A stretch of 64,000 nt of DNA from Oligoflexales bacterium (lineage in GTDB: Bacteria; Bdellovibrionota_B; Oligoflexia; Oligoflexales; RGVZ01), in contig CANJZQ010000003.1 of assembly GCA_947479535.1 (NCBI GenBank), positions 1 to 64,000 of the forward strand. Reading direction: 5' to 3'. Below, piece by piece: positions 1 to 64,000 of this stretch. Position numbers and translations under genes: made by a program. The notes beneath the pieces are model-generated. The model did no database searches, was not told the DNA's origin, and was given only the letters and a program-made list of their open reading frames with translations. Numbering within the stretch: the stretch's first letter is position 1; every line of letters begins with the position of its first letter.

Positions 1-699
1 AATAAACTTGATGGCGGCCTTGTCAGCAGTTGCTGTTATGTAGAGCTTGATGTCGATGCCAAAGGCGGCGACTTCGAGGTGAATGCTTTTTTGCCAATCA
101 CCAGAGTCATAAGAAGTCGCGGTCAGGGTCGCAACATTGCTCGAACCAACATCACTGATTTGCCCAGCAGTCCAGCCACATTCTGTGGTCGGAGTGATGG
201 CGACGCTGGTATAAACCTTCCCTGCTGCCGTGTATTCAATGGTCCCGATTCCTTTTTCGAGATCGCACATCAGGCTTCTTGCCATGCGCATCGATCCTGC
301 GAGGGTGTCCGGGGATTCTTCATTATTGGTCTGGCAATACAAAACGGCTTCCGCATATTTTACACCGCTGTCACTGGGCTCCATGCGGGCCCCGGTTGTC
401 GTATTCCACGGAGAACCTTTGTTGGAGCAATTCGGAGTGATGGTGCTTTGGATCTCGGCGTCCAAACGAAGCGCGCTGTTGGCTTGGCTTTTTCCCGCAA
501 CCAAAATTGCAGAAGTGGGGGCTTTTTGCGTGCTGCTAAGGGATGACGCTGCGTAATCCAGCATCAACGCGCCTGAAGCCGCCAGCTTGCTCGTCGTTTC
601 GTCGTCGGTTGAATCATCGCTTTTTTTGCCGCAGGAAGTGAGCGCCAAAGCCGTGATGGCTCCTGCCAGGGTTACGTGTCGAATCCGAGAAATCTTCAT
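1..699 (-). CDS. Putative lipoprotein, 3' end outside window
   Basis: The frame runs off the left edge, so only the first 233 codons are visible and the stop is not seen. It starts at an ATG with AGGAAGG six bases upstream. The first 23 residues are a lipoprotein signal: basic n-region (MKISRIRH), hydrophobic core and a lipobox ending TSC, so Cys23 should be lipidated and the protein membrane-anchored on the periplasmic side. A charged linker (KKSDDSTDDETTSK) follows, then Ser/Thr-rich sequence with scattered Cys (NCSNK, LYCQT, LMCDL, ECGW) that may form disulfides. I recognise no family. A second lipoprotein gene lies just upstream on the same strand. Confidence 0.8.
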   Translation of the reverse strand, partial: MKISRIRHVTLAGAITALALTSCGKKSDDSTDDETTSKLAASGALMLDYAASSLSSTQKAPTSAILVAGKSQANSALRLDAEIQSTITPNCSNKGSPWNTTTGARMEPSDSGVKYAEAVLYCQTNNEESPDTLAGSMRMARSLMCDLEKGIGTIEYTAAGKVYTSVAITPTTECGWTAGQISDVGSSNVATLTATSYDSGDWQKSIHLEVAAFGIDIKLYITATADKAAIKFI

Positions 700-802
700 A
701 GATCACCTTCCTTGGAGACGTTGATAGGATTTTTTCCAGCGATAGCTGAAGTGATGTTTAAAAGTTTAGCACAAGAAGTTGATGGCGAGGATGGATCTCA
801 GC

Positions 803-1339
803 TCAGTTGCATTCCACTTTTGAGCCCTGGATAGTTTGGGAAATCCCAAGCTCCTGGATGAGTCTGTCATAGGTGACCTGGTAGGTTCCCCCACTCAGTG
901 GAATCTCGTCTGGACCAAGTATTTCCGGCGAGCCAAGGACGGTGACATAAATGAATCCCCGATTTGGGAAATTTTCCCGAGGCCCAAGATTGACGTGGTA
1001 AATCGGCTGGCTGCTGTAGCGAGAGAACGTAATCTCGCCGACAGAAACCTTGCCGGGAGGGCAAGAACCCACCACCGCAACCAAGGGCGGATTTAGCGCA
1101 CTTGCATTCGCAGTATCAGTGCAGCGCAAAGTGGTGACTGTGTCCCGTGGAACTTCTCCAGGGACGTTGCGGCAGCCTGGTGGCAGGTTGCCTGGCAGGC
1201 CGTTTATCCCGGACGCGGCGCCCGAGCCGCTAGAAGATTTTGCCGCCTTGCCTTGAAAAGAATTGTCCGAGCATCCAGCCATCACGGCCAGAGCCACGAC
1301 TGTTGTAACAAATGAAATTTTGAGGCGTAAATTTACCAT
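803..1339 (-). CDS. Putative small lipoprotein
   Basis: A 178-residue protein with a clear lipoprotein signal (hydrophobic residues 8-22, lipobox MAGC, Cys23). A Lys/Ser/Gly-rich linker (residues about 30-45) leads to a Pro/Gly-rich domain with four further Cys residues (PGCRN, LRCTD, GSCPP, VECN), suggesting disulfides in a periplasm-facing domain. No family is recognised. The ATG has only a weak ribosome binding site. It is followed on the same strand by the lipoprotein at 1-699, about 100 bases away, so the two may be co-transcribed. Confidence 0.75.
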   Translation of the reverse strand: MVNLRLKISFVTTVVALAVMAGCSDNSFQGKAAKSSSGSGAASGINGLPGNLPPGCRNVPGEVPRDTVTTLRCTDTANASALNPPLVAVVGSCPPGKVSVGEITFSRYSSQPIYHVNLGPRENFPNRGFIYVTVLGSPEILGPDEIPLSGGTYQVTYDRLIQELGISQTIQGSKVECN

Positions 1340-1456
1340 CGAGAGAAATATCGGGATCAGCGCGGTTTTCTTGAGGATATTTTAGACAGACTGGAAAATA
1401 TCCATTTATTCGGCGAGTTAGGATAATTAAGAGGGTGGTTTTCAGGGGCCGTAGGG

Positions 1457-1520
1457 GAAAGGATCCTTCGCTGCGCTCAGGATGACGGGAGGCTCAGGAT
1501 GACGGGAGGCTCAGGATCAC
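1457..1520. repeat. Interspersed GGATCCTTC/CTCAGGATGAC repeat, copy 1
   Basis: The stretch contains GGATCCTTCGCTGCGCTCAGGATGACG followed by two near-identical 17-base units (AGGATGACGGGAGGCTC). The same core motif recurs at 10861-10973, 11222-11260 and 11503-11570. Similar non-coding repeats are found in many bacterial genomes and often produce spurious peptides of the type VILNVVKDP. This copy lies between a lipoprotein gene and a tRNA pair. Confidence 0.7.
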
Positions 1521-1521
1521 G

Positions 1522-1598
1522 TGGTGGGGATACACAGACTCGAACTGTGGACCTCTGCAATGTGAATGCAGCGCTCTAACCAACTGAGCTATATCCCC
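1522..1598 (-). tRNA. tRNA-Val (anticodon CAC)
   Basis: The reverse strand folds as a full cloverleaf: acceptor GGGGATA pairs with TATCCCC, D-arm GCTC/GAGC, anticodon stem CTGCA/TGCAG with loop TTCACAT (anticodon CAC, reading GTG), T-arm CACAG-TTCGAGT-CTGTG, discriminator A and an encoded CCA end. Seventy-four bases plus CCA. It lies nine bases downstream of a second tRNA-Val and the two are probably co-transcribed. Confidence 0.96.
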
Positions 1599-1607
1599 GG
1601 AGCCAGG

Positions 1608-1684
1608 TGGTGGGGGCACACGGATTCGAACCGCGGACATCCTGCTTGTAAGGCAGGCGCTCTAACCAGCTGAGCTATGCCCCC
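1608..1684 (-). tRNA. tRNA-Val (anticodon TAC)
   Basis: Cloverleaf on the reverse strand: acceptor GGGGGCA with TGCCCCC, D-arm GCTC/GAGC, anticodon stem CCTGC/GCAGG with loop CTTACAA (anticodon TAC, reading GTA and GTG), T-loop TTCGAAT, encoded CCA. Its acceptor and D-arm closely resemble the neighbouring tRNA-Val(CAC), which suggests the pair arose by duplication followed by anticodon change. Confidence 0.96.
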
Positions 1685-1734
1685 ACATACGGCTACTTGA
1701 GCTTGGCGGTTTTAGACTGTCGGGCGTTAAGGTG

Positions 1735-3330
1735 TCAATTCAAATGGTAATGAACGAGACCAGAGTCGGAGTACACCTGCTTTTGGCGGGGAACAGTCCG
1801 CAACCATTCGCAAAACCGTTGAAATCCGGCGTAGTCGTGGAAAGGCACTCCCCGGGCGGCCCAATCGTCGGCACCGTCGGGCTGGACTTCAGCGCATGAC
1901 TCCAGTTGGTCCAGATCGAACATCGTCAGGACGTCCGTGGCTCGCTTGAAGTCCGCTTCTCCAAGGGGGGCAGGATTGCCGATGAAGCCTAAAATCACCC
2001 GGACGTCCCGCCATTCGTGAAAGGCCGGCTGCAGGTTGCCGTCCACCAGAAGGTAGGCGTCTGACGGTATTCCCTTTTTGGCCACAGCCAAGTCGAGCGG
2101 CAGTGCCTTTGCCGACTTGGAAAAGGCTGGAGTCACACTGCGGACGAGAAGCGGAGCTTGAAGGATCAACCCACCGGCAATGGCCGCGACCACAAGAAGC
2201 CGCGTCAGACGGTGACGCCATCCTGAAAGAAGCGCCATGTTGTCGGTCAGGATCACCGCAAAAAACGGCGCGAACGCCAGGGGATAAATTGCAGTTGGCG
2301 ATTGGATCTGTCCGAAACGGGCCAAGACAACAATGGCCAGACCGGGAAGGCACAACAAAAACGTCCACGTCGGACGAAAAATAATTGCAAAAAAACCGGT
2401 GGCGAAAAGAAGTTCAAGTATGGCGGACCAGTTGGCTTGCAGGAGCGCCGTTAATTTGAAGTCAATGTAATTGAGGCCGTAATATGCATCATGGGACGAA
2501 TGAGCGGGCATCCATCTGGTGAACAACCAAACAAACAAACCAATCTGGATAAAAGCCCAGGCGCCGACAACAAAGGCTTTGCGCTGCTGGGCCGCCCCGT
2601 TAAGTCGCAAGGCCAGGACGAGGGCCGCCCATGCGTTGATAATCCAGAACACTTCCTTGCAGGATCCTGCCCATATCTGCGCAAGGACAAACAGAATCAC
2701 AGAGCCAACACCAAACGGGAGCCCACCAGACCATATCCGGTCTTCGCGCGGAGGAAAAAGCAGCGCCCCTGCGCCTTTTTTGGCTAAAGAATTGAGGATG
2801 ATCCCCTGAATGACAAAGGCAGGAACGGCCATCACATCGGGAGCAAAACCAAAGTAAAGACGCGCCGAGAAGGCGGGGAAAAGGCATAAAAATATTGGCC
2901 CAACCGCATCAGCACTGAAGCCAGGGGATGCCTGCCCCGGGGCCACCGCACCCCGCAACGCCGCCGAGCGCATCCCCAATAGGACGGCCGCCGCACCGCA
3001 CGACAGCCACGAAACAAAAAACAGAACTTCCGTTTCTGGAAAGAATGAATAAAGAGGTACGATCAAGGCCACGACAGGCTGGAAATGGTGGGCCAGAAAA
3101 TTGGCCTCGCCGGTGATGCTACTGGGCCAAACGAGAAGGCCCGACCAACCTGACGCCGCCCAGGAAGATTTCAACTGCGAAAGGATCTGCAGGTAAATCC
3201 CAGTGTCAAACGCATGGACGAGATCTCTGGATGCACGGAGCATCCCCATCGCAAGAAATCCCGCAGTTAACGCAACATAGATTAACAGGCTGCGGCCTGC
3301 GGCCTCCAGACCAGTCACGAGGCGTCTCAC
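1735..3330 (-). CDS. DUF2079 family multi-pass membrane protein
   Basis: A 531-residue inner-membrane protein with about ten hydrophobic segments. Near the N-terminus FDTGIYLQIL and, about 45 residues on, HHFQPVVALIVPLYS match the D-x-G-x-Y and H-F-x-P signatures of DUF2079, a family with the glycosyltransferase-C-like fold whose function is not known. The C-terminal 120 residues are soluble and probably periplasmic. The start is GTG with GGAG six bases upstream. It lies alone between the tRNA pair and a small lipoprotein gene; no substrate can be inferred. Confidence 0.85.
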   Translation of the reverse strand: MRRLVTGLEAAGRSLLIYVALTAGFLAMGMLRASRDLVHAFDTGIYLQILSQLKSSWAASGWSGLLVWPSSITGEANFLAHHFQPVVALIVPLYSFFPETEVLFFVSWLSCGAAAVLLGMRSAALRGAVAPGQASPGFSADAVGPIFLCLFPAFSARLYFGFAPDVMAVPAFVIQGIILNSLAKKGAGALLFPPREDRIWSGGLPFGVGSVILFVLAQIWAGSCKEVFWIINAWAALVLALRLNGAAQQRKAFVVGAWAFIQIGLFVWLFTRWMPAHSSHDAYYGLNYIDFKLTALLQANWSAILELLFATGFFAIIFRPTWTFLLCLPGLAIVVLARFGQIQSPTAIYPLAFAPFFAVILTDNMALLSGWRHRLTRLLVVAAIAGGLILQAPLLVRSVTPAFSKSAKALPLDLAVAKKGIPSDAYLLVDGNLQPAFHEWRDVRVILGFIGNPAPLGEADFKRATDVLTMFDLDQLESCAEVQPDGADDWAARGVPFHDYAGFQRFCEWLRTVPRQKQVYSDSGLVHYHLN

Positions 3331-3366
3331 GGTTCACTCCGCAATATCATGAAAAGTCGTTTTATT

Positions 3367-3762
3367 TTATGACTGTGGGGATTTGGAAACGATCCAGTCG
3401 TCAATGGTTCTCTGCCATTTTTTCCAAATCGGCAGTGATTCCTCTGATGAGCATTCGGAGATGGCAGAAACCTTGCGTGGAAATTTCCCGGATGTGTCAA
3501 TTTCGATGTCGACGTAGCGGAATTTTTTTCCATAATTGCCTTCAGCAAATTCCAGAGTCGCCTGCAAATCACAATTCTCGCGATTGATCACAAGGTTACG
3601 CGCACACACGGGAATGTATCCTTCGTCCACTTTGGCAATCCACTCCGGGTCTGGATTCGGCATCAAGTACCATTCGCAGCGTTCTTGATGGGTCAAATCA
3701 CAGGCTGTGACGATCATCGCGAGTAGGCCTATCACGGCAATGGTTGCGATATTAATTTTCAT
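3367..3762 (-). CDS. Putative small lipoprotein downstream of motB
   Basis: The protein of about 131 residues begins MKINIATIAV and has a hydrophobic signal ending in the lipobox VTAC, so Cys21 is the predicted lipidation site. I chose the ATG at 3762 because it gives a compact signal peptide; a TTG six codons upstream would add an n-region. The start lies inside the last codons of motB (11-base overlap), so translation is probably coupled. The mature part has four more Cys and no family I recognise. Position suggests, without proof, a stator- or envelope-associated role. Confidence 0.7.
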   Translation of the reverse strand: MKINIATIAVIGLLAMIVTACDLTHQERCEWYLMPNPDPEWIAKVDEGYIPVCARNLVINRENCDLQATLEFAEGNYGKKFRYVDIEIDTSGKFPRKVSAISECSSEESLPIWKKWQRTIDDWIVSKSPQS

Positions 3763-4546
3763 AGTTGATCCGGATCTCAATGCGTCGGTTCAGGGAACGT
3801 CCACTCGGCGAGCGGTTGTCGGCGATTGGACGGGTGTCCGCATAACCGGCTGCTTGGACCTTGGTCGGAGAGTAGTTTTCCTTTTCGATCATATACCGGA
3901 GAACCGACGTTGCGCGCATCGTCGAAAGTTCCCAATTGCTCATTTCACCCTTCATCGGGGCATTGTCAGAATGACCTTCGATCGTGATGTTTCGTCCAAG
4001 ATCTTTTAATATTTTTGAGACGGCCTCGAGTTCCTTGGTGGCCGTCCTTTTTAACTTCCACTCGCCGGGCTCGTAAAAGTGCGAAGCCAACAGGCGCAGG
4101 CGCACCCCATCTGGAGAACGGTGGACTGAAACCACACGTTCAGCGCCATCCTTACCCACTTGGACGCTTTTCTCTGCGCCATACAGGCGGTCTTCCAACT
4201 GCGCATTGATGCGTTTTATTTCCTGATCGATAACCTTGATATTCTCGGTTTCACCCGGATATTTTTTGATCAATGGTGGACGGGCCTGGTTGCCCTTGAA
4301 GTTCTCAAAAATACCGATACCAGCCTCCTGTGGGCCGACCCGACGATCAATTGGAACTTCTTCCATCACCGTGTTGAATTCTTCGTTGATGGCACTCGCG
4401 GCCTGCTCGATTGTGGCTCCCGCACCTTCTTTTTTAAGGGCGAACAACACCACAAACACAGCAAAGAGCAGCGTCATCATGTCAGCAAAGCTGACAAGCC
4501 AGCGCTCGTGGTTCTCAAATTCAGGGCATTTTACTTTTTTTGCCAC
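3752..4546 (-). CDS. motB: Flagellar stator protein MotB
   Basis: The 264-residue protein has one transmembrane helix near residues 17-40 (WLVSFADMMTLLFAVFVVLF) containing Asp22, the expected proton-binding residue, followed by a plug/linker region and a C-terminal OmpA-like peptidoglycan-binding domain with the signature IEGHSDNAPM and NWELSTMRATSVLRYM. MotB anchors the MotA/MotB ion channel to the cell wall and drives flagellar rotation. It follows motA by 12 bases and overlaps the next lipoprotein gene. A non-flagellar MotB-type motor cannot be excluded from sequence alone, since no flagellar structural gene is in the window. Confidence 0.93.
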   Translation of the reverse strand: MAKKVKCPEFENHERWLVSFADMMTLLFAVFVVLFALKKEGAGATIEQAASAINEEFNTVMEEVPIDRRVGPQEAGIGIFENFKGNQARPPLIKKYPGETENIKVIDQEIKRINAQLEDRLYGAEKSVQVGKDGAERVVSVHRSPDGVRLRLLASHFYEPGEWKLKRTATKELEAVSKILKDLGRNITIEGHSDNAPMKGEMSNWELSTMRATSVLRYMIEKENYSPTKVQAAGYADTRPIADNRSPSGRSLNRRIEIRINYEN

Positions 4547-4558
4547 GCGGTGATCCCT

Positions 4559-5332
4559 TTACTCTTCGTGTGCCTCACCGCCGTGGCTCGTGTAGACCTT
4601 CAGACGTTCTTCGATGATCTTCGGATTTTGTCCGGATAATATACCGTCAATTCCGATGACCACCATGGCCCGATAATGATTTTCGATCATTGCTTTGCGC
4701 TTGATCCGTTTTCCCATTGGAATACACATGATGTTGGCGATTCCCACACCGTAGAGGGTTGCCACGAACGCCACGGCGATACCGGGTCCGATCTTTTCTG
4801 GCTGATCCAACACGGTCATAACCTTCATCAATCCAATCACGGCTCCGAGAATACCAATGGTCGGCGAAATGGCGCCAAAGTCTTCCCAGAATTTCACGCA
4901 GATTTCGACCTCTTCAAACTCCACAAAAGCTTCGTTCTCCAGAGTGTCGCGAATGATGTTGGGGTCGGTGCCGTCGACGGCGAGTTTTACGGCTGCTTTT
5001 AATGGTCCGTAAGAAAGCCCTTCGCGCTTTTTCTCGAGCGCCAGAATCGATTCCTTACGCGCCGTTTGAGCAAGGTCGATAATTTCTGTTGCGATCTGTT
5101 GAGGGGTCGTCGGTGAATTTTTCAGCAGGATGGTTGGAATAGCCTTGAAGCAACGGATGTAATCAGGGATGGGATACGCCACCATGAGTGCGCCCAGCGT
5201 TCCGCCGATCACGATAAGAAACGAGGGAAGGCTGACAAATTGAGGAATTAGATTTGCCGCACCCTTGGCGACGACACCACCAAGGATCATAAGGAGAGCT
5301 AATATAGGACCTATGATAAAACCGATATCCAT
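4559..5332 (-). CDS. motA: Flagellar stator protein MotA
   Basis: The 257-residue protein has the MotA layout: two N-terminal membrane helices (residues 1-20 and 35-52), a cytoplasmic loop of roughly 100 residues rich in charged residues (ALEKKREGLSYGPLK) and two C-terminal helices including SPTIGILGAVIGLMKVM and the AVAFVATLYGVGIAN segment. With MotB it forms the ion-conducting stator. Its start codon lies 22 bases inside the 3' end of dnaE2 and has no good ribosome binding site, which implies coupled translation from the mutagenesis transcript or a promoter inside dnaE2. Confidence 0.95.
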   Translation of the reverse strand: MDIGFIIGPILALLMILGGVVAKGAANLIPQFVSLPSFLIVIGGTLGALMVAYPIPDYIRCFKAIPTILLKNSPTTPQQIATEIIDLAQTARKESILALEKKREGLSYGPLKAAVKLAVDGTDPNIIRDTLENEAFVEFEEVEICVKFWEDFGAISPTIGILGAVIGLMKVMTVLDQPEKIGPGIAVAFVATLYGVGIANIMCIPMGKRIKRKAMIENHYRAMVVIGIDGILSGQNPKIIEERLKVYTSHGGEAHEE

Positions 5333-8300
5333 GGCGCGACTCGCGATTCAGGTTGGTTGCATTGATTATACCGCATATCTGCATCTTCTGTGCGCGGCAG
5401 CGGCACAACGGTTCCTTCGGGCGCGCTTGGCCCGTGAACTTTCTGAACAAGGATCGAATTTCCCTGATTTTTTCCCTGCAATTTACCAGAAACACAAATG
5501 AAGGCCTGACGGGAAAGGATGGACTCAAACCGTTCATACACCTGTGGAGTGAACACAAGATTGATGTAACCGTGCTCATCCTCAAGGGTATAAAACACCA
5601 TTCCTTTGGCCGTAGGAGGCGACTGCCGGACGAGGACCATCCCGAAGACAAGAACCTGCGCGTTAACCGCCGTCGACTCCAGACGATTGGATGGAACCAC
5701 CTTCTTTACCGGAACATCAAAGCACCAGTATTCTGATCGGACGATGGCCGAAGGGTGCTCGCCAAGGGCAACAGAAGTTGCATCCAAGTCCTGTTGGACT
5801 CGTTCCATACTGGATTCCCCGGAAAACTTATGTTGCGACTCCACATCAAGCATTAACCCCACATGAGGCGCTGCCTCGGCCATCCAAAAGGCGTCTTTCC
5901 GGCTCAGCCCAAAAATCGCAAAAGCATTCGCCGCAGCAAGGCTGGTCAGGTCACTACGAAAAATACTGTTCTGTGGAGCCGCCTGGAAAATTTCGTCGCA
6001 ACTGGACCAACCTCCTTCAGGCCGGGCACTGCGTAAACTACGCCCTGCATCCTCGCGGAGGCCACGAACCAGACAGAGTCCAAGACGAATCGCATAAACG
6101 GCTGGCCGTCCGTTTCGCTCATCCGCGGATTCGATCATTTCAAGGTGATGCTCCCATTCAGAGTTTTGAATGCATACGGGTCGAACCTCGACCCCACAAC
6201 GTCGCGCAGCCTGGACCAAAGCGAGTGGACTGTAAAAACCCATGGGTTGCGAATTCAGTATGGAAATGAAAAATGCGGCTGGATAATGACACTTCAACCA
6301 TGACGATGCGTAGGCAATGATGGCAAATGATGCCGAATGAGACTCGGGAAATCCGTATTCGGCAAAGCCGCGCATTTGTTGCAGGATGACCTGAACAAAT
6401 TTTTCGTTAATTCCATTCCTGCGCATTCCCTCAGAGAGGCGCGTGAGCCAAGGATCAAGATTGCCTTTGATCGTCCACGCCCCCATGTGACGGCGCAATT
6501 CGTCGGCTTCGCCCGGGGTAAAATCGCCAACTGCAATGGCAATGCGCATGACTTGTTCCTGAAAAATCGGAATACCAAGGGTGCGTGCAAGGATTGGACG
6601 CAAACGTTCGTCCGGAAACACGATCGCTTCTTCACCATTCCGACGCCGCAGGTATGGATGCACCATTCCCCCCTGAATTGGACCGGGACGAATGATTGCA
6701 ATTTGGATCACAAGGTCATAAAAAGTACGCGGCCGCAGCCGCGGCAGCATCGACATCTGAGCCCGCGATTCAATCTGGAAAGTACCGACCGTATCGGCGC
6801 GCTGGATCATGGCATAAGTCGCAGAATCCTCAGGAGGAACCCGGTCCAGGCTCATCGGCCGACCATAATGGGATTCGAGCAAGCCAAAGCACTTGCGAAC
6901 GGCTGTCAGCATCCCCAAGGCAAGGATGTCGATTTTGAAAAAACCAAGGGCTTCGATATCTTCCTTGCACCACTGGACCACCGAACGACCAGGCATGGTG
7001 GCAGGCTCCTGCGGAACAATGTTGTCCAGAGGCTCGTTTGAGAGCATGAAACCACCGGAATGGATTCCCAGATGACGCGGGAATCCGCGGATCCTTTCGG
7101 TCATCGAAGCCCATAGCGGATGTTCCTTCATGCTTTCGCGTGGATCCTCGAGCAGTGATTCATGAACACCAAGAACTTTACCAACGGCACGCGCCGCGCC
7201 CCGGGTGCGGAATGTGATGACATTGGCCACCATCGCGGCCCGTGCCCGGCCATAGCGTGAATAGATATACTGGATCACCTCTTCCCGCCGCTCGTGTTCA
7301 AAATCGACGTCGATATCGGGGGGATCCCCGCGCTCAACGCTGACGAAGCGTTCAAAGAGAAGATCAAAGAGGGATGGGTCGACCGAGGTTACCCCTAGAA
7401 CAAAACATACGGCCGAATTTGCCGCAGATCCGCGCCCCTGGCACAAGATACCCTGCTCCCGCGCCCACCGGACGATATCCCAGACCGTCAGAAAATAATC
7501 AGCAAACTGAAGTTCAAGGATCAAACGCAGCTCGTGCGCGATAAGATCAACGATACGGGACGGCAGAGGATTTCCATAACGCTCTCGCGCGGCCTGCCAG
7601 GTGATTTGTTCCAGAAAACTTTGGGCCGTATGCCCCTCCGGGATCATTTCTTTTGGATATTGATAACGCAGTTCGTCCATGCTGAAATTACAATCGTCCG
7701 CAAGTTCGGCTGACGACTCCAGCGCCGTCCGGAAAACTGGCAGATCTCCAAACCGGCGCACGAGATTATCCACGCCATGCAAACACCGCTCGGCATTCAC
7801 AAACATTTGTCCGACACATTCATCCATTTCCATGTTCGTGCGTATCGCATGCAGCACATCACTGACGGGTTTCTGGCTGCCATGATGAAAAAAAGCATCC
7901 TGGGTCAAAAGGCACTGGACACCATACTCTTTGGCAAGACCCAAAACTTCTGGAATCCAAACATCCTCACTCGGATGCAAATGCCGGCTGACAGAAAAAT
8001 AAAGGCGATTCCCGAAAATTCCCTTTAAAGCCTCCATGCGCGAGCGCAAGACAGCAGCTCCACCGCGGCGGATCAGTCCGCGCATCGGTAAAATCGCGGC
8101 CACTTGATCGAGGCTCTTCAGGCCATTTTCCTGGAGGCAGCCGTAGGTCACAAATTCTTCCCAAGGCACAGTGGCGTGAGACTTCCCTTCACGGTGGCTG
8201 AGTGTCAGCAAGCGGCAGAGCTGTGCATATCCAGAACGACGACGCGCCACCAGTGCCAGCGTATCCTGCAAGACAATTGGCAAGTCATGATCCGTGCCAA

Positions 8301-8580
8301 AGTGAACTTCGGCTCCGTGAAAGAGGCGTGGGGGTACCGTCCCACCAAGGGAAGGCGCCGAAGACTTCAAGATGGCCTTATGCGCCCGGTGCGATCTGGC
8401 TAGGCCGTAGGCGCCGTCAAGATCGGTGATGGCTATGCCACGATAATTCAGCTCAAACGCACGTTGGATCATCTCATGAGGATGGGAGGCACCAGTGATG
8501 AAGCTAAAATTTGTATGGGCCAACCACTCAGTCCAACCAAGGGATTCCATAATCGACTTGTTGGTTGCAACGGATGTCAT
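5311..8580 (-). CDS. dnaE2: Error-prone DNA polymerase III alpha subunit DnaE2
   Basis: At 1089 residues this matches DnaE2 rather than replicative DnaE. An N-terminal PHP domain (SFITGASHPHEMIQRA, residues about 22-40) is followed by the C-family polymerase core with QGRGSAANS and the catalytic PDIDVDFEHERREEVI motif, then the fingers and an OB-fold near the C-terminus (VLVFGMVLVRQSPPTAKG). DnaE2 performs translesion synthesis with ImuA and ImuB after DNA damage. It lies nine bases after imuB, so it should be expressed from the operator-controlled imuB promoter, and its 3' end overlaps motA. The ATG at 8580 lacks a clear ribosome binding site; a second Met ten codons in is possible. Confidence 0.96.
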   Translation of the reverse strand: MTSVATNKSIMESLGWTEWLAHTNFSFITGASHPHEMIQRAFELNYRGIAITDLDGAYGLARSHRAHKAILKSSAPSLGGTVPPRLFHGAEVHFGTDHDLPIVLQDTLALVARRRSGYAQLCRLLTLSHREGKSHATVPWEEFVTYGCLQENGLKSLDQVAAILPMRGLIRRGGAAVLRSRMEALKGIFGNRLYFSVSRHLHPSEDVWIPEVLGLAKEYGVQCLLTQDAFFHHGSQKPVSDVLHAIRTNMEMDECVGQMFVNAERCLHGVDNLVRRFGDLPVFRTALESSAELADDCNFSMDELRYQYPKEMIPEGHTAQSFLEQITWQAARERYGNPLPSRIVDLIAHELRLILELQFADYFLTVWDIVRWAREQGILCQGRGSAANSAVCFVLGVTSVDPSLFDLLFERFVSVERGDPPDIDVDFEHERREEVIQYIYSRYGRARAAMVANVITFRTRGAARAVGKVLGVHESLLEDPRESMKEHPLWASMTERIRGFPRHLGIHSGGFMLSNEPLDNIVPQEPATMPGRSVVQWCKEDIEALGFFKIDILALGMLTAVRKCFGLLESHYGRPMSLDRVPPEDSATYAMIQRADTVGTFQIESRAQMSMLPRLRPRTFYDLVIQIAIIRPGPIQGGMVHPYLRRRNGEEAIVFPDERLRPILARTLGIPIFQEQVMRIAIAVGDFTPGEADELRRHMGAWTIKGNLDPWLTRLSEGMRRNGINEKFVQVILQQMRGFAEYGFPESHSASFAIIAYASSWLKCHYPAAFFISILNSQPMGFYSPLALVQAARRCGVEVRPVCIQNSEWEHHLEMIESADERNGRPAVYAIRLGLCLVRGLREDAGRSLRSARPEGGWSSCDEIFQAAPQNSIFRSDLTSLAAANAFAIFGLSRKDAFWMAEAAPHVGLMLDVESQHKFSGESSMERVQQDLDATSVALGEHPSAIVRSEYWCFDVPVKKVVPSNRLESTAVNAQVLVFGMVLVRQSPPTAKGMVFYTLEDEHGYINLVFTPQVYERFESILSRQAFICVSGKLQGKNQGNSILVQKVHGPSAPEGTVVPLPRTEDADMRYNQCNQPESRVAPWISVLS

Positions 8581-8589
8581 GGTGTTTTT

Positions 8590-10104
8590 CTAGTTGTACA
8601 TGCCATGGACATACCACTTTCCTGAACCGTCTTTGAAAACCCAGACCGAACGCTCATCTTCATCCCGCATCATGTAATAATCTCGCTGCATCGACCCTTG
8701 GCTAGAGGCACTCCCAGATCGCCACCACTTGTCCATGATTCGTTCGCAGAAGGACCAGCCCCTTGAATGATTCACCGGCTGAGGGCAAGCCCTTGGCTTC
8801 GGATAAACAAAAAGCGGACGACGCAGTCCCAACGCTTGCAATGACGGATGACTCACATCCTCACTCTGTTTTAGTTCTGTCGTTGGGTCACCGGAATGCC
8901 CTGGAATCCTCAGACAATAACCGTCTTCTGGAATCCAGTTGCTGGTGACTTCATAAGCATTCAATGGAACTGGCAAACGATTTTCCAGTTCCTGCAAGCG
9001 GCCTTCACCAGAATCCATAATTGAACCAAACAAATCCCGCATCACCGGTGGCAGGATGATTTTTTCAGTCACCAGCAACTCCCATGACCCGATCGCCTTT
9101 TCATAGAGGCCCAGGTCAACGGCTGCGCCCATCGCAGTTGGAATCGCATCTTCAAAGGCATAGCAAGCTTGGAGCAGCGCGGTCCGATGATGCGGGGACT
9201 CGGCCGGAAGATCGTGGGGGTGGCGAAAACGAATGGGGATGACAAGGCAAGACAAATCGAGGAAGACCACACGCCACTCCAAGCTCAAAACACGTCCAAC
9301 ACCCAGCTTTTCAAGCTGGGCGCATAAACGATCCACATCATCACGGAGCACTGTTTCAATGTGCTCCCACTCGAGCAATGGCGTATCCAGATGACGCTTC
9401 ACCTGAATGCTCTCTTGCTGGCGCCACAAGACCCACGGAAAACCAATCAGGCCTGACTCATCATCCCCATGGAGATTCGCTGTCCAAAGCCATAAATCAT
9501 GCAGTGCTGCACCATAACGCCTGCGGATGGCCAACGCCGGCATTTCAACAAGGGCCACTGGATTTCGAATTCCCAAACGCTCCATGCCCTGCGCCATTTG
9601 ATGCGCCTGACGACGAAAAACCTGCAGATTAAAACGCTCACGACCACAACCAAACCAATGCAATGCCACTTCATCGGCAAGACGAAACCAGATATCCCAG
9701 GACGCTTCATTGACTAGATTGCGACCGATGGGATTGTGTCCAAAAACAAAACCATCAAGCCCACGTTCGCGCATGACTTCGATACCCATCAGCGCACGCC
9801 ACGGGCTCGCATCCATGACAGCAAGGGCTTCCTCACCCGCAAGGAGGGATATGGCCTGACGCAAAAATGCATGCAGGCTTTCTTGATCGTTCGTCTGAAT
9901 CTTGTTCCCAGAAATTCCTGCCTGATGGCACCAGTATGGCCAGACAGGTCGCAGGTCCAGCAGCCAAATGGCCTGATGGGCGTTCGCATGATTCACATCA
10001 TCCAACTGGCCAGTGGCCCTTGCGGGCTGCCAAAGCATGAACCGCGGAGTTAGCGATTCAGGATTGAAATCAGGCCGACTGGAAGAAAGGGCGAGGTAAA
10101 ACAT
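8590..10104 (-). CDS. imuB: Y-family polymerase-like protein ImuB
   Basis: I placed the start at 10104 because AAAGGAGG lies just upstream and the protein then begins MFYLALSSS; upstream in-frame extension would run through the operator. The 504-residue product is an ImuB homologue by position and by weak Y-family features such as RLGIRNPVALVEMPALAIRRRYG-type helix-hairpin sequence near the middle. The N-terminal strand lacks the acidic metal ligands of active Y-family polymerases, as known for ImuB, which acts as a clamp-binding adaptor for DnaE2. The sequence is quite divergent, and the identification depends strongly on gene order. Confidence 0.85.
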   Translation of the reverse strand: MFYLALSSSRPDFNPESLTPRFMLWQPARATGQLDDVNHANAHQAIWLLDLRPVWPYWCHQAGISGNKIQTNDQESLHAFLRQAISLLAGEEALAVMDASPWRALMGIEVMRERGLDGFVFGHNPIGRNLVNEASWDIWFRLADEVALHWFGCGRERFNLQVFRRQAHQMAQGMERLGIRNPVALVEMPALAIRRRYGAALHDLWLWTANLHGDDESGLIGFPWVLWRQQESIQVKRHLDTPLLEWEHIETVLRDDVDRLCAQLEKLGVGRVLSLEWRVVFLDLSCLVIPIRFRHPHDLPAESPHHRTALLQACYAFEDAIPTAMGAAVDLGLYEKAIGSWELLVTEKIILPPVMRDLFGSIMDSGEGRLQELENRLPVPLNAYEVTSNWIPEDGYCLRIPGHSGDPTTELKQSEDVSHPSLQALGLRRPLFVYPKPRACPQPVNHSRGWSFCERIMDKWWRSGSASSQGSMQRDYYMMRDEDERSVWVFKDGSGKWYVHGMYN

Positions 10105-10118
10105 GAATCCTCCTTTGC

Positions 10119-10136
10119 ACCATACAATTGTATGGT
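10119..10136. promoter_or_regulatory. Perfect 18-bp palindromic operator upstream of imuB (likely LexA box)
   Basis: ACCATACAATTGTATGGT is identical to its own reverse complement. It lies 15 bases upstream of the imuB start, in the 44-base gap after imuA. The half-site ACCATA and its six-base spacing recur in the site at the imuA start. Given lexA upstream in the same cassette, LexA is the likely ligand; this differs from the E. coli CTGT-N8-ACAG and the Gram-positive GAAC-N4-GTTC boxes. Confidence 0.75.
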
Positions 10137-10148
10137 AGCACCGAAAGT

Positions 10149-10808
10149 TCACATGTCAATAGCCGGAAGATCCAAAGGCTGCCGGGCCGTTCCACGAACG
10201 GCCTCCAGATGCCATCCATCACCGCGCACACCATTGCTGCGCTGCCGGCAGTTGACCCGTAAACGGGCCCAGATGTTGCCACGCCGTCCACTGAGCAAAA
10301 AATTCTGAAGCACCATCACATGGACTTCCATGGCACGCGCCTGGCGCGCTATGAACGCCCACTCCTCGCCACTCAAATGCTTTGGACTGTCGAGCACCAC
10401 CAGACGAAACAGCGGCTCTAAAAAAACTGGCTTCAACAATTCAATTGGCTTCTTTGCAGTGGCAAAACGGATGAAATGCAAATCAACACCACGCGCACTC
10501 CAAGCCGGCGGATAAACCTCAAGCCCGTCCTGCCCGTTTACCCAAAGAACCAGCATTTCACCGGCTGTGACGCGTCCTACGATGGACAATGCAATTTCAC
10601 GTGCGCCCTGCCCCGTTGGCATGCCCCACTCACTCACTGCACCGCTGGCCAGTCCACCCTCCAAAAATTCATCGAGGGCACCATTACCACTGAAAAAACG
10701 CACGGGATCTGACGTTCTCTGCACCGCAGATGTGGCAGTGCGAACTCCGTGTTGTGCCAGGATATCCGCAATATATTCAGGAATTTTGGGGGTTGATTCT
10801 TGTACCAT
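10149..10808 (-). CDS. imuA: RecA-like SOS mutagenesis protein ImuA
   Basis: A 219-residue protein resembling the RecA-fold ImuA/SulA-like family. GNGALDEFLEGGLASGAVSE and the following GMPTGQGAREIALSI occupy the place of the RecA P-loop, but the usual Gly-Lys-Ser/Thr is absent (GQGAR), fitting the loss of ATPase activity reported for ImuA. RLVVLDSPKHLSGEEWAF corresponds to the Walker B strand. ImuA partners ImuB and DnaE2 in damage-induced mutagenesis. The ATG at 10808 has no ribosome binding site and lies inside the operator, so the message may be leaderless. A tandem-repeat block separates it from lexA. Confidence 0.85.
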   Translation of the reverse strand: MVQESTPKIPEYIADILAQHGVRTATSAVQRTSDPVRFFSGNGALDEFLEGGLASGAVSEWGMPTGQGAREIALSIVGRVTAGEMLVLWVNGQDGLEVYPPAWSARGVDLHFIRFATAKKPIELLKPVFLEPLFRLVVLDSPKHLSGEEWAFIARQARAMEVHVMVLQNFLLSGRRGNIWARLRVNCRQRSNGVRGDGWHLEAVRGTARQPLDLPAIDM

Positions 10809-10823
10809 ATAAAATTATGGTAC
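10802..10823. promoter_or_regulatory. Palindromic operator overlapping the imuA start (likely LexA box)
   Basis: GTACCATATAAAATTATGGTAC has perfect 8-base arms (GTACCATA / TATGGTAC) around a six-base A/T core, matching the imuB operator in half-site and spacing. On the coding strand the imuA ATG lies within it. CATAAT inside the site could act as a -10 element five bases before the ATG, so repressor binding would cover the promoter and start directly. Confidence 0.72.
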
Positions 10824-10860
10824 CATGGAGGCCTTGAAGAAGAAAAGATCCTTCCTTAAC

Positions 10861-10973
10861 CCGTCATCCTGAGGGCGGTCCCGTCATCCTGAGGGCGGTC
10901 CCGTCATCCTGAGGGCGGTCCCGTCATCCTGAGGGCGGTCCCGTCATCCTGAGCGACAGCGAAGGATCCTTTC
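10861..10973. repeat. Tandem 20-bp repeat (four full copies) of the GTCATCCTGAG family
   Basis: The 20-base unit CCGTCATCCTGAGGGCGGTC occurs four times head to tail (10861-10940), then a fifth degenerate unit continues into GAGCGACAGCGAAGGATCCTTTC. The motif is in the opposite orientation to the copies at 1457, 11222 and 11503. Tandem arrays of this size are prone to copy-number change. Confidence 0.9.
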
Positions 10974-11098
10974 TTATGCGAAAAGTCCTGCCGTATGCTG
11001 CCTCTATCTTGAGCCATAACATGACTCAACTTTTTCTACTGTGGCGACGAGCTCCTATCGCGATTGAAGAATAGTGAGAAGCGAAAAAAAATCAAAGA

Positions 11099-11260
11099 AA
11101 GGATTCTTCGGCATGCAGCCTCAGAATGACGCAGACGGAAAGGATTCTTCGGCATGCAGCCTCAGAATGACGCAGACGGAAAGGATTCTTCGGCATGCAG
11201 CCTCAGAATGACGCAGAGGGAAAGGATCCTTCACTACGTTCAGGATGACGGGGTTGGTCA
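11099..11260. repeat. Three 41-bp direct repeats plus one divergent unit
   Basis: A 41-base unit beginning AAGGATTCTTCGGCATGCAG and containing CCTCAGAATGACGCAGACGG starts at 11099, 11140 and 11181; the third copy differs by one base (AGAGG for AGACG). It is followed by a related unit, AAGGATCCTTCACTACGTTC then AGGATGACG. This is a second variant (GGATTC/GAATGAC) of the same repeat family. Confidence 0.9.
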
Positions 11261-11502
11261 GGATGACGATGTCCATCCACTTTCCGCGGAAAGTCGCTGC
11301 CCGTCGTTCTGGCGGTCGAAGGCTCGGTGTTGGTCCTGGCGAAGGATTCATTGGGGCAGCCAACGATGGGAGGCCCCGCAGAGCCGGCATGGCGCCACAC
11401 TAGGGTCGGAGTAAAAAAAGAGGCCAACCTGCGCTCATGACGCGACTGCGGGGGGCACCATCGGCCAGCGCCGGCCCGATGGATCCTTCGCCTGCGGGGC
11501 CT

Positions 11503-11570
11503 AAGAAAGGATCCTTCACTACGTTCAGGATGACGAGTCCGTTCAGGATGACGGGTCCGCTCAGGATGAG
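11503..11570. repeat. Repeat copy abutting the lexA 3' end
   Basis: AAAGGATCCTTCACTACGTTCAGGATGACG is followed by two shorter CAGGATGACG/CAGGATGAGCG echoes separated by 17-18 bases. It ends at the lexA stop codon, so the lexA transcript must run into the repeats. Confidence 0.75.
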
Positions 11571-11572
11571 CG

Positions 11573-12223
11573 TTACATCTGCCGTTGCAAAGCCAACACT
11601 TGACCGATCACTTCAAAGGGCTTGTCCCCTGCGTAAATTGGTTTGAATTCGGAGTTCTCCGGCTTCAAATACCAACCGCGGGTTTTATCACGCATTAGTC
11701 GCTTCACCGTTGCATCGCCGGACTCCGTCCGCGCAACCACAATGGTCCCAACCGGTGCATTCTTGCAACTCTGAACCACGAGCCAGTCACCATCAAGAAT
11801 GCCAGCCTCAATCATGCTGCTGCCGCTCGCACGCAAGGCAAACACCTCACGTGGAGATGGAATATGCTTGCCGAACATTGACGTCGACATCCGCAAAGTT
11901 CCAATCCGTTCTTCCAATGCCTCAAGCGGATTACCGGCTGGAACTGAACCAAGGCAAGGCACCACGAGGGTTTCCGGGGTCGATTCGAGGGCCGGGTCCC
12001 GCAGAGCCTCGCGCGTTACCGTAAGGCTGCGCGCCGATTGCTTGTCAGGACTTTCAAGATACCCTTTGCGACGCAATGCGTTCACAAGGTCTTGGGCAGA
12101 TCCGATGGCGGAATAACCCATGTGCTCACAGAGCTCCCGAAGGCTCGGAGGCATACCGGTTTTAAGCGATGAAACCCTGATAAAAGTGAGGGCTTTGCTC
12201 TGAGTTGCTGTGAGCTTTTCCAT
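11573..12223 (-). CDS. lexA: SOS repressor LexA
   Basis: The 216-residue protein starts MEKLTATQSK, with GGGGGTG upstream of the ATG. Residues 1-70 form the winged helix-turn-helix (SLRELCEHMGYSAIGSAQDL, ALRRKGYLE). The C-terminal peptidase domain has the self-cleavage pair Ala96-Gly97 (VPAGNP), nucleophile Ser136 (ASGSSMIEAG) and Lys174 (DATVKRLM). RecA filaments should trigger cleavage and derepress the mutagenesis genes. The recognition helix differs from the E. coli type, consistent with the unusual ACCATA-N6-TATGGT sites near imuA and imuB. I see no such site just upstream of lexA itself. Confidence 0.95.
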   Translation of the reverse strand: MEKLTATQSKALTFIRVSSLKTGMPPSLRELCEHMGYSAIGSAQDLVNALRRKGYLESPDKQSARSLTVTREALRDPALESTPETLVVPCLGSVPAGNPLEALEERIGTLRMSTSMFGKHIPSPREVFALRASGSSMIEAGILDGDWLVVQSCKNAPVGTIVVARTESGDATVKRLMRDKTRGWYLKPENSEFKPIYAGDKPFEVIGQVLALQRQM

Positions 12224-12283
12224 AAACACCCCCTGCAATTGTTTTAGCCTCTGCGGAGAATCAACGCAAGTGACCGCGAAAAA

Positions 12284-12679
12284 TCAGGGCGAGGGGGCAA
12301 CTTCAGTGGCCACCATTCCCTTGGTGGCCACTTCCCGCCGGACTGTCACCACACCTTTTTTATCGCTGCCAAATTTCCGGTAAACATAGGGAAAGGAAAC
12401 CGTCTTGGATCTGAGCACAACCTGCAGGATGCCCGAAGGGTCAACGGTACCCGGCTCCTCATGGACTGCGAAAACGATCTCTTCCGGAACAACTTGAACC
12501 TTGAGCCTTGATGCCTGGGCCAGAATACTTGCGCGCAAGGCTTCATCTTCATCGGATCTTGGATCGATGGCTTCCCAAACTGAATAACGCAAACGTTTTT
12601 CCGTAAAGTAACCATCCGCAAAGCGGTACATCATGGCCGAGACCGCCAACATCACTCCAAAGATCAGATACTTTGCCAT
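12284..12679 (-). CDS. Hypothetical single-span membrane protein
   Basis: A 131-residue protein with an N-terminal hydrophobic segment (YLIFGVMLAVSAMMYRFA) that is either a signal anchor or an uncleaved signal, followed by a soluble domain predicted outside the cytoplasm. The ATG has AGGTAG upstream. It is 12 bases downstream of the Ste24-type protease and 60 bases upstream of lexA, all on one strand, so it is probably in an operon with the protease. The family is not recognised. Confidence 0.7.
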   Translation of the reverse strand: MAKYLIFGVMLAVSAMMYRFADGYFTEKRLRYSVWEAIDPRSDEDEALRASILAQASRLKVQVVPEEIVFAVHEEPGTVDPSGILQVVLRSKTVSFPYVYRKFGSDKKGVVTVRREVATKGMVATEVAPSP

Positions 12680-12691
12680 CGTCTACCTGCC

Positions 12692-13987
12692 TTATGCGTT
12701 GAGGGCCCGGATTCGCTCGATCATCGGTGGATGAGAGTAATACCAGGCCGAATACAATGGATGAGAGATCGGCATGGAACTGCTCTTTTCACGAAGAACT
12801 CCCAAAGCAGCCATCAGGTCTGCTCCAGTCCCCAAAGCAGTACGCGCAAAATGATCCGCCTCAAATTCATGCTTGCGGGAAATCCAGCAGTGCAACGGCT
12901 GAATCCAGAACGACAAAAGACCGGACCAGGCTGAGAAAACAACCAATGCCGCATGAGGGCTCATTGCTGGAAATCGAAACGCCTCATAGAATTGCGCGTA
13001 AGGAAGCAACAATCCAAGGGCATAAAATGTGAAAAAAGAAAAAATGATGGAGCGGATCAATCCTTTGCGAACATGATGCAACTTGAAATGACCCAATTCG
13101 TGGGCCAAAACCGCGACCACTTGAGCAGCGGACAAATCCTTCACCAGCGTATCAAAGAGGACAATCCGCTTCTTGCCAAAGACACCGGTAAAGTAGGCGT
13201 TTCCGTGAGAACTTCGCCGGGACGCGTCCATCACGAAAACCCCGTTTGTCGCGAAGCCAATCTTGTCCGCAAGACGATCGATCCCATCGCGCAGGGGACC
13301 AGGTTCAAGGGCCTGAAACTTGTTAAAGAGAGGCGCCACCAGAACCGGGTAGGCCCAAGAAACCACAAGACTGAAAATAGTCACCGCAAAAAATGCGTAC
13401 AACCACCAGAATGTTCCTGCACTCGCAATAAACCAAACTAAAAGCGCCAGCAGCGGTCCACCCAACAATCCACCGATCAGGGCACCCTTGCCCAGGTCCG
13501 TAAAAAAACCTGACGGCGTCTGCCGGTTGAATCCGTGTTTCTCCTCGATGTGAAAAATGCGGTACCACGACCAGGGCAGCGAACAGATCATACGGAGCAA
13601 CGCCATCGCAGCGAAAAAAATCAGAGCATGGGCCACGAGCCCCAAGGTCCCGTGCAGTGAACCAACAATCCGGCCAGACAAACGATCCAGCCAACCAAAC
13701 CCGCCAAGGCTGAGAAAGCCGACAAAGATCCAAAGGTCAAATGCCGATTCAATTCGCTCAAAACGAAACCGGTCTTCCGCATAGGCAAGCGACTTGCTCA
13801 TGTCTTCGCCAGTAATTCCCAAGGCATCGCGGGCTTCGGCCTGACGCTTCAGGTCATGCCATGTCGACCGGTTGAGGCGACCAAGCCAGCTCTCGACGAG
13901 ATATTGAACAACAGTGGCAAGGATGAATGCGAGAAAAAGAAATTCAGGGGAAGGAATGGGTAATGAAAACCGGGAAAATTCAATCAC
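12692..13987 (-). CDS. M48 family Ste24-type zinc metalloprotease (CAAX prenyl protease 1-like)
   Basis: An integral membrane peptidase of about 431 residues with several transmembrane helices, including LFLAFILATVVQYLVE at the N-terminus. The zinc motif HELGH is present in VLAHELGHFKLHH, with EFEADHFA supplying the third ligand downstream, as in Ste24. The YPVLVAPLFNKF segment before the active site is also typical. Bacterial members probably degrade membrane or misfolded proteins rather than CAAX proteins. I chose the GTG at 13987 because GGAG lies seven bases upstream and the longer ORF adds an atypical basic N-terminus. Confidence 0.9.
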   Translation of the reverse strand: MIEFSRFSLPIPSPEFLFLAFILATVVQYLVESWLGRLNRSTWHDLKRQAEARDALGITGEDMSKSLAYAEDRFRFERIESAFDLWIFVGFLSLGGFGWLDRLSGRIVGSLHGTLGLVAHALIFFAAMALLRMICSLPWSWYRIFHIEEKHGFNRQTPSGFFTDLGKGALIGGLLGGPLLALLVWFIASAGTFWWLYAFFAVTIFSLVVSWAYPVLVAPLFNKFQALEPGPLRDGIDRLADKIGFATNGVFVMDASRRSSHGNAYFTGVFGKKRIVLFDTLVKDLSAAQVVAVLAHELGHFKLHHVRKGLIRSIIFSFFTFYALGLLLPYAQFYEAFRFPAMSPHAALVVFSAWSGLLSFWIQPLHCWISRKHEFEADHFARTALGTGADLMAALGVLREKSSSMPISHPLYSAWYYSHPPMIERIRALNA

Positions 13988-14210
13988 TCGTTTGCTCCGG
14001 TGGCTTCGGCTGATTTGGGCGGACCTGTTCCCGCTTGATTTTAGATATGTATATCTTGCAGCAGGTTTTACAGGCAAGGATCGGATGACCAAACCCGGAA
14101 TAACGTGGATGAAGGATGCAGATCAAAACCATCATGAAATCACCTCATGACGGACCCTGCGATTTGCATGCCAGAAGCGACCTGCACAGAAAGCCTGTAA
14201 CATACCGTTT

Positions 14211-14726
14211 TTACGTACTTAATCTAACGCCATCCGCAGCCTGCGAAGGCTCCATGTCCATATCCTTGACATCCGATGGCGTGCCGCGAGGCGAGCGGCG
14301 ATGACTGGAGGAATCGTGAAGTCCAGCCTGCCCTTGCGCGGCCAACAGGTAACTGTGCCCAGCCTGCTCCCACATTTTATGGCGGGCATAAACCTCAGCT
14401 GCGCGGTGGTAACGCTTTCTGCGGAAAAACACTCCAGCCGCCTCATGCACCATGCCTCCCCGCTCCAAAACGGACGAAGCCTCCCTGGCCAGGCCAAGCT
14501 CCTCAAGAATCTTGGCGCCATCAGCGACTCGATTCTCGCGAACGAGACCCAGCGCCCTTTCATACAGCACGCGATCATCCGGGGCGACCGCCTTGCGAGG
14601 GGCACTCGAGGGCGGCGCCTCAAGAACCCTGCGAGACCTGACCACGGCGGCCATATTCCATAAGAACCCGCCGACGCCAATCAAGATGCATCCGATGGCC
14701 AGAAATATAATGAGGTCAGCGATCAA
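14211..14726 (-). CDS. Hypothetical membrane-anchored helical-repeat protein
   Basis: A 171-residue protein with an N-terminal membrane helix (LIIFLAIGCILIGVGGFLW) and a cytoplasmic part of short helix-loop-helix units (LYERALGLVRENRVADGAK, EAAGVFFRRKRYHRAAEVYA, MWEQAGHSYLLAA) resembling TPR/Sel1-type repeats. The C-terminal 40 residues are polar and likely disordered. Start is TTG with GAGG nine bases upstream. It follows the barrel protein at 14738 on the same strand by 11 bases. Function unknown; a protein-interaction scaffold is the simplest reading. Confidence 0.65.
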   Translation of the reverse strand: MIADLIIFLAIGCILIGVGGFLWNMAAVVRSRRVLEAPPSSAPRKAVAPDDRVLYERALGLVRENRVADGAKILEELGLAREASSVLERGGMVHEAAGVFFRRKRYHRAAEVYARHKMWEQAGHSYLLAAQGQAGLHDSSSHRRSPRGTPSDVKDMDMEPSQAADGVRLST

Positions 14727-14737
14727 GGATCAATGCC

Positions 14738-15346
14738 TCACATTTGGTAGGTGACACCGAGCTGGGAATAGTTGTCGAGGATCCCCTGTTGGACGCCGCC
14801 TGGCTCCTGCTTTACGCCTGGCGACACCGTGTAGGAGAGTTTCAGGGAGAAATTCCGGTTGAGGCGGATTCCGACACCGCCACCGAGGTTGGGAACAGGC
14901 GGCAAGGTGAAAGAACCTGCCTCGCGGCCTTCCAAGGTCAAGATGTCGCTGTGGTAGGCCTTCACCACAGCACCGGCCGAGAGATACGGAATAAAAATCT
15001 CGCCCGCAAAAAGAATCACATTGAAATCGACCGAATTCGAAATCACGCGGGTCTGCGAAACATACTCGCCGTAGTAGCCAGGCTGGGTTACCAACGCCTT
15101 GTAGCCCGTGTTATTACTGAATTCCTGGCGATGCGAATAGGAGACACGGAAGTACTCCCCAAGATCCATCGCAACGGATGCACTTCCAGCGCGGGACACA
15201 TAGGTCTGATAAGGGACGTTGCTGCGCGACGCAGAACCACCAAGGGTGAAATAAACCATACCCAGGGCAGACGGGGTGAACGCAAAACTGGCAATCACCG
15301 CAAAATAAAATGCGCCCGAAAAGCATCCGCGCTGATTTTTAAGCAT
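14738..15346 (-). CDS. Predicted outer-membrane beta-barrel protein
   Basis: The 202-residue protein has a signal peptide ending near SALG (residues 20-30) and then alternating amphipathic strands (VYFTLGGSASR, FRVSYSHRQEFSNNTGY, GVGIRLNRNFSLKLSYTVSPGVK), ending in YSQLGVTYQM, an aromatic/hydrophobic terminal strand as used by the BAM complex. These features indicate a small eight-stranded barrel. The ATG has AGGAGACT eight bases upstream. It is divergent from the Nudix gene. Confidence 0.75.
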   Translation of the reverse strand: MLKNQRGCFSGAFYFAVIASFAFTPSALGMVYFTLGGSASRSNVPYQTYVSRAGSASVAMDLGEYFRVSYSHRQEFSNNTGYKALVTQPGYYGEYVSQTRVISNSVDFNVILFAGEIFIPYLSAGAVVKAYHSDILTLEGREAGSFTLPPVPNLGGGVGIRLNRNFSLKLSYTVSPGVKQEPGGVQQGILDNYSQLGVTYQM

Positions 15347-15447
15347 GATCGAAGTCTCCTTTGTCTAGTAGTATAACACCGGATTCATCTGGATTTGGGC
15401 CTCGGGATTTTGTCACCAAGGCAGTGCACTGGATCAAAGGGAAATTC

Positions 15448-15903
15448 GTGACACAAAAAAAATTTCGCCAATCGGTCGTTGGTCTTTTCGTAAATGATTC
15501 TGGAAACATCCTTCTTGGCGAGCGGTCAGACGCACCTGGGTCTTGGCAACTGCCCCAAGGTGGAGTCGATGATGGCGAAACCCCTGAAGCAGCTCTGCGG
15601 AGGGAAATGGAAGAGGAACTGGGATGTGCGGAATACCGGATCATCAAACGAGCCACTGAAAAATGCCGCTATGAATTTCCCACAGATCTGAAGACTCCTG
15701 TCGCAAGAGAATATCTTGGACAGGAGCAGACCTGGTTTTTGCTTCAGTTCGAACCGGATGCGGGGCCCGACCTTGATAAATCAGACCGGGAGTTCAGCGC
15801 GTTCCGATGGGCAGATCCATCGACGGTGATCTCGGGAATCATCACTTGGAAGCAGGCCTGCTACGAGAAAGGCTTTGAACAATTGGGCATTCAGATACGC
15901 TGA
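15448..15903 (+). CDS. rppH: RNA pyrophosphohydrolase-like Nudix hydrolase (RppH)
   Basis: The Nudix box is complete (GGVDDGE-TPEAAL-REMEEELG), flanked by RQSVVGLFVND, GSWQLPQGG and EQTWFLLQFE, which match RppH/NudH and diadenosine polyphosphate hydrolases. RppH removes pyrophosphate from mRNA 5' ends to start decay. I placed the start at the GTG at 15448 (AAAGGG six bases upstream), giving 151 residues and an N-terminus close to the family's; the longer TTG-initiated frame would add 29 atypical residues. The next gene follows by 29 bases. Confidence 0.85.
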   Translation: MTQKKFRQSVVGLFVNDSGNILLGERSDAPGSWQLPQGGVDDGETPEAALRREMEEELGCAEYRIIKRATEKCRYEFPTDLKTPVAREYLGQEQTWFLLQFEPDAGPDLDKSDREFSAFRWADPSTVISGIITWKQACYEKGFEQLGIQIR

Positions 15904-15932
15904 AGTCCGAAAAATGCATTGGGAGATCGAAA

Positions 15933-16376
15933 ATGCCAAGAATTGCGCTATGGAACCTCTTTTTCGGATTTACCGTCATTTGTCTAGCCGCAGCCTCCGG
16001 GGCAATCGTCGCAAATGACATGTCGAATGCGTTCGTTGATACGATTCAGACCGGAAGAGACGCGACCCGTGACTGGACCCTTACGCTGCAAGGCAGCGCA
16101 CACGGCCATGTAAATTTATTCGGGATGCTCCACATCGCGCTTGGCTTGACCATGCCTTACGCACGCCAAACGCCGCGCATGCGCGTTTTGATCACGGCAG
16201 GTTTAACCCTGGGTTCGATCGCGATGGGACCCTTGATGATTTGGCGGAGCCTCCTTCAGCCAGTCCGGGACATCGAAGCGAACGGAATCATGATTGGCAT
16301 TTTCCTTTGCCTTTCGCTGGCTGCCCTGCTGATCCATTCGGCCGGCCTGTGGCAGGCTTTCGCGCGCCGGGACTGA
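15933..16376 (+). CDS. Hypothetical four-helix membrane protein
   Basis: A 147-residue protein with about four hydrophobic segments (NLFFGFTVICLAAASGAIVA, HVNLFGMLHIALGLTM, VLITAGLTLGSIAMGPLMIW, GIMIGIFLCLSLAALLIHSA). The pair of His residues in GSAHGHVNLFGMLH may lie near the membrane. GGGAG precedes the ATG. It lies between rppH and the B12-binding-like gene on the same strand, probably co-transcribed. Family not recognised. Confidence 0.7.
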   Translation: MPRIALWNLFFGFTVICLAAASGAIVANDMSNAFVDTIQTGRDATRDWTLTLQGSAHGHVNLFGMLHIALGLTMPYARQTPRMRVLITAGLTLGSIAMGPLMIWRSLLQPVRDIEANGIMIGIFLCLSLAALLIHSAGLWQAFARRD

Positions 16377-16423
16377 AATCAAGTTTAAGCAAGATTCAGC
16401 AAAAAAATCCGGGACGAAAAATC

Positions 16424-17221
16424 ATGAAAATTATTTCACTCGTACCAAGCATCACCTCCACCTTGGCTGAACTGGGACACGAGGCAGACCTTGTGGGATG
16501 CACCAGTTTCTGCGTCGATCCACCGGGATTGGCCCGGCGAATCACGGTTGTCGGCGGGACCAAAGATCCGGATCTAAGTAAAATACGGTCCCTGGCTCCA
16601 GACCGCATTCTGGTCAACAGCGAAGAAAACCGCGCGGAGGATATCGCACTTTGCCGGGAGATCGCCCCCGTTCACGAGTCCTTTCCAAAACACCCTGGCG
16701 ACGTTCCAGAGATGATTCGCAGCATTGGAAAATTTCTCGGCAGTGATCATGCGGCGGGTTTGCTCGCTGACGATACTTCCAAAGCGATCCAAGACTTGGA
16801 AAAAACTGCGACAAAAAATGGTTCCCTTGAATCCTTCATTTATCTTATCTGGCGAAATCCATGGATGGCGGCGGGCAATGACACATACATCAGCCGCCTC
16901 CTCGAATGCGCCGGACTTCGCAATGCGGTGTCGACCACCAGATACCCGAACGTGCCGATGGAGATGCTTGTGCGGCTGTCACCTGAAATCATTTTTTTCA
17001 GCAGCGAACCATGGCCTTTTCGCAAAAGAGACTGCGAGGCGTTCGTGGCCGAATGGCAGGGCATGACCAGCCAGCCTGTCCCAAAACTCCTCAAAATCGA
17101 TGGTAAATCCTTGTCCTGGCATGGCAGTGAAACGAAAAAAGCCGCAACATCGTTGCGGCTCTGGATAGAGGGCGATCCCTCAACCAACATTATCCGACGC
17201 GCAGGGCCAGATGGGCATTGA
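16424..17221 (+). CDS. Cobalamin-binding protein-like (TroA/BtuF fold)
   Basis: A 265-residue protein starting MKIISLVPSITSTLAELGH, the signature start of BtuF-like helical-backbone metal/vitamin receptors, followed by LVGCTSFCVDPP and SLAPDRILVNSEENR. There is no signal peptide, so it is a cytosolic relative often found as a stand-alone cobalamin-binding protein rather than a periplasmic transport component. No transporter genes are adjacent. Its 3' end overlaps the convergent receiver-domain gene by 32 bases and contains that operon's terminator hairpin. Confidence 0.75.
   Translation: MKIISLVPSITSTLAELGHEADLVGCTSFCVDPPGLARRITVVGGTKDPDLSKIRSLAPDRILVNSEENRAEDIALCREIAPVHESFPKHPGDVPEMIRSIGKFLGSDHAAGLLADDTSKAIQDLEKTATKNGSLESFIYLIWRNPWMAAGNDTYISRLLECAGLRNAVSTTRYPNVPMEMLVRLSPEIIFFSSEPWPFRKRDCEAFVAEWQGMTSQPVPKLLKIDGKSLSWHGSETKKAATSLRLWIEGDPSTNIIRRAGPDGH
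17135..17160 (-). terminator. Rho-independent terminator inside the convergent gene
   Basis: AGCCGCAA (17140-17147) and TTGCGGCT (17153-17160) form an eight-pair perfect stem with a CATCG loop. On the minus strand the hairpin is followed by TTTTTT (17135-17140). It sits 30 bases beyond the stop of the receiver gene and within the last codons of the plus-strand B12-binding-like gene. Confidence 0.85.
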
Positions 17222-17762
17222 GCTTTTCTTCAAGGTCTTTTCCCATGGAAACCTTTGCAGCCCTGCGAGGAGAAATCTTGCCACGAAGCAAGGCCCGGAA
17301 ATTCTTCTGGTCCCGCATGATTCCAGCCATTTCCTTGAAAGCCTCGCGCAGCTTCATTCCGCGATCGATGAAATTATGCAAATCATCGAACGAAAACGGC
17401 TTGCGAAGGAAGCCGTCTGCATCGTCCAAGCAGGCAGCCGTTTGCTCGTCATCTAAAACGGCACCACTTAGAATCAAAACCGGAATGGTTGGGTCAAACC
17501 GGCGCACTTTGGCCATGAGCTCAATACCGTCCACTTTAGGCATCCTGATATCGGTCAGGACCAGGTCGATTTCCTTTTCCTTTAGTTGCACCATGGCATC
17601 TTTAGCTGAGTCCACCACGATAACCCGCGAGAACGACTTGTTGAGGTGGATTTTAAAAAACTTCAACAAGGTATCATCGTCATCGACAACCAGCACAAAA
17701 CTGGTGCGATCATAGGCCCGACGCGGCTGTGGTTTTGAAATCCGTGTGGTTTTAAAGGCCAT
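17190..17762 (-). CDS. Receiver-domain response regulator without DNA-binding domain
   Basis: A 190-residue protein. An N-terminal basic extension (residues 1-20) precedes a CheY-like receiver with the acidic pocket (VVDDDD), phospho-acceptor Asp71 (LVLTDIRMPKVDG), a Ser near ILSG and the conserved Lys in FLRKPFS. The C-terminal 55 residues are helical and basic, with no recognised output domain. It is the last gene of the TPR operon, 12 bases after the lipoprotein gene, so it probably signals to or from that envelope complex by protein contact. No partner kinase is adjacent. Confidence 0.88.
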   Translation of the reverse strand: MAFKTTRISKPQPRRAYDRTSFVLVVDDDDTLLKFFKIHLNKSFSRVIVVDSAKDAMVQLKEKEIDLVLTDIRMPKVDGIELMAKVRRFDPTIPVLILSGAVLDDEQTAACLDDADGFLRKPFSFDDLHNFIDRGMKLREAFKEMAGIMRDQKNFRALLRGKISPRRAAKVSMGKDLEEKLNAHLALRVG

Positions 17763-17774
17763 GATTCCGTCCTG

Positions 17775-18995
17775 TTATAAAAGTGACCGCAAATCCGCAA
17801 TATAGCTCTCGGCGCGAGCCCTAATGGAAGGCGAAGCCTGATTCATGCTCACAACTTCCTCAAAAAGTCGCAACGCAACATCCGGACGATTCAAATCCAG
17901 TGCGTTCAAGACGCCCAGATTAAATCGAGCGGCCGCATTCACTGGGTCCGTTTCAAGGACCCGCTCGAAAGAAGCGCGAGCAAGATCGGCGCGCCCCGTG
18001 CGGCGAAGGACGATCCCACGGCAAACCAGGGCGTCTGCATTTGCCGGATCGATGGCTATGGCGCGGTTCAGGTCTTCCTCAGCTGCACTTAAATCATTGT
18101 CGCTAATCGATAAATTCGCACGGTTGACCAAAGCCTGGACAAAGGTAGGCGCCATTTCAATGGCTCGACCGAAATGAGATGCAGCCGCCTTGTTGTCTTT
18201 GCGACCCAACGCAATTGCCCCGAGAAGGTTCTCCAGACTCGGATCATCTTTCCCGCGATCGATCGCCCTCTTAACCACAAATTCAGCAACCGAATCCTTT
18301 CCCTCCCGAAGGTAGCTGTCAGCCAAGGCAACATATGCCGGCGTGAAGTCAACATGCTTCGAAATCATGTCTGAAAGAATGTTTCGCGCATCTCCCCCAC
18401 GGCCAGTCATGAAATAGCCGTTGGCAAGAAGAAAGCGGTATCTCAACATCACAGTCGGGTTGATCTCCGACTTCAAGGCGATCGCTTCGTTGATTTCCCC
18501 TAGAACCTCAAACAACTTTCCAGCCTCGCGGGTCCTCGCATAAACTCCCGCCAATTCGAGCCACGCCTCTTCGTTGGATGGTTGCAACCGAAGGGACTCA
18601 CGCAAAGATCCCTCACCATCACGAATTCGACCGAGGGCCAACTCCATGCGACCCTTTGCGAGCAACTCCGTCGCCGACTTGCTGTCAGTCCAACGCATGA
18701 TTTTTTTTTCAAGCACACTTCGCTCTTCCGGCATCGGAGGACGCTTGAAAAGAGAAGACCAATCAACGGGAACTGCCTGAGTGTCAGCCTCAAGAGCAGA
18801 GGGTTGACCCAAAAGACCCGGAACAGCATCGCCTTGCATGGAAACACCGTCGCCAAGGGATCCATTTGACCGGACGGCTGCATTTCGCGATACACAACCA
18901 GGTGCAACTACAAATAGTGACAATGCCACTGCAATTGCTCTCATGATCACCACCAATCCACAGGCATCATCAGATTTTTGTGACAGCATATTCAT
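17775..18995 (-). CDS. TPR-repeat lipoprotein
   Basis: The ATG at 18995 has a strong GGAGGG site; another ATG at 18944 would give a shorter, cleaner lipoprotein signal (MRAIAVALSLFVVAPGC). Either way the Cys in APGC is the predicted lipidation site. The rest is mostly tetratricopeptide repeats (for example PSNEEAWLELAGVYARTREA, LVNRANLSISDNDLSAAEED, PANADALVCRGIVLRRTGRA). TPR lipoproteins commonly tether envelope assemblies. It starts 14 bases after the stop of the 1032-residue TPR gene. AglT/GltE of the Myxococcus gliding machinery has the same plan, but homology is not established here. Confidence 0.85.
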   Translation of the reverse strand: MNMLSQKSDDACGLVVIMRAIAVALSLFVVAPGCVSRNAAVRSNGSLGDGVSMQGDAVPGLLGQPSALEADTQAVPVDWSSLFKRPPMPEERSVLEKKIMRWTDSKSATELLAKGRMELALGRIRDGEGSLRESLRLQPSNEEAWLELAGVYARTREAGKLFEVLGEINEAIALKSEINPTVMLRYRFLLANGYFMTGRGGDARNILSDMISKHVDFTPAYVALADSYLREGKDSVAEFVVKRAIDRGKDDPSLENLLGAIALGRKDNKAAASHFGRAIEMAPTFVQALVNRANLSISDNDLSAAEEDLNRAIAIDPANADALVCRGIVLRRTGRADLARASFERVLETDPVNAAARFNLGVLNALDLNRPDVALRLFEEVVSMNQASPSIRARAESYIADLRSLL

Positions 18996-19009
18996 CAAGT
19001 CGCCCTCCC

Positions 19010-22000
19010 CTACATCTGCCACTGCGCCGGCATATCCGGCACTGTACTTAAAGGCACCTGGTCCGATATCGTACCGCTCGCAGCAGACTTGTCCTGTGGA
19101 TCAAGTTTCAGGGCTGCTCGAGCCATCCACTCGTTTCCGTTGAAAACAGCAGGATTCTTTCTCTGAGCCATGAGATTGGAACTAAAGTAACTCCGCGCGA
19201 GATTTTTAAGACGAGCACTGTTTTCGCCGTATTTTTTATCACCACCGAGCCTGCCAAGCTTCTCCAAGTCGCCAGCCATACCCTCCGCAACAATTCCGGC
19301 CATGTACCGGGCCCTGGGCGCGGATTCACGGTCTCCCGAACTAGCGGCCAGGTCAAAGCGAACCATGACGTCATCAAATACTTTCATCTTGCGAGCCGCA
19401 ACTGCGCCAGCTGAAGGATCGCTGCCGTCAACCCGGATCGATTCGAGTTTCTTCTGAAAATGTTGCGCCAGATAAAGATTCACATTTCCCGAAAGAGAAG
19501 AAAACGAGTCGCCCAATTGATCCTTATCCTGTTCGATTCGCTTCGCAAGGATCTCGAGGTTGTCGATGCCAGCCTGCTCGTTTCCCCTCTCAATCTCAAT
19601 CCGCCCGAGAAATAATTGGCTTTCATACCGCTCATTAAGATCGCGGGAAACCTTCAGTCGAGCGGCAGCAAGTTTATGCGCGGCCTCCATCGCTCCCGCA
19701 TCCATGGCGTATTTTATTGCACGGGTGAATGCCTTCAATTGTTCCTCACGCCGGCCTTCTCTGGCTGCAAGAGACTCTGCAGCATCAGAGGCGGTGCGAA
19801 GATCACCTCCGGCACTGGCCAGTTTTTCGGCCCGTTCCAAAGCCGCCTTGCTCCGTAAATGGTCCGGATACGTTTTTCCAAATTCTAGATAGCTCTTGGC
19901 GCAGGGCCCGAGTTTAAGCTGAAACTCCTCTGCCCGAGCCGATAGATAAGCCATATCCCCGCTAAACTCAGTCATTCCTTGCTTCTTATAATCTTGCGCA
20001 ATCCGGTACGCATCCGACCAGGCACCGCCAAGGGCTAGAAGGTAAGCACCGTCACGCAAAAGCTTCTGGCGATGTGGAACGTTTGGATTGTCTGTGGCTG
20101 TCTGGACGAGCAATGTCCCTGCCTCGAGAACCTTGCCGTCATTGTTCAGTTTGGTGCCTTCGTTGACTGTCGCCGATGACAGAACACCCTCCATCTCGTT
20201 GCGCAGCACAGTTCCAAGTTCCTTCCAATCTTCAAGCCGGAGGAACTTGGAAACGACCGAAACAACTTCACTACTGGGCGATAGAGCAAGCTCCGCAAAG
20301 ACAAGTCCCCGAATTGCAAGAGAGCGTTGCGACAGGGTCGGCGCTGAGACCAGAACCCTCTGCCAGTATTTTTGCGCCTCCCCCAGCATTCCTTGATCAC
20401 GGCACGCGCTGGCACCAACAAGCATCAGCTCGACACTGCGATTTTGTCCAGGAAACCGGCTGGTAAAATCATCGATGCTCTCAGCAAGTTGCTTTAGTGC
20501 CTTTGAACTGTCTTCGTCGTCACCTGGCCGTCGGCCAGCGACTGAGGCCTTTTCAGCGGAAGATTTCCAAAACCGTTCCGCCGCCATGACATCCTGATAC
20601 GAGGTCAGCTCCAAAAGTCTGCGGTCCAGCGCATATTCAGACTTGAGTTCGGCGTATCGCCGTCTTGCTTCAACTAAATTGTTTTGGAAGTAAAATGAAT
20701 TAGCCACCCGCAATCGCCACTCATTTGATTCGGTATGATTGCCGTTCTCTTCCAGCATGACTTCATAGATCGCCGAGGCTGTTTTGAATGATGCCTGGCT
20801 GCCGGTCTCAATACCGTCTTCGTAATACCAGGCAGCCGACTTCCGTGATGCCTCAATACCGATCTTGTCCAGTGCGGCAACAGCCTCGATGTTTTCGCGG
20901 TTGATGGCACGCCAAAGGCTGCGCCTCGGCAGCAAATTGGAAAGTTGTGAACGCACGGCCATTGATTTGGCGACCTTTCCCGCCTGCTCAAACCCGCTAG
21001 CCGTAAGATCCGCGATAAAAGGCATGTCCGCGGCGTTTGGGAACTTCGCGATCAGAACTTCCCCAATCTCACCCGTCACATCATAACGTTTCGCACTCGC
21101 AAGACGCCTCAGAACCCTGAGGCCCGCTTGAGCACCAACCAGTCCGAGGGACGGGCGCACCAGAACCTTGCGAGCCTTCTTCCAATCTCCGGTTTCGTAA
21201 AGGGCATCACCCAGTAATTCCGATGCATCCTTCTGGATCCCACGCCGTTCTTGTTCTCCGAAGACATCAATATGTGGTTGAAGAAGCTCCTCAGCGGCGG
21301 CGACCGTCTGATCTAATTCGGCCCCTTTGTACGCAGCCCAACCGATCCGGTACAAAACCTTCACACGGGCCCTCATCGCCGTGCGTCTGAATGCTGGATT
21401 GCGCGTTAACGAATCCGTAATTTCACGGGCACGCTGATAATATCTCAAGGCACCCCGCGAATCCGTAGAATCGAACGCGTGATCACCAGCAGCAATATTC
21501 GCAGCGAGCACGGCCTGATTTTCTCTTGGACGTGCTGCCAATGTTTCCCAAACACGGATAGCGTCGCTCTCACGTCCAATCTTCTCGAGCATCACCGCGC
21601 GCAGAGCTGACGCATCGTCACGCAAGGGCGCATCGGGATAGGCCTCTTCAAAATCGCGGAGTTGACTCAACGCCTCGCGCCGAATGCGGTCAGCCTCCTC
21701 AACGTTGGTTTCCTGTTCGATTGTTGCGATCCGGTCGATGATCTGTGCATAGTTCAAAATGACATATTGGCGATTTTGCGCTTCCGGAAATTCCGCCATG
21801 TGATTTTTATATTTTTTCGCGGCCGACTTTAAAAGATCCAGCTGTTGTCTGGTGCGTTCGACGCGCTTTTGGTTTTCCTCACGATCCAATCTGTCATACA
21901 TGGCTCTAAGCTTTGACTGCCCATCCGCAGAAGCCGTCGCCTCGTACTCCTCAAGTGCCGACCAATAGTCCCGGTAGGCGCGAACCGAATCAGGATCCGG

Positions 22001-22108
22001 AACATCATCATTTAGCCTGCCTGCATCGGGACCGGCCGCAAAAAGGATCGTTGTCACAGCAACTACAAAGCCGACCGCGCCAATTTTACCGGTTTTCATT
22101 CGAGCCAT
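19010..22108 (-). CDS. Very large exported TPR-like helical-repeat protein
   Basis: A 1032-residue protein. A hydrophobic N-terminal segment (IGAVGFVVAVTTILFAAG) acts as a signal peptide; an internal ATG at 22099 overlaps the upstream stop as ATGA and is an alternative start. The mature protein is almost entirely helical, with TPR-type pairs such as ALRYYQRAREI, LVEARRRYAELKSEYALD and SCAKSYLEFGKTYPDHLRSKAALERAEKL, giving an extended solenoid. It overlaps the 790-residue gene by 13 bases and is followed by the TPR lipoprotein. A periplasmic scaffold is the likely role. Confidence 0.85.
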   Translation of the reverse strand: MARMKTGKIGAVGFVVAVTTILFAAGPDAGRLNDDVPDPDSVRAYRDYWSALEEYEATASADGQSKLRAMYDRLDREENQKRVERTRQQLDLLKSAAKKYKNHMAEFPEAQNRQYVILNYAQIIDRIATIEQETNVEEADRIRREALSQLRDFEEAYPDAPLRDDASALRAVMLEKIGRESDAIRVWETLAARPRENQAVLAANIAAGDHAFDSTDSRGALRYYQRAREITDSLTRNPAFRRTAMRARVKVLYRIGWAAYKGAELDQTVAAAEELLQPHIDVFGEQERRGIQKDASELLGDALYETGDWKKARKVLVRPSLGLVGAQAGLRVLRRLASAKRYDVTGEIGEVLIAKFPNAADMPFIADLTASGFEQAGKVAKSMAVRSQLSNLLPRRSLWRAINRENIEAVAALDKIGIEASRKSAAWYYEDGIETGSQASFKTASAIYEVMLEENGNHTESNEWRLRVANSFYFQNNLVEARRRYAELKSEYALDRRLLELTSYQDVMAAERFWKSSAEKASVAGRRPGDDEDSSKALKQLAESIDDFTSRFPGQNRSVELMLVGASACRDQGMLGEAQKYWQRVLVSAPTLSQRSLAIRGLVFAELALSPSSEVVSVVSKFLRLEDWKELGTVLRNEMEGVLSSATVNEGTKLNNDGKVLEAGTLLVQTATDNPNVPHRQKLLRDGAYLLALGGAWSDAYRIAQDYKKQGMTEFSGDMAYLSARAEEFQLKLGPCAKSYLEFGKTYPDHLRSKAALERAEKLASAGGDLRTASDAAESLAAREGRREEQLKAFTRAIKYAMDAGAMEAAHKLAAARLKVSRDLNERYESQLFLGRIEIERGNEQAGIDNLEILAKRIEQDKDQLGDSFSSLSGNVNLYLAQHFQKKLESIRVDGSDPSAGAVAARKMKVFDDVMVRFDLAASSGDRESAPRARYMAGIVAEGMAGDLEKLGRLGGDKKYGENSARLKNLARSYFSSNLMAQRKNPAVFNGNEWMARAALKLDPQDKSAASGTISDQVPLSTVPDMPAQWQM

Positions 22109-24468
22109 GTTGCCGTGCCCCCGACCTGCAGGTTCATCACTTCATCACGAGCCGACTGGCGCGCTGCATCGAACTTGAGTTGTTCTTTTTGAGCATCATC
22201 CTGCACATTTTCTGATCTCATGGCATCAATGTCTGCACTCCATTGATCCAGTCGTCCGATCCGGTCCGACACCCTCTGCCGGACCGTGTCGACGATCGCG
22301 TGCCTGCGGATTCCAACCCACAACCCCAGACGATTTTGCACCGACGCGATCTGTTCATTCGCTTTTACGGCTGTTTCATCCCTTTGCCAAAGTTCACCAA
22401 CCGTTCGACCCAGTTCCATCTTCATATTTTTGTCCAGCTGGACCAGCTGCTGGTATTCATCCTTGGCCACCTGTTTCCATAAGCGCCACGTCCGCTCAAA
22501 ATCCTCGAATAGCAGACGTTCGGCAGTATCCGCGACTTCGTTGCGTGCGCCACGCAGCATGGACTCCTCATCGAACAAAGCCATCGAATAGAATGCCATC
22601 AAGCGTCGTAATTGGCGGTGGGTCCCAGATTCGGAAAGGTTCTCGACCTGCTGGGCACGGATCAGTTCCAGCGTCCGGTAGATCTTTGATTGCAGTGAAC
22701 CGATTCCAGCGCTAAATTCAGCGGCAGCCGTCGCGCCACTCGCATTTGTGCCGCCGCTCCCATGATTGACGACAACGCCATCGAGATACCGGACGCCGGC
22801 AAGGCCTGCGGCAGTGGCCAGCAGCCGCTGATTGACCGCAGCCAAACGGTTCGTACTATCAAAGAGATCCGCTGTCCTGCGCCACCCTTCACTCTTCGCA
22901 AGAATTTGAGGGTACTTCCCAAGCAGTGCGTTACGCCGGTTCTCGGAAGCTCCCAATTCCTGCCTCTCAGCCGGCTTTAGCCGTTGCAGCAATAGATTGC
23001 GCTCAAGACCAACCATCCGGTGCCCGGCTTCAAGATGCCGTTTAACAAGAACATCCAGTGCCCTGGTCGCATTAATCCATGACGGATTGATTTGAGAGAG
23101 ATTTGCACGGCCAAGACTCAGAAAGAGCTGCCTGATTTCGCCGCGATCGTCGGCAAGGCTTTCCAACTGATCATTGAGCTTCCTGGAAATATGCCTTGCA
23201 CGCTCAATTTCCTCTGGGGCATCCAGCAGGCCAACATGCTTCATAAAAATCCGCTCTACACTTTGGGGATCGACTGGCTTCGCACCAGCAAGTTCTTTAG
23301 ATGTAAACTCAAGGATCTCCTTGTAAACTGCGCGCTGGGAGGCAATGGACCGCTGAGCCCCGTCAAAATCGCCCGCTTTAAGAGCGAGCCAGGCATCCAT
23401 TCTGGCCAATTTCATTCGCGAATCAGTGTCAGTCGAGCCAAACTGCTTTTTGAAAATCGCAACCTGGTCGCGTGCTGCCTCAACTCGCCCAAGATCAATC
23501 AGAGTATAGACGCTCTCATATAATGCTTCACGAAATGAGGGAGAAAGTTCATCGATGGCTGAATAAGTTGCCGCAGCAAGATCAACATGTCCTTTCCGGA
23601 CTTGGACGCGGGCAAGTGCTAGACGCGCACGGTCCCGCTTCTCACTGAATTTCGCACCAAAGACTGCAACTGCAGCCTTAAAAGAGGAAATTGACGCATC
23701 TAATTTACCAGACGCGGCAAGTATGATTCCATTCATATATATAATTTCGCCATCAAGCGGTGCCGGCGCACCTTTCAACGCGGGGTCACGGAGAAACCTC
23801 TGCGCGAGATCGAGATCTCCGGTAGAACCTGCAGCACGTGCCGCAAGAACAAGTACATTCCTCCTTGCAGCCTGCGGCATTGCAACTCCGGTGATTGCCG
23901 CGAAAAGTTGCCGCAACTCCAACCGGGCCGCTGACTCCGTTTTTCTCATTAGGCGCGAGACAAGCCGCAGGACATCAATGAAGTCATCGTGGTTTGCTGT
24001 CTCTTGATTCTGGGAAATGAAGGAACCAATGTACCGGAGGGCCGCGCGCAGCGATTTGTCGGCGACCCCGGCCTTCTCATAACTGAATGCCAACTGCCGC
24101 TGGGCAACCAAATACCTTTGGGGTTCTCCGGTCTGTACCAGATTCAAATACCGGGTTAATTCCCTGACATTTGACAGATGATCACCGTTGTCTAAAAATG
24201 TCTGGGAAGCCCGCCATGCCCGTTCAGCCGCGATTTTTCGGGGACCAATCACTGGCTGGTCTGACACCCTCGGCAAACTCCGGATCGCTTGACCTACCTG
24301 CTCTAAATCGGAGTTCAGTTTTCGAATCTCCATCTCGGGAGATCCCAACTTGATAACATCGCTTGAATCGACAGTGGTCGCTGGAACAGCTGCCAACAGG
24401 ATGGACGCTGCGAGCGAAATCCCGCCAGGGCAAAAATACCGCCTGAGTCTAATCAGACTTGATGTCAC
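22096..24468 (-). CDS. Large exported helical-repeat protein
   Basis: A 790-residue protein starting at GTG, which overlaps the stop of the preceding gene as GTGA. A signal segment (GGISLAASILLAAVPATT) is followed by a helical solenoid with TPR-like units (LVAQRQLAFSYEKAGVADKS, ARLALARVQVRKGHVDLAAA, FREALYESVYTLIDLGRVEA). The C-terminal 250 residues contain long heptad-like helices (RLLFEDFERTWRLWKQVAKD). Family not recognised. Overlaps on both sides imply stoichiometric production with its neighbours. Confidence 0.82.
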   Translation of the reverse strand: MTSSLIRLRRYFCPGGISLAASILLAAVPATTVDSSDVIKLGSPEMEIRKLNSDLEQVGQAIRSLPRVSDQPVIGPRKIAAERAWRASQTFLDNGDHLSNVRELTRYLNLVQTGEPQRYLVAQRQLAFSYEKAGVADKSLRAALRYIGSFISQNQETANHDDFIDVLRLVSRLMRKTESAARLELRQLFAAITGVAMPQAARRNVLVLAARAAGSTGDLDLAQRFLRDPALKGAPAPLDGEIIYMNGIILAASGKLDASISSFKAAVAVFGAKFSEKRDRARLALARVQVRKGHVDLAAATYSAIDELSPSFREALYESVYTLIDLGRVEAARDQVAIFKKQFGSTDTDSRMKLARMDAWLALKAGDFDGAQRSIASQRAVYKEILEFTSKELAGAKPVDPQSVERIFMKHVGLLDAPEEIERARHISRKLNDQLESLADDRGEIRQLFLSLGRANLSQINPSWINATRALDVLVKRHLEAGHRMVGLERNLLLQRLKPAERQELGASENRRNALLGKYPQILAKSEGWRRTADLFDSTNRLAAVNQRLLATAAGLAGVRYLDGVVVNHGSGGTNASGATAAAEFSAGIGSLQSKIYRTLELIRAQQVENLSESGTHRQLRRLMAFYSMALFDEESMLRGARNEVADTAERLLFEDFERTWRLWKQVAKDEYQQLVQLDKNMKMELGRTVGELWQRDETAVKANEQIASVQNRLGLWVGIRRHAIVDTVRQRVSDRIGRLDQWSADIDAMRSENVQDDAQKEQLKFDAARQSARDEVMNLQVGGTATWLE

Positions 24469-25247
24469 AGGTTCACCCCGCCACTTCCCGCCCCTGTTAC
24501 ATTACCCATCGAAATTGAGCCCTTGGCATCTGCGCGGGCCGGGGCGTCGATCACAATGTTAATTGTGCGGCGTTCCTTGCCGTCCGGCATCGAGAACTCG
24601 AACTCTTTTTCCAAATTCCGCGTGACGTCGGCCGACACTGGCACATTTCCGCCCTCACGAACCATGATTGCGGCATCGATGGAAAGCTTGTGAGATCCTG
24701 GGGGAACCGGGCCGGCAAAAAGAGGTAACTTGGATGACGGCATCCAAAGTCCACCAGCATCTGCCGCCCGATAGATCTCGACACCGTCAATTTTCACCAC
24801 AAGGGACTTCAGAGTGGCTTTTTCGACCCCGCGAAACTCGGCATCCATCTGGACAAAGTTATCAACACGAGCGTCTTCGATCACTTTCAGACGAGCTTTT
24901 TGCACATCAGCATGAAGCCGCTCAACTTGATTCTCGAGTCCGGAAACAGCATCTGCAAGTCCTTTGATGATTGACTCCGATTCATCGGAAGAACCTTCTG
25001 CGCTATTTTTGCCGCCTTTATCTTTTGTGAAGTTGTATGCGGTTGATGGACTTGGCATTTTGCCATCCTTGGTGGCTGGTTCTATTTTATCATTGAAGGT
25101 CAGACCGCCACTTTCGTTGTCCGTCAGCTTTTTTTCCAAGCGGTCCAGGATCGATTCAACCTCAATTGTGTTGCTGTCCTTGGCAAACACGACGGGCATC
25201 GCGACTAGCAATTGGACAAGCGCGATTGAAGTGAAAAGGCTTTTCAT
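24465..25247 (-). CDS. Exported coiled-coil protein, first gene of the TPR operon
   Basis: I placed the start at 25247 (MKSLFTSIALVQLLVAMPVVFA), where AGAGG lies upstream and a clean signal peptide begins; the longer frame has an atypical leader. The mature protein of about 240 residues has a charged N-terminal region, a coiled coil (AVSGLENQVERLHADVQKAR) and a beta-rich C-terminal half (LVVKIDGVEIYRAADAGG, VPPGSHKLSIDAAIMV) that may be an Ig- or PEGA-like sandwich. It overlaps the 790-residue gene by four bases. Some myxobacterial gliding loci carry similar coiled-coil/beta proteins; this is only an analogy. Confidence 0.75.
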   Translation of the reverse strand: MKSLFTSIALVQLLVAMPVVFAKDSNTIEVESILDRLEKKLTDNESGGLTFNDKIEPATKDGKMPSPSTAYNFTKDKGGKNSAEGSSDESESIIKGLADAVSGLENQVERLHADVQKARLKVIEDARVDNFVQMDAEFRGVEKATLKSLVVKIDGVEIYRAADAGGLWMPSSKLPLFAGPVPPGSHKLSIDAAIMVREGGNVPVSADVTRNLEKEFEFSMPDGKERRTINIVIDAPARADAKGSISMGNVTGAGSGGVNL

Positions 25248-25282
25248 ATTTATATTCCTCTCCCGGTCCAGGAAAAATTTTT

Positions 25283-26698
25283 TCATCTTTTTGAAATCGT
25301 CGCACGTGCCTTCACTGATCCCATCGCATATCGCAACTTTCGAGCGTGTTCGGCAGGCAAGCGCAGTTCGTAGCCCTGCGGCAACGCACGCTGTTTGTGT
25401 TTGGCGAATGCCTGAGGCAGAAGGCACGGGTTCATTTCAGCCAGGCGTGCGGAGGTCAGTTTTGAAGCGTGCAGTACCTCAGAAACCGAGGCCTTGCGAG
25501 GTAAAGAAACAAATTCAACCGCCTTGTCATGACCCGATTTTTCCAGTTTTTGGCGTTTGATCAACCAGTCGTAAGAATTGGCCGCTGCCAGGAATTCCGC
25601 ATAGAAATTCCGGCTGGCAAAGCCAAAACTCTTGGAGCGATAGCCTGCCAAAATATTTTCAAGTTCAGGGGATCCGACTTCGCGCATGGCGCGTTCCATG
25701 CCTGCGGCACCGTGATTGTAGGCCGTGATCGCAAGAGGCCATGTCCGCAGCATTTGATAGTTATCCTGCATCAGGCGGGCAGCGCCCCGGGTGGCCTTCC
25801 ACGGCGAATTTCGTTCATCGACCATGCGACCATCAACATGCATGTAAAGGCGTGCTGTTTGGGGCATGAATTGCCAGATCCCGGACGCCCCGACCTTTGA
25901 CCGTGCCTCGACATTGAACATCGACTCCACAAAGGGAAGACGGGTAAGTTTTACCGGAAGGCCATTCTCGGCAAACAGCTTTTCCATGTACGGCAGGTAT
26001 CGCTGGGCAACCTTCGCGGCCTCGATAAATGTATCGGATAGGCCCGACTGGGATCGAATCTTGATGTCGCCAGCAAGTAATTTTTCACGCTGGCGTTCAT
26101 CGCCACCGTATGTACTCCAAATGCGCCGCTCGATCGCGCCGAACTGCAAGGCGGCTTCACCCTGTTGACGAAAATGATCGATCGCGAGCTGATAGCGGTC
26201 GACATACCTCTGAGCAACCCTTTGGCGCTCCGCACGCCCGCGAACAGGATCGTAAGCGCGCCCCCGCACCGCTTCCTTGAAATCAATCAGGTCAATCACC
26301 CGGTCAGGTTCATCGACATCATGAATGATGATGGTTGTGCTCGGGTAGTTTTGGAACACGGTTTCCCAAAACCGGACTTGCCGCTGAACAAAGCCGTTTG
26401 CCGGGAACGGCACCGTGGCATTTCGCGTCACATCGCCGCGGTTTTTTTGCTTCGGCGATCCTTCGTTCGATTTACTTTCAGATTTTATAACCGCCGCATT
26501 TTCCCGTTCGAGTTCCTCGACGAAATATTGCAGTTCCGGGTCATCCGATTCGCTGCTGCTCGAATCGGCTTCAACTGGAAATTCCGATGGGTCGCCGATT
26601 CCAACTGGAACAACTGCGTTTGCAATGGAAACAAATGCGTTCGCAAGCATCAAACAAGATGCTGCAATGGTCGAACGCTTCCAGGTCAGGCCCAACAT
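25283..26698 (-). CDS. Membrane-associated lytic transglycosylase (family 1, MltD-like)
   Basis: The 471-residue protein contains an SLT domain: LPVKLTRLPFVESMFN holds the catalytic Glu, followed by SKVGASGIWQFMPQTARLY and the AITAYNHGAAGMERAM motif, all MltD-type. The C-terminal region (PRKASVSEVLHASKLTSARL) resembles a LysM peptidoglycan-binding module. A signal peptide begins at MLGLTWKRSTIAASCLML. I moved the start to 26698 because the longer frame reads through the opposite strand of tRNA-Pro (GVAGFEPTTSRTP artefact). It cleaves glycan strands and may open the wall for the complex encoded 35 bases downstream. Confidence 0.9.
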   Translation of the reverse strand: MLGLTWKRSTIAASCLMLANAFVSIANAVVPVGIGDPSEFPVEADSSSSESDDPELQYFVEELERENAAVIKSESKSNEGSPKQKNRGDVTRNATVPFPANGFVQRQVRFWETVFQNYPSTTIIIHDVDEPDRVIDLIDFKEAVRGRAYDPVRGRAERQRVAQRYVDRYQLAIDHFRQQGEAALQFGAIERRIWSTYGGDERQREKLLAGDIKIRSQSGLSDTFIEAAKVAQRYLPYMEKLFAENGLPVKLTRLPFVESMFNVEARSKVGASGIWQFMPQTARLYMHVDGRMVDERNSPWKATRGAARLMQDNYQMLRTWPLAITAYNHGAAGMERAMREVGSPELENILAGYRSKSFGFASRNFYAEFLAAANSYDWLIKRQKLEKSGHDKAVEFVSLPRKASVSEVLHASKLTSARLAEMNPCLLPQAFAKHKQRALPQGYELRLPAEHARKLRYAMGSVKARATISKR

Positions 26699-26905
26699 CC
26701 CTGAGGGCTCCTTCCGTCGACAATCTAACGAGGCAATTTGGGTACCTTTGAAGTCTATCAAAGGCTTGAAAAGCGCGGCAACTAAGGGGGTGCCGGGGTT
26801 TCGATTGACCGACATGAAATCGCGTGTTAACCACCTTAATGTTGCCAATTCACCAATTGGCATGCCAAGTTTTTGACGCCGCATCGCGGTCGCAGAAACG
26901 AAAAT

Positions 26906-26982
26906 CGGGGTATAGCGCAGACTGGTAGCGCGCACGCTTGGGGTGCGTGAGGTCGTGGGTTCGAATCCCGCTACCCCGACCA
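26906..26982 (+). tRNA. tRNA-Pro (anticodon GGG)
   Basis: Cloverleaf: acceptor CGGGGTA/TACCCCG, D-arm GCGC/GCGC, anticodon stem CACGC/GCGTG with loop TTGGGGT (anticodon GGG), T-arm GTGGG-TTCGAAT-CCCGC, discriminator A and encoded CCA. It is divergent from the transglycosylase gene. Confidence 0.96.
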
Positions 26983-27039
26983 TTTTCCCCTCTGGTCGCC
27001 CACTTCCCCTCCACGATCTCCCATTTAGGACTTGTTCAG

Positions 27040-27609
27040 ATGAAATCAGGAATCCGCGGAAAAACCATTGCGATTCAAATGATGTTGCTTTCTATCTTTG
27101 GTGTTGAAGCGAGCGAGAAATGGTTTGCCGGAGGAACTCCCCAATGGTTCACCAAGGAGTTCGCTGATACGTGGCTGGTTGGGCTACCCGGCGGCCTGGA
27201 TTTCAGTTGGTATCTGATCGCGTTTCTTGAAACGCTGATTGCTGCTTCGGCCCTGATCTCAATCCTCCGCGGGGAGTTCCTGGTACGCCGTGATCAAATC
27301 GTCCTGCGCGCTGCGCTGCTCATCAGCCTTGGCTTCTATTTAATGCTTGGGTTTGGCGGACGTATTTCTGGAAATCACGATATTGCCGCCCATTCCTTTC
27401 AGTATTTCACTGGGACACTGTTATCGCTTTTCATGATCGAGCGGTCCGAGGGTCGCTTCACAGGACGCCCAGGTGGACATCGCAATCACCGCCAGGGTGC
27501 GGACAAAGATAAGGCCAGGGCCAACGCAGGAACTCCTCAACGTAATCGCAGCCAAAATCAAAAGCGGGATTCGCAGAATCACCAACCAAGATTCGTAAAA
27601 AACCGCTAA
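27040..27609 (+). CDS. Hypothetical DoxX-like membrane protein with unusual basic tail
   Basis: The 189-residue frame starts MKSGIRGKTIAIQMM at an ATG with AGGA nine bases upstream. Residues 1-140 contain about four hydrophobic segments (FSWYLIAFLETLIAASALISIL, IVLRAALLISLGFYLMLGF) in an arrangement reminiscent of DoxX proteins. The last 50 residues switch abruptly to a highly polar, Arg/Asn/Gln-rich tail (GHRNHRQGADKDKARANAG). Such a tail is atypical and may result from a frameshift or a lost stop codon. Confidence 0.6.
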   Translation: MKSGIRGKTIAIQMMLLSIFGVEASEKWFAGGTPQWFTKEFADTWLVGLPGGLDFSWYLIAFLETLIAASALISILRGEFLVRRDQIVLRAALLISLGFYLMLGFGGRISGNHDIAAHSFQYFTGTLLSLFMIERSEGRFTGRPGGHRNHRQGADKDKARANAGTPQRNRSQNQKRDSQNHQPRFVKNR

Positions 27610-27713
27610 CCAACATTTTTCTTGTGTGATCCCGGTCTGTTAAAAGAATAATATTCAGTCAAAACTGAACCAGCCGAGGAACTCCAGAACATGCATATGT
27701 TACGGAGATTCTT

Positions 27714-28565
27714 ATGCTCGACTGCAATATTTGGGTTCACCTCAAGCCTTTTTGGGTGACATTGATCGTCGCTACTTCCTTCACACCAGTTCACGCGCTG
27801 GCCCAGGTCGCGCCTGATTCCAGCGACCTGTCCACAGAGCAGAAATTTGATTTCATCGCTGGTTCAATTGGTGATTCGATCACCGCCGCGATGGATGCGA
27901 ATCATCCCCTGGCCAACCGCGAGATCAACTGGTCAACAGGAACCCGCAGCTCTAAAATGGTCAACAGCCATGCCCTTCGCCTTCGGGAACTGATGCCCGA
28001 GACTTCTATCGGAACTAAAAACTTTGCGATCTCCGGCAGCAAATCAGCAGATGTCGTGAAGCAGGCAAAACATCTTGCAAAGTTTAGCCCGGATTACGCG
28101 ACGGTTTTGGTTGGAGCCAATGACGTTTGCGCCTGGAGCACCGATCATGATGCGCAATTGGCTGAATATGAATCCGACATTCGCACCATTTTGAAGACCT
28201 TGATTTCATCCAACGACGACGTCAAGATTTTGGTAAGCGCCATCCCAAACATGCCACTATTGCGGGATCTGGGAGCCGCCAATGGCTGCCAGTCGCGCTG
28301 GAACACATTACATATTTGTCCCGCACTTCTTGGTGCAAACCGGACAGATGAAGAAAGGAAAGCCTTTGCAGAACGCTGGCAGGATGCAAATCAAGTCCTC
28401 GCACGGGTCAGCTCTGAATTTCCGGTGAACGTTAAGTTTGCATCATCCATCGCTGAACCGGTCTTCAAAATAAGCCACGTCTCACGTCTGGATTGCTTTC
28501 ATCCAAACGTGAGCGGGCAGGACTTTCTTTCTGAGATGACTTGGACTGACGGTTGGTACTACTGA
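27714..28565 (+). CDS. Secreted SGNH/GDSL-family hydrolase
   Basis: A 283-residue protein with an N-terminal signal segment (PFWVTLIVATSFTPVHALA). The SGNH blocks are visible: GDSI with nucleophile Ser55, VLVGANDVCAW as block III and DCFHPN near the C-terminus carrying the catalytic Asp and His. It likely hydrolyses ester bonds of lipids or acetylated polysaccharides in the periplasm or outside the cell. The ATG has ACGGAG six bases upstream. Its 3' end overlaps the convergent lipoprotein gene by seven bases. Confidence 0.85.
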   Translation: MLDCNIWVHLKPFWVTLIVATSFTPVHALAQVAPDSSDLSTEQKFDFIAGSIGDSITAAMDANHPLANREINWSTGTRSSKMVNSHALRLRELMPETSIGTKNFAISGSKSADVVKQAKHLAKFSPDYATVLVGANDVCAWSTDHDAQLAEYESDIRTILKTLISSNDDVKILVSAIPNMPLLRDLGAANGCQSRWNTLHICPALLGANRTDEERKAFAERWQDANQVLARVSSEFPVNVKFASSIAEPVFKISHVSRLDCFHPNVSGQDFLSEMTWTDGWYY

Positions 28566-29272
28566 ACCTGGACGTTTCCAGGTGTGATGTTCTTCGATGC
28601 GCGTACCCGGATTTGGCCGACAATAAAATCGTCGTTGTCGCCACCGCTTACCCCAGCCGAATTATTTTTCGTTGACTCAACCATGATCGCGTAACGCCCT
28701 TTAGAAAGGGAAAGCGAGTTAAGTCCAGTCTTGGATGCTCCAGCGCGAATATAATCCTTCTCAAGATTGCTGGTGCCGGCCTGCACCAGATTTATCGTGT
28801 TTGAGTCGCTGTAATCCACACCGCAAACCGTCAACACATCCATCTGCACAACCGTTGCATCCTCGAGCACTTCAAACTCAAATGAGTACTTCGTACCGCT
28901 CAGGGAATATGCGTTGAGCTGGCGTTGGCACGTGGAGGCTGAAAACTTCCCGTCTCCAATATGAAACACCTTGTCACCACCGAACACGATCTCACGGTCG
29001 GTGCGGGAAATATCAACGTTGTTTCGAATCGTGTTGATGATTCCACCAATGGTCTGCACGGTATTTGTCGTGGTGTTTTGTGGGGTCATTGCAACAGGGG
29101 CACTCGGCGCTTGTGGGACCGCCGGAACGGCCGTCGGCTGTAGCGTCTCCTCCCTTGTGGTCTGGGTACCGTCGCCACTGCCCTTGAAATTTGTCGATCC
29201 GCAGGCTTGGAACAAGCCAGCCGCAATCGCCAAGACAGTGATTTTCTGAATAACGAAATGATGGGATTTCAT
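28559..29272 (-). CDS. Putative lipoprotein with beta-rich domain
   Basis: The protein of about 237 residues starts MKSHHFVIQK and has a lipobox FQAC (Cys24). A Thr/Pro/Ala-rich linker (residues 35-75) precedes a domain with strands such as YSFEFEVLEDATVVQMDVLT and LSLSKGRYAIMVESTKNN, resembling secreted beta-sandwich domains. No family is recognised. A short CAA microsatellite lies just upstream (29302-29320). Confidence 0.7.
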   Translation of the reverse strand: MKSHHFVIQKITVLAIAAGLFQACGSTNFKGSGDGTQTTREETLQPTAVPAVPQAPSAPVAMTPQNTTTNTVQTIGGIINTIRNNVDISRTDREIVFGGDKVFHIGDGKFSASTCQRQLNAYSLSGTKYSFEFEVLEDATVVQMDVLTVCGVDYSDSNTINLVQAGTSNLEKDYIRAGASKTGLNSLSLSKGRYAIMVESTKNNSAGVSGGDNDDFIVGQIRVRASKNITPGNVQVQ

Positions 29273-29431
29273 AACCAGCTTCAACCTCCGCAACAGCTTT
29301 AGACAACAACAACAACAGCAACCTCTGAATTTTCAGGGCCGGAGCCCCAAAGACAGACTCCTTATCGGCATCTTTCAGAAAAACTTTAGCTTTTTTTTAA
29401 TTATGGATGATAACGCAATGATTGCGAGGTG

Positions 29432-31045
29432 TTACGGGGTTCCATCCAGAGCTCGAACCACCCCCAAGATACGGTCGGCAGTATGGTTTGCGCCGGAATC
29501 AAACGACCACAAAAAGTCAGCAGGAAAGTCTTTGGTCATTTTATCGAACCTGTTGTGTTCCACCTGATCGAAGGTGGCTCCCGGTGCCGCGAACTGATGG
29601 CAACCGATGCAGTTTGAATTTGCCATTCCAGCCTCAAATTCAATGAAAGGATTGCTGCACCAGGTGTAATACTGGCCATCAGGCGACCGCCTTTCAGGCG
29701 TGTAGGCTGCACGGGTTGACCGGGCTGCCGCCAGAAGGCCCGCAGACCATCGAGCGCCAATGCTCCCAGACCTCCGCTCAAATTCCGCAGCGTTTTGGGA
29801 ATTCATGACCGGATCCCCCTCACGCCACGCAGATACCATGCACATCTTGTAAGCATTCCATGGCGCAAAATAGTTGCCAAGGTTGGAGCAACTCTGCTCA
29901 CTTGCATCACACAGTTCGGGGCGGTCACTCCCAAAATCGTTAGAGGGGCTGTCACCGCCCCACCAAAGTGTTAACCAGACCCACTCTCGCGTTTCCCTGG
30001 TCGTGACGTGAAGTCCAGTCAAAGCCCACTCATGCCCATTGTCGGTACGGACCCGGTAAATACCTTCAAATCCTGGCACAGGAACAGTTCTTGGATGGAT
30101 CGAATCATCTTGATCCGCAATCCTCCAGGTGCCTCCCTTGGCAAGCATTCCAGTGATTCCAGTTTCCGCTGTGTCGTAATTAGCGAGTGATTTAATCTTG
30201 CTGACCGTGGCCGGCCCTGCAACCCGCGACCAGGTCAGTTTTACCGCCACGGCTCCGCGGGGCAACGGCTGCCCAAAGCAGACTCCAAATTCATCGTCAG
30301 AAAACCGCTGCAGGGCCTTACTGAACGCACCGGCAAGGTCACCGTTTTCTGGTCGCAAGATGACTGGATTGGCTGGATTGGAGGATCGCTCCTGACAGCG
30401 CACGGCTGCCTCATAATTGATCATGAAAGCCCTGATCAACTGAGGACTCATCAAAACCACACCGCGCCCGTTTACGCCCGCCGAGGCGCCAAACCCATTC
30501 AGGCCACCCACCCTGACCGGATCGTTCTGGATTTGCTCCAACAGCCCCTGAAAACGCTCGTTTAGAATGCGATCCCGATCAGGGCCAATCGACGCCTGTT
30601 CATGATAGGCGGTCCAAGCCGTATTAAAAATCTCCTCCCGCGGGCGCCCACCATCGGTGCGGCCGCGTTCTTGCCGAACCAACTTATAAAAAACCTGAAA
30701 CAGCTCCTGAACTTCACCCGCGTCGTACCACGTCTGGAATACTGGGATCATCCCCACTTCACTTCGATCGTCGCGCGAGGCAGACACTGACACCGGACGA
30801 ATCACCCGCCGGAATACCTCCCAACCATGGGCACGCCTAGCCTCGAAGGAGGTTGCCAATTTCTCCGCCAAAGCCAGCTCTGCAACATCACCTGGGACAC
30901 CGATCGGATCGTAATCCACACCCGGGCCAATGATTTTACGTTCGGTCGGTCGCGCCAAAGGGTTCGCACCCTGGCCGCGCTGTTTGCAAGAAATTGCTGA
31001 AATAATTAGAGAAATCAGCAAAACTATCTGAAATGACCTGTTCAT
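29432..31045 (-). CDS. Large lipoprotein with a single haem c motif near the C-terminus
   Basis: A 537-residue protein with a lipobox (ISAISC, Cys20). The only cytochrome-type motif is CIGCH at residues 479-483 (NSNCIGCHQFA), suggesting covalent haem c after export. Most of the protein resembles no cytochrome I recognise: a helical N-terminal half and a central domain with EWVWLTLWWGGDSPSNDFG and several Cys (ELCDASEQSCSN). The axial Met is not obvious. It is divergent from the pilin-like gene, 78 bases away. It could be an electron-transfer or peroxidase-like protein, or a structural protein with a fortuitous motif. Confidence 0.72.
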   Translation of the reverse strand: MNRSFQIVLLISLIISAISCKQRGQGANPLARPTERKIIGPGVDYDPIGVPGDVAELALAEKLATSFEARRAHGWEVFRRVIRPVSVSASRDDRSEVGMIPVFQTWYDAGEVQELFQVFYKLVRQERGRTDGGRPREEIFNTAWTAYHEQASIGPDRDRILNERFQGLLEQIQNDPVRVGGLNGFGASAGVNGRGVVLMSPQLIRAFMINYEAAVRCQERSSNPANPVILRPENGDLAGAFSKALQRFSDDEFGVCFGQPLPRGAVAVKLTWSRVAGPATVSKIKSLANYDTAETGITGMLAKGGTWRIADQDDSIHPRTVPVPGFEGIYRVRTDNGHEWALTGLHVTTRETREWVWLTLWWGGDSPSNDFGSDRPELCDASEQSCSNLGNYFAPWNAYKMCMVSAWREGDPVMNSQNAAEFERRSGSIGARWSAGLLAAARSTRAAYTPERRSPDGQYYTWCSNPFIEFEAGMANSNCIGCHQFAAPGATFDQVEHNRFDKMTKDFPADFLWSFDSGANHTADRILGVVRALDGTP

Positions 31046-31123
31046 GAATTTTGCGCCCCGATTTCCGACGATAAACTATGAAGGTTTTCGGCCAAATCAC
31101 ACGAAAACGTTAGGACCAAGCAC

Positions 31124-32332
31124 GTGGCAGCTAACGGGCAAATTTTTAAAGCCAGCCCCTCAATCCCAGCGCAGGCTCAATCCAGCTCAACTTGGATCCA
31201 GGCCTTCTCCCTGGTCGACATGATGGTGGCAATTGCAATTGCCGGGGTATTGACCTCACTTTCAGTCGTCTCCATTCAGCAATACCTTTACAAAACGCGC
31301 CAAACTGAAGCCCTGAAAACCCTGGATGTCATCACTGGTGTTTATGTCGCAGAACTCGGAAATGATGCTGCCAGCATTCCGGCCGTAACATCAGCAACCA
31401 CATTGATAGATCCGGGAAGCGCACCAAACTACACATCCAATTTTAATCAGCCGAACTTTCTCGGTTTTGCCCTGACCCAAAAACCACGCTACAAATACTG
31501 GATGCACCACGGAAAGATCACTTGCACCACAAGCAGCGGCACCACGGATTATGTCATCATCGCCGTTGCAGAAAGCCGGCGAATCGGATGCACAAACGAG
31601 CCTTCTGACATTATTTGGACTGGGATCACCTTGACCGGGGCCAAAGTGCAAACCAAAGTACGGGATGTGGTCACAGCAGGCTGCGAACCATCGACCCCAG
31701 CTGAATTTTCACTCGCTGATTGTATTGTGACTGCTGAAGTGATCACCCTCGCGCCGACACCACCGCCGGCGGCAACTCCTCCGCCACCATCTGCACCGCC
31801 ATCACCAACACCGACTCCGGAGTCGACCTCGTCGTCGACGACGGGCTCAAGCAGTTCGTCGTCCAGCTCATCCAGCAGTTCGTCATCCAGCTCATCCAGC
31901 AGTTCTTCGACCGGCTCGTCAAGTAGTTCGTCCACCACCACCACCACCACCACCACCACCACTGGCGGGTCGACTGGTACCACCTCAGTCACAGGAGGCT
32001 CGACCGTCACCAGTACGTCGACCTCGAGTTCTTCATCCAGCACATCCACGGGCACCACGGGCGGTACCACGACCAGTACCAGCTCGTCTTCGAGCACATC
32101 CACCGGAACGACGACGTCAAGCAGCACATCAACGAGCAGTTCAACCAGCACGTCCACGGGCGGGTCATCATCCAGCACAACCAGCAGCCTGTCCAACGTC
32201 TGTGATTGCGGCACGCCGGGCACCTGCTACTGCTGCGATGATGAGGTCAACTTCCTGGCCTATTGCAGCACCAGTAATCCAGGCACCTGCGATGAAGGTT
32301 ATACAGGACCAAGATCCTGCACCACGCCATGA
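31124..32332 (+). CDS. Pilin-like protein with Pro/Ser/Thr stalk and Cys-rich C-terminus
   Basis: A 402-residue protein starting at GTG (AGGA eight bases upstream). Residues 27-50 (AFSLVDMMVAIAIAGVLTSL) resemble a type IV pilin or pseudopilin N-terminal helix, with Ala at -1 and Asp rather than Glu at +5. A globular part (residues 55-205, four Cys) is followed by a Pro-rich spacer (210-233), about 120 residues of almost pure Ser/Thr with a few Gly, and a 48-residue C-terminal domain with eight Cys (CDCGTPGTCYCC...). The low-complexity DNA contains a 24-base unit in tandem and an (ACC)n tract. It probably forms a surface filament tip or adhesin. The next gene overlaps it by four bases. Confidence 0.8.
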   Translation: MAANGQIFKASPSIPAQAQSSSTWIQAFSLVDMMVAIAIAGVLTSLSVVSIQQYLYKTRQTEALKTLDVITGVYVAELGNDAASIPAVTSATTLIDPGSAPNYTSNFNQPNFLGFALTQKPRYKYWMHHGKITCTTSSGTTDYVIIAVAESRRIGCTNEPSDIIWTGITLTGAKVQTKVRDVVTAGCEPSTPAEFSLADCIVTAEVITLAPTPPPAATPPPPSAPPSPTPTPESTSSSTTGSSSSSSSSSSSSSSSSSSSSSTGSSSSSSTTTTTTTTTTGGSTGTTSVTGGSTVTSTSTSSSSSSTSTGTTGGTTTSTSSSSSTSTGTTTSSSTSTSSSTSTSTGGSSSSTTSSLSNVCDCGTPGTCYCCDDEVNFLAYCSTSNPGTCDEGYTGPRSCTTP

Positions 32333-32844
32333 GTGAAAAAATGAACGCAAAAATGAACAAGGCAAAAATTTTCCTTGCGGTAGCAGCCGCAGGATTACTG
32401 TTGCTTGTCAGCCTTCGCATGCTTCCAAATTCCGCCGCAAGAAAAACAGAATTTATTGAAGCTTGTGCCGGATACAGCCTGCAACGAGTCGAGAAAACCT
32501 GCGAGAATTTAGGAGTGTCGTCCTTCCCCTCGCACAGAGACAAATTGAACAGGAGTTTCACGAACTATTGCAGTTGCCTGGCCGACCTTTGGAGCTCCGC
32601 CGGTATCACGCTGCAGCCAGATTTTTTCTCCAATGCCAGGGAACCGGAGTCAACCCAATCAGATAAAACAAAACGAATCATTGCCTGGGCGCGCACTGAC
32701 CTGACCAGGTCAAATTATGCGCGGTGTCACAATCGAAGTGGAATTGACCTCAACTGGATTGCTTCGGCCCAACTGGAATCACGCAAGAAGAAAGCCTTGC
32801 CCGCAACTGGCCGAGAGAAACTTCATCCGAACCAAGCCCGCTGA
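32329..32844 (+). CDS. Hypothetical partner of the pilin-like protein
   Basis: A 171-residue protein starting at an ATG that overlaps the preceding stop as ATGA. An N-terminal hydrophobic segment (IFLAVAAAGLLLLVSLRML) is a signal anchor or uncleaved signal. The exported part has five Cys (EACAGY, KTCENL, NYCSCL, ARCHNR) and several charged segments. No family is recognised. Overlap with the pilin-like gene suggests a shared function, such as assembly or anchoring. Confidence 0.7.
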   Translation: MSEKMNAKMNKAKIFLAVAAAGLLLLVSLRMLPNSAARKTEFIEACAGYSLQRVEKTCENLGVSSFPSHRDKLNRSFTNYCSCLADLWSSAGITLQPDFFSNAREPESTQSDKTKRIIAWARTDLTRSNYARCHNRSGIDLNWIASAQLESRKKKALPATGREKLHPNQAR

Positions 32845-32900
32845 TTGCAACCGTCTTTTGGCGGTTTCCGTCCAGACAGGGCGTTCCCCGTTCACATCTT

Positions 32901-33800
32901 TCACACGTCACGCCCCAAATAACGGGGAACGTTGGTCACTCCGGAGCGCAAGGCTACCGCAATCAACGTCAATAAATAAGGAAGTGCCTGGATCAGCTGA
33001 ACAGGAATCTCAATGCCCATCAGCGCATGTTCAGATCCCTGAAGCCGAATTTGCAGAGCATCGGCACCTGCAAAAACCAAACAAACCATGGCTGCAGTCA
33101 TGGGGCGCCAACCCGCAAAAATCACTGCGGCAAGGGCCATGAAACCGCGTCCACCGGTCATCCCGCGTGCAAAGGATGACGACAGTAACACCGACAATGT
33201 GGCTCCGCCCAAGGCAGCCAGTGCACCGCTGGCCACAACGGCACAAGTACGAACGATCCGCGGTGAAATTCCTGCACTCTCCAGGGCACCTGGTTCTTCT
33301 CCCGCAAATCGCAGGAGCAGGCCCGAACGGGTCCGCTCCAGAATCCACCAGATCACAAAAGGAGAAAGCAAAGCCCCTGCAGTGACCCACGCCAACAAGA
33401 TCCAACCAGAATCATGGTTTTCTGAGATGGCATCCAATGCAGGGGTACCACCTGAGATTCCGTAAAGCGCTTTGGTAACAAACGGCGCAACCCCAATGGC
33501 CAGCATGTTGAATGCTGCACCTGCGACGACCTGCTGGGCGCGACCATGAATCACAAAGATTGCATAGATGCTGCCTGCAACTCCGCCTGCAAAGAACGCC
33601 GCAGCAAGTCCCAGAGGCTGCGATCCTGTTGCAACAACAATAACGGCACCGGTAAGGGCGCCCACGACCATCAAACCTTCGAGGGCAATATTGACGACGC
33701 CCGATCTCTCGCAGACAACGCCACCCATCGCTGTGAGAAGCAGCGGCAATGCAAGGCGCAGGCTGGACATCAGCCATTCGAAATCAAAAATGTTGTTCAT
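32901..33800 (-). CDS. Nucleoside ABC transporter permease 2 (NupQ/YufQ-like)
   Basis: A permease of about 299 residues with eight to nine membrane helices and the family sequence LLLTAMGGVVCERSGVVNIALEGLMVVGAL near the N-terminus, as in BMP-associated importers (NupQ, TmpD). It pairs with the neighbouring permease to form the channel. I placed the start at 33800, where it overlaps the preceding stop by four bases; upstream residues in the longer frame are not membrane-protein-like. Confidence 0.9.
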   Translation of the reverse strand: MNNIFDFEWLMSSLRLALPLLLTAMGGVVCERSGVVNIALEGLMVVGALTGAVIVVATGSQPLGLAAAFFAGGVAGSIYAIFVIHGRAQQVVAGAAFNMLAIGVAPFVTKALYGISGGTPALDAISENHDSGWILLAWVTAGALLSPFVIWWILERTRSGLLLRFAGEEPGALESAGISPRIVRTCAVVASGALAALGGATLSVLLSSSFARGMTGGRGFMALAAVIFAGWRPMTAAMVCLVFAGADALQIRLQGSEHALMGIEIPVQLIQALPYLLTLIAVALRSGVTNVPRYLGRDV

Positions 33801-34870
33801 GATGATTTGTTCCGGTGAAACCATCGCGCAGAAGCAAAAAGGATCACGCATCCCTGAATGATCATCGCAAGGTCGCGGGTTACATGATCCGTTTCAAAAT
33901 CAAGGTCCAATGCACCTTTGTGCAAAGCACCGAAGAGAAAAGCTGAAGCAATCACGGCCAGCGGCCGCCCACCGGCCAAAAGGGCCACGGCAATACCCGT
34001 GAACCCATAGTCGGACGAAAAACCGATCCGGTAACGTCCGGCGCCACCCAAAACATCCCCGAGCCCAGACAATCCAGCCAACGCTCCCGAAAGGGCCATG
34101 GCAATCATAATTTGTCGGCCCGTATCGATTCCCGAAAAAGTTGCTGCCTCAGAATTTTCACCAGTGGCACGCAAACGAAAACCCAATAGAGTCTGGTCAA
34201 ACACGATTGCGACAATCACAGCAGAAAAAATTCCCGACACAAACCAGATGGTCACCGGTGCACCATCAAAACCACCAAAAGCAATGGATTTAAAAGCGGT
34301 ACCAACAGGTCGTGTCTCTGGATTTTGCGTGTCTACGCTATGAAATTTCTCAAGTACCAACCAACTTGTGAGCGCGATGGCCAAAAAATTCAGCATGATC
34401 GATGTGACCACTTCATGGCTACCGCGGCGGGCCCGCAAATATCCGGTCATCAGCCCAACCAATCCACCAATGAGTGCAGCGGCCAGACCACATACCATCA
34501 TGCCAATCGCCATGGCCCCGAAAGAAGAAGATGATGAGAATTCAGGAAACCGCCCTCCAATCTGCAGCGCCACTATCGTAGCAGCCATCCCACCGAGGAC
34601 CAGTTGCCCTTCCGCACCGATATTAAAAAGTCCGGCCCGGTACGCCACAGCGACAGACAGGCCGCTGAAAATCAGGGGGGTCGTGTAAACCAGAGTCATT
34701 CCCAGGTCATAGGGAGTTCCCGCAGCGGCCATCACCATGATTTTCATGACGTGAAAAGGATTTTCACCAGCAAAGGCTGCGGCGGACAACCCGGTAAAAA
34801 ATCCCATAAGGACCGCTGTAAACCATGGCCAACGGAAAACAAAAGATTTGAGGAGAGGAACGGGGTTCAC
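33797..34870 (-). CDS. Nucleoside ABC transporter permease 1 (NupP/YufP-like)
   Basis: A 357-residue permease with the N-terminal helix (WFTAVLMGFFTGLSAAAF), the conserved TTPLIFSGLSVAVAYRAGLFNIGAEGQL segment of the branched-chain/nucleoside permease family, and about nine further helices. It overlaps the ATPase and the second permease by four bases each, so all three are translated from one message. Confidence 0.92.
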   Translation of the reverse strand: MNPVPLLKSFVFRWPWFTAVLMGFFTGLSAAAFAGENPFHVMKIMVMAAAGTPYDLGMTLVYTTPLIFSGLSVAVAYRAGLFNIGAEGQLVLGGMAATIVALQIGGRFPEFSSSSSFGAMAIGMMVCGLAAALIGGLVGLMTGYLRARRGSHEVVTSIMLNFLAIALTSWLVLEKFHSVDTQNPETRPVGTAFKSIAFGGFDGAPVTIWFVSGIFSAVIVAIVFDQTLLGFRLRATGENSEAATFSGIDTGRQIMIAMALSGALAGLSGLGDVLGGAGRYRIGFSSDYGFTGIAVALLAGGRPLAVIASAFLFGALHKGALDLDFETDHVTRDLAMIIQGCVILFASARWFHRNKSS

Positions 34871-36474
34871 AACGGACCTCCGCCGACCGTCGCGCCGGGG
34901 CCATCGCCAACCGATCCACCTGGAGCAGCACTCACCATGGAGTTCCCGATACCCGACACATCAAATCCGTCGTCCGGCGCTCTTTTAAATTCTCGCACGA
35001 TCTTTCCGCGTACCATGACCATAATACGATCACTCAAACTGCAAAGTTCCTCCATGTCACTTGAAACCAGGAGCACACCGGCTCCGCGGTCTCGCGCCGA
35101 CAAGATTGCATCGTGGATTGTCCGCGAAGAACGAAAATCAACCCCGCGGGTGGGGTGTGCCGCAAGGACCAAAGCCGGATCCTGTTCCATTTCCCGGGCA
35201 ACCACAAACTTCTGCTGATTCCCCCCAGACAAAAGACGCACTGGCCCCGTCCACCGCGCTGGAAGAATGCCGTATTTCGAAAAAAGCTCCACAGCCCGCG
35301 AACGCAAAATCCCCCACGGCAAAATCCCAAATCGCGAAATCCAGCGCAGCGAAATCTTTCGATATGAGGCTGGATTCACGCCGGAAAGAAGGAGGTTGGT
35401 CGCCGGATCCCCATCGAGCAACAGGCCTTCACTGCGTCTGTCAAAAGGCAACAGTGCGATGCGCACAGCCCGACGGATTTCCTGCACAGACAAACTGGTC
35501 AACTCCCGCCCCGCGACTGAAATACTTCCGGACTCACCGCGCATCCGCTGCGCGATACGCAAAATCACTTTGAACAGCCATTCCTGCCCGTTCCCCTCAA
35601 CCCCTGCAATGCCCACAATCTCACGCTGGTTAACGACAAATGACACGTCGAGCGAACCGCGCCCGTCAGGCCGGTAATAGTCAGTTATTTTTAAAACAGG
35701 AATTGTCCCTGCCTCCGGTCGTGAGGTTTTGACTTTGACGCCGGTCATTCCTTCACCCATCATTGAACCGGCAAGAGATTCCGCCGAAACACTGGCAGCA
35801 TCAAAAATCCCGGTGACCCTGCCGGAACGCATCACAACGATCCTGTCGCAGACACGGATAACTTCGTCTAATTTATGGCTGATCAATATTACGGCATGTC
35901 CCGATTCACTAAGCCGTCGCAATCTCTCAAGAAACGGCTGCACCTCAACCGGGGTTAAAACCGCGGTCGGCTCGTCTAAAATGATGACTCGAGCCCCCTG
36001 ACAGATCACCTTCAAAATTTCCAGTTGCTGCTGCTGTCCGACAGACAGGTGTTCCACGCGGGCAGCGAGATCAAATTCAAACCCGAGGTCGCGCATCGCT
36101 TTTTTTGCATCCACCCGGGCCCTGCGACCAGCCACCAGTTCAATGTGCTCAAGTGCCGTCAAGGCAGGGGCCAACAGGAAATGCTGGTGCACCATGCCAA
36201 TACCAGCTTTGATGGATTCCTTGGGACTTGGGAACTGGACTTCTTGACCATTGATGAGGATCGTTCCGCGATCGGGCTTGATATGTCCAAAGAGCATGTT
36301 CATACAGGTCGATTTACCGGCACCGTTCTCCCCGACCAGGCCAAGGATTTCTCCCGAATCAACATGAAATGACACGCTGTCGTTGGCGTTCAAGCTGCCG
36401 AACGACTTGGACAAGTCCCGCAACTCGATACGGACCTTGCTGATTTGTTCATCGTCATTTTTTAAAATTGGCAC
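34867..36474 (-). CDS. Nucleoside ABC transporter ATPase with two nucleotide-binding domains
   Basis: A 535-residue fused ATPase. Domain 1 has Walker A GENGAGKST, signature LSVGQQQQLEIL and Walker B VIILDEPTAVLTP. Domain 2 has a degenerate P-loop (GVEGNGQEW), signature LLSGGNQQKFVVAREM and LAAHPTRGVDF in place of Walker B, a known asymmetry in the NupO/RbsA-type family. The last 30 residues are Gly-rich and likely disordered. It begins 20 bases inside the end of the binding-protein gene. Confidence 0.93.
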   Translation of the reverse strand: MPILKNDDEQISKVRIELRDLSKSFGSLNANDSVSFHVDSGEILGLVGENGAGKSTCMNMLFGHIKPDRGTILINGQEVQFPSPKESIKAGIGMVHQHFLLAPALTALEHIELVAGRRARVDAKKAMRDLGFEFDLAARVEHLSVGQQQQLEILKVICQGARVIILDEPTAVLTPVEVQPFLERLRRLSESGHAVILISHKLDEVIRVCDRIVVMRSGRVTGIFDAASVSAESLAGSMMGEGMTGVKVKTSRPEAGTIPVLKITDYYRPDGRGSLDVSFVVNQREIVGIAGVEGNGQEWLFKVILRIAQRMRGESGSISVAGRELTSLSVQEIRRAVRIALLPFDRRSEGLLLDGDPATNLLLSGVNPASYRKISLRWISRFGILPWGILRSRAVELFSKYGILPARWTGPVRLLSGGNQQKFVVAREMEQDPALVLAAHPTRGVDFRSSRTIHDAILSARDRGAGVLLVSSDMEELCSLSDRIMVMVRGKIVREFKRAPDDGFDVSGIGNSMVSAAPGGSVGDGPGATVGGGPL

Positions 36475-37510
36475 GGTCTGTCTCTACATAATAATCCGGA
36501 ACTTTGACTGATCCATTCGAAATTTGCCGCTTCAGCTCCTCAAGTTTCGCGCGGATGTCCGCCGTTAAAACTCCCTCATTATGCCGATCCAGCGCATAGT
36601 CAATACCACCGTTGGCCACACCGAACTCCATCTTTCCGCCAGTGAATTTCCCAGTCTGGACATCCGCAATGGTTTGAAATACCGCAGCGTCAATTCGTTT
36701 CAAAATGCTGGTCAGGATCAGCCCAGGACGCATCCCATTTTGATTTGAGTCCGTGCCAATCGCGAATTTTGATTTGGCGCCTGCTGCGTCAAAAACACCT
36801 ATATTTGAAGCACCGGCTGCCACGTAAATGACGTCAACTCCTCCGTTGTATTGGGACAAGGCAAGCTCCTTGGCCTTGGGGGGGTTGTTCCAGCTGTCCA
36901 CGGTAATGCCGACAAAGTTGGCTACGGTGAGCGCATCCTTCCGGACGTGCCGGGCGCCTGCGCGAAACCCGAATTCGAACCTGCGAATAAGCGGAACATC
37001 CATGCCGCCAATAAATCCGACTTTGCTCGTGGTTGATTTCATCATCGCCGCGGCCCCAGCCAAAAACGCACCCTCGTGATCCCCAAAAAGGAGAGACCTG
37101 ACATTCGGCTGACTGGAAACGGCATCGACCAAGGCAAAACGCTGGTTTGGGAAGTCAGCCGCCACGCGGGTCATCGACTCTGCCTGGGAAAATCCGATCG
37201 CGATGGTCAGGTCAAATTTCTTCCGGGCGAAGGTACGGATCGCTGGCTCGTACGCATTGTCGTCCATAGCTTCGACGTATTTGGCATCGACTCCCAGTTG
37301 CCTTTTGGCCTCTTCCAGGCCACGCCAGGCAGACGCATTGAACGAACGGTCATCCCGGCCACCCTTGTCAAAAACCACGCCAACACGGATTTTTGGATTA
37401 TTAGCCATGGCAATTGGTGTGATGCCCCAAAGTAAGACCACAGCTGGAATCAAATGCCGCAAGGGAAACCTCAATTGAATGAGCTGCAACGATACCCGAA
37501 TCGCATCCAT
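36455..37510 (-). CDS. BMP-family nucleoside-binding protein
   Basis: The Bmp/Tmp/PnrA family fold is indicated by KIRVGVVFDKGGRDDRSFN at the start of the mature protein, LLFGDHEGAFLAGAAA, KVGFIGGMDVPLIRRFEFGF and GVDVIYVAAGASNIG. It should capture purine nucleosides in the periplasm for the permease/ATPase encoded downstream. I chose the ATG at 37510, which yields a signal peptide ending AMA; upstream in-frame sequence lies in the divergent promoter region. There is no lipobox, so it is probably soluble. Confidence 0.9.
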   Translation of the reverse strand: MDAIRVSLQLIQLRFPLRHLIPAVVLLWGITPIAMANNPKIRVGVVFDKGGRDDRSFNASAWRGLEEAKRQLGVDAKYVEAMDDNAYEPAIRTFARKKFDLTIAIGFSQAESMTRVAADFPNQRFALVDAVSSQPNVRSLLFGDHEGAFLAGAAAMMKSTTSKVGFIGGMDVPLIRRFEFGFRAGARHVRKDALTVANFVGITVDSWNNPPKAKELALSQYNGGVDVIYVAAGASNIGVFDAAGAKSKFAIGTDSNQNGMRPGLILTSILKRIDAAVFQTIADVQTGKFTGGKMEFGVANGGIDYALDRHNEGVLTADIRAKLEELKRQISNGSVKVPDYYVETDRANFKK

Positions 37511-37563
37511 CTGGTAAACTGGAGTCGAGCCAATCACCCTGGATATCTCACTGGAGAAGCCTG

Positions 37564-38190
37564 ATGTTGAAGTACCGATCATTGAGCAGGGAAATCATGG
37601 ACCGGCCCGTCGAGGGCGTCGGCTTGAAATCTGGGACCTTGCGCCATCAGCTTCATCCCGACAGGCCGGTCTTGATGGTGTTCTTGCGACACCTGGGATG
37701 CCAGTTCTGCAAGGAAACCGTAAGAGACATCCGGAGCGCGCAAAACCTTGATCCTGAATACCCAAACGTCCTTTTCTTCTTTCAGGAATCCGTCGAAGCA
37801 GGCCAGACTTTTTTCAACCAATTCTGGCCACGGGCCAAAGCCATCAGCGATCCAGATCTTTTTTTCTACACCGAGTTCGGAATACCAGCTGCTGGCCTGC
37901 TCGAAGTTGCTGGCCCAAGGGCTTTATTAGCGGGCATGCGGGCAACGGTAAAAGGAAACCTTCACAGTTGGCCGAAAGGAAATATCTGGCAAATGCCAGG
38001 ATTTTTCATTGTATCCGGGGACAAGATTTTCTGGAGCCACCACTGCCGCCATGCCGGAGACCGCCCGCCAATAAAGCGCATGACGTATTTTCTTCATTCA
38101 ATTAAATTAAATCGTAATGAGACGGCCAGAAATCAACCGAAGGCATCAGTCAAGGCCAAGCGAGCGAAACCTATGGTGCGTGTCAGCTGA
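37564..38190 (+). CDS. Thioredoxin-fold peroxiredoxin-like protein (AhpC/TSA, SelL-like)
   Basis: A 208-residue protein with the redox motif FLRHLGCQFCKE (C-x-x-C) at about residues 43-54 and a thioredoxin-like core (VLMVFLRHLG, FFIVSGDKIFW), resembling AhpC/TSA proteins of the PRXL2/SelL type, in which the motif can carry selenocysteine. Here both positions are Cys. It may reduce peroxides or disulfides. GGAG precedes the ATG, and the gene is divergent from the BMP gene with 53 bases between starts. The C-terminus is basic and probably flexible. Confidence 0.75.
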   Translation: MLKYRSLSREIMDRPVEGVGLKSGTLRHQLHPDRPVLMVFLRHLGCQFCKETVRDIRSAQNLDPEYPNVLFFFQESVEAGQTFFNQFWPRAKAISDPDLFFYTEFGIPAAGLLEVAGPRALLAGMRATVKGNLHSWPKGNIWQMPGFFIVSGDKIFWSHHCRHAGDRPPIKRMTYFLHSIKLNRNETARNQPKASVKAKRAKPMVRVS

Positions 38191-38230
38191 TCCTGATAAT
38201 TTTCTTGAAATGAATTTGGAGATTTAAAAA

Positions 38231-38449
38231 ATGACGAATTCCCGCTCGCAAAAAATGGTCGCCATGTCGTTGACATCCGCAGCACTCATCACTTTGTTGA
38301 CCAGTTGCAGCGGCCGAACTCCAGATGGCAAGCCATGCCGCCGCAACCTGCTGAAATTCATTCCTCAAACGACAACGGATATGTCCGAAACCTGCCCTCA
38401 AGACACGACCTATTACAAGGCACCTGTCCAAACGACACCGGGAACCTGA
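38231..38449 (+). CDS. Small lipoprotein
   Basis: A 72-residue protein with GGAG upstream and a lipobox LLTSC (Cys26). The mature 47 residues contain two more Cys and no membrane segment. It lies 40 bases after the peroxiredoxin-like gene on the same strand. Family not recognised. Confidence 0.65.
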   Translation: MTNSRSQKMVAMSLTSAALITLLTSCSGRTPDGKPCRRNLLKFIPQTTTDMSETCPQDTTYYKAPVQTTPGT

Positions 38450-38467
38450 TCCTGGGCGCGCATTAAC

Positions 38468-38959
38468 TTAGGATGCGCGCTTTTGTTCTGGCTTCGACTC
38501 ACCGGCAACGCGTGGCTTCTCTCCGGAAACAAATTTATCCGCACGTCGCACAAGTTCTGAGGCTTGGCTGGCGTATCCAAACCACGCGGCTGCGATCGCT
38601 ACGATCGCATGCAGGCCTATGTTGCTTCCCTGAACTGGCATCAGGCCGAGCACGGTATTCAACACTGGAATGAAACCGAAAATCGCCAAAACGCCCATCG
38701 TGATCGCTGTCGATCGAGCATAACTTCTAGATGCGTACGACGACCCAAAACAAGACGCGCCCCAGACACCAAACAGAGTGTGAAACAAGTTCGACATGAT
38801 ATTGACGGGAAATATTCCCCAAAGCAGACCGGACCCGTACGTTATCGCCAACTTCGGAGCCGCATCCGGCATGCTAGCCAGCATTGCGGGAAAAAATCCT
38901 GCAACACCGATCACCATCAGAACGATTCCACTGATCAAGGAAAAATATTTTAAGCTCAT
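38468..38959 (-). CDS. DUF4383-like four-helix membrane protein
   Basis: A protein of about 163 residues with four hydrophobic segments (YFSLISGIVLMVIGVAGFFP, LWGIFPVNIMSNLFHTLFG, TAITMGVLAIFGFIPVLNTV, LHAIVAIAAAWFGYA). The VNIMSNLFHTLFGVWG segment resembles DUF4383. GGAGG lies seven bases upstream of the ATG at 38959, which I preferred over a longer frame. Function unknown. Confidence 0.72.
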   Translation of the reverse strand: MSLKYFSLISGIVLMVIGVAGFFPAMLASMPDAAPKLAITYGSGLLWGIFPVNIMSNLFHTLFGVWGASCFGSSYASRSYARSTAITMGVLAIFGFIPVLNTVLGLMPVQGSNIGLHAIVAIAAAWFGYASQASELVRRADKFVSGEKPRVAGESKPEQKRAS

Positions 38960-39017
38960 GAGCAAACCTCCTCTCAAGGTTGTTTCCTCACTTGCTCGAT
39001 GTGTGCCAGATGCAGGC

Positions 39018-39046
39018 AAAAAAAAGGCGCCAGATTCTCTGGCGCC
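39018..39046 (-). terminator. Rho-independent terminator for the saccharopine dehydrogenase-like gene
   Basis: GGCGCCAGA (39026-39034) pairs with TCTGGCGCC (39038-39046) around a TTC loop, and the minus-strand hairpin is followed by eight T. It begins seven bases after the stop codon at 39053 and separates this gene from the DUF4383-like gene. Confidence 0.92.
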
Positions 39047-39052
39047 TGCTTT

Positions 39053-40168
39053 TCACGCGTAATAGCGACCAAAACGGTTGGCGAGGAAATCCTTGAAAGG
39101 GACGTCTTCCTGCCGAACGAAACCACTCTTTGGCAGTTTCCCACTGCGGTGGATGTCGAGCACCGCTGTGATGCCGGCTGCCGTCGTGATTTGAATCGCT
39201 CCCCAATGCTCATCCTGAATCGCGGCATTGTAGATCTTCTTGCAGTAAGACTTCTGGGAGAGCAGGCCATTTTTCCAGCCTGACACCGTCACAACGATCA
39301 ACACAACGTCCTGGTGGGTGTGAGGCAATGACTTCTCAAAAATCTTTTTCAGCAAGTCGCGGTCGTAATTGAGCTGAAGGTCATTCATGAGCAAGGCCAT
39401 GATATCGCGATGTCCCGGGTAGCGGACGCTCCGGTAATTCAGGTTGCGAACCTTGCCATCGTAAGTTTCTGCCAAACTTCCCAAACCACCCGAGGTGTTG
39501 AATGCCTCGTACTCGATTCCATCAAGGCTGAAGCGTTCGTAACCCTCAAGCGGCGCAACCAGACTCAATTTCCCATCAACCACCGCCTCACACGGGTTGC
39601 CGTATTCATTAATCAGCCCTTCCGTGCTCCAGGTCAGGTTGTATTTGAGCGCGTTATGCGGGTACATCGGCAATGCACCGACACGCATTTTGATCTCGTC
39701 AACCTTTTCGAATTCGTCAGCCAGATTGTGGGCCGCGATCGTAATGAACCCCGGTGCCAAACCGCACTGGGGAATGAATGCCATTTTGCTGCCTTCAGCA
39801 ATCTCGCGCACGCCTTTGGTCGTCTGAACGTCTTCGGTCAGGTCCAGATAGTTGACGCCGACTTCCTTGCAAACGCCGGCGATACCGAGGTTCAAGTGAA
39901 ACGGGGCACAAGACAGCGCGTAGTCATGACCCTTGAGGACTTCCGCGATCTCCCGGGGATTGCCCAAGTCACAGGCCTTGGCTTCCACGTTTGGAACAAT
40001 GCGCCCCCCGGTGGACCTGGTTGCCTTCTTGGCCTGATCCAGGTGAGCATCAATGGCAGTCACCGCATAATCGCCAGAATCGGCCAAAAGGTGGCATACA
40101 AGACGCCCAACCTTGCCCGAACCAAGCACCGCAACCTTCGTCAAACCACCTTTTATACCGTGAGCCAT
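39053..40168 (-). CDS. Saccharopine dehydrogenase-like oxidoreductase
   Basis: A 371-residue protein with an N-terminal Rossmann fold (KVAVLGSGKVGRLVCHLLAD, VTAIDAHLDQAKKA) and the family features YALSCAPFHLNLGIAGVCKEVGVNYLDLTED and GLAPGFITIAAHNLADEFE. Relatives include saccharopine reductases, lysine-forming dehydrogenases and carboxynorspermidine synthases, all joining or splitting amino-acid adducts with NAD(P)H. The exact substrate cannot be told. The ATG has GGGAG upstream; the gene stands alone with its own terminator. Confidence 0.85.
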   Translation of the reverse strand: MAHGIKGGLTKVAVLGSGKVGRLVCHLLADSGDYAVTAIDAHLDQAKKATRSTGGRIVPNVEAKACDLGNPREIAEVLKGHDYALSCAPFHLNLGIAGVCKEVGVNYLDLTEDVQTTKGVREIAEGSKMAFIPQCGLAPGFITIAAHNLADEFEKVDEIKMRVGALPMYPHNALKYNLTWSTEGLINEYGNPCEAVVDGKLSLVAPLEGYERFSLDGIEYEAFNTSGGLGSLAETYDGKVRNLNYRSVRYPGHRDIMALLMNDLQLNYDRDLLKKIFEKSLPHTHQDVVLIVVTVSGWKNGLLSQKSYCKKIYNAAIQDEHWGAIQITTAAGITAVLDIHRSGKLPKSGFVRQEDVPFKDFLANRFGRYYA

Positions 40169-40316
40169 CAGGCATCTCCCAAGTTTTTCACAATGTTTTC
40201 AGGGCTTTTTAACCCGATAACCGGCCGGATGGTCAACTGATACTTAGGCACTTCACATCCTTGGTTCATTAGATTAGAAGCGACATGTTCATTCTAAGGA
40301 ATTTTAAGGGGATCCT

Positions 40317-40991
40317 ATGAGAATTCTTGTGGTTGAAGACGATGCTCCGTTGGCAAGCGTCGTGGTTCGCGCCCTCCGCGAAGAATCTTATGCCGTGGAC
40401 CTTGCCCAAGACGGCCAGGAGGCGGAATGGTCTGCCTTTGAAAACCCCTACGACCTGATCATCCTGGACTTGATGCTTCCCCGCAAAGATGGCTTGAGCG
40501 TTCTCAAAACCCTGCGCCAGGCCGGAATCCACACACCAGTCCTCATTTTGACGGCGAAAGACACGGCAACCGATGTGGTGGCCGGTTTGGACACCGGTGC
40601 AGACGATTACCTCAAGAAACCATTCAGCCTGGACGAACTGATGGCCCGTGTGCGCGCCCTGCTGCGCCGCCAGCCTTCCGACACAGGAGCCATCCTTGAA
40701 GTCGGTCCACTTAAAATCGATCCAGCACGCAAAGAAGTCAGCCGGGACGGTTCGAAAATTGAACTCACCGCGAAAGAGTTTGCCTTGCTTGAATACATGG
40801 CACGCCATGCTGGCACCGTTTTGACCCGCACCCAGCTCTCTGAACATGTTTGGGACATGAATTTTGAACCCACTTCAAACGTCGTCGACGTTTATGTTGG
40901 ATACTTGCGCAGCAAAATCGACAAGTCTTTCGATGTGCCGCTAATCAAAACCATGCGCGGTCACGGTTACATGTTGGATGCAACCAACTGA
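40317..40991 (+). CDS. OmpR/PhoB-type response regulator
   Basis: A 224-residue protein: receiver domain with acidic pocket (VVEDD), phospho-acceptor Asp51 (LIILDLMLPRKDG), Thr in LILTAKD and Lys in LKKPFS, followed by a winged-helix DNA-binding domain (LTAKEFALLEYMARHAG, VDVYVGYLRSKID). It controls transcription in response to the kinase encoded immediately downstream; the stop and next start overlap by one base (TGATG). The ATG has AAGGGG upstream. Confidence 0.95.
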   Translation: MRILVVEDDAPLASVVVRALREESYAVDLAQDGQEAEWSAFENPYDLIILDLMLPRKDGLSVLKTLRQAGIHTPVLILTAKDTATDVVAGLDTGADDYLKKPFSLDELMARVRALLRRQPSDTGAILEVGPLKIDPARKEVSRDGSKIELTAKEFALLEYMARHAGTVLTRTQLSEHVWDMNFEPTSNVVDVYVGYLRSKIDKSFDVPLIKTMRGHGYMLDATN

Positions 40992-42406
40992 TGCTACTTG
41001 ACCGGATCCCAGTCCGATTGCGACTCACCTTGGGCCACGCCGTGTGGCTCGCGGTTTTTTTTGCGGTCATCGGACTTGGAATCCATCGTATCGTCGATCA
41101 CAATCTGTATCAGCAGGTCGACGCTGCGCTTTTGGCCTCTGCAAAGTCGATCAACGACGCCCGGTACGCCAAACCCCTGAGCCCACCTTTGATCCAGGAG
41201 TTTTTGTCACGCCACTTTGGCGAGCGTCACACGCGGCCCTACGCGCAGCTCGTGGACCTTTCTGGAAAGGTCAGTGCAAGAACGCCCAACATTCGTGTGA
41301 ACCTGCCAGTCACGGCGCGAGCCTGGCGCCGTGCGGAACGCGGCCTTGAAACATTTGAATCTTTCGTCGGGAAACGGACTGGCAATCCGTTTCGTCAAGT
41401 GACGCTGCCGGTTCTGCAAAGCGGAAAATTCACCGGTGAACTGATCCAAGTCGGAGCCCCACTCGATTCAACGGTTCATGCACTCGACACGATCGGTCTG
41501 GTCTTGTGGATTGCCCTGCCAACCGGTGTCTTTCTTTCCGCCATGCTCGGATACTTTTTGGCAAAGCGCGCCTTATTGCCCGTTCATGACATGCAGATGG
41601 CCGCCGCGAAGATGGGTGCGAAAGACTTGGAGCGTCGCCTTGATTTACCACCCGCGCACGACGAGTTGCGCGCCCTTGCCGAAACATTCAATGGAATGTT
41701 GGCGCGCCTTGAGGATGCCTTCAAGCGTTTGCGCCGTTTCAGCGGGGATGTGTCGCACGAACTCCGCACGCCAGTCGCTGTCTTGCAGGCCGAGGCCGAA
41801 CTCGCCTTGCGTCGCGAGCGCACCCCCGAAGAGTATCGCGATGCCTTGCGCAATATTTTGACGGAAACGGCGCAAATGTCCGGCATCATCGAGGACCTGT
41901 TGCTCCTTGCCCGGGCTGAGAGCAAGTCTGTCGCCATGCAATGGGCGGAAGTCGACGCCGCGCACTTCATTGATACCATTCGCGATGCCGTTTTACCGGT
42001 TTTTGAAAAAAGAAACGTCATGCTTGTCCTGCCTTCGTCTCCAACTCCGGCGAAATTTCGGGCCTCTGCAAATTATCTTGCCCTCGCCGTAAAAAACCTG
42101 CTGCTCAATGCAGCGAAACACTCTGCGGCCGGCTCGACCGTCACCCTGGAACTCACCCAAGTGGAGCAAGACGTCGTTTTCAGGGTAGTTGATCACGGAG
42201 AGGGCATACCGTCGGAGAGTTTGCCGTACGTTTTCGACCCATTTTACCGGGCCGATACCGCGCGCAATCGCGCAAGCGGCGGAGCCGGAGTCGGTTTGAG
42301 CTTGACCAAGGCAATGGTCAGCCTGCATTCCGGAACGATCGATGTCGCGTCGACCTTTGGACAGGGCGCCACGTTTACCATTCACCTTCCGGTGCAGCAG
42401 GCCTAG
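40991..42406 (+). CDS. Sensor histidine kinase with periplasmic domain and HAMP
   Basis: A 471-residue kinase: two membrane helices (LGHAVWLAVFFAVIGLGI and IGLVLWIALPTGVFLSAML) flank a periplasmic sensor of about 130 residues, then HAMP (LLPVHDMQMAAAKMGAKDLE), the phospho-acceptor His in DVSHELRTPVAVLQ and the ATPase core (NLLLNAAKHSA, VVDHGEGIP, GGAGVGLSLTKAMV). It resembles the CusS/QseC-type kinases. The stimulus is unknown; no target operon is recognised nearby. Confidence 0.95.
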   Translation: MLLDRIPVRLRLTLGHAVWLAVFFAVIGLGIHRIVDHNLYQQVDAALLASAKSINDARYAKPLSPPLIQEFLSRHFGERHTRPYAQLVDLSGKVSARTPNIRVNLPVTARAWRRAERGLETFESFVGKRTGNPFRQVTLPVLQSGKFTGELIQVGAPLDSTVHALDTIGLVLWIALPTGVFLSAMLGYFLAKRALLPVHDMQMAAAKMGAKDLERRLDLPPAHDELRALAETFNGMLARLEDAFKRLRRFSGDVSHELRTPVAVLQAEAELALRRERTPEEYRDALRNILTETAQMSGIIEDLLLLARAESKSVAMQWAEVDAAHFIDTIRDAVLPVFEKRNVMLVLPSSPTPAKFRASANYLALAVKNLLLNAAKHSAAGSTVTLELTQVEQDVVFRVVDHGEGIPSESLPYVFDPFYRADTARNRASGGAGVGLSLTKAMVSLHSGTIDVASTFGQGATFTIHLPVQQA

Positions 42407-42430
42407 AACCTCAAAGCCAACCTCACAGCC

Positions 42431-43627
42431 CTATCTTGCAAGGGGAAGGTAAAAAGGAACAACCGGTAAAATCTGAACAACATGATTGGCGAAATAGCTA
42501 AGCCAGTCATACTCCTTCAGAACAATCTTGCGGCTGTAGGGCGACTCATCCCCAACGGACTCAGGATCGTAATCGTAAACCGGACCATTTGCGTCAGGGT
42601 AGATGCTATCCCTCACATAAAACACACCGCGATTGGAACTGCAGCCACCGCGCTGCGCCCATAAATCCTCGATTTGTCCTGAAGAGCGAACCGCACGATC
42701 CGCACGCACCTGCCAATAGTCGCGCTCCTCGGGCGTCCCCGCAACATCGGCGTTATGCTGAAACTCAACGGCGCGTGCGCCGATGATCCGTCGATAATCC
42801 CGCGTCCATGCACAATTTCCGTTATCAATTTCGTCGTTAAAACCAACGACATAGACGCTGTGCCAATACCCGTTGTGATTGTAAATAACTTGCACCGGTG
42901 CCTTGTTGCTTCTCAGGTGGGACTTTACCCTCTCTGCAATGTCTGGCGGAGCGCTGCCGATCGCCCATTGATCGCGCGCCTGGTCCAAATGAACGATGAT
43001 CCGTTCAAACGGCGGCAATTGGACATGGCCATTTTGAATCTGCGCACGCTGATCCAGCCAGCTGAAACTGGCGTCGTAGACTGCACCGGCATCACCTTCG
43101 TTGGCTGGCATTGCCGTCCCATCGTGAAACGATCCCGTGTGCCAACCCTTGGAGAAACGGTAACTGCTGTTCCGAACTGCCCTTCCCCCCATACGGTTGA
43201 ATAGATAGATGGCATCGATCCGCCAGTTGGGCAGGTGGGCTGCGTCCTCCTCGTAGCCAGCCTCGTTCATGGTCATCCGCTCACTCAAGTCCAGTGGACC
43301 GTCGGGCTCACGACTCATGTTTGGAAACATTCTTGCCAACCACCATTCCGCAATTCCCGTGATCGACATGTGAAGGCAGCTCCCCGCGTCAAGCTGATCG
43401 GGCGATGCCAGCACAAAGGGCAGCAGCTCATCAAAACCGCCAGGTCCGAAAGCCCCGTCTTCGCTGCCCACCGGCAGATCGCGCACAAAAGGCCGCAGCT
43501 CTGGATGGTTCATGGCACGGAGGCCTTCACCAGATGGCATGTCCGAAGCCGCCCATCCGGGCGTGGAAGAAACAGATAGGGGGAGCAAGCCTAGAAAGAT
43601 CATGACTGCACTTGAAGGTTTTCTCAT
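42431..43627 (-). CDS. Secreted papain-like cysteine peptidase-like protein
   Basis: A 398-residue protein with a signal peptide (VMIFLGLLPLSVSSTPGWAA). Cys84 in DAGSCLHMSITGIAEWW lies at the start of a helix as in C1-family peptidases, and about 170 residues later YWHSVYVVGFNDEIDNGNCA (His256) matches the papain His strand followed by VGF/VGY. A downstream Asn or Asp could complete the triad. The rest shows no family I know. I chose the ATG at 43627; an ATG nine codons upstream is possible. It converges on the histidine kinase gene, 24 bases away. Confidence 0.6.
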   Translation of the reverse strand: MRKPSSAVMIFLGLLPLSVSSTPGWAASDMPSGEGLRAMNHPELRPFVRDLPVGSEDGAFGPGGFDELLPFVLASPDQLDAGSCLHMSITGIAEWWLARMFPNMSREPDGPLDLSERMTMNEAGYEEDAAHLPNWRIDAIYLFNRMGGRAVRNSSYRFSKGWHTGSFHDGTAMPANEGDAGAVYDASFSWLDQRAQIQNGHVQLPPFERIIVHLDQARDQWAIGSAPPDIAERVKSHLRSNKAPVQVIYNHNGYWHSVYVVGFNDEIDNGNCAWTRDYRRIIGARAVEFQHNADVAGTPEERDYWQVRADRAVRSSGQIEDLWAQRGGCSSNRGVFYVRDSIYPDANGPVYDYDPESVGDESPYSRKIVLKEYDWLSYFANHVVQILPVVPFYLPLAR

Positions 43628-43707
43628 CGTGACCCCGATCGCAACGTTGTCCATGGACTGCTTTATGCACCCAAGCCGGGATCATGGTGCCAGCAGGAGG
43701 AACCAAA

Positions 43708-44532
43708 ATGAAATCAAAATCGAATTGGGTGCATTATATAAGCGCAGGTGGCATTGCTTGGGCTGCTTTGGGGCTTTCGGCCACAGGTTTTGCCGGGCTG
43801 ATCGCCGGGACGATCAGGGTCAACGGCTACGGCGAGGCCTCTGCCGAAACAGAGCTCGTCCGGATTGGAGTTAGAGTCTTTTCACGCTGCAATGAGACAT
43901 CCGTTGCAGCAAAAAATGCAAACGCCGTTCTTGCGAACCAAGTTCTCGACGTTTTGAAAAAATATGTCCCGGAAGGTTCTGAAAACGACCAGACTTTCCG
44001 GATCATCGCAAATCCAGGTGCAAACGTACGCCAGACCGAAACCGAAGGTTATGGCGAACATATGAAAATAATTTGCGAACGCAAGTGGCGCGCTTCAGAA
44101 TCAATCTCGGCCACAATCAAGAAAATTGAGGATGTGTCAGCCTTGCAAGACGAACTCCTGCAGACCGTGGACGCTGCGTCTGGCAGCGGATCCGGAGTCG
44201 CACAAACATGGGCCGAAATCGATGCTCCGGTTTTCGATTTGCTCCCGGCTACATGGGAGAAAATTAAATCCGAGGCTCAGGCCAAAGCCCTGTCCGATGC
44301 GCGCAAAAAAGTTGCTGTGTTTGATTCAGCTTGTTCGTTTACCGGAATGCGCCTTGTGCGCGTGAGCGACCCCAAGTTTACAGAGACCAGGCTGTATGAC
44401 AAAGTCGCTTATGCACGGATTTCGACGGACACCCCGATCATGCCGGACGCCCTCCAAGTCAGCAGCACTTGGGACTTTGTCTGGGCTTATGACAAGGCTT
44501 CCACCAGCGGTGGACCTCAGTGCCTACACTAG
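43708..44532 (+). CDS. SIMPL-domain (DUF541) exported protein
   Basis: A protein of about 274 residues with a signal segment (AGGIAWAALGLSATGFAGLIAG) and then a SIMPL/DUF541-type domain: TIRVNGYGEASAETELVRIGVRVFSRC, VLANQVLDVLKKYVP, and a C-terminal part with WDFVWAYDK. Members occur in periplasmic or outer-membrane-associated proteins of varied function. GGAGG precedes the ATG at 43708. It is divergent from the papain-like gene and its end overlaps yihY by nine bases. Confidence 0.8.
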   Translation: MKSKSNWVHYISAGGIAWAALGLSATGFAGLIAGTIRVNGYGEASAETELVRIGVRVFSRCNETSVAAKNANAVLANQVLDVLKKYVPEGSENDQTFRIIANPGANVRQTETEGYGEHMKIICERKWRASESISATIKKIEDVSALQDELLQTVDAASGSGSGVAQTWAEIDAPVFDLLPATWEKIKSEAQAKALSDARKKVAVFDSACSFTGMRLVRVSDPKFTETRLYDKVAYARISTDTPIMPDALQVSSTWDFVWAYDKASTSGGPQCLH

Positions 44533-45843
44533 ACAGGCAGACAACTTTGTCGGCCCCTTTTGCCCAGGGGCCTTGCCACTGATGATACGCATTGTGGTTG
44601 GCAGATCGAAATCAAATTCGTGATGCCAACCGCTCAACCACTCTAGCGCTGGCGCAGCCAGGCTTGTGTTCAATTCAGCAAGATCCACCATCTCAGCAGG
44701 TTTAGCCGGAAGATAACCAGAGTTGATCGCGCCAAGCATCTCGCTTTTAGCATCAGGAACTGTGGCTTCTGCGATCAGGCCCAGCTGAACTAGCGCCTCG
44801 CAGGCGTCGGCGATCCAGTCTTGGGGCAACTTGGACTTCTGAACCATCTGGGCAACACTCACAGGATGTCCGCTGCCAGCCGCGAAATTCCTGTGGATGA
44901 TCACCAATACGGCAAGGGGCAGCATTTCTTGAATTCGCAAATTTCGGATGCGGTCCAAGGGGTGGGTCACTTTGTCCACCGTGTCATCGGCCTCAGATTT
45001 GGGAAAACCCTGTTGAAGCCGCCAAGCGATTAATGCACCGAAAAGAATGATCGCCCAACAGATGTAAATCCAGAGCAGAAAAACCGGAACGGCCGCGAGC
45101 GCCCCATAGATGTTTTTGTAATTGGTAAAATTGCTGGCGTAATAAGTATAAAGTCGCGATCCCTGATGCAATAAAGTGCCTGCCACAAAAGCACCTATGG
45201 TTGCCTGCCGGCGCCCCACCGGGCAATTGGGAATGACCTTGTAAGCCAAAAAGAAAAATGAAACCCAAACTCCCCAGGCGATCAGACTGGAAATCGTAAG
45301 GGTCACCCAACTTCTTTTTCCCACGACAGAAGAAACGTCAAACATCTCCTGAATCCGGTAACCGGAGACCACGCCGATCACAATGGAGCCCGCAAAAACG
45401 CCTAGGGTAAGAAACGTCCAGAAGTAGACAAACCGCGTGAAGACGTTACGGTCTTGACGCACCAGCCAGATTCTATTTAGAGCCTGTTCGATCTGGCGCA
45501 AAAGCAGGATCAAAGTGATGACGATCCCGGCAAAACTTGTGATCCCTATTTTCTTCAGATCCAGCTGGCCCAGGAATTGTTGCAGATACTCAATGACCTG
45601 GGTTCCGCTGCCCGCTGCCAGATTCTGCAGGATGAAGTCCCGCACCGAACTCATCAAATGACTGTTCGCACCCAATAACGGAGTGAACAAAGAAATCAAA
45701 GTGAACACGGCAGCCAGAGATGGCACCAATGAGAATAGCGTGATGTAGGCCATGGCAGAGGCTTGCTTCAACAAATCACAGCGAATGATGTCCGACCAGA
45801 TGACCGATGCCGCGTGACGGATTTTGATGTCTATCCCATTCAC
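44524..45843 (-). CDS. YihY/BrkB family membrane protein
   Basis: A 439-residue membrane protein. The N-terminal 290 residues match YihY/BrkB (KQASAMAYITLFSLVPSLAAVFTLISLF, RVWIYICWAIILFGALIAW-type helices; six in total), followed by a soluble C-terminal domain (LPLAVLVIIHRNFAAGSGHP...) like a winged helix. Early annotation as RNase BN is not supported for this family; the true role is unclear. Start is GTG with AAGGGG upstream. Confidence 0.9.
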   Translation of the reverse strand: MNGIDIKIRHAASVIWSDIIRCDLLKQASAMAYITLFSLVPSLAAVFTLISLFTPLLGANSHLMSSVRDFILQNLAAGSGTQVIEYLQQFLGQLDLKKIGITSFAGIVITLILLLRQIEQALNRIWLVRQDRNVFTRFVYFWTFLTLGVFAGSIVIGVVSGYRIQEMFDVSSVVGKRSWVTLTISSLIAWGVWVSFFFLAYKVIPNCPVGRRQATIGAFVAGTLLHQGSRLYTYYASNFTNYKNIYGALAAVPVFLLWIYICWAIILFGALIAWRLQQGFPKSEADDTVDKVTHPLDRIRNLRIQEMLPLAVLVIIHRNFAAGSGHPVSVAQMVQKSKLPQDWIADACEALVQLGLIAEATVPDAKSEMLGAINSGYLPAKPAEMVDLAELNTSLAAPALEWLSGWHHEFDFDLPTTMRIISGKAPGQKGPTKLSACLV

Positions 45844-45892
45844 AAAACACCCCTTTCATCAGGCCTCGACAATGCCGTGGCTCGTTTTGTCG

Positions 45893-46564
45893 TCAATGAA
45901 GTGGCTTGCCCACGCCATCCGATGCCGGCACATCCTGCCGGAATGCATCACGCTCAACGTCGCGTCGCGCCTGTTCGTAACGTTTCTCAGCCCACTGCCG
46001 CATGACGGTCAGCTGTTGCGCCCAAGAGTCTTCCATGCGCTCCAGCATGAAGCCGGCAAACAGAGCATCCATCATAGCAAGAAAAGTTGTCATCAGGTCC
46101 AACCGAAGCCCAACAGGCTCAGCCAGTGCTGCGGTCTGCAGGGTCACATCCTTTGCATCGGCCTGCTGCGGAAATTGAACGCCGCGTGGACTGAGGTCTT
46201 TCGATGACAAGGTGCAGGAAAATTCACCAAGTCCTTCGACATGAAAACCAACGCGCATGTCGCGGATGGTTTTTCCGGCCAGAATACCGGCTGCGGCTTC
46301 CGGGGTCTGCGCCGGTGCGCCGCCGCGCATCTGGTGTACATGCACGCGACCAGATTCGGCTTCCAGAGTTAAACGGTCGTCCACCCAGTAGCGCGCACGG
46401 CGTTTTTGACCATTCGTGGGGCAAACAAATTCGAGCGGTTCCTCGTTGGAATCTGCGCGGTGCCAAAGCCACACTAGAAATTCGCGGGCCAGGAAGCGTT
46501 TCGCCTTGGTCAAGGCAGCCATCTGATCCAAACGGGCTGCCATCTGTGGATTAATCTGAGCCAT
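45893..46564 (-). CDS. Hypothetical protein, distantly RdgC-like
   Basis: A 223-residue soluble protein. FLAREFLVWLWHRAD near the N-terminus resembles a motif seen in some RdgC-like proteins, and MDALFAGFMLERMEDSWAQ near the C-terminus is helical; the similarity is weak and I would not assign function. GGAGAA precedes the ATG. It is 49 bases upstream of yihY on the same strand. Confidence 0.6.
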   Translation of the reverse strand: MAQINPQMAARLDQMAALTKAKRFLAREFLVWLWHRADSNEEPLEFVCPTNGQKRRARYWVDDRLTLEAESGRVHVHQMRGGAPAQTPEAAAGILAGKTIRDMRVGFHVEGLGEFSCTLSSKDLSPRGVQFPQQADAKDVTLQTAALAEPVGLRLDLMTTFLAMMDALFAGFMLERMEDSWAQQLTVMRQWAEKRYEQARRDVERDAFRQDVPASDGVGKPLH

Positions 46565-46931
46565 GATGAGGGTTCTCCGAAAAAAGCTTTAATTTCAGGA
46601 ATTTAGAAATAGGGGTACCTGGGGATAAGCTGTGGGTAGACTGTTAGCAAAGCGTGGACAACACACTTTACGAACCGTCGCACGGCTCCCCATTAAATCC
46701 GCCTGAGTGATTGTCGCTGGAGGCAAAGACCGAAGCCGGGTGGGCAGATCATTAGGCCAAAACAGGGGACAAAATCTTCTAGGCACACTCAACATAACGA
46801 TGTTCAAAACGATTAACTGAAGGAGGAGTTTTCATTTTCGCGTCCTGGTTGTCAACAGCATGATGACATTTTTTTTTAAAAATTTTTCGTAGCATGATAC
46901 GCAAGGGTTTCAAGGTACTTGGAGCCATCCG
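46565..46931. other. Intergenic region, no gene seen
   Basis: About 370 bases between divergent genes. A TTTTTTTTTAAAAATTTTT tract (46868-46886) lies about 50 bases upstream of the Smr gene, with AGCATGATGACA and AGCATGATACGC as a short direct repeat on either side; this is probably the promoter region. GATAAGCTGTGGGTAG and GTGGACAACAC resemble parts of DnaA boxes but match the consensus poorly. Reading frames here are short and not convincing. Confidence 0.5.
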
Positions 46932-47423
46932 ATGCGCAAAAAAACAGCAGATAAATCGATCCAAAATACGACTTTCAAACACGGAGTCCGTTTTGAATTG
47001 GAATCAGATGCTGAAAATTTGTTCAAGACTGCGGTCGATGCCATGGGCAAGAGTTCTGCACCATTGGATGACAAGGATGCTGAAACCAAGGCCCATCAAG
47101 CCGGTAAATCGCGGAAAAACAAAGGAGCAACCATTAAAATTGACCTCCATGGAATGACCTTGGAAGTCGCAAAACGTCACGTTGATAACCGGATCAACGG
47201 CATTCTGGCGCAGCTTTCGCCAGGAGCCAGCGCCGCCTTTGACATCGTCACCGGCAAAGGGTTGAACAGCGGCAGCGGCGGGGGCGTCTTGGCCCGGGAA
47301 ATTCCAGAATGGGTTCGCCAGAGGTTCGCACCGCACATAGTTGATATGGACGAATCGCCTGCGGAAGTGCAACTTGGCGGAATGCCCATGCGGGGCAACT
47401 TTCGCGTGACCATCAGAGGCTGA
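46932..47423 (+). CDS. Smr-domain protein
   Basis: A 163-residue protein with a C-terminal Smr (small MutS-related) domain: IDLHGMTLEVAKRHVDNRI, FDIVTGKGLNS and EIPEWVRQRF, followed by a MRGNFRVTIRG end. Smr domains are endonucleases acting on branched or ribosome-associated RNA/DNA. The first 70 residues are charged and probably flexible. GGAG precedes the ATG, and prmA follows after seven bases. Confidence 0.88.
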   Translation: MRKKTADKSIQNTTFKHGVRFELESDAENLFKTAVDAMGKSSAPLDDKDAETKAHQAGKSRKNKGATIKIDLHGMTLEVAKRHVDNRINGILAQLSPGASAAFDIVTGKGLNSGSGGGVLAREIPEWVRQRFAPHIVDMDESPAEVQLGGMPMRGNFRVTIRG

Positions 47424-47430
47424 GAACCGA

Positions 47431-48444
47431 GTGTCAAACCAATCACCAAAGAATCCGAACCATCCGGTCAAAACATACGAACTCCGGATTACCTTTCATT
47501 CGGGCACGGTGACGGCACTTGAAGTCAAACAGCGCACCATGGCGCTGTTAAAGTCACTCGGCGTGGACTCCTTTGTCGAAGGCGCGATCGATGGCCTGGA
47601 CATTGACAACGAATTCACCAATGAGCCGCGCGATTTCTACACAGAACTAGGCGGCCTTGAATTACCCATCTCCGTCTACAAGTACTCATCCGAATACCTC
47701 AATGACCTGCGGGCACGCATCGCCCAGCACTTTGACACGCGATACCCAAATCAAGTGTCCTGTTCCATGCACGACATGGACACGGCGGTGTGGCTTGAAG
47801 GCTGGAAGGAAAGCTTCAAGCCAATCATCACGGAGAGGTTTGCGATATTTCCGCCCTGGGACAAACCCAGTGATGCCATCAACCAAAGTCGTCTTTTGCT
47901 CGAAATCGACCCGGGCATTGCGTTTGGAACCGGGCAGCACGCAACCACCCAGCTCTGCCTGCGCGAGCTTGAGTCCATTGCCAAGGACGCCGGTCAGGCA
48001 AGCCTCGCCTCGTCATCGTTGCTGGACGTTGGGACAGGAACAGGGATCCTCGCGCTGGGCGCCTTGAAACTCGGCTTTGGCCGCGTTGCCGGCACCGATA
48101 TCGACCCAGATGCCGTCCTCGCCTCACGCAACAACGCCATGGCAAATGGAATCGATTTGGCTGTCATCCAATCCACCGTGCCGTCCGCGGCGGCCGCGGC
48201 GCACCTGCCCCCTGAATTCAAACCACCGTTTAACTTTGTCGTCGCAAACATCCTCAAGGTTGTCCTGGAGAAAATCCTTCCGGACTTGGCAGGTGCTCTG
48301 GCGCCCGGCGGCCTTCTGATCCTCTCTGGCCTTCTTCATGAAGATGCCCAAGCCCTGACCCGCCAGGCCGGTGGGCTCGGCCTTTCCTTCGTCCGCGAAT
48401 CACTGCAAGACGACTGGGCATGCCTGGTGCTTCGACTACCATGA
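47431..48444 (+). CDS. prmA: Ribosomal protein L11 methyltransferase PrmA
   Basis: A 337-residue SAM-dependent methyltransferase: LLDVGTGTGILALGALKLG (motif I), VAGTDIDPDAVLASRNNA (II) and NFVVANILKVVLEKILPDLA (post-II, with the N-x-L of PrmA), then LAPGGLLILSGLL. The N-terminal 150 residues hold the L11-binding domain. Start is GTG, seven bases after smr; rsmE overlaps the stop by four bases. Confidence 0.93.
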   Translation: MSNQSPKNPNHPVKTYELRITFHSGTVTALEVKQRTMALLKSLGVDSFVEGAIDGLDIDNEFTNEPRDFYTELGGLELPISVYKYSSEYLNDLRARIAQHFDTRYPNQVSCSMHDMDTAVWLEGWKESFKPIITERFAIFPPWDKPSDAINQSRLLLEIDPGIAFGTGQHATTQLCLRELESIAKDAGQASLASSSLLDVGTGTGILALGALKLGFGRVAGTDIDPDAVLASRNNAMANGIDLAVIQSTVPSAAAAAHLPPEFKPPFNFVVANILKVVLEKILPDLAGALAPGGLLILSGLLHEDAQALTRQAGGLGLSFVRESLQDDWACLVLRLP

Positions 48445-49274
48445 GCAAGCACATATTCCGTTTTTTTGCCTCGCGCACTTCCGACACCCAGTGGACGCTG
48501 GATGACGAGGACGCCCATCACGCACTGAAGGTCCTTCGCCTCCCGGCTGGTGAAACAGTCGAAGCCACCGACGGCAAGGGAACCCTCGTCCGCGGATCCC
48601 TCCTTCCAACGGGAAAGGAATCGGCAGACATCACGAATGCCTCCGTCATGCACACCGACGGACCCGTCGCCGGTTTGGGCATCGTCCACCGGATTCGATT
48701 GGAGCTTGCAGTCGGGGCCCTGAAGCCAGGCGATCTTGACGATGTCATTCCTGCCCTGGTCGAACTTGGGATCGACCGCATTTCGGTTTTCATCACTGAA
48801 GAAACCGGTAAAAACCGCCTTGCGGACAAGTCCATTGAACGCTGGAACCGGATCATCAGGACTGCAACCAAACAATCAAAACGGCTGTGGCTCCCGGAGC
48901 TGGCAACCTTCGACTCGATCCACGACTGGCTGGCCAGCTTGCCAGAGGCATCAGAAACCAAGGATCAAAACGCCCGCTGGATCTTTGCCGAACCTGAACC
49001 TGATGATTGCACCGAGACTGAAAATATAAAAACCCAAACTGGCTTCCACGCGGTTCAGGGTTTCTCAAAAAGGACGGATGGCAATTCCGTCGACTCGCCA
49101 ATGATGCTGACCGGTCTCGTTGGCAGTGAACGTGGCTTTTCGGCAAACGAGGCTCAGGCCGTGCTGAAGCAAGGATTTATGCCCGTATCCCTTGGGCCCC
49201 ATATATTACGAGCCAGGACTGCGGCGATCGCGGCGGCGACGATGCTGGCTATGGCGGGGCATGCGGTGCAGTGA
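48441..49274 (+). CDS. rsmE: 16S rRNA m3U1498 methyltransferase RsmE
   Basis: A 277-residue SPOUT methyltransferase. The N-terminal PUA-like domain (IFRFFASRTSDTQWTLDDED) is followed by LELAVGALKPGDLDDVIPALVELG, VGSERGFSANEAQAVL and MPVSLGPHILRARTAAIAA, the knot motifs that bind SAM. It methylates uridine 1498 in the ribosomal A/P region. It starts at ATGA overlapping prmA, a common ribosome-modification pair. Confidence 0.93.
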   Translation: MSKHIFRFFASRTSDTQWTLDDEDAHHALKVLRLPAGETVEATDGKGTLVRGSLLPTGKESADITNASVMHTDGPVAGLGIVHRIRLELAVGALKPGDLDDVIPALVELGIDRISVFITEETGKNRLADKSIERWNRIIRTATKQSKRLWLPELATFDSIHDWLASLPEASETKDQNARWIFAEPEPDDCTETENIKTQTGFHAVQGFSKRTDGNSVDSPMMLTGLVGSERGFSANEAQAVLKQGFMPVSLGPHILRARTAAIAAATMLAMAGHAVQ

Positions 49275-49337
49275 TATGATTTTCAGCGTCTTTGAAGCGC
49301 AAACCCCATGCATCATGCTTCACGAAGGTAAAATGCC

Positions 49338-49928
49338 ATGAAAAAAATCCAAGGACGACGCGGAGGTTTGAAATCGCTCCTGGTTGAACCGTTTGAACAA
49401 ATCAAACTCGGTTTGATTTTCCTCGGCCTCAACATCGCATTTTCAATCATCTGCCTGACCGTTTTCGCCTACTACTTGTACGACATCTATAAAGCGATGG
49501 CGGTCTACTTCAAGTTATCCGATCAGGAAAGCATCCTGGCGGCCAGCAAACTCGCTGTCCCTGCTGCCGTCGGCCTTGGGTTATTTACTTTGTTCGTTGC
49601 CGCAACTCTTTTTGTTTCGATCCGTTACACCCACGCGATTTACGGCCCCCTGGTCTCGATCAACCGCTTTTTGGACGAACTCCTGTCGGGCCAGCGCCCC
49701 CACGTCATTGCCTTGCGGGAAACCGACCAGTTGCGGGATTTGGCAGATAAGCTGAACCGGGTTGCCGAACGCCTGGACACGGGACAACGCGCTGGCGCTC
49801 TCGTTGCCATCCACCGTTACCTTGACGAACTCGGAGCAGGGAAGAATCCCGCGCCGATTACTTTGCGTGACGGTGATTCTTTTCGTGAACTCGCCGAGAA
49901 ATTAAACAAGCTTGGATCGCGGCCGTAA
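49338..49928 (+). CDS. Membrane protein with two tandem HAMP-like segments
   Basis: A 196-residue protein with two membrane helices (residues about 24-48 and 73-95), a short external loop and a cytoplasmic tail. The tail has two copies of one 37-residue pattern: residues 104-140 ([18 protein letters not shown]...) and 154-190 ([18 protein letters not shown]...), sharing LDEL, G-x, ITLR/IALR and L-A-x-KLN. The first copy follows the helix directly, as a HAMP domain does. There is no kinase or methyl-accepting part. It stands between rsmE and aconitase; AAGGTAAAA precedes the ATG. Confidence 0.75.
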
Positions 49929-49954
49929 GCCGCTTTGAAAAAGGAGATTTTCCA

Positions 49955-52237
49955 ATGAGCAACCAGCTAAAAAAATCCGTTTGCGCCACCACTCAAGCCA
50001 TGGTGAAAAACAACTGCGAACGCATCGCAACCAGGTCAGAGAAATATCGCAAGGAACTTGGCCGCAGCCTGACCCTTGCTGAAAAGATCCTGTTTTCCCA
50101 CTTGGACAACGACGCCAACATCAAAACCCAACAACGCGGCAAGAGCTTCATCATGCTCCGCCCCGACCGCGTCGCGATGCAAGATGCCACTGCCCAGATG
50201 GCCATCCTCCAATTCATTCAATCCGGCCGCAAGAAAGTCGCCGTCCCCAGCACGGTGCATTGTGATCACTTGATCCTGGCCCGCAAGGGCGTAAAGGACG
50301 ACATGAAGGTCGCCACCACAGAGAACGAAGAGGTTTATAACTTTCTTGAAACCTCCTCGAACAAATATGGCCTGGGCTTCTGGAAGCCAGGTGCCGGGAT
50401 CATCCACCAGGTCGTCCTCGAGAACTACGCCTTCCCAGGCGGCCTCATGATCGGCACGGACTCCCACACCCCCAACGCTGGCGGCCTTGGCATGCTTGCA
50501 ATTGGTGTCGGTGGAGCCGATGCGGTCGACGTTATGGCGGGAATGCCCTGGGAACTTCTCAATCCAAAAATTGTAGGCGTCAAACTGACGGGTCAAATGA
50601 AGGGCTGGACCTCCTCCAAGGATGTCATTCTTAAACTTCTTGGCAAAATGACCGTCAAGGGCGGCACCAACAAAATTGTTGAGTACTTTGGACCTGGCAC
50701 CAGATCAATCAGCTGCACGGGCAAAGCCACCATCACAAACATGGGTGCGGAACTTGGCGCAACCTGTTCGGTTTTCCCTTACGATGAACGCATGTCGGTC
50801 TACCTTCGCGGAACCGGTCGCGCCGACTTGGCCGACATCGCTGACAAGCACGCTGCTGACCTGCGGTGCGACGCTGATGTTGAGGCCAATCCATCGAAGT
50901 ACTTTGATGAAGTCATAGAACTCGATCTTTCATCACTTGAGCCACAAATCGTCGGGCCGCATTCTCCGGACCTTGCACGTCCCGTCTCGATGATGCGCGA
51001 TGAAATCAAAGAAAAAAATTATCCCGATCATATTTCGGCGACATTGATTGGCAGCTGCACGAACTCATCGTATGAAGACATCTCGCGCACAGCCGCGGTT
51101 GCCAAATTTTGCCTGGACAACGGAATCAAGGCCAAGGCCCAGTTTCTGGTGACCCCTGGCTCCGATCAAATCTTCAATACGATTGAACGGGACGGGTTGC
51201 TGAAGACCCTCGTTGAATTTGGCGGCACCGTGCTTGCCAACGCATGCGGGCCATGCATTGGTCAGTGGCAGCGTGACGACATCGAAAAAGGCAAACCAAA
51301 CTCCATCGTCACGTCGTTCAACCGAAATTTCCGCGGCCGCAACGATGCCAATCCGGAAACGCTGAGCTTCATCACGGGTCCGGAGATGGTCGTGGCTTAC
51401 GCCGCCAGTGGATCCCTCGGATTTGACCCCAACCGTGACACGCTCAAATCCACCAGCGGCAAGGAAATCAAACTCTGCCTGCCGGAAGGCCCGGAACTTC
51501 CGAAGGCGGGCTTTGTCTCTGGTGATTCTGGCTTCGTTGAACCAGCCGCAGACGGCAGCAAAGTCAGCATTGCGGTCAGCCCCACGAGCGAACGCCTGCA
51601 GATCCTCAATCCATTCGCAAAATGGGATGGCCATGATTTCACCAGCCATCTTCTGCTGGTCAAGACAAAAGGAAAGACGACGACCGACCACATTTCTCCG
51701 GCAGGCAAATGGCTGCGCTTCCGTGGTCACCTGGACCGCATCAGCGACAACATGTTCCTTGGCGCGACCAACGCGTTCCAAACGGAAATTGGCAAAGCTA
51801 AAAACGCGCTCAACGGCGAAATCAAAAACATCAGCGACGTTGCCCGCGATTACAAGGCCAAAGGCAGCCGCTGGATTGTCGTCGGTGACGAAAACTACGG
51901 CGAAGGCTCGAGCCGCGAGCATGCCGCGATGTCACCGCGCCTTCTCGGTGTCAGCGCCGTGATTGTCCGCAGTTTTGCCCGCATCCACGAAACCAACTTG
52001 AAGAAGCAAGGTGTCCTTGCCTTGACCTTTGCAAATCCCGCCGACTACGAAAAGGTTCGCGAGGACGACAAGATCAGTGTGACTGGCCTGACAACTTTTG
52101 CGCCAGGCAAGTCACTCACTGTGACGCTTGAGCATAAAGATGGCTCCAAGGATTCGATCGAGGGTAAACACTCGTACAATGCCGAGCAAATTGCCTGGTT
52201 CAAGGCTGGCTCCGCACTGAATCTGATGAAAGACTGA
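49955..52237 (+). CDS. Aconitate hydratase (mitochondrial-type aconitase)
   Basis: A 760-residue enzyme with the iron-sulfur cluster Cys residues in [10 protein letters not shown] and [27 protein letters not shown]-type sequence in the N-terminal half ([11 protein letters not shown]) and the swivel-domain motif [11 protein letters not shown] with the catalytic Ser/Arg. It isomerises citrate to isocitrate in the TCA cycle. Length and sequence match the mitochondrial-type family rather than AcnA/AcnB of E. coli. AAGGAG lies nine bases upstream of the ATG. Confidence 0.96.
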
Positions 52238-52389
52238 CGAAAAGGCTAAAGGAAACCCAAGAGCCTGAATTGTCTAATAAAATGACACCCAGGCGGGGTA
52301 TTGGATCCGGCGTATCCTTGCACACTGCCATTTGCTTTGGTGGCTTGTCGTCATTTGCCCCGTGCCGGCGTTTTCCAGCGGATGATTCG

Positions 52390-52416
52390 TTGACAAGTTG
52401 ATGGCAGGCATATAAA
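52390..52416 (+). promoter_or_regulatory. Predicted promoter of the initiator tRNA
   Basis: TTGACA (52390-52395) and TATAAA (52411-52416) are separated by 15 bases, slightly short for a sigma-70 spacer. Transcription would start a few bases before the tRNA at 52432. Confidence 0.6.
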
Positions 52417-52431
52417 CCAACCTCGATCTGT

Positions 52432-52508
52432 CGCGGGGTGGAGAAGTCTGGTATCTCGTCGGGCTCATAACCCGAAGACCGCAGGTTCAAATCCTGCCCC
52501 CGCTACCA
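52432..52508 (+). tRNA. Initiator tRNA-fMet (anticodon CAT)
   Basis: Cloverleaf with acceptor CGCGGGG/CCCCGCT, in which position 1 C does not pair with position 72 T, D-arm GAGA/TCTC, anticodon stem TCGGG/CCCGA and loop CTCATAA, T-loop TTCAAAT, encoded CCA. The unpaired first base pair and the three consecutive G-C pairs in the anticodon stem identify the initiator rather than an elongator tRNA-Met. A promoter and terminator flank it closely. Confidence 0.96.
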
Positions 52509-52519
52509 ACATAAGTCCC

Positions 52520-52554
52520 GGCTCTGATTGAATAAATCAGGGCCGTTTCTTTTT
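52520..52554 (+). terminator. Rho-independent terminator of the initiator tRNA
   Basis: GGCTCTGATT (52520-52529) and AATCAGGGCC (52535-52544) form a ten-pair stem with one G-U pair and a GAATA loop, followed by GTTTCTTTTT. Confidence 0.93.
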
Positions 52555-52637
52555 GGGTCCCCGGATCAAATAAAGGCACACGCCTGGATCAAACCAATAA
52601 AAGAACATGATAAGCTGTTGGCGGAGGAAAGCCCCCG

Positions 52638-53024
52638 ATGCCCACGATGTTCACCTGCCTTTTCATCGCCATGCTGCTGCCGTTTGTTCCACGCATGTTT
52701 ACCTTTCGTGCACAGATGCAACGTGGGTTCAACAACCATGAGCCGCGACTCCAGCAGGCAACCCTGACGGGCCTTGGGGCACGTGCCGTGGGTGCCCACC
52801 AGAACAGTTTTGAGGCACTGCTGCTGTTCGCCTGCGCCGTCATGATCGCCTATGCCTCACAAGTGGATTCCGTCATCTCTGGTCAACTCTCTATCGTTTT
52901 CGTCGCGTGCCGCGTCTTTTATATCGGTCTATACCTTGCCGACATGCCGAGTGCGCGATCCACGATCTGGACCATCGGATTGGGAGTCACCCTCGCTCTG
53001 GCCGGCGCCCGCTGGATTTTTTAA
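52638..53024 (+). CDS. MAPEG-family membrane protein
   Basis: A 128-residue protein with four membrane helices and the MAPEG pattern RAQMQRGFNNHEPR then GLGARAVGAHQNSFEALLLFA. The family includes glutathione-dependent membrane enzymes; bacterial members are mostly uncharacterised. GGAGG precedes the ATG. The next gene starts right after its stop codon. Confidence 0.85.
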   Translation: MPTMFTCLFIAMLLPFVPRMFTFRAQMQRGFNNHEPRLQQATLTGLGARAVGAHQNSFEALLLFACAVMIAYASQVDSVISGQLSIVFVACRVFYIGLYLADMPSARSTIWTIGLGVTLALAGARWIF

Positions 53025-53025
53025 A

Positions 53026-54564
53026 GTGCGCCTCTCTAAATTCATCAAATTTTCTGGCATCGGAATTATGACAGCGGGCAAGTCTGCCTTCTCCCGGACC
53101 AGTGCAAAAAAATACCTGGTCGATAGCCTGCTGGAGCAACCCGGATTACCAGCCAAAATCGCTCAACTGATTTCCATGCGCACCGGTTTGGATTCACAAC
53201 ACGCGGAATCGCCACGCCTTTCCATTGAGGAAATCAAAGCCCGCATCAGCGAGGATTCCCCAGCCCTTGCCGGCGAAATCGAATCCCTCAGTGACGCGCC
53301 AAAAGTCGCATCGCTATCCCAAGTTCACGAGGCCAGACTAAAATCCGGCCAGCGTGTCGCGATCAAAATACAGTTTCCCGGCCTGGCCACTGAAATCGAG
53401 GAACAGGTTGATGATTTTGTGAGCCTCGCGGCACGCAGTCCGGCTAAAACTTTCGGTTTCACCCAAGATTCCTGGGGAAAATTTCTGAAGGAAAAGCTCC
53501 TTGAGGAAACCGATTACCGCTGTGAAGCCGCCTATCAGCGAGAATTCAGCGCAAGTGTTCATGGTACGGGGATCATCGTCCCCCAAGTGATGGACCATCT
53601 GTCGACGAAAAACATTCTTGTCCAATCGTGGGAAGAATCGACCCCACCGGGAGAACTTCAGGCGTGGCGCAGAAGCCCGGGACAAGGATCGTTGGGGACG
53701 GCGGCTGACCTGATGGTGCAAATGTTGGCCCGAAGCCTGTTCCAGGCAAACTTGATCCACTGCGATTTAAACCCGGGAAACTACGGCTTCCGCTTTGATC
53801 ACGCACGCCAAAAGACGGAACTCGTGATTTATGACTTTGGTGCCATGCAGCGCCTGTCACAGGAAAAAGTGAAACTTCTAGCACGTCTGATAGCCCGTGC
53901 ATCAGACCAGGTTGATGACGATTGGTGCGACCTGTTGCACGCACTGGGCTTTGACCAGGAAAAGTTAAGGCCCATCGCGGCGCGATTGCCAAAATTCATG
54001 CCGGCGCTGTTGCTGCCATTTTGTAACGGCTCAAGCGGTCATTCAGCAAAGTGGAACCCAACAACGTGGAACCCCGGCCAAGTCATGGACGAGATCCTGG
54101 GCGCTGAAAAATGGTGGTTTCGCACTGCAGGTCCTCCATGGTTTCTCTATCTCATGAGAACCATTCAAGGATGGCACCACGGAATGAAACTCATCGACGA
54201 GCCGGTTGACGCCTGGCGCATCTTCTACGGAATGATGGCTCCGGCGCTGGCATCTTCGATGCCAACTGGCCCTTTGCGCAAAAAAGACGATCGCATGGCA
54301 GACCAGATTGCCAGGCCGTTGCTCTCAAATCACCTGCGCGTCACCGTGACTGAGGGCAGGGACACTGTTGTGGCTTTGGAATTGCCGGCGGCAGCGATCG
54401 AAAATTTGCCAGATCTTGTCCCGGATGATGTTGCACAAAAGATCCTCGCGCAAGGAATGAACCTGCGCAAGATGGCAGATGAAATTCTTTCACGCAGCGC
54501 GCCACAAGGGCCTGTATTTGAAATGAGCCAAGGCACCCGGCATTACCGGGTGTGGCTGGAGTAA
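53026..54564 (+). CDS. AarF/UbiB-type ABC1 family atypical kinase
   Basis: A protein of about 512 residues. Kinase-like elements include VASLSQVHEARLKSGQRVAIKIQFPG (ATP-binding loop and Lys), LIHCDLNPGNYGF (catalytic loop) and VIYDFGAMQRL (metal-binding loop). The N-terminal motif that is normally K-x-G-Q reads KIAQ (PAKIAQLISM). ABC1 proteins support quinone biosynthesis or lipid metabolism. I placed the start at the GTG at 53026, just after the MAPEG stop, giving RLSKFIKFSG near the N-terminus; an ATG at 53068 is an alternative. The C-terminal 120 residues are distinct and unknown. Confidence 0.85.
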   Translation: MRLSKFIKFSGIGIMTAGKSAFSRTSAKKYLVDSLLEQPGLPAKIAQLISMRTGLDSQHAESPRLSIEEIKARISEDSPALAGEIESLSDAPKVASLSQVHEARLKSGQRVAIKIQFPGLATEIEEQVDDFVSLAARSPAKTFGFTQDSWGKFLKEKLLEETDYRCEAAYQREFSASVHGTGIIVPQVMDHLSTKNILVQSWEESTPPGELQAWRRSPGQGSLGTAADLMVQMLARSLFQANLIHCDLNPGNYGFRFDHARQKTELVIYDFGAMQRLSQEKVKLLARLIARASDQVDDDWCDLLHALGFDQEKLRPIAARLPKFMPALLLPFCNGSSGHSAKWNPTTWNPGQVMDEILGAEKWWFRTAGPPWFLYLMRTIQGWHHGMKLIDEPVDAWRIFYGMMAPALASSMPTGPLRKKDDRMADQIARPLLSNHLRVTVTEGRDTVVALELPAAAIENLPDLVPDDVAQKILAQGMNLRKMADEILSRSAPQGPVFEMSQGTRHYRVWLE

Positions 54565-54567
54565 CTC

Positions 54568-55908
54568 CTAGTGGGCCATTAGCGCCAGAGCGCCGGCATT
54601 CATCTTCAAAATCTCATGGGCGAGTTCAGGCGTGAGCTTGTCAGGCGTGTCGGTAGACCGGTGATAGTCGCCGTAGCGATTCCAGTCAGCATCGATTGCA
54701 AGAATCGCAGGCAATCCGGCATCCAGGAACGAAACATGATCGCTGCCAAATGGATTATAGGACGTACTGACCTTCAGCTTTGTCACTGCAGCGGCGGAGT
54801 CAGTGAACTTCTTGGCAAAAGCCGCATGCTCACTTTCCGTTTCGATCAAAACGGCAAGGGGTCCGGTATTGCCGCCCTTTGCATAGGCAATCATGTCCAT
54901 CGTCAACACACCACGAATCCGCTCTTTTTCCGAATCCGGCAATTCGTCAACAAATGCAGCCGAACCGTAAAGACCCTGCTCCTCGCCTGAGAAGGCGACA
55001 AAAATAATATCTTGGGAATGTGGCGTTTCAGCCATGACCCTCGCCAACTCAAGCACGCCAGCGGCCCCGCTGGCATTGTCTTCAGCCCCGGGTGCGGCAG
55101 AGGAAGTCCGTTCTGAAGTGGAATCAAAATGGCCACCGACAACGAGCAAGCCCCGGTCGCCGGCTGCAGGGACACCTGACTCCTGAGCCAAGCGTTCGCC
55201 CGTGAGAATTCCAACCACATTCCACGCTGCACGGCCCTGCACTTTAAATTCCTGGACGGTCACTTCCATGCCAGGAATTGCCCCCAGGGTAGACTTGATC
55301 CAGTCGCGGGCCTGAATATTTCCTGCGGCAGAAATATGCCGGTTCCAGCCGGCAAGCTTTTGAACATCCCCCCACCAACGCTCGCGACTGACTTTCCCCG
55401 CGGCATCGGTCAACATCGCTGCATGGCGCGATGACATTTTAGAAGTAGGCGTCTGATTTGACTGCAACTGTAAAACAACACGACCAGCCTCGACTGGGAA
55501 AACTCCCAAGGCTGGAGATTTCTCAGCAGCCATTTGATCCAGCACTGCAATGGCACCAGAGTCGCCTTCAATAAGGCGAATGCGACCCTCGTCAGCCAAC
55601 GTGACACTGCCTGCCGGCAGGGGCTTCGAATCATGAGCGGCAACGATCACGCGCAAATCGTCAGCTGCAATTTCAGATGCAAGAATATTTGTCGCAAATC
55701 CGGTTTTCTTCACCTTCATCAGACCTGCTGGAGTCACAGAAACCAGGAGGCTGCCTCCAATTTCAGTCCACCACGAGACCCCGGCCAGATTCTTCAGATT
55801 GCCCAGTTTGGACGGACCCGCGGCCGCAATGTTCACAATAGCGAGCTGCTCAGCAGGGGTCGCCGACACCATGGATAACGCCAAAATGGCCAATAGGATA
55901 TTTCGCAT
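54568..55908 (-). CDS. Secreted M28-family zinc aminopeptidase
   Basis: A 446-residue protein with a signal peptide (LLAILALSMVSATPA). The catalytic domain has GGHFDSTSERTS with AEDNASGAAGVLELAR (first metal ligands), FVAFSGEEQGLYGSAAF (catalytic Glu pair), LTMDMIAYA and NPFGSDHVSFLDAGLP (last His ligand), all typical of M28. The N-terminal 170 residues are a separate domain. It removes N-terminal amino acids outside the cytoplasm. It is convergent with the ABC1 kinase gene. Confidence 0.93.
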   Translation of the reverse strand: MRNILLAILALSMVSATPAEQLAIVNIAAAGPSKLGNLKNLAGVSWWTEIGGSLLVSVTPAGLMKVKKTGFATNILASEIAADDLRVIVAAHDSKPLPAGSVTLADEGRIRLIEGDSGAIAVLDQMAAEKSPALGVFPVEAGRVVLQLQSNQTPTSKMSSRHAAMLTDAAGKVSRERWWGDVQKLAGWNRHISAAGNIQARDWIKSTLGAIPGMEVTVQEFKVQGRAAWNVVGILTGERLAQESGVPAAGDRGLLVVGGHFDSTSERTSSAAPGAEDNASGAAGVLELARVMAETPHSQDIIFVAFSGEEQGLYGSAAFVDELPDSEKERIRGVLTMDMIAYAKGGNTGPLAVLIETESEHAAFAKKFTDSAAAVTKLKVSTSYNPFGSDHVSFLDAGLPAILAIDADWNRYGDYHRSTDTPDKLTPELAHEILKMNAGALALMAH

Positions 55909-56049
55909 AGAAAAATGATTTCATGGCCAGCAGGGGAAGGCAACCCATTGTTCTACTGGATTTTTCATCGGCTCCCTAAAAATCAACCAAATGGCAAAAT
56001 TCAAGCCCGCCTCTTTAGCTGTCGAATCCTGGATCACGCAGGAGGCGTC

Positions 56050-56412
56050 ATGACACGGTCACAAAAATTAGCAAAAAAAATGCATCAGTTGCTGGAGATC
56101 TTATCCGCCGGGATATTTTTGACCTTGATTCTAGTTGGACTGGCTGCAGCAGCTTCCGCCGCCCAGCAGGATGAAGGCCTTGTCACTTCAGCGCCTACAC
56201 TTCCCGTTCGCGTTCCCGTCCCGCCCTCAGAAGCTGGTGCTACCACAGGATGGGACATTGACGGGGACGGGCGGGCAGACATGATTCAAGTCGTTGAGCA
56301 TGGAGCCACCACTGCAGGAGCGCGCATCGACACAGCTTATGACTTTGACGGAGACGGAAAGCCGGATCTCGTCCGTTCAAGGAACACCTCAACTGCGCCA
56401 GCCAAGCAATAA
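56050..56412 (+). CDS. Small exported protein with two calcium-binding-like loops
   Basis: A 120-residue protein starting at an ATG with GGAGG upstream. The N-terminal hydrophobic segment (ILSAGIFLTLILVGLAAAAS) directs export. Two loops of the D-x-D-G-D-G-x-x-D type follow at residues 69-77 (DIDGDGRAD) and 98-106 (DFDGDGKPD), as in dockerin, FG-GAP and thrombospondin type 3 repeats that bind calcium. The linker between is Pro/Val-rich. It is 12 bases upstream of the cNMP-domain gene. Confidence 0.75.
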   Translation: MTRSQKLAKKMHQLLEILSAGIFLTLILVGLAAAASAAQQDEGLVTSAPTLPVRVPVPPSEAGATTGWDIDGDGRADMIQVVEHGATTAGARIDTAYDFDGDGKPDLVRSRNTSTAPAKQ

Positions 56413-56424
56413 GAGGCACTGACA

Positions 56425-56856
56425 ATGACAACGGAAGGCCAAACCATTCGCTTTGCTCCCGGTGAATTGATTTTCAAGGAAGGCGAAAAGGGTGATGTGA
56501 TCTTTCACATCGAGCGGGGAATTGTCGAAATTTTTGTCGGCGAGGGAACCGGGATTGTCGTTTTGACCGAGATGAACCCCGGCGAAATTGTTGGAGTCAT
56601 GGCGGCTATCACAGGGGAACCGAGACTAGCCTCGGCAAGAGCAAAGACAGAAGTCATCAGCAAAAAAATTCCTTCTCAATCCATCACTGAACAGGTAAAG
56701 ACCCTGCCTAAGTGGGTAAAGGCGGCTTTCAAGGACTATCGCGGGCGCCTGGATCACGTAAATAAAATGGTCCAGGAACAATCCCGCGAGATAAAAAAAC
56801 TCAGAAAAAAACTTCAACCTGAAGCTGAGAAACCCGCAGTAGAAAAAAAAGCCTGA
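56425..56856 (+). CDS. Stand-alone cyclic nucleotide-binding-like domain with coiled-coil tail
   Basis: A 143-residue cytoplasmic protein. Residues 6-80 resemble a cyclic nucleotide-binding domain (FAPGELIFKEGEKGDVIFHIERGIVEIFVG), with the phosphate cassette GEIVGVMAAITGEPRLASA. Gly and Arg of the cassette are kept but the Glu that contacts the ribose is replaced by Val. The last 45 residues are a charged coiled coil (VNKMVQEQSREIKKLRKKLQ). There is no DNA-binding domain, so it likely acts through protein contact. Confidence 0.8.
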   Translation: MTTEGQTIRFAPGELIFKEGEKGDVIFHIERGIVEIFVGEGTGIVVLTEMNPGEIVGVMAAITGEPRLASARAKTEVISKKIPSQSITEQVKTLPKWVKAAFKDYRGRLDHVNKMVQEQSREIKKLRKKLQPEAEKPAVEKKA

Positions 56857-56886
56857 GACGTTGACGCCGTCATTTGACGATCTGAC

Positions 56887-57429
56887 TCATTGGCATCGAG
56901 AATGATCGGTTGGTCCAAAACCGTGATGATATTTTTTCCCCATGAGTTCACAGACTTTAAAACCAACCTGTTGCTCCTGAGCCTGAGACAGCGACGGACT
57001 CATTTCCTCGCACTGAACGCCCTTGAGACCAAAAGCCAGGATTGACATCGTCGCACTGCCAACAGCACTCACCGGCAGTCCCACCTGCATGACGCCGGGA
57101 AAAGAACAAACAACACTCATCGTTCCGAATAAAACACCCATCCCGTCAAAGAGCCTGATCAGATCAGGCTTTCCGCGGCAGATCAAAGCATCCGGCGGCA
57201 GGAACGACATGAGTCCACCAGGTCCGGGTTCATTCAACGAATTCTGATGATGGCAAATCTCAAGGTCGATCAACTCGACAGGAACCTCAACCCCAACTTC
57301 AAGTTTGTGATCAAGGTGGGCAGTGGGTCGAGATCCGCAGGCCGACATCAAGCCGACCGCAAACATGGCCACAAGCGGTTTGCGGAAGGCATTCATTCCA
57401 TTTCCGTTGATACTGTGATTTTTATACAT
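56887..57429 (-). CDS. Putative lipoprotein
   Basis: A 180-residue protein with the lipobox LMSAC (Cys31 from this start). The ATG at 57429 has GGAG five bases upstream; an ATG at 57396 would give a shorter signal. The mature part has hydrophobic segments (MGVLFGTMSVVCSFPGVM, PVSAVGSATMSILAFGL) that could contact the membrane, and several Cys. Function unknown. Confidence 0.65.
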   Translation of the reverse strand: MYKNHSINGNGMNAFRKPLVAMFAVGLMSACGSRPTAHLDHKLEVGVEVPVELIDLEICHHQNSLNEPGPGGLMSFLPPDALICRGKPDLIRLFDGMGVLFGTMSVVCSFPGVMQVGLPVSAVGSATMSILAFGLKGVQCEEMSPSLSQAQEQQVGFKVCELMGKKYHHGFGPTDHSRCQ

Positions 57430-57490
57430 GCTGACTCCAGTATGGCGTTAGTGCCGTACCCGCTAGTTCATGGATCGCGCCAGGATTCAG

Positions 57491-57509
57491 ATCACGGAAG
57501 TCCCGTGAT
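57491..57509. promoter_or_regulatory. Inverted repeat in a divergent intergenic region
   Basis: ATCACGG (57491-57497) and CCGTGAT (57503-57509) form a seven-base inverted repeat around AAGTC, between the divergent lipoprotein and aminotransferase genes. No T-tract follows, so an operator is more likely than a terminator. Confidence 0.35.
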
Positions 57510-57615
57510 TACGGATGCTTATAAAGGAATACCCTTCCACCCCTGAAACCCTGGCCCAGTTTCTGACCGCCGGATGCCACGTTATTCGGCCAGGCCCCTG
57601 CTACAATGGAAACCG

Positions 57616-58935
57616 ATGACACGACTTTTTAAAAAAATCGCAGTTCGCACAGGGCTGGCCAGGCTTGATCCCGGCGTTCAAAAACGCCTTGGTGGGGACT
57701 ATTTTTACTTGAGGACTTACAGCAGCGACGTCCTCTCGGCACCAATCAAGGACCTCGAGCTGCTCGAGGCACTCGAACGTGCTGCGGACGTGGCGAAATC
57801 CCAAAATCATCAAACGCCAACCATTGGTCCAATCATTGATTTGTCCCAAGGCATGCCGGACCTTTCGAATTTTTTTCCTCTGCCTGCGATCCTGCAAGAA
57901 GCTACCTTTCGCAAGGAAGCGACGGTCAACCTGCAAAAATATCCGCGGGCTTTCGGCCAACCTGGCATCCTTTCGTCTGTGGCTCGCAAGATCGCCGCAG
58001 ACACAGGTGTCGTTTATGATCCAGCCTGTGAAATCCTGCTGTGCAACGGAGCGTCGCAAGGCCTGGCTCATGCCCTGGAGTGTTTCGTTGATCCAGGTGG
58101 AGCCGTGGTCCTGTTTGACCCTTGCTACTTGTTTTATCCTTGGTTGGCTCAGACCAGAGGCCTCCGAATCCGGCGCGTTGGCGGTCCAAAAAAAGGTCTC
58201 GCAGGTCGAGACCAGGACCCGAATGATCGCCGCCTCAATCAGCGTGAACTTGAACGGGCCATGCGCGGCGCGAAAGCCATCATCATTAACAGTCCGTCAA
58301 ATCCTGACGGCAGCATGATCCACATTGATGATTTGAAACTGATTGCAGCCCTCGCGGCGCGCCATAATTGCATCATCATCAGCGACGAGGTGTATTCGGG
58401 ATTTTGCTGGTCTGAAAAATTCACCAGCATCGCCAGCATAACAGCGGCACGCGCGCGAACCATTGTCATCTCCAGCGTGAGTAAATCCCACGGACTGCCG
58501 GGGTTAAGGGCCGGTTGGTGCGCGGGTCCCGCTGCGCTCATTCGGCCCCTCGCCATGCTGATGTCAATCCGCGTGCCCTGCGTCAGCGCCATGGTCCAGG
58601 AAGTGTTACCCGATTTGATCGAATCCGAATCGCGATTTGCCCCGGCAAGGCATAATCAATTTCTCGCGCGCCGTGATTCTGCGTTAGCTCAGGCTGAAGC
58701 AAATGGATTCAAGGCAGAAGCACCGGATGGTGCGTTTTACCTGTGGAGCAAAGTCCCAAGAGGATTTTCATCAGGATACGAATTCGCTCGTTGGTGCCTC
58801 GAAAGGCGCAGCGTTGTCGTGATGCCCGGAGAGCCCTTTGGCCCATCCGGCAAGGGAATGTTCCGCTATTCCTGGGGCGGACTTCAGGAATCTTTTACAA
58901 CGGCAATGCAACGGATTCAGGCAGTTGAGCCTTGA
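57616..58935 (+). CDS. PLP-dependent class I/II aminotransferase
   Basis: A protein of about 439 residues with fold type I features: ILLCNGASQGLAHALECFVDPG (PLP phosphate), PSNPDGSMIHIDDLK (N-P of the PLP ring pocket), CIIISDEVYSGF (Asp) and SSVSKSHGLPGLRAGW with the Schiff-base Lys. The C-terminal domain ends MFRYSWGGLQ. Substrate is not evident. I chose the ATG at 57616 with GGAA upstream; a further ATG 14 codons earlier is possible. Its 3' end overlaps the convergent enolase-superfamily gene by 41 bases. Confidence 0.88.
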   Translation: MTRLFKKIAVRTGLARLDPGVQKRLGGDYFYLRTYSSDVLSAPIKDLELLEALERAADVAKSQNHQTPTIGPIIDLSQGMPDLSNFFPLPAILQEATFRKEATVNLQKYPRAFGQPGILSSVARKIAADTGVVYDPACEILLCNGASQGLAHALECFVDPGGAVVLFDPCYLFYPWLAQTRGLRIRRVGGPKKGLAGRDQDPNDRRLNQRELERAMRGAKAIIINSPSNPDGSMIHIDDLKLIAALAARHNCIIISDEVYSGFCWSEKFTSIASITAARARTIVISSVSKSHGLPGLRAGWCAGPAALIRPLAMLMSIRVPCVSAMVQEVLPDLIESESRFAPARHNQFLARRDSALAQAEANGFKAEAPDGAFYLWSKVPRGFSSGYEFARWCLERRSVVVMPGEPFGPSGKGMFRYSWGGLQESFTTAMQRIQAVEP

Positions 58936-60169
58936 AGGTCTGAAAACCGATCATCTGTGCCCGCATCACCCGTTCGTCAAGGTCAAAACCGAGGCCGCGC
59001 TGAGCATTGACTTCCAGCGAAGACGCAGAACTTCTGAGACGATCCGATCGAAAAACACTACGACCGAGAACGAGCCTTGAAAAGGACTCTTCCACCCACA
59101 GGCTTGAAATATGCTTGCTGATTAGTTTTGCTGATGCGCCCAACATGCGATCTTCACCCACAAGCGCGCCAAGGGCCACACGGGCGCCGGCGCGGCAGGC
59201 TTGATTCACTGCCATCATCGCACCGGTGATACCTCCGCACTTGCCAACGCGAATGTTCCAAATCGAAACTTCAGGACAGCGTGCGAAAGCACGACAAGAT
59301 TCTTCGCCTGACAGCACCTCATCTGCCATGATGACGACCCCTGCATCACGTCCAAACACAGCCAATGATTCCGCATCGGCCGGACCGACTGGGTCTTCAA
59401 AGGCAGCAAGTCGCTGACGCAAATCGGCATGCTGATGGAATATCCGGTTCAAAAATTCATGTGCAGATGCTGCAGAATATCCCTGATTTGCATCAAGGGT
59501 TATATTTGCAAGTGGCCCCATGCACCGAAACACCATGCCGACTCGTTGGACGCTGCGCGAGTCACCAACCTTGACTTTGAAGTGTTTAAAGCCAAAGGAC
59601 CTGTACCCAAAGGTCAGCATTGCAGCCAACCACGGCCGGATCATCGGAATTGTTGCGCGTCTTGCCAGCGTCTTGTCCGTGAAAAAAAGTGGATCTTTCG
59701 CCCGTTGGGAATCGTCGGTGCCGCGCGACGCAATTTTAGAACGCATCTCCAACAGAAGGTTTTCGGCTGGAAGGTCTAAAACTTTGGACAACCAATCAAA
59801 CAAGGCCACATCGAAAGCACTCCACACTGCAAGCTGATTTGTGGAGGAAACTGTCGACCATGCATCAATCAGCAGGTCCATCACGGTGTCGAGACAACTG
59901 CCCCCAGAAGTTGCGGCCACCATCACGGGCACGGCGAGTTCGTTAAATAATGTTTGGCATTGCGCGAGAGATCCATCGACGGTCTCACCAGTGACATAAG
60001 AGCGCGGGAGGGCTTCTCCCAACCCAAAAATATGGCGGCAATCCACAACAGAGGAAAGCCGGATCACCAGTCCTTCGTTGGAAGACCTTTCGCCATGTGC
60101 GTGGCGGATCCGGAAGCGGAACGGACTGCGACGGTGGAACACTTCCAATTGAAACGACGAACCGGTCAC
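58895..60169 (-). CDS. Enolase-superfamily (muconate lactonizing subgroup-like) enzyme
   Basis: A 424-residue protein with a capping domain and a TIM-barrel. The barrel motifs are visible: FKHFKVKVG (Lys198 and Lys200), TLDANQGYS (Asp226), AFEDPVG (Glu258) and VIMADEV (Asp283/Glu284) as metal ligands, then IWNIRVGKCGG, where the position usually held by the second catalytic Lys is Arg307. Relatives include dipeptide epimerases and o-succinylbenzoate synthase. The Arg suggests a dehydratase- or cycloisomerase-type variant rather than an epimerase. It overlaps the alpha/beta hydrolase gene by four bases (ATGA). Confidence 0.82.
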   Translation of the reverse strand: MTGSSFQLEVFHRRSPFRFRIRHAHGERSSNEGLVIRLSSVVDCRHIFGLGEALPRSYVTGETVDGSLAQCQTLFNELAVPVMVAATSGGSCLDTVMDLLIDAWSTVSSTNQLAVWSAFDVALFDWLSKVLDLPAENLLLEMRSKIASRGTDDSQRAKDPLFFTDKTLARRATIPMIRPWLAAMLTFGYRSFGFKHFKVKVGDSRSVQRVGMVFRCMGPLANITLDANQGYSAASAHEFLNRIFHQHADLRQRLAAFEDPVGPADAESLAVFGRDAGVVIMADEVLSGEESCRAFARCPEVSIWNIRVGKCGGITGAMMAVNQACRAGARVALGALVGEDRMLGASAKLISKHISSLWVEESFSRLVLGRSVFRSDRLRSSASSLEVNAQRGLGFDLDERVMRAQMIGFQTFKAQLPESVALPL

Positions 60170-61056
60170 GGAATGCCTCCCGATTTTGATTTCTGATTGG
60201 CAATTGCCCTGGCGAGCAAATCAGGATGCTGCAACAGGAGACCATGGCGGCGCGATGGGTAGTGAATGATATTGGCGTCCGCTTGGCGCAAAAGGGCGTC
60301 GGTCCTCGGCAAATCAATCACGGGATCTTCAACTGGTACATGAAAGGAGACCTCAGGCCGCGTATCCGTCGGGTCTGGCTTGAGGCTTCCCGGGATGAAC
60401 CGTTTACGGACAATTTTTTGAAAGCCTGCAGTCACCTTCAGAAAATCCAGAGAAACATGATCATTGCGCAGCGTATCTGCAGTAAGCCAAGAAATGATTT
60501 CCGGTTGTTCTGAAAAATCAGAGGGCAATAAAGTCAGTGGCAAGCGCCCGGAAATAAATCCCCCACCAGCAAAAGACTCGACCAATGCGCGCCACAGGAT
60601 ACGGCGTTGCAATTTTTTGTGGGGAAAAATACCTGGAGCAACCAAATGCAGTGATTCTACTTGTCGCCAGGATTCGGCCGGGCCATCAAAAAAGAAAGCC
60701 AACGCGGCGAGAGCACCCCACGAAGTTGCCACGACATCAATCTTGGAAGAATTTTCAGACCCAGCCTCTTTTTTGGATCGAGCACGGTCAAGGCAACCCT
60801 CGATCCATGCAAATCCGGACTCCATGGACCGGACGTCCCCGCGCCAACCCTCTCGATCGGTGGCAAAAACTTTTTCCCAAACACCGGTGTCGAGGGCATG
60901 ACGAGCAAAAGGGCCGAACCATCCTGAATGGCTTTCGGCCCCGTGAAGGCAGACTATGCTTCGTGAAATTCCGTCACCTTTAAAATCAGCCGTTTCGCCA
61001 GAAGTTCTGGCGGAATCGGATTCTCTATTTGATTGAGTCCAAACTTGCCCCAACAC
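60166..61056 (-). CDS. Alpha/beta-fold hydrolase
   Basis: A protein of about 296 residues. HG of the oxyanion hole is in IVCLHGAESHSGWFG, the nucleophile Ser is in VVATSWGALAAL (G-x-S-x-G-like elbow, here T-S-W-G), and the His is in SRRHGLLLQHPD. I chose the GTG at 61056, with AGGAAGG eight bases upstream; it lies inside the end of the upstream lipoprotein gene. Overlap with the enolase-superfamily gene suggests sequential reactions; MenH/MenC-type pairing in menaquinone synthesis is one possibility, not proven. Confidence 0.78.
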   Translation of the reverse strand: MLGQVWTQSNRESDSARTSGETADFKGDGISRSIVCLHGAESHSGWFGPFARHALDTGVWEKVFATDREGWRGDVRSMESGFAWIEGCLDRARSKKEAGSENSSKIDVVATSWGALAALAFFFDGPAESWRQVESLHLVAPGIFPHKKLQRRILWRALVESFAGGGFISGRLPLTLLPSDFSEQPEIISWLTADTLRNDHVSLDFLKVTAGFQKIVRKRFIPGSLKPDPTDTRPEVSFHVPVEDPVIDLPRTDALLRQADANIIHYPSRRHGLLLQHPDLLARAIANQKSKSGGIP

Positions 61057-62476
61057 GAATCCAACCTTCCTCGGCATGCGCAAACTTGAGGCGCATGCGT
61101 TTCAACGCCGGAATGACCGATGACAGGTCCGGAAGTGGCAGGGCAAAACTCTGATGCAACCCTGGCTTCAATACCTCGTCCGAAAACTGGACGAGGAGCT
61201 GCGACGGATCTTGACGGCTGGAAGCTGCCTCTAAAACCGGTTCGCCCACGCGCACAAACTCGATGGAATGATCGTCGGCCAAACGCAGCTCGTATGTCAA
61301 CTCCAGCGAACTCGACGACTGCCGAATCGCATGCTGGCTGACGGCCTCAAAATTGGCCGTCACGGTCATCCGGCCGTCCGTGAATTTGATCGAGATCGGT
61401 TTCTTCTGGGCGAAGACAAGGCTGACGCCAGCGTACTTGAAGGTCGTCCAGACCGGCGGAACCGCCGATGCACCAAGGGCGACAAACAATTGGGAAAGGG
61501 CTGCCGCAGGAACCGTTTTACCACCAAGGGCCTTTTCTGCGGCGTATTCCGCAGCTTCCTGCGTTACCCCAATTATCAATGGCGCCTGCGTTTCCCCCGT
61601 CAAAGCCGCGGCATCGGAAGGAGCCCGGACCACCGCCGTATCTTCGAACGTCGCGTCGCCAAGGCTACTGAACCACATGGCTTCCTTCGTGCTTTGAAAC
61701 AGTTGCTTACCCGGCAGGTAGCCACTGTCGACAAACCACTCCCGGAAAGTCCGGACCATGGTGGCATTGAAATTCAAAATGAATTCGCCGGCGCGCTCGT
61801 CAACGACGTTGCCAATTTCTTTCGTGACGCGCTGCCCAATGGTGATCTGCTGTTTAGGCAACTCACGGTTGACGGTGGCCCAAGCCTCCTCTTCGGCGCG
61901 TGCGCGTTTGTAGCCGGAGAACCAACCTGAAGCCGTCACATCAAGTCCGGTGACCTGAAGCAATGACTCAAAGGTTCCTTTGACGGGCTTGCCCACGGCT
62001 GATTTAAGGCTGATATGAATGGGCTTGATGCTTTGAGTTTTGACGTCCGCTGTGCCCGTCATTTCAATGTGAATGTCAGAACGCGGATCATGAGCACCGC
62101 TGATGTCGATGTGGGTCTGGGCATCGATGATCGTCGTGAGCTGGGTATCGGTATCGGACGGCACAAGTTCGATGCTGAGTTTGCCATTGGTCGAGGCGTT
62201 GGCTTCAATGCCAACCCCGTTCACGTCGTCCTTGATTGTCCGCTTGTCCGTGATCGGGACCCGGATCATCTCCTCGAGGGCTGACTTGGAGATCATCAGA
62301 AACGCATGGCGTTGCGGTTGATTGCTTGACGGCTCATCTGATGGTGCGTCCTGCGGCGCATCAGCGAGGCCGAACAAAGTTCCGACTTTCTGTTCCGTCC
62401 GCCCACAGGCACTGACGGACCCCAGAATTGCAAGGGCGACCGCAGCGGCTGCGCTTCCAGTCAGGTGGCGTTTCAT
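61025..62476 (-). CDS. Large lipoprotein of unknown function
   Basis: A 483-residue protein with a clear lipobox (SVSAC, Cys24) and GAGGAGG upstream of the ATG. An acidic, Pro/Gln-rich linker follows (residues 38-57). The mature part is rich in beta strands (NASTNGKLSIELVPSDTD, THIDISGAHDPRSDIHIEMT) and has no other family signature I know. It is the first gene of a run with the hydrolase and enolase-superfamily genes. Confidence 0.75.
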   Translation of the reverse strand: MKRHLTGSAAAAVALAILGSVSACGRTEQKVGTLFGLADAPQDAPSDEPSSNQPQRHAFLMISKSALEEMIRVPITDKRTIKDDVNGVGIEANASTNGKLSIELVPSDTDTQLTTIIDAQTHIDISGAHDPRSDIHIEMTGTADVKTQSIKPIHISLKSAVGKPVKGTFESLLQVTGLDVTASGWFSGYKRARAEEEAWATVNRELPKQQITIGQRVTKEIGNVVDERAGEFILNFNATMVRTFREWFVDSGYLPGKQLFQSTKEAMWFSSLGDATFEDTAVVRAPSDAAALTGETQAPLIIGVTQEAAEYAAEKALGGKTVPAAALSQLFVALGASAVPPVWTTFKYAGVSLVFAQKKPISIKFTDGRMTVTANFEAVSQHAIRQSSSSLELTYELRLADDHSIEFVRVGEPVLEAASSRQDPSQLLVQFSDEVLKPGLHQSFALPLPDLSSVIPALKRMRLKFAHAEEGWIRVGASLDSIK

Positions 62477-62524
62477 GGAGCCTCCTCAGGTATCGATGCT
62501 TTGAACAAATTGGCCAAGCGGCCA

Positions 62525-62595
62525 GCACCATTCTTAGTAAATTTTAATGTTTTTATCAAACCATAATTTTAATTATTATAATCAATAATAACAGT
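62525..62595. promoter_or_regulatory. AT-rich promoter region between divergent genes
   Basis: This stretch is far richer in A/T than its surroundings. A TATAAT hexamer lies at 62577-62582, suited to drive the GH3-like gene at 62667, but no good -35 is seen. The divergent lipoprotein gene may use the same region. Confidence 0.4.
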
Positions 62596-62666
62596 CGGTT
62601 GCGCTCGCTTTTCGGGTGCCTTGCCTTTTTACATCGCCCGCCAAAGGTGCCAAGATCACCGGAATC

Positions 62667-64000
62667 ATGCTTTACCGCCGCCCCATAGGGTCATTACTGC
62701 TAGCCCTCAAGAAGCCTCAATTGAGGGCCTTCCATCAGGCACTGGAGGATTTTGACGCAACTCAGGCGGTCGTCCTCTCCCAGGCGATGAACCAAATCAG
62801 GGGCAGCCAGTTCGCTTTGGCGCACGGATGCGCCCGGACGCAGCCAAAGCTCGATGCCTTTCCCATTTGCGACTACGAGGATCTCCGCCCTTGGATCGAA
62901 CGTTTCGCCGGCGGCGATGCTGGCGCGTTGTTTGGTCCGGATTCCGGGATCACTCCCCGGCGCTGCCGTTTCGTCTCCACCAGTGGCACCACGGGGCTTC
63001 CCAAGTTGATTCCAGTGACTCCGGCATCCTTTGCAGCTCAGGCTGCCAGTTGGCAGGCATGGGGGCTTTCAGCCTTTGAAGCGCACCGAGACGCCGCCTT
63101 CTGGGATGTGCTTCCAATTTCTTCACCAGCCCAAGGTTCAATGAGCGGCCTTGCCACCTGGGCCATGCAATCCCCCAGCTTCAAAACCCTGTATGCGGTC
63201 CCGGACCAGGCACAAAAGATCACCCCATTTGAATTAAAGCTCAAAGCCCTGCTGCGTCTGACCGTTGGCAATCCAAACATCGGAATGCTGATGACCGCCA
63301 ATCCATCAACATTGCTGATGCTGGTGCACCAACTCGATGCCCACGGCTTTGATCTGGTTCGAGATCTGCGCCAGGGAAGTTTTTTTGCTGGCGACCCGGC
63401 CCAACTTGGGGTCGCTGCCCTTGGCCGCCGGGACGCGGCTGCCGCAAAACGCCTGGACCGTATTTTAACGCAGCGTGGACGCCTGACCCCGATGGATGTC
63501 TGGCCGCGCCTGAAGCTTGTTGCCATGTGGCTCGGCGGAACCCTGTCGCATTACAGCGAGGCGCTGCGTCCAACGTTGGGACACGTGCCATGGCGCGACC
63601 ATGGCCTGGTGGCGTCAGAGGGACGCTTCACGGTCCCTTTGGGCGACGGATCCCCAGACGGGGTTCTGGATCCCCGCGTCGCTTATTACGAGTTCCTGCC
63701 GGTCGAGTCCGCAAACCGTGACCCCGGTGACAACCGGAGCAATGAGGGTTCGCAAACCCGCCAATTGATCCCCGGAAAGGATTTGATTCCCGGACAAAGT
63801 TACCACCTGGTGGTCACGACCCTCGGCGGTCTTATCCGTTATGACATGCACGACATTATTGAGTGCCGGGGCCACTTCGGCGGCAGGCTTGGGACCGCTC
63901 CCATCGTAAGGTTTCTGCGCAAAAGCAGTCAATTTGCCAACATCACGGGCGAAAAGCTGTCTGCCTTCCAGGTCGCAGAGGCATTGACCCAACTGGGGAA
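62667..64000 (+). CDS. GH3-like acyl-adenylating enzyme, 3' end outside window
   Basis: The frame has no stop before the right edge; 444 codons are visible. The adenylate-forming motif RFVSTSGTTGLPKLIPVT lies near residue 105, followed by VWDVLPISSP-type sequence and, near the C-terminal part, YEFLPVES and GQSYHLVVTTLGGLIRYDMHDI, as in GH3 proteins that adenylate carboxylic acids and join them to amines or thiols. Plant members conjugate hormones; bacterial roles are largely unknown. The ATG at 62667 has weak GGAA upstream. Confidence 0.82.
   Translation, partial: MLYRRPIGSLLLALKKPQLRAFHQALEDFDATQAVVLSQAMNQIRGSQFALAHGCARTQPKLDAFPICDYEDLRPWIERFAGGDAGALFGPDSGITPRRCRFVSTSGTTGLPKLIPVTPASFAAQAASWQAWGLSAFEAHRDAAFWDVLPISSPAQGSMSGLATWAMQSPSFKTLYAVPDQAQKITPFELKLKALLRLTVGNPNIGMLMTANPSTLLMLVHQLDAHGFDLVRDLRQGSFFAGDPAQLGVAALGRRDAAAAKRLDRILTQRGRLTPMDVWPRLKLVAMWLGGTLSHYSEALRPTLGHVPWRDHGLVASEGRFTVPLGDGSPDGVLDPRVAYYEFLPVESANRDPGDNRSNEGSQTRQLIPGKDLIPGQSYHLVVTTLGGLIRYDMHDIIECRGHFGGRLGTAPIVRFLRKSSQFANITGEKLSAFQVAEALTQLG

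Follow-up and report, generated by a model that had tools for sequence, protein, structure and literature searches.

A predicted LexA box variant of the class Oligoflexia at the imuA and imuB genes of an Oligoflexales mutagenesis cassette

In Pseudomonas and Caulobacter, mutagenesis cassettes with the gene order lexA-imuA-imuB-dnaE2 are regulated by LexA, with a LexA box in control. The LexA box of E. coli and other gamma-proteobacteria is CTGT-N8-ACAG, and a 2021 paper that counts 17 LexA motifs gives the box of Bdellovibrio bacteriovorus as TTAC-N3-GTAA (both PMC8565304). Here we consider a stretch of 64,000 nucleotides from an Oligoflexales bacterium (hereafter the window), in which the genes lexA, imuA, imuB, and dnaE2 follow one another in that order, all on the minus strand (Table 1), and in which the palindromic motif ACCATA-N6-TATGGT occurs once at imuA and once at imuB. 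With a probability of roughly 95%, we predict that the LexA encoded 0.75 kb upstream uses both palindromes as its operators.

Table 1. Genes of the cassette and predicted control elements, in window coordinates.
Feature	Position	Strand	Basis
lexA, 216 aa, proposed repressor	11573..12223	-	TIGR00498 above cut-off; PF01726, PF00717
imuA-side operator, predicted LexA site	10804..10821	.	ACCATATAAAATTATGGT; read on the minus strand, ACCATAATTTTATATGGT
imuA, 219 aa, RecA-like mutasome accessory protein	10149..10808	-	weak RadA/RAD51 matches, position, homologues in 30/56 genomes
imuB promoter, predicted, sigma-70-type	10132..10159	-	TTGACA-N16-TACCAT; 10/12 matches, TG before second hexamer
imuB-side operator, predicted LexA site	10119..10136	.	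ACCATACAATTGTATGGT, perfect 18-bp palindrome
imuB, 504 aa, diverged Y-family polymerase-like protein	8590..10104	-	tblastn, position, homologues
dnaE2 (imuC), error-prone DNA polymerase, at the end of the cassette	5311..8580	-	NF004225 PRK05672

The LexA protein scores 144.8 bits against TIGR00498 (cut-off 110.95) and is the single match in the genome to PF01726, the LexA-type winged-helix DNA-binding domain; the S24 peptidase domain PF00717 is matched as well. DnaE2 reaches 1144 bits against NF004225 PRK05672 (cut-off 939), and the adjacency of imuA, imuB, and a dnaE2 of the error-prone type identifies an ImuA-ImuB-DnaE2 mutasome. ImuB gave no match to Pfam or NCBIfam even at E = 10, and an IMS domain is not detectable in the ImuB of this genus, so that standard annotation would miss it. 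Its tblastn matches are plasmid genes annotated as "DNA polymerase Y family protein", two of which adjoin an error-prone DNA polymerase, and imuB homologues sit downstream of imuA in relatives; ImuA found no match among plasmid records. The gap between lexA and imuA is repeat-rich, being filled by tandem repeats at 10860-10970 and 11097-11232 (a 20-bp unit, CCCGTCATCCTGAGGGCGGT, in 4.7 copies and a 41-bp unit in 3.3 copies).

As the initial annotation had pointed out, the two sites share both half-sites and the six-base spacing, each having zero mismatches to the motif, and the imuB-side site is indeed palindromic over its full 18 bp. No third copy had been noticed at that stage, and an exact scan of the whole genome (2.4 Mb in 72 contigs, 90.65% complete) likewise returns two matches only, both in the window and both at imu genes, where base composition would lead one to expect about 0.003 per 64 kb and 0.10 per 2.4 Mb by chance. 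The relaxed pattern RCCATA-N6-TATGGY recovers the same two matches across the genome, and a reversed-pattern control recovers none. A sequence profile whose training set excluded the two sites assigns scores of 29.2 to the imuB site and 23.5 to the imuA site (the best score in 400 kb of shuffled sequence is 15.1), and a profile scan of the genome at E <= 10, with a heuristic first pass and 150 of 664 candidates scored, finds these two sites only. Three further genomic sites with one mismatch (L003, L004, and L005) were rejected as operators, as they lie within open reading frames and have low profile scores. Because short motifs receive weak E-values in the sequence-only model search (0.02-0.14 per genome), we place weight on position and conservation: each of the four genomes of the genus keeps both operators, and G001-G003 hold them at the same positions, though ImuA identity drops to as low as 72%.

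Within this genus, the box appears to serve few genes. The initial annotation reported no copy just upstream of lexA, and we find none there or at recA: lexA of the genus has no box nearby, and the best profile score upstream of recA is -2.9 in the window and -2.8 in the congener G002. A gene for an IMS-domain polymerase is not detectable in the genome. Boxes at lexA and recA are widespread in the class and both are absent from the genus, so the ImuA-ImuB-DnaE2 mutasome seems to be all that is left of its SOS regulon. On balance, we favor a mutagenesis-only SOS response, in which LexA would have just two operators (at imuA and at imuB-dnaE2) and both lexA and recA would lie outside the regulon. 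If this is correct, DNA damage would switch on error-prone polymerization with no accompanying arm for repair or recombination and no feedback from LexA synthesis. It is rather unlikely, though well worth weighing, that the regulon is in fact larger, with LexA using this box and degenerate sites also controlling lexA, recA, or other repair genes. Profile scoring and genome searches can miss strongly diverged sites, and the genome is incomplete; against this, no position in the window outside the two sites reaches a score of 9, the recA upstream regions score below zero, and the genome-wide profile search yields nothing further. A larger regulon would bear on regulon reduction alone, and not on binding by LexA.

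The prediction that LexA recognizes these sites draws on the protein as well as on the DNA. Its AlphaFold model has helices at residues 6-22, 28-35, and 40-52, as in LexA, with good confidence for helix 40-52, which is the recognition helix (IGSAQDLVNALRR). Alignment to E. coli LexA is gap-free across the DNA-binding domain and sets GYSAIGSAQDL against GFRSPNAAEEH at residues 36-46; N41, A42, E44, and E45 of the E. coli protein are thus G, S, Q, and D here, in agreement with the earlier description of the recognition helix as diverged. For this comparison we relied on what we take to be the DNA-contact residues of E. coli LexA, and a literature search on LexA helix contacts found no paper. In our alignment, G41, S42, Q44, and D45 are invariant across the order. 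The scissile pair A96-G97, the nucleophile S136, and the base K174 are all intact by alignment to E. coli LexA. The closest labeled relatives of the protein (97-89% identity) come from MAGs called Pseudobacteriovorax or Oligoflexales, in Bdellovibrionota, Oligoflexia.

Conservation was assessed in 56 related genomes, for which "order", "class", and the family groupings are kinship labels. Homologues of imuA are present in 30 of the 56, and 25 of these 30 have the motif upstream of the gene. In 23, a copy that departs from the motif at no more than one position falls within a 320-bp window spanning the start, a result that shuffled windows almost never give; the other two were added on inspection, since the site precedes an extended N-terminus in G018 and imuA lies behind a boxed lexA in G010. 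Four genomes without the imuA box (G013, G026, G031, and G042) have a LexA of a different type beside imuA, with 27-31% identity, and in G017 this LexA type is absent and the locus is cut by the contig end. Presence of the box thus follows the LexA type: boxed genomes encode the helix [GA][ST]-x-Q-D, and where imuA has a LexA of some other type as its neighbor, the box is missing. At the G013 locus (L272), the different LexA has the helix NVNGVQAHL, and a palindrome, ACTGTACATTTGTACACT, lies approximately 36 bp before lexA, adjoining imuA.

The same box also precedes other SOS genes in relatives. In the sister genus g2, it is found approximately 50 bp upstream of lexA (GCCATACTTTTATATGGT); lexA of families f2 and f3 is boxed as well, and in family f12, of the same class, several members have perfect palindromes of 22-24 bp at lexA (for example, GGTACCATATAAAAGTATGGTACC), with umuD and recA boxed too. 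As evidence against the assignment, the lexA box is mostly absent from families f6 and f8, and family f11 keeps the same LexA helix with almost no boxes. The dinB gene is boxed in G004, G005, G008, G009, G011, G014, and G018. In members of family f6, recA is boxed through an upstream EI24-family gene (an EI24-recA operon); elsewhere in the order, many genomes have a box approximately 0.8-1.1 kb before recA. Further boxed genes include umuDC, an MPG glycosylase gene, and a UvrA-like gene. The initial annotation had called for a genome scan for the motif with a check of SOS genes, and had named a lack of enrichment at damage-induced genes as evidence against its proposal. In relatives, the motif in fact stands before lexA, imuA, dinB, umuDC, and recA operons, and by a scripted count over 16 relatives outside the genus, 25 of 51 distinct profile matches fall at five SOS anchor genes, whose regions take up very little of any genome (by eye, G018 and G019 contribute two more anchor matches, at imuA).

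A further point on the other side is that about half of the relatives' profile matches belong to genes other than the five anchors; some of these are coding or chance matches, and others are possible new regulon members. HNH endonuclease genes, which adjoin a LexA box in L141, L153, and L156 (G035, G008, and G006), are possible members of this kind. In the family f11 loci L039 and L049, LexA has the same recognition helix and a cleavage site reading LPEGDP and LSSDNP, respectively, instead of VPAGNP; the genomes are almost box-free, and these LexA proteins are possibly uncleavable.

The regulator is almost certainly LexA, because the motif lies at SOS genes in relatives and the genomes that are without the box mostly have a different LexA by imuA. 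It is very improbable that another regulator, such as a TetR- or MarR-type repressor or activator, binds the palindromes and controls the mutasome independently of LexA. Such a regulator would be compatible with a genus whose own lexA carries no box, and because lexA and recA of the genus are both boxless, the argument from autoregulation rests on relatives; there, however, the genes behind the box (lexA, recA, dinB, and umuDC) are standard LexA targets, and genomes whose imuA stands next to another type of LexA do not have the box. Least probable of all is that the half-sites match by chance or through duplication and play no part in regulation, since even though short palindromes do arise by chance and the window at three mismatches holds no more sites than expected, the two exact matches far exceed the 0.10 expected per genome, lie at imu genes, and are conserved across families. 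Comparative genomics supports the new LexA box that the initial annotation proposed.

The arrangement of the predicted LexA operators suggests how they might act. The predicted imuB promoter lies inside the 3' end of imuA and is followed by a good ribosome-binding site, and its -10 hexamer (10132-10137) overlaps the imuB operator by five bases. At imuA, the operator encloses the start codon (10808-10806), which has an in-frame stop nine bases upstream; this suggests that the imuA transcript is leaderless or nearly so. In many relatives, TTGACA or TTGACG stands ahead of the imuA box with compatible spacing. In G010, too, imuB is preceded by a second box, so this genus is not alone in its double-operator layout. 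In the mechanism that we propose, a LexA dimer would use the recognition helix IGSAQD to grip ACCATA-N6-TATGGT; at imuB the bound repressor would cover the -10 element and block RNA polymerase, and at imuA it would cover the presumed -10 and start region, start codon included. Upon damage, RecA filaments would trigger self-cleavage of LexA at A96-G97 by S136/K174; both promoters would then be released, and imuA and imuB-dnaE2, an error-prone translesion polymerase system, would be induced. The box would be ancestral to the class, there also controlling lexA, recA, dinB, and umuDC, and this genus would have kept only the two mutasome operators.

A search of the open-access literature on LexA or the SOS response in Oligoflexia, Oligoflexales, and Silvanigrella found nothing relevant. 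CCAT-N8-ATGG is almost certainly a LexA box variant common to the class Oligoflexia, and we found no paper describing it; it would add to the 17 motifs counted so far a box for a whole class with no SOS response described in the literature that we found. The initial annotation called the operators unusual in type, which is apt for the half-site sequence and not for the geometry. Relative to the E. coli box (ACTGTA-N6-TACAGT), the 18-bp dyad, half-site length, and spacing are the same, as are the target genes in relatives of this genome, but two central bases are changed (CCAT/ATGG half-sites at the same N8 spacing, so that, as previously noted, the E. coli-type box does not match) and helix residues 41/42/44/45 are G/S/Q/D rather than N/A/E/E. 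The box of Bdellovibrio bacteriovorus, although palindromic and from the same phylum, Bdellovibrionota, has a shorter half-site, a 3-bp spacer, and another sequence, which the sites here do not match.

Boxes of the same geometry occur at lexA elsewhere. Among L086-L094 (Burkholderiales and other proteobacterial MAGs, one of them labeled Myxococcales), LexA has the helix SPASAE[ED], and mostly a ACCGTATAAATTTACGGT-type palindrome lies directly at the lexA start codon; the Bdellovibrionaceae MAG L081 has ACCGTACATATGTACGGT at 1918-1935 before lexA, unlike Bdellovibrio bacteriovorus; and in the Nitrospiria/Nitrospirae MAGs L096 and L097, ACCRCACATATGTGTGGT follows TTGACA before lexA. The form ACCGTA-N6-TACGGT (CCGT-N8-ACGG), found in some of the Burkholderiales MAGs and in L081, shares the 18-bp geometry and the ACC...GGT ends with the box described here but has G rather than A as the fourth half-site base, and helix residues 44/45 are E-E (E-D in L090, Y-E in L081) rather than Q-D. 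From these partly intermediate helices one may infer that the second base of the CTGT/CCAT core (T or C) goes with residues 41/42, and its third base (G or A) with residues 44/45. As the E. coli box has the same geometry, such a specificity code is testable: swapping residues 41/42/44/45 of LexA should convert CTGT to CCAT recognition.

Compared with the cassettes of Pseudomonas and Caulobacter, the present locus adds a second operator and a predicted promoter before imuB, has a 0.75-kb repeat-rich gap between lexA and imuA, and starts imuA inside an operator; it would also provide a naturally occurring example of an SOS regulon that seems to retain mutagenesis alone, with a bearing on why bacteria keep LexA.
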